A stretch of DNA of 13,074 nt from Tannerella sp. (GTDB lineage: Bacteria > Bacteroidota > Bacteroidia > Bacteroidales > Tannerellaceae). A program made the translations under genes and the position numbers. Where the stretch lies: positions 1 to 13,074 of the forward strand of contig JAISTJ010000179.1 of NCBI GenBank assembly GCA_031272655.1, given 5' to 3'. The first letter of the stretch is position 1, and the number at the start of each line of letters is the position of its first letter. The notes beneath the pieces were generated by a model. That model was not told the origin of the DNA and did no database searches. It saw nothing but the letters and a program-made list of their open reading frames with translations. Below, one piece after another: positions 1 to 13,074 of the stretch.

Positions 1-55
1 ACATTGTTGCAGAAATCATTAGCGCTGCAATCGCTTTAAAATTAAGACTTTTCAT
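1..55 (-). CDS. N-terminus of an exported protein (partial)
   Basis: Only the first 18 codons are inside the window; the gene continues off the left edge. Read on the minus strand it begins MKSLNFKAIAALMISATM, with a basic start followed by a hydrophobic stretch. This is the usual beginning of a Sec signal peptide or a membrane anchor. The start is supported by a Bacteroidota-type promoter about 45 bases upstream (see the entry at 102-132). It is divergent from yidC. No function can be given from 18 residues; that it is exported is an inference from the hydrophobic N-terminus. Confidence 0.6.
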   Translation of the reverse strand, partial: MKSLNFKAIAALMISATM

Positions 56-101
56 GTTCTCATACTTTATAAATTAATAAAAAATTGAATAAATCACGCC
101 G

Positions 102-132
102 CAAAATTACTGCCTTCAAAAATCCCCCGCAA
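102..132 (-). promoter_or_regulatory. Bacteroidota-type promoter for the left-edge gene
   Basis: On the minus strand, TAATTTTG (109 to 102) matches the Bacteroidota -7 box TAnnTTTG. A TTG at 132-130 lies 20 bases upstream, in the place of the -33 box. The predicted 5' leader is about 40 bases. The match is by eye; transcription has not been shown. Confidence 0.5.
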
Positions 133-172
133 TACCCAAAAGGGTGAAAATGCAATTTGAGGTGAAAAAAAA

Positions 173-204
173 TTTTCTTATACCATAAAAATGTCGTACC
201 TTTG
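173..204 (+). promoter_or_regulatory. Bacteroidota-type promoter of yidC
   Basis: TACCTTTG at 197-204 is a perfect TAnnTTTG -7 box, and a weak -33 element (TTTTC, 173-177) lies 19 bases upstream. Transcription would start near 210, giving a very short leader before the ATG at 225. The core CGTACCTTTGCGG (195-207) recurs exactly in front of the CapA-like gene at 9137-9149. Confidence 0.65.
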
Positions 205-224
205 CGGTCTGAAAGATATGATTT

Positions 225-2198
225 ATGGATAAAAACACTATTATAGGTTTTGTGCTTATCGGCTTAGTATTAGTCGTTTTCAGCTGGCTTAGCCGTCCTT
301 CGGCAGAGCAATTAGAGGCGCGTCGTCGTTATCAGGATTCTATTGCAGCCGTGCAACGCGAAGAGATGCGTAAAATAGTTGAGGCTGAACAGCAACGTAA
401 AGAAGCAGAGTTCAAACAAGCGGAAGAAACGGATGCTGCACAGTCTGATTCTTTGCGGCAATCTGCACTTGTTGCTAACTATGGCGTCTTTGCATCGGCG
501 GCTGAAGGTACGGAGGAATTTATCACCCTCGAAAATGACAAAATAGAGGTTGTAATAAGTACAAAGGGCGGTCAAGTATGTCATGTACGCGTTAAAGACT
601 ATGTTACCTATGGCAATGAGCCGTTGCTTCTTTTCGACAAAGGCGATGCCAAGTTCAACCTTACGCTTATTACAGCTACCAACAGGGTTGTGAATACGGA
701 AGATTTGTACTTTGAAGCCACCCCCGTCCCCTCCTTAGGGGGGGAGACTGGAACATCCCCCTTAGGGGGCTTGGGGGCTACTTCCCTCCGCCTTCCTGTC
801 GGCGAAAACGGCTTCATAGACTTTGTTTACACCCTCAAGCCGGACGATTATATCCTCCGCTTTGAGATACGTACCGGCGGACTTAACGGCGTCCTCGCGC
901 CATCTACTAATGCGCTTGATATTCAATGGGAACAGAAACTGCTTTCTCAGGAAAAAGGTCGCAAACTCGAAAACCAATATACAGGGCTGTATTACAAGTT
1001 TGCTGCCGACGAAGTAGAACATTTCGGCGAGGCTAAAGACGAGGATAAAGCGCTCTCCAACCGCTTGAAATGGATTGGTTACAAAAACAAATTCTTTGCT
1101 TCGGTGCTTATTGCCGACGATGCTTTCTCTGCCACAAACCTTTCCGCAAAGCAAATAGCAGGCAGCGGACGGGCGCTTAAAATGTTCAGTACCACTACAT
1201 CCGTGCCGTTTAGCCTGACGCAAAAAGAAACAACAGGTTTCAACTGGTTTTTCGGACCAACAAAATACAAACTGCTCAAATCGTATGATAAAGGCGTTGA
1301 AGAAGATAAACGCTTGGAATTAGACGAGTTAGTGCCTATGGGTTATCGTTGGGCGCGACCTATAAGCAAGTATTTCATTCTTCCTATCTTCGATTTTCTC
1401 GGCAAGTACATCTCAAACTATGGCATAATCATCTTCCTGCTCACTCTGGCGGTGAAGATAGTACTCTCTCCACTAACTTACAAAGGCTACATCTCGACAG
1501 CTAAGATGCGAGTGTTGAAGCCGCAAGTTGAGGCTTTAAAACTCAAATTCCCCAAGAAAGAGCAGGCAATGGAGCTTCAACAGGCTACTATGGCGCTCTA
1601 CAGCAGCGTCGGCGCAAGCCCCATGAGCGGCTGCCTACCGATGATGCTGCCGATGATCATACTGATACCGCTCTATTGGCTCTTCCCCACTGCAATCGAA
1701 CTGCGACAGCAGAGTTTCCTGTGGGCTGAAGACCTCTCAACCTACGACGACGTCATCCGCTGGAGCGCCAACATCCCGCTCATATCTTCGTTCTTAGGCA
1801 ACCACCTTAGTCTCTTCTGTTTGCTGATGACAGTTGTAAATATCGTTTATACTAAGGTGAATATGAGCATGAACAATACCGGGCAACAACAGATGCCGGG
1901 AATGAATATGATGATGTACCTGATGCCCATCATGTTCCTGTTTATTTTCAATCAGAGTTCTTCGGGTTTAAGTTATTACTATTTAGTATTCACGCTGTTA
2001 AGCATATTGCAGACTTGGATTTTCCGCTTCACTATCAACGAAGACAAGCTACTTGCCCAGCTTGAAGAGCATAAGAAGAAACCTAAGAAGAAGTCAGGTT
2101 TCATGCAGCGTCTCGAAGAAGCCCAACGCCAGCAGCGCGAACAACTCCGCAAACAACAGGCCGAACGCGACCGCAAAATGCGTAGCGGCAAACGATAA
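225..2198 (+). CDS. yidC: Membrane protein insertase YidC (Oxa1 family)
   Basis: YidC inserts proteins into the inner membrane, alone or with SecYEG. The 657-residue product has the Gram-negative layout. An N-terminal membrane anchor spans about residues 5-22. A large periplasmic P1 domain follows (about 90-350). The conserved Oxa1/60KD_IMP core begins near residue 380 and holds several membrane segments. The core includes the cytoplasmic segment KGYISTAKMRVLKP, with the basic groove residues expected of the family, and SPMSGCLPMMLPM. The C-terminal tail is very basic and probably coiled (about 610-657, rich in K, R and Q), which fits ribosome contact. The start at 225 is set by the promoter just upstream. 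One oddity lies in the P1 domain: residues 165-185 are encoded by a G/C-run palindromic element that looks inserted (see 716-779). The frame stays open, so the protein is probably functional. The identification is very secure. Confidence 0.97.
   Translation: MDKNTIIGFVLIGLVLVVFSWLSRPSAEQLEARRRYQDSIAAVQREEMRKIVEAEQQRKEAEFKQAEETDAAQSDSLRQSALVANYGVFASAAEGTEEFITLENDKIEVVISTKGGQVCHVRVKDYVTYGNEPLLLFDKGDAKFNLTLITATNRVVNTEDLYFEATPVPSLGGETGTSPLGGLGATSLRLPVGENGFIDFVYTLKPDDYILRFEIRTGGLNGVLAPSTNALDIQWEQKLLSQEKGRKLENQYTGLYYKFAADEVEHFGEAKDEDKALSNRLKWIGYKNKFFASVLIADDAFSATNLSAKQIAGSGRALKMFSTTTSVPFSLTQKETTGFNWFFGPTKYKLLKSYDKGVEEDKRLELDELVPMGYRWARPISKYFILPIFDFLGKYISNYGIIIFLLTLAVKIVLSPLTYKGYISTAKMRVLKPQVEALKLKFPKKEQAMELQQATMALYSSVGASPMSGCLPMMLPMIILIPLYWLFPTAIELRQQSFLWAEDLSTYDDVIRWSANIPLISSFLGNHLSLFCLLMTVVNIVYTKVNMSMNNTGQQQMPGMNMMMYLMPIMFLFIFNQSSSGLSYYYLVFTLLSILQTWIFRFTINEDKLLAQLEEHKKKPKKKSGFMQRLEEAQRQQREQLRKQQAERDRKMRSGKR
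716..779 (+). repeat. Palindromic GC-rich element inserted in frame in yidC
   Basis: This stretch is quite unlike the rest of yidC. It holds two hairpins with the same TTA loop: CCCCTCC/GGGGGGG (728-734 and 738-744, one G-T pair) and CCCCC/GGGGG (757-761 and 765-769). An outer stem of about 7 pairs (716-723 with 773-779, one bulged base) encloses both. It encodes residues about 165-185, a Pro/Gly/Ser/Leu-rich segment (PVPSLGGETG, then SPLGGLG) in the periplasmic P1 domain. From memory, Bacteroidales YidC proteins have only a short turn here between the LYF and SLRLP segments. A 63-base insertion would keep the frame. No second copy is present in this window. Confidence 0.65.
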
Positions 2199-2236
2199 TT
2201 ACAGTGATTATGAATGAGTTAATATGGATACAATAA

Positions 2237-2295
2237 GATGAGTGATGAGTGATGAATTAAGAATTAAGAATTAAGAATTAAGAATTAAGAGTTAA
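2237..2295 (+). repeat. Heptamer tandem repeats, GATGAGT then GAATTAA
   Basis: GATGAGT occurs twice (2237-2250). After GAT there are five exact copies of GAATTAA (2254-2288) and a sixth with one change, GAGTTAA (2289-2295). Both arrays have a 7-base period. They lie in the yidC to ABC-F spacer, where no TAnnTTTG promoter box was found on the plus strand. Confidence 0.9.
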
Positions 2296-2302
2296 AAATT
2301 GA

Positions 2303-5380
<3,078 letters not shown>

Positions 5381-5391
5381 AAATCTACAAC

Positions 5392-5423
5392 AACTTCAAA
5401 CCAACCTCAAACCCCTAACCTCA
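5392..5423 (+). repeat. Degenerate heptamer repeat in the mraY-murD gap
   Basis: On the plus strand the gap reads AACTTCA, AACC, AACCTCA, AACCCCT, AACCTCA, giving heptamer spacing at 5403, 5410 and 5417. The last unit contains the mraY stop codon (TCA at 5421-5423, TGA on the minus strand). The units AACTTCA and AACCTCA also occur as variant units of the tract before the ABC-F gene (2303-2316). Confidence 0.55.
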
Positions 5424-6683
5424 TCGAACTTTCAAAGAAACAATAGTCAACAAAGCTAAAATAATCCCAATCAACCAAAAGCGAAGCACAAGTTTTGCTT
5501 CAGGCACGACACTTAATGGCTTCTGTATCAATGCTTTAATACCTGCATTCCCTTCTTTCTGGAAATGATGATGCAAGGGCGTCATCTTGAAAATCCGCCG
5601 TCCCTCGCCGTACTTTTTCTTAGTATATTTGAAGTACGGCACCTGAATGCTCACCGACAAAAGCTCCACAAGGAAAACGCCGCACAAGACCGGTATGAGC
5701 CACTCTTTGCGGATGATGATGGCATAGACGGCAATGATACCGCCGAGCGTCAGGCTGCCTGTGTCGCCCATAAAAACCTGCGCCGGAAACGAGTTATACC
5801 ACAAAAATCCCATCGTGGCGCCGATAAACGCCGCCGCGAAAATCACCAGCTCTTCCGCCCCGGGCAGAAACATGATGTTGAGGAAGGAAGCGAACTCAAT
5901 GTGCGACGACATATACGCTAAAATCCCCAGCGCAATGCCGATGATTGCCGAGCTGCCCGCCGCCAGACCGTCCAAACCGTCGGTCAGGTTAGCCCCGTTC
6001 GACACCGCCGTAACCACAAATATCACTATGCCGATAAACAGCAGCCACGTAAGCCCTTCCTTATAATCTCCCGCCCACGACACCAACGAAGCGTAATCGA
6101 AGTTATTACTCTTGATGAAAGGTATCGTAGTCTTGGTGGATTTTGTTTCCGAAGCATGAAAACGCACTTCCCTTGAAACCGTCTCGCCGTTTGTTACTTC
6201 AATATTTTCACGGATAACGGCGTCGGGACTAAGATAAAGCGTCAAACCGACAATCAACCCCAGACCAACCTGCGCCACTATCTTGAATTTGCCCTGAAGC
6301 CCCTGTTTGTCTTTTTTGAACACCTTGATATAATCGTCGGCGAAACCAAGCGCCCCAAGCCAAACGGTCGTTATCAGCATCAGAATTATATATACATTAT
6401 TAATACGCGCGAAAAGCAGCGTCGGGATAAGGATTGCGATGATGATGATGATGCCGCCCATAGTCGGGACGCCTGTTTTAAGCATCTTCCCTTCCAGGCC
6501 GAGGTCGCGCACCGTCTCGCCGATCTGAAGTATTTGCAGCCGGTCAATAATTTTCCGTCCGATAGTCGTGGACAGAATGATAGCGAAAAACAGAGCCATT
6601 CCGGAACGGAAAGAGATGTATTTGAACATCCCAGCGCCCGGAAAATCAATCTTATCTAAATAAGCAAACAGGTCGTATAACAT
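5421..6683 (-). CDS. mraY: Phospho-N-acetylmuramoyl-pentapeptide-transferase
   Basis: MraY is the integral membrane enzyme that joins UDP-MurNAc-pentapeptide to undecaprenyl phosphate to make lipid I. The 420-residue protein has about ten hydrophobic segments and all family landmarks: [22 protein letters not shown] near the N-terminus, the ADDYIK aspartates (116-117), [10 protein letters not shown] (232-241), [11 protein letters not shown] (306-315) and the PLHHHFQ histidines (371-373). An insertion of roughly 40-50 residues (about 155-200, including [18 protein letters not shown]) lies between membrane segments. From memory it is typical of Bacteroidota MraY. The gene is first of the mraY-murD pair, divergent from the RelA/SpoT gene. 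The usual neighbours murE and ftsW/murG/murC are absent on both sides. Confidence 0.97.
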
Positions 6684-6706
6684 ATTTTTTCATCAGTTTA
6701 ACGCCG

Positions 6707-6736
6707 TAAAAGTACACATTCTTGCCTAATATACAA
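6707..6736 (-). promoter_or_regulatory. Probable promoter of mraY-murD
   Basis: On the minus strand, TACTTTTA (6714 to 6707) matches the -7 box TAnnTTTG except for the last base. TTG (6736-6734) lies 19 bases upstream at the -33 position. It lies in the 185-base AT-rich gap shared with the divergent RelA/SpoT gene. One mismatch makes this less certain than the yidC promoter. Confidence 0.4.
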
Positions 6737-6813
6737 TAAAATACCGAAAAAAGTTTTAAACAGGTATCTTTTTACTGCTTTTTTTCAAGGTCAAAAACGA
6801 TTTTTCCTCTCAA

Positions 6814-6847
6814 TTTGTGCTATTTTTAGATTTTTTTTGTTCCTTTG
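6814..6847 (+). promoter_or_regulatory. Probable promoter of the RelA/SpoT gene
   Basis: TTCCTTTG (6840-6847) matches TAnnTTTG at all but the second base, with TTTG (6814-6817) 22 bases upstream. The leader to the ATG at 6869 would be about 15-20 bases. Both the box and the spacing are slightly off consensus. The rest of the 6684-6868 gap is T-rich and shows no other feature to my eye. Confidence 0.4.
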
Positions 6848-6868
6848 TAGTCTCAAAAACTATTGAAA

Positions 6869-9124
6869 ATGTCTGATAACAGGCTTACAGAGCAGGAACA
6901 TAAAGAATTGACCGATGAATACCGAGTCCAGTCAAAGTTTGAAAAACTTATGGACGAATATAATCATTCCAATCATCGGCATAAGGTAGAGTTGATTACA
7001 AAGGCTTTCAACTTTGCCAAACAGGCACATGTTGGCGTCTATCGTAACGACGGCGACCCTTATATCCTGCACCCGCTCGAAGTTGCGCTCATCGTCTGTA
7101 AAGAAATGGGGCTTGGCTCAACATCCATCTGTGCCGCCTTACTTCACGACGTTGTAGAAGATACTGATTTTGAGGTAGTTGATATCAGCAATATGTTTGG
7201 AGCAAAGATAGCGCAGTTAGTTGAAGGGCTGACAAAGATACCGGGCGAAATTTTCGCCGACAAGGACGTCAAACAGGCGGAAAACTTTCGTAAACTGCTG
7301 CTTACCATGAGTAGCGACATCCGCGTTATACTCGTCAAGATGGCAGACCGCCTTCATAACATGCGTACACTTGGCTCTATGCGCCCTGACAAACAATACA
7401 AAATAGCAGGAGAAACAATGTTTATTTATGCCCCGTTGGCTCACCGACTGGGGCTTTTTGCTATCAAAACCGAACTCGAAGACCTGAGTTTCAAATACGA
7501 ACACCCTGATGATTTCCGTATCATCAATGAGAAACTTATTGCTACCGAAGAAATGCGCCAACGATTGTTTGATAATTTTGCCAAACCTGTACGTCAGCGG
7601 TTTGCAGAATTGAACATGACCTACGAGATGAAAGCCCGCGTCAAATCGGCTTATTCTATATGGAACAAGATGAATTCCAAGAACGTGCCTTTTGAAGATA
7701 TCTACGACATCTTCGCTATACGTATCATCTTCGAGCCAACGGGACAGGTTGACGAAAAAAACCTTTGTTGGGACATTTATGCCGCTATAACCGATATCTA
7801 CCGCACCCGACCCGATCGTTTACGCGACTGGGTAAGTCGTCCTAAAGCCAATGGTTATCAAGCCCTTCACCTTACCGTCATGGGACCGGACGGGCAATGG
7901 ATAGAAATTCAAATACGAAGCAAACGCATGGATGAGATTGACGAGAAAGGGTTTGCTGCACATTGGAAATACAAAGAAGGCAAAGTGGAAGAAGATACCG
8001 AACTCGACAAATGGCTGCATACTATTACCGAAATACTTGAAAATCCGAATCCAAACACGCTCGACTTTCTTGACACCATCAAGATGAACCTCTTTTCATC
8101 AGAGATTTTCGTCTTCACCCCCAAAGGCGACCTCAAAACACTGCCTAAGTTCGCCACAGCGCTCGATTTTGCCTATTCGCTTCATACTGACATAGGCAAT
8201 AACTGCATCGGCGCAAAAGTAAATCACCGCCTCGTACCTCTGAGTCATAAACTTGAAAGCGGAGACCAGGTAGAAATATTGACGTCTAAAGTACAATCTC
8301 CTAAATTAGAATGGCTTAACTATGTAACAACAGCTAAAGCACGCACAGCAATAGAAATAATGCTGCGACGTGAAAGAAAAGAAATTTCACGCCTCGGCAA
8401 AGAAAAAGTGCTTGAATACTTCCAAAAAGCTGACATTGAGCCTTCCCAATCATACATCGACCGCCTTATGCTGCATTATAGCTTCGTTAAACGCGACGAC
8501 CTGTATTTTGCCGTAGAAAAAGGAGAAGTTAAACTGCCTGACAATCTTCGTAAAGCGCTTAAAGAAAAAGACAACACATCAATATTCGGTTATGTAAAAA
8601 AAGCCTTAGGCGTTGGCAAAAAGAAATCTTCTGACAATGAGAATAATAAAGGAAAGAAAAAGTTTGATAAAAGTAAACCATACGAACTGACCGAAGACGC
8701 ACTCGGTAAACATAACTACGTGATAGCCAGCTGTTGCAAACCTATTCCGGGCGATGACGTCTTCGGCTTTATCAATGACGACCAGAGCGTTATAGTCCAC
8801 AAGCAATCATGCTCAATAGGACTGCGCCTGAAAAGTAGTTTCGGCGACCGCATTCTCTCAACATCATGGAGTAGCCACATAAACCGTTCTTTTGAAGCCG
8901 TTATTCACATCTCAGGCATAGACAAAGTAGGTATCTTGACCGACATTTCACGCGCTGTGTCAGAGTTTAATGTAAATATAATCAGACTGTTATTAGAAGT
9001 TAAAGATGGAATGTTTGAAGGTAAAATCAACCTGCTCGTACACGACGTTGATGACATCCACAACCTTTGTATAGCCATCTCAAAGATAGAAAATGTTAAG
9101 TCCGTGTCGCGTATTGCAGAATAA
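6869..9124 (+). CDS. rel: Bifunctional (p)ppGpp synthetase/hydrolase (RelA/SpoT)
   Basis: This 751-residue protein makes and degrades the stringent-response alarmone (p)ppGpp. It has the full long-RSH layout. The HD hydrolase domain has HP at 68, LLHDVVEDT with HD at 93-94, and KMADRLHNMRT. The synthetase domain has RVKSAYSIWNKM, FEDIYDIFAIR, the G-loop region RPKANGYQALH, the catalytic Glu in IEIQIRS near 346, and AAHWKYKEG. A TGS domain follows (about 410-475). The conserved-cysteine zinc-finger-type region has ASCCKPIPGDD (about 620-630), and an ACT domain lies at the C-terminus. Both active sites look intact, so a bifunctional Rel/SpoT-type enzyme is likely rather than a synthetase-only RelA. 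I chose the ATG at 6869; an in-frame TTG two codons earlier is a less likely start. It is divergent from mraY, and the next gene has its own promoter. Confidence 0.96.
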   Translation: MSDNRLTEQEHKELTDEYRVQSKFEKLMDEYNHSNHRHKVELITKAFNFAKQAHVGVYRNDGDPYILHPLEVALIVCKEMGLGSTSICAALLHDVVEDTDFEVVDISNMFGAKIAQLVEGLTKIPGEIFADKDVKQAENFRKLLLTMSSDIRVILVKMADRLHNMRTLGSMRPDKQYKIAGETMFIYAPLAHRLGLFAIKTELEDLSFKYEHPDDFRIINEKLIATEEMRQRLFDNFAKPVRQRFAELNMTYEMKARVKSAYSIWNKMNSKNVPFEDIYDIFAIRIIFEPTGQVDEKNLCWDIYAAITDIYRTRPDRLRDWVSRPKANGYQALHLTVMGPDGQWIEIQIRSKRMDEIDEKGFAAHWKYKEGKVEEDTELDKWLHTITEILENPNPNTLDFLDTIKMNLFSSEIFVFTPKGDLKTLPKFATALDFAYSLHTDIGNNCIGAKVNHRLVPLSHKLESGDQVEILTSKVQSPKLEWLNYVTTAKARTAIEIMLRRERKEISRLGKEKVLEYFQKADIEPSQSYIDRLMLHYSFVKRDDLYFAVEKGEVKLPDNLRKALKEKDNTSIFGYVKKALGVGKKKSSDNENNKGKKKFDKSKPYELTEDALGKHNYVIASCCKPIPGDDVFGFINDDQSVIVHKQSCSIGLRLKSSFGDRILSTSWSSHINRSFEAVIHISGIDKVGILTDISRAVSEFNVNIIRLLLEVKDGMFEGKINLLVHDVDDIHNLCIAISKIENVKSVSRIAE

Positions 9125-9146
9125 TCAAAAATTTTTCGTACCTTTG
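9114..9146 (+). promoter_or_regulatory. Bacteroidota-type promoter of the CapA-NlpC gene
   Basis: TACCTTTG (9139-9146) is a perfect -7 box, with TTG (9114-9116) 22 bases upstream inside the last codons of the RelA/SpoT gene. The 13-base core at 9137-9149 is identical to that of the yidC promoter. It suggests that the downstream secreted cassette is transcribed on its own, with a leader of about 25 bases. Confidence 0.6.
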
Positions 9147-9175
9147 CGGCGTTTTATGTCATTGAATAACAAGAG

Positions 9176-10816
9176 ATGAAATATATTAAACTTATGTTTG
9201 CCGCTGTCTGTATTGCAGTTTTGTCTTACGCATCGGCGCAAACGCCTAATATTCAGAAGAATACTGTCGAAGAAGAGGAACAGACAGTTTCAATTATAGG
9301 GACGGGCGACATTATGCTCGGCTCGAATTATCCGTCGGCCGCCAAGTTGCCGCCTGATGATGGCCGCCTGCTGTTGCGCAATGTTAAAGACATTCTTAGC
9401 GATGCTGATGTTACGTTCGGCAACCTCGAAGGCTGCATCCTCGACGAAGGAGGTACACCAAAACCCTGCCGCAACGGCTGTTATTTTTTCCGTATGCCCG
9501 TAAGATACGTCAATTACCTGCTTGAAGCCGGTTTTGATGTGATGAATATAGCAAACAACCACAACGGCGACTTCGGGCCGAAAGGGCGTGAAAGCACCGT
9601 CCAGACGCTTCAATCTGCCGGACTTCATTATGCCGGCTTGGAAGATGTCTGCGAAACGGACACATTCACTATCAATGGTTTACGTTATGGCTTTTGCGGA
9701 TTTGCGCCTAACAAAGGGACGGTTCGTATTACCGATATCCCGAAAGCAAAGGCGCTCGTCGCCGGTCTTGATTCCGTTTGCGACATCGTAATTGTGTCGT
9801 TCCATGGCGGCGCCGAGGGCAAATCGTTCAATCGGGTGCCTAAACGGACAGAGACATTTTACGGCGAAAACAGAGGCAATGTTTATGAGTTTGCACATGC
9901 CGTCATTGATGCCGGCGCAGACGTGGTTTTCGGGCATGGCCCGCATGTAGTCCGCGCAGCCGAACTCTACAAAGACCGTTTCATCATCTACAGTATGGGC
10001 AATTTCTGTACCTCCGGCGATTTCAGTATCAGCGGCATCAGCGGCTATGCGCCTATAGTCAAGGTTTTTACGGATAAAAAAGGCAAATTCGTTAAAGGTC
10101 AGATATTTTCGTTTCTACAGAAAGACAAAAACGGCCCTGTGGCAGACAGCGCCCACCTCGCAGCGAAAGAGATACGCCGCCTGACGCTTCTTGACTTCCC
10201 TAACTCGGGCTTGCGAATCTCGGACGATGGGGCTATTGAACGTGTTAATTCGCTTATTTCCGCTTCGGACTCAGCCCGTAAATGCCTGTTCACGCCGCTT
10301 GCACCTGCCTGTTTAGCAGATGAGATTATTGAATATTCGAAGCAGTTTCTGGGCTGTCCATACAGGCGCGGCTCAAAAGGCCCTAATCGTTTCGATTGCT
10401 CTGGTTTCACCTCGTATGTGTTCAAACATTTTGGCTATCAGCTTAATTCCGACAGCCGCTCGCAGGTAAAACAAGGTACTCGCCTTAATACCAAAGAGTT
10501 ACGAACAGGAGACTTAGTGTTTTTCAAGGGTCGTAACAGCCGTTCGGAGCGTATAGGGCATGTTGGGATTGTAGTCTCGAACGACGAAGGACGGTTCTCG
10601 TTTATCCATGCCTGTTTCCGAGGTGTTATCATTGAAGATTTCGACCGTTCCGATTACTATAAAGCGCGCTATATCACCGGTTTACGTGTCCTCGATGAAA
10701 CTATCGCATGGACCCGCAAACCCGACTTCCCGATAGAACCAATTAACAACAACTGGCAACCCCCTACCCTACGACTTCCCCCAATAGAAGACGTTTCTCT
10801 CCCACGACGAATGTAA
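9176..10816 (+). CDS. Secreted CapA-type metallophosphatase fused to NlpC/P60 peptidase
   Basis: The 546-residue protein starts with a clear Sec signal peptide (residues 1-21, likely cut after ASA). Residues about 38-315 form a CapA/PGA_cap metallophosphatase-like domain. Its motifs are GTGDIMLG (42-49), GNLEG (82-86), ANNHNGDFGPKG (126-137), SFHGG (208-212), FGHGPHV (252-258) and YSMGNF (272-277), which supply the expected Asp, Asn and His metal ligands. Residues about 380-505 form an NlpC/P60 (C40) domain: FLGCPYRRG, catalytic Cys in RFDCSGFT (C408), His in GHVGIVV (H462) and FIHAC (H478). The tail of about 40 residues is Pro-rich. CapA proteins belong to poly-gamma-glutamate capsule systems, and NlpC/P60 enzymes typically cut gamma-D-glutamyl bonds in peptidoglycan stems. 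A fused enzyme acting on gamma-glutamyl or cell-wall material is an inference. No capB or capC is nearby. It is probably cotranscribed with the beta-helix gene 24 bases downstream. Confidence 0.9.
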   Translation: MKYIKLMFAAVCIAVLSYASAQTPNIQKNTVEEEEQTVSIIGTGDIMLGSNYPSAAKLPPDDGRLLLRNVKDILSDADVTFGNLEGCILDEGGTPKPCRNGCYFFRMPVRYVNYLLEAGFDVMNIANNHNGDFGPKGRESTVQTLQSAGLHYAGLEDVCETDTFTINGLRYGFCGFAPNKGTVRITDIPKAKALVAGLDSVCDIVIVSFHGGAEGKSFNRVPKRTETFYGENRGNVYEFAHAVIDAGADVVFGHGPHVVRAAELYKDRFIIYSMGNFCTSGDFSISGISGYAPIVKVFTDKKGKFVKGQIFSFLQKDKNGPVADSAHLAAKEIRRLTLLDFPNSGLRISDDGAIERVNSLISASDSARKCLFTPLAPACLADEIIEYSKQFLGCPYRRGSKGPNRFDCSGFTSYVFKHFGYQLNSDSRSQVKQGTRLNTKELRTGDLVFFKGRNSRSERIGHVGIVVSNDEGRFSFIHACFRGVIIEDFDRSDYYKARYITGLRVLDETIAWTRKPDFPIEPINNNWQPPTLRLPPIEDVSLPRRM

Positions 10817-10840
10817 TATTATTATAATAAAATATAACCT

Positions 10841-11986
10841 ATGAACAAACGAAAATTTATTGCTGCAGCGGCTATGCTTGGAGCAGGAGGATTGGTATGT
10901 GCGAGAGAGAAAATGAGTTATGAAGCCGGAGCTACAACCGGTTCGGTCTTCAATGTAAAGGATTTTGGCGCTAAGGGCGACGGTAAAACGTCTGATACAG
11001 AGGCAATTCAGAAGGCGCTGGATGCTGCGGGCGCTGTTAGTGGCACGGTTTATTTCCCGTCTGGAGTATATCTGTGCCATGACCTTAAGGCGAGCGCGCA
11101 TACGACGTTACTTGCCGAGCCACAGTGGGCATATCGCGGCGACGGCGGCGCTATTCTGTCGCTTGATTCGGAGGCTGCGTCGTGTGTGTTGGATATAACG
11201 GGAGCTTTCGGCGTACATATTCGCGGTCTGTTCTTCAGGGGAATACGTAACGCCTCAAAAACCATTCACGGCATTTTCCTGAACAACGACAAGGAGTATA
11301 GCAAGCAGGAAGATACTATTGTGATTGACGACTGCAAGGTGCAGAGTTTTTCAGGTCACGGTCTGATGCTGCTTCGTTGCTGGCTTTTCATCATCCGGCA
11401 CAGTTATTTTGCATCGAATAAGGGCTGCGGCGTACAGCTTACCGGCTGGGACGGGTTCGTTACCGACAATCAGTTTTCCGGCAACGGCTCGCACGGGTTT
11501 GGCACCGAGACGTCCGGAAGCACGGTTATGTTCACCGCCAACCGCGTGGAATGGAACGGCGGGTACGGGTTGTACCTGTCGGGCGGCGACGCATGGAACG
11601 TAACGGGTAACTGCTTTGACCGCAACTCGGGCGCCGGTCTGTGTGCATGGCGTATAGCCGATTCTGCTGTTACGGGCAATGTGTTTCGTCGTTGCGGGGC
11701 TAACAGCAAGCATTTGGCGGAAGGCGAAAACTCATGTGCGGTACGAATAGAGAACTGTAAAGGCCTGACTTTCACCGGCAATTCATGTCAGACAGGCAAG
11801 AACGACGGTGGCGGCGGGGAACTTACGCCGAAAATGGGCATAAGGGTGAAAGGCAACGAATATACAATAATCTCTGCCAATGCTATGTATCAAGGTTTTA
11901 CGGAAAAGGCTTTTGACGACCTTGGGGAACATGGTAAGGATTTTTTGATAGTGAACAATGTCGCGTCGGCTGTTCCTCTTGCTTAA
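10841..11986 (+). CDS. Exported right-handed beta-helix protein (pectate-lyase-like)
   Basis: The 381-residue protein has an N-terminal export signal (MNKRKFIAAAAMLGAGG). It resembles a Tat signal but has KR rather than RR. The segment FNVKDFGAKGDGKTSDTEAIQKALDA (about 37-62) is the hallmark start of pectate-lyase-like (Pectate_lyase_3) beta-helices, followed by GTVYFPSGVYL. The rest is a run of parallel beta-helix coils with repeated N/G turns (IIRHSYFASNKGCG, VTDNQFSGNGSHG, FTANRVEWNGGYG, VTGNCFDRNSGAG, VTGNVFRRCGANS). Catalytic residues and substrate cannot be read from the sequence; lyase, hydrolase, epimerase or a purely binding role are all possible. It has 12 cysteines, many for an exported protein. 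Its middle is GC-rich (60% over 11521-11580, against 42% in a sampled RelA/SpoT segment). It lies 24 bases after the CapA-NlpC gene, and its stop codon lies inside a duplicated piece of merR. Confidence 0.87.
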   Translation: MNKRKFIAAAAMLGAGGLVCAREKMSYEAGATTGSVFNVKDFGAKGDGKTSDTEAIQKALDAAGAVSGTVYFPSGVYLCHDLKASAHTTLLAEPQWAYRGDGGAILSLDSEAASCVLDITGAFGVHIRGLFFRGIRNASKTIHGIFLNNDKEYSKQEDTIVIDDCKVQSFSGHGLMLLRCWLFIIRHSYFASNKGCGVQLTGWDGFVTDNQFSGNGSHGFGTETSGSTVMFTANRVEWNGGYGLYLSGGDAWNVTGNCFDRNSGAGLCAWRIADSAVTGNVFRRCGANSKHLAEGENSCAVRIENCKGLTFTGNSCQTGKNDGGGGELTPKMGIRVKGNEYTIISANAMYQGFTEKAFDDLGEHGKDFLIVNNVASAVPLA

Positions 11987-12075
11987 ACAGTAACCGCCGC
12001 GTCCATAGCGTAACGAGCTGCAATATTCTATTGCTTTTAAAGCCAAACTTAAACAGTAACCGCCGCATCCATAGC
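11982..12075 (+). repeat. Direct repeat duplicating the 3' end of merR
   Basis: Bases 11982-12009 and 12048-12075 are identical over 28 positions except one (G at 12001, A at 12067). They are 66 bases apart. The right copy encodes the last residues of MerR (AMDAAVTV and stop, minus strand). The left copy still encodes AMDAAVTV and stop in the same sense but is cut off from any gene by a TAG at 12030-12028. On the plus strand the left copy supplies the TAA stop (11984-11986) of the beta-helix gene. Confidence 0.85.
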
Positions 12076-12387
12076 ATCCTGAAGCTCTTTTAGCTCTTTC
12101 CGGATATTTTGCAGGTGGGTCAGCAATTTGGAGTTGCGCTTCGTCTCATCCATACGGCTTTCGAGGCGCTTTTTAGCCCCTTCGATTTTCAACTTGCCAT
12201 TTCGAAGCAGGTGTTTGATGAGGCGCACATCTTCTATGTCCTTCTCGGTAAAGAAACGGGCGCCGTGCTCATTGCGGCGGGGAGTTATGTGGTTTGGAAA
12301 CTCGCTCTCCCAATAACGCAAAGTAGGCTCACTCTCACTAACCATCTCTGCTACCTCCTTGATTGAATAATACCGCTTCTCTTTCAT
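12049..12387 (-). CDS. Small MerR-family transcriptional regulator
   Basis: The 112-residue protein has an N-terminal MerR winged-helix DNA-binding domain: YYSIKEVAEMVSESEPTLRYWESEFP (about 6-31), then the wing region PRRNEHGARFFTEKDIEDVRLIKHLL (36-61). A basic, probably coiled-coil dimerisation helix follows (about 65-105). It has no effector-binding domain and no clustered cysteines for metal sensing, so the signal it responds to is unknown. It lies downstream of the M23 peptidase gene on the same strand. With no recognisable promoter box in the 126-base gap, it is probably cotranscribed. From memory, the M23-MerR pairing recurs in Bacteroidales. The start codon directly abuts a heptamer repeat. 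Confidence 0.92.
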   Translation of the reverse strand: MKEKRYYSIKEVAEMVSESEPTLRYWESEFPNHITPRRNEHGARFFTEKDIEDVRLIKHLLRNGKLKIEGAKKRLESRMDETKRNSKLLTHLQNIRKELKELQDAMDAAVTV

Positions 12388-12414
12388 TTTAGATTTTAGA
12401 TTTTAGATTTTAGA
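12387..12414 (+). repeat. Heptamer repeat TTTTAGA, four exact copies
   Basis: Four perfect copies of TTTTAGA run from 12387 to 12414. On the minus strand they read TCTAAAA and end in the A of the merR start codon (12387-12385), so the array takes the place of the ribosome-binding region. The A-rich leader suits Bacteroidota translation, which depends little on Shine-Dalgarno pairing. Confidence 0.9.
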
Positions 12415-12485
12415 TTTGAAAGACTTGAAATGCCGTAGAGCTGTCTTCCTGTCTAAATATCTATGGTCAATCTTCTCATATCTTG

Positions 12486-12513
12486 ATTCTCAATTCTGAA
12501 TTCTGAATTAAAG
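12486..12513 (+). repeat. Heptamer repeat ATTCTGA, three to four units
   Basis: The units are ATTCTCA (12486), ATTCTGA (12493) and ATTCTGA (12500), then a diverged ATTAAAG (12507-12513). The array ends exactly where the M23 stop codon (12514-12516, minus strand) begins. Between this array and the one beside merR, bases 12415-12485 show no feature I can name. Confidence 0.75.
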
Positions 12514-13074
12514 TCAGTCCATGACCTGACCGTGATTTTCAGCGATTTGGATCATTTTGTCATATTCTTCGGGCGTCAGGTCCTGGAAATAATATTTCGA
12601 CGGGTTCTCATAGCGACCTTTGTATATTACTTCATAGTGAAGGTGCGGACCGGTTGACTTGCCTGTGTTACCAACGGTAGCAATCACTTCACCACGCTTA
12701 ACTTTCTGACCTGTATGGACTTTGATTTTATCTATATGCCCATATAAAGTCTCATAATCAAAACCGTGATTGATAATGACGCAGTTACCGTAACCCTGCT
12801 TGCGTTCAGCGAAAACCACCGTACCATCGCCAGTCGCATGAATCTCAGTGCCGATAGCAGCCGAAAAATCCATACCTGAATGAAATGCTTTTATATGATA
12901 AATGGGGTCTATGCGCATGCCATAGCCGGAAGCGGTGTGTTTCAGGTCTTTGTTCGCAACCGGCTGAATAGCAGGGATGCAGCGCAGGCGCTCTTCCATC
13001 GTCTTGCCTATAGAGATGAGTTCTTCGAGCGAGTTCGACTGTACGTAGAGTTGCTTCTTTAAGACGTCCATGCG
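12514..13074 (-). CDS. M23-family (LytM) metalloendopeptidase, 5' end missing
   Basis: The C-terminal 187 or so codons of a peptidoglycan endopeptidase are present; the frame is still open at the right edge. A Met lies at 13071, but Bacteroidales relatives, as I remember them, have a longer N-terminus with a membrane anchor, so the true start is probably outside. The zinc site is complete: HSGMD (His and Asp), the YGH motif in FDYETLYGHID, and HLHYE (HxH). The core GTEIHATGDGTVVFAERKQGYGNCVIINHG and GQKVKRGEVIATVGNTGKSTGPHLH is typical of active LytM domains, so it is likely a true hydrolase rather than an inactive EnvC/NlpD-like activator. The upstream segment IPAIQPVANKDLKHTASGYGMRIDPIYHIKAFHSG is the usual lead-in. 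It is followed by merR after a 126-base gap. Confidence 0.94.
   Translation of the reverse strand, partial: RMDVLKKQLYVQSNSLEELISIGKTMEERLRCIPAIQPVANKDLKHTASGYGMRIDPIYHIKAFHSGMDFSAAIGTEIHATGDGTVVFAERKQGYGNCVIINHGFDYETLYGHIDKIKVHTGQKVKRGEVIATVGNTGKSTGPHLHYEVIYKGRYENPSKYYFQDLTPEEYDKMIQIAENHGQVMD

Follow-up and report, generated by a model that had tools for sequence, protein, structure and literature searches.

The stretch of DNA analyzed here (13,074 nucleotides from Tannerella sp., hereafter the window) carries the gene yidC on its plus strand (225..2198), encoding a protein of 657 aa with the Pfam domains PF14849 (YidC_periplas, residues 100-384) and PF02096 (residues 399-600). Within this gene lies a palindromic element (714..784, plus strand) formed by two inverted units. 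The first unit comprises a left outer C-run (CCCCC, 721..725), in a layout that recurs in related units, and hairpin A, CCCCTCC-TTA-GGGGGGG (728..744), which was also recovered by pattern search and has a TTA loop and one T.G pair. A spacer of 12 nt (745..756) separates it from the second unit, which comprises hairpin B, CCCCC-TTA-GGGGG (757..769), an exact CCCCCTTAGGGGG with the same loop, and the right outer G-run (GGGGG, 773..777); on the minus strand, this unit reads GCCCCC-AAG-CCCCC-TAA-GGGGG. The core (721-777) shows two GC hairpins enclosed by an outer C5/G5 stem, and a weak outer pairing of GAAG (714-717) with CTTC (781-784), seen in the RNA fold, extends it. The reading frame is open across the whole ORF (225-2198), element included, and the element encodes the peptide TPVPSLGGETGTSPLGGLGA, corresponding to YidC residues of about 166-186. 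Two TTA-loop hairpins within an outer stem, in frame in yidC, had been described in an earlier reading of the letters by a model (the sequence-only reading), and both the sequence and the open ORF bear this description out; we consider the palindromic element in yidC confirmed.

Searching the window for CCCCCTTAGGGGG with up to 3 mismatches returned 7 matches against a shuffle mean of 1.55, a count reached in 1 of 200 shuffles; six of the seven fall within the element and are partly overlapping readings of the same hairpins. Folding was less distinctive. The RNA fold energy (z = -1.36) was equaled in 18 of 200 shuffles and the DNA fold energy (z = -0.90) in 34 of 200, and fold energy was rejected as evidence for the element, being unexceptional for the composition. 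The modeled RNA returned the weak outer pairing of the proposed structure, but its minimum-energy form pairs the two units with each other instead of forming two separate hairpins. Shuffled sequence folds about as well, so the case for the element lies in its recurring layout.

To place the element among homologous proteins, 79 YidC sequences from the best 120 of 7888 relatives found were aligned. In 76 of the 79, a short turn such as TPVKGASPNSVTMRL replaces the element stretch, as the sequence-only reading had stated for other Bacteroidales, and a segment of equal length without palindromes throughout the order was not found. The nearest relative (P0002, 87% identical) has a Pro/Gly segment that is longer than that of the window, with the edges APPAPPKGGE...TSPLGGLGA, and P0003 carries a longer, unrelated-looking segment in the same region. 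Those near relatives that have a name are MAGs under the labels Tannerella sp. and Tannerella forsythia, and we take these MAGs to be from termite guts. At the DNA level, the window gene has a net 12 to 14 extra codons compared with 11 relatives, and 11 to 13 residues of their turn seem to have given way to the insertion, which would then not be a clean addition. Empty and occupied sites in yidC and valS, compared by eye, revealed no clear target-site duplication. In the predicted YidC structure (mean pLDDT 73), residues 170-182 fall below 50 and lie between strands 164-166 and 185-192, in line with the flexible surface loop that had been expected; YidC would presumably tolerate such a Pro/Gly loop. 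Of the mobile insertion that had also been suggested, the lineage-specific, in-frame insertion is supported, and the mobility by comparison only.

Recurrence in the host genome had been set beforehand as the test of a repeat against a unique sequence, and a second full doublet is indeed present in the source genome (G000) at C210:131-207; one of its units supplies the final codons and the stop codon of a trpG/pabA-type gene. A weaker single unit lies on contig C131 of the same genome. Exact CCCCCTTAGGGGG has 3 matches in G000 and none in the 60 other relatives searched, and TCCCCCTTAGGGGGC is present in 2 of 395 phylum genomes (G000 and one other), so that the exact hairpin was dropped as a family marker for being too narrow (1 of 61 and 2 of 395 genomes, respectively). 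We therefore used a generalized unit, GCCCCC-N1-8-CCCCC-N2-6-GGGGG, with the layout C-run, short spacer, and GC hairpin. It was found in 47 of 393 sampled genomes of the order, with up to 74 matches in one genome; run-length variants make some of the raw matches overlap, here and in the 61-genome search. The reversed control pattern was found in 12 of 393, with 1 to 4 matches each (counted by eye). A looser form occurs in 23 of the 61 relatives and the control in 9, with up to 14 matches; as the control pattern also matches there, single matches among these relatives mean little, and some looser-form matches are plain C-runs, as in G032. By the looser form, the genomes richest in units within the genus are G013, G014, G027, G020, and G019. 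Neighboring units within 200 bp share the orientation seen in the window in 41 of 54 pairs (counted before overlapping loci were removed), and 33 distinct doublets were left once duplicates had been removed.

Among congeners, relatives of the element were located both in frame and between genes, the two kinds of site that the earlier reading had considered. Of the nine places listed for G020, eight were examined. Six of these are in frame and well within a long ORF; of the other two, one is a doublet outside any open frame and one is close to the end of an ORF. By Pfam, the G020 host genes encode an FtsX-type protein, an AraC-type regulator, three HATPase kinases, and an aconitase. Hosts in G013 are a HlyD-type protein and a 1096-codon ORF without Pfam match, and four further units of this genome (L324-L326) are not well inside an ORF. 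True in-frame doublets in G020 and G013 amount to three, of 61, 58, and 67 bp (L330, L332, and L328). Peptides encoded by units in congener genes resemble APSNSPKGG...SPPLEGLGEA. None of the five places examined in G014 is convincingly intragenic. Regarding other observations on these genomes, G014 and G027 have 32 and 30 raw unit matches, many with TTCAAAG or TTCGAAG loops, and the G014 ones examined (L337-L341) look intergenic; the three G020 kinases (L331, L333, and L335) have related segments in their HATPase domains, at similar positions, reflecting either independent hits or gene duplication.

A Pfam scan of unit-containing ORFs revealed units bordering an in-frame DUF559 domain (PF04480), which applies to the IleRS of G632, the ValRS of G734, and the HsdM of G525; units bordering DUF559 were located at L147, L124, L219, L257, and L258. 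PF04480 was found in 160 of the 393 order genomes, and 30 loci, the best ones at one per genome among these 160, were tested for flanking repeats. In 10 of the 30, the domain is in frame in a known host family, comprising LeuRS (three loci), IleRS (two), ValRS, HsdM, an N6/N4 methylase, a type ISP enzyme, and an epimerase/polysaccharide protein. Flanking inverted repeats with a score of at least 27, a threshold chosen after first scores had been seen, were present at 17 of the 30 loci vs. 3 of 143 shifted controls and 2 of 60 shuffles; the other 13 loci had none above the threshold. Such repeats are not peculiar to DUF559, since loci of Y1 transposases, with their own palindromes, also pass in 9 of 17 cases. 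Several DUF559 loci share the sister consensus CACCTCACCCC-nnn-CCCCTCTCC-loop-GGAGAGGGG. At the level of genomes, DUF559 occurs in 31 of 47 unit-positive vs. 129 of 346 other genomes (Fisher p = 1.8e-4, ancestry ignored). Four of the 18 genomes with at least 4 raw unit matches are without a DUF559 match (G046, G459 with 40 raw matches, G540, and G589), and another mobilizer may therefore exist for these units. For G459 (L200-L206) and G046 (L136 and L225), both unit-rich, we note that a different enzyme may move the units. DUF559 was not found in G000, a genome that is 72.5% complete.

The best 120 of 728 DUF559 matches in the protein database include hosts of the IleRS, LeuRS, ValRS, MetRS, MetH-type, RecG, MiaB-type, PrmC-type, and SpoIID-type, names which rest partly on Pfam accessions and partly on the sources' own naming. 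Among the matches listed, P0121-P0352 show DUF559 alongside housekeeping domains (Mur ligase, RecG, MetH-type, MetRS, and others). The domain matches the solved endonuclease-like structure 3hrl (6e-20) and, weakly, the chain 3r3p, termed 'Mobile intron protein' (0.0022), which we assume to be I-Bth0305I. Splicing elements were not recovered: intein (Hint) families are absent from the Pfam matches of 12 in-frame DUF559 hosts (L343 included), intein families are absent from the NCBIfam matches of L147, L124, and L258, and no Rfam family, group I and group II intron RNAs included, matched at gathering score in 10 sources, six of which are DUF559 loci (L147, L124, L257, L258, L219, and L256). The frames are open through the insert. 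Passages of a previous report assign a DUF559 gene to the EDxHD homing family (PMC9403480).

Within the genus, 9 of 36 congeners gave PF04480 matches and 27 gave none; 7 of the 11 matches lie in frames of at least 500 residues. The end of the DUF559 element in G013 valS, GAAGTAG-C7-AAG-C7-AAA-G7-ATGTT, is nearly identical to the 3' unit of the window read on the minus strand, GAAGTAG-C5-AAG-C5-TAA-G5-ATGTT, and its encoded right edge, QTSPPLGGLGGATS, resembles GTSPLGGLGATS of the window. As a few units of other genomes equal or slightly beat this match by the same alignment score, the likeness suggests kinship with the family, especially in the flanks, rather than proof of descent from G013. 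A short doublet is nested inside the G013 DUF559 element. What looks like a single site in a LeuRS-type gene is occupied in G018, G020, G019, and G024, as well as in G038 from another genus (host read from flanking motifs), and the G013 LeuRS also carries DUF559. For ValRS, the site motif was readable in 22 of 30 loci, the other 8 being unmatched by the expression and uncounted. The 22 readable loci comprise 2 with the domain (G006 and G013), 1 with a lone unit (G055), 1 with a longer segment (G003), and 18 that are short. Over query residues 366-851, the occupied valS of G006 and the empty valS of G033 share 95% identity; over residues 4-208, they share 91%. The G055 valS has the left unit only and no nuclease, and 30 letters of it, ATAGCCCCCCCGACCCCCCAAGGGGGGAGT, are the same as the left end of the full element at the same site in G734, a genome of the same genus. 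Furthermore, the DUF559 fused to a MurC-type protein (P0242), which is an unrelated host, is 82% identical to that of G013 over 79% of the stretch searched. Support for mobility of the element comes only from such comparisons of sequence.

Taken as a whole, we regard the yidC stretch as probably a short, coding-compatible mobile element, namely the small nuclease-free form of a DUF559 element, be it a mini-element moved in trans or a remnant after loss of the core. The element consists of a head-to-head pair of terminal units, in each of which a short spacer separates the outer C-run from a GC hairpin. What would be its full-length form has the same kind of inverted ends around DUF559 and sits in frame in housekeeping proteins without detected splicing machinery; the hairpin ends there are translated as Pro/Gly-rich linkers. 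The DUF559 nuclease may drive the movement by cutting the target, after which the element would be copied in by repair, as with homing endonucleases. Since both ends and the nuclease share one frame, the host protein would survive with an extra domain or linker. The mini form in yidC would either owe its movement to a DUF559 enzyme supplied in trans or be what persisted once the nuclease core was lost.

A wider proposal, to which we give even chances, is that these elements constitute a Bacteroidales class of mobile elements that code for protein: a homing-type DUF559 nuclease flanked by inverted hairpin ends would insert in frame into loops of housekeeping proteins, be translated unspliced as an extra domain, and spread together with nuclease-free mini forms that add Pro/Gly linkers of about 20 residues to many proteins, YidC included. 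Inverted units that border DUF559 or stand as a nuclease-free doublet would characterize the class, and the window doublet has this form. Among open-licence papers, we recognized none on an association of DUF559 with in-frame palindromic units. If the proposal is true, the puzzle of in-frame palindromes, i.e., small repeats inside essential genes, gains a candidate enzyme, together with testable sites in close relatives, some occupied, some empty, and some with a scar. It would further describe a selfish nuclease that lives inside a host protein without protein or RNA splicing, point to an ongoing supply of new linker peptides and inserted domains, and account for the odd annotation 'isoleucyl-tRNA synthetase/very-short-patch-repair endonuclease' on two of the listed fusions.

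A possible but rather unlikely alternative is that yidC once held a full in-frame DUF559 element and that its two ends are what a deletion of the nuclease core spared, with no arrival as a mini form. In its favor, the G055 valS has only the left unit at a site filled by the full element in G734, a genome of the same genus, and the insert of P0002, longer than that of the window, has edges resembling those of the G013 valS-DUF559 element. Yet neither the best 120 of 7888 YidC relatives nor the DUF559 protein matches listed (best 120 each) include a DUF559 element in YidC, and arrival as a short unit is favored by several doublets of comparable length (58-67 bp) that G020 and G013 carry in other genes.

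It is improbable that the element is of the REPIN type and mobilized by a RAYT (Y1_Tnp) transposase, even though the inverted doublet layout is shared, Y1_Tnp was found in 17 of 18 repeat-bearing genomes searched, G000 has a truncated Y1_Tnp gene, and GTAG, like the GTAG tag of REP sequences, stands just before the C-run in the 3' unit of the window and in the valS units of G013 and G006. The palindrome neighboring the G000 Y1_Tnp gene, GCATCCCTGTCGGGATGC, is different; a C-run/hairpin unit accompanies only 1 of 18 Y1_Tnp loci in repeat-bearing genomes, at a distance of about 1 kb; flank-to-flank alignment of 11 Y1 loci revealed repeats of other sequences; and in the wider set, GTAG is found at the ends of 2 and CGTC at the ends of 3 of 122 units. 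RAYT was rejected as the mobilizer because RAYT loci carry their own, different palindromes. The truncated gene itself (L100 704-1092, G000:C53) encodes an IS200/Y1-type transposase of 108 aa beside GCATCCCTGTCGGGATGC, with an NCBIfam score below the cut-off.

Local slippage or low-complexity expansion of the Pro/Gly loop, with palindromes arising by chance, is very improbable: the C and G homopolymer runs and the unexceptional fold energy speak for it, but the second genomic copy already disfavors it, and the two-unit layout recurs at unrelated sites, in unrelated genes, and with DUF559 ends. Least credible of all is a true Rickettsia-type palindromic element (RPE), for which palindromes in frame inside genes of known function speak, and against which stand the different phylum, the own sequence layout, and the DUF559 association that set the element apart by description.

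The resemblance to RPEs had been raised by the sequence-only reading, and it stands in form, but membership is not supported: the Bacteroidales layout and the DUF559 borders, unforeseen there, are distinct. Like RPEs and Wolbachia palindromic elements, which are described as small palindromic repeats in frame in genes of known function, encoding a tolerated peptide (PMC3733652, in the passages on these repeats), the present units are palindromic repeats in frame in protein genes (yidC and the doublets at L330, L332, and L328). Compared by description, they differ in phylum and sequence, and their ends coincide with DUF559 borders. REP, BIME, and REPIN sequences likewise have two palindromic units in inverted orientation, as do the neighboring pairs counted here, and passages of earlier work report that their copy number varies between species and that copies lie within genes (PMC3733652 and PMC6006769). 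In contrast to these, the present units have no general GTAG or CGTC tag, although GTAG precedes some units in the genus, no adjoining RAYT was found at them, and the associated enzyme is DUF559 and not a Y1 transposase.

With EDxHD (Vsr-like) homing endonucleases such as I-Bth0305I, the element shares the match of DUF559 to the 'Mobile intron protein' chain. Known members, as far as passages of one source describe them, reside in introns or free-standing genes (PMC3943268), whereas the nuclease here is translated within its host protein, neither an intron nor an intein having been detected. By analogy, the nearest idea for a read-through endonuclease insertion is the ShiLan domain, which is described as an in-frame insertion in a phage methylase that is read through, with no splicing found and an endonuclease inside (PMC11855218). 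That endonuclease, however, is of the HNH type and in a different frame, the host is a phage, and palindromic ends go unmentioned in the abstract of that report. MITEs, which the source cited above on RPEs presents as short inverted-repeat elements and non-autonomous relatives of a larger element (PMC3733652), are similar in this relation, but the presumed autonomous partner here encodes a DUF559 nuclease rather than an ordinary transposase, and no target duplication is shown.

Outside the element, the window contains further repeats. The stretch between yidC and the next gene (2240-2431) holds low-complexity tandem repeats (GAATTAA and AAACTTAT). A 28-nt direct repeat, CTTAAACAGTAACCGCCGC(G/A)TCCATAGC, is present at 11982-12075 in two copies that are 66 bp apart and 96% identical. 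Finally, TCGTACCTTTGCGG is common to positions 184-207 and 9126-9149, upstream of two genes, and it resembles what we take to be the Bacteroidetes promoter -7 motif.
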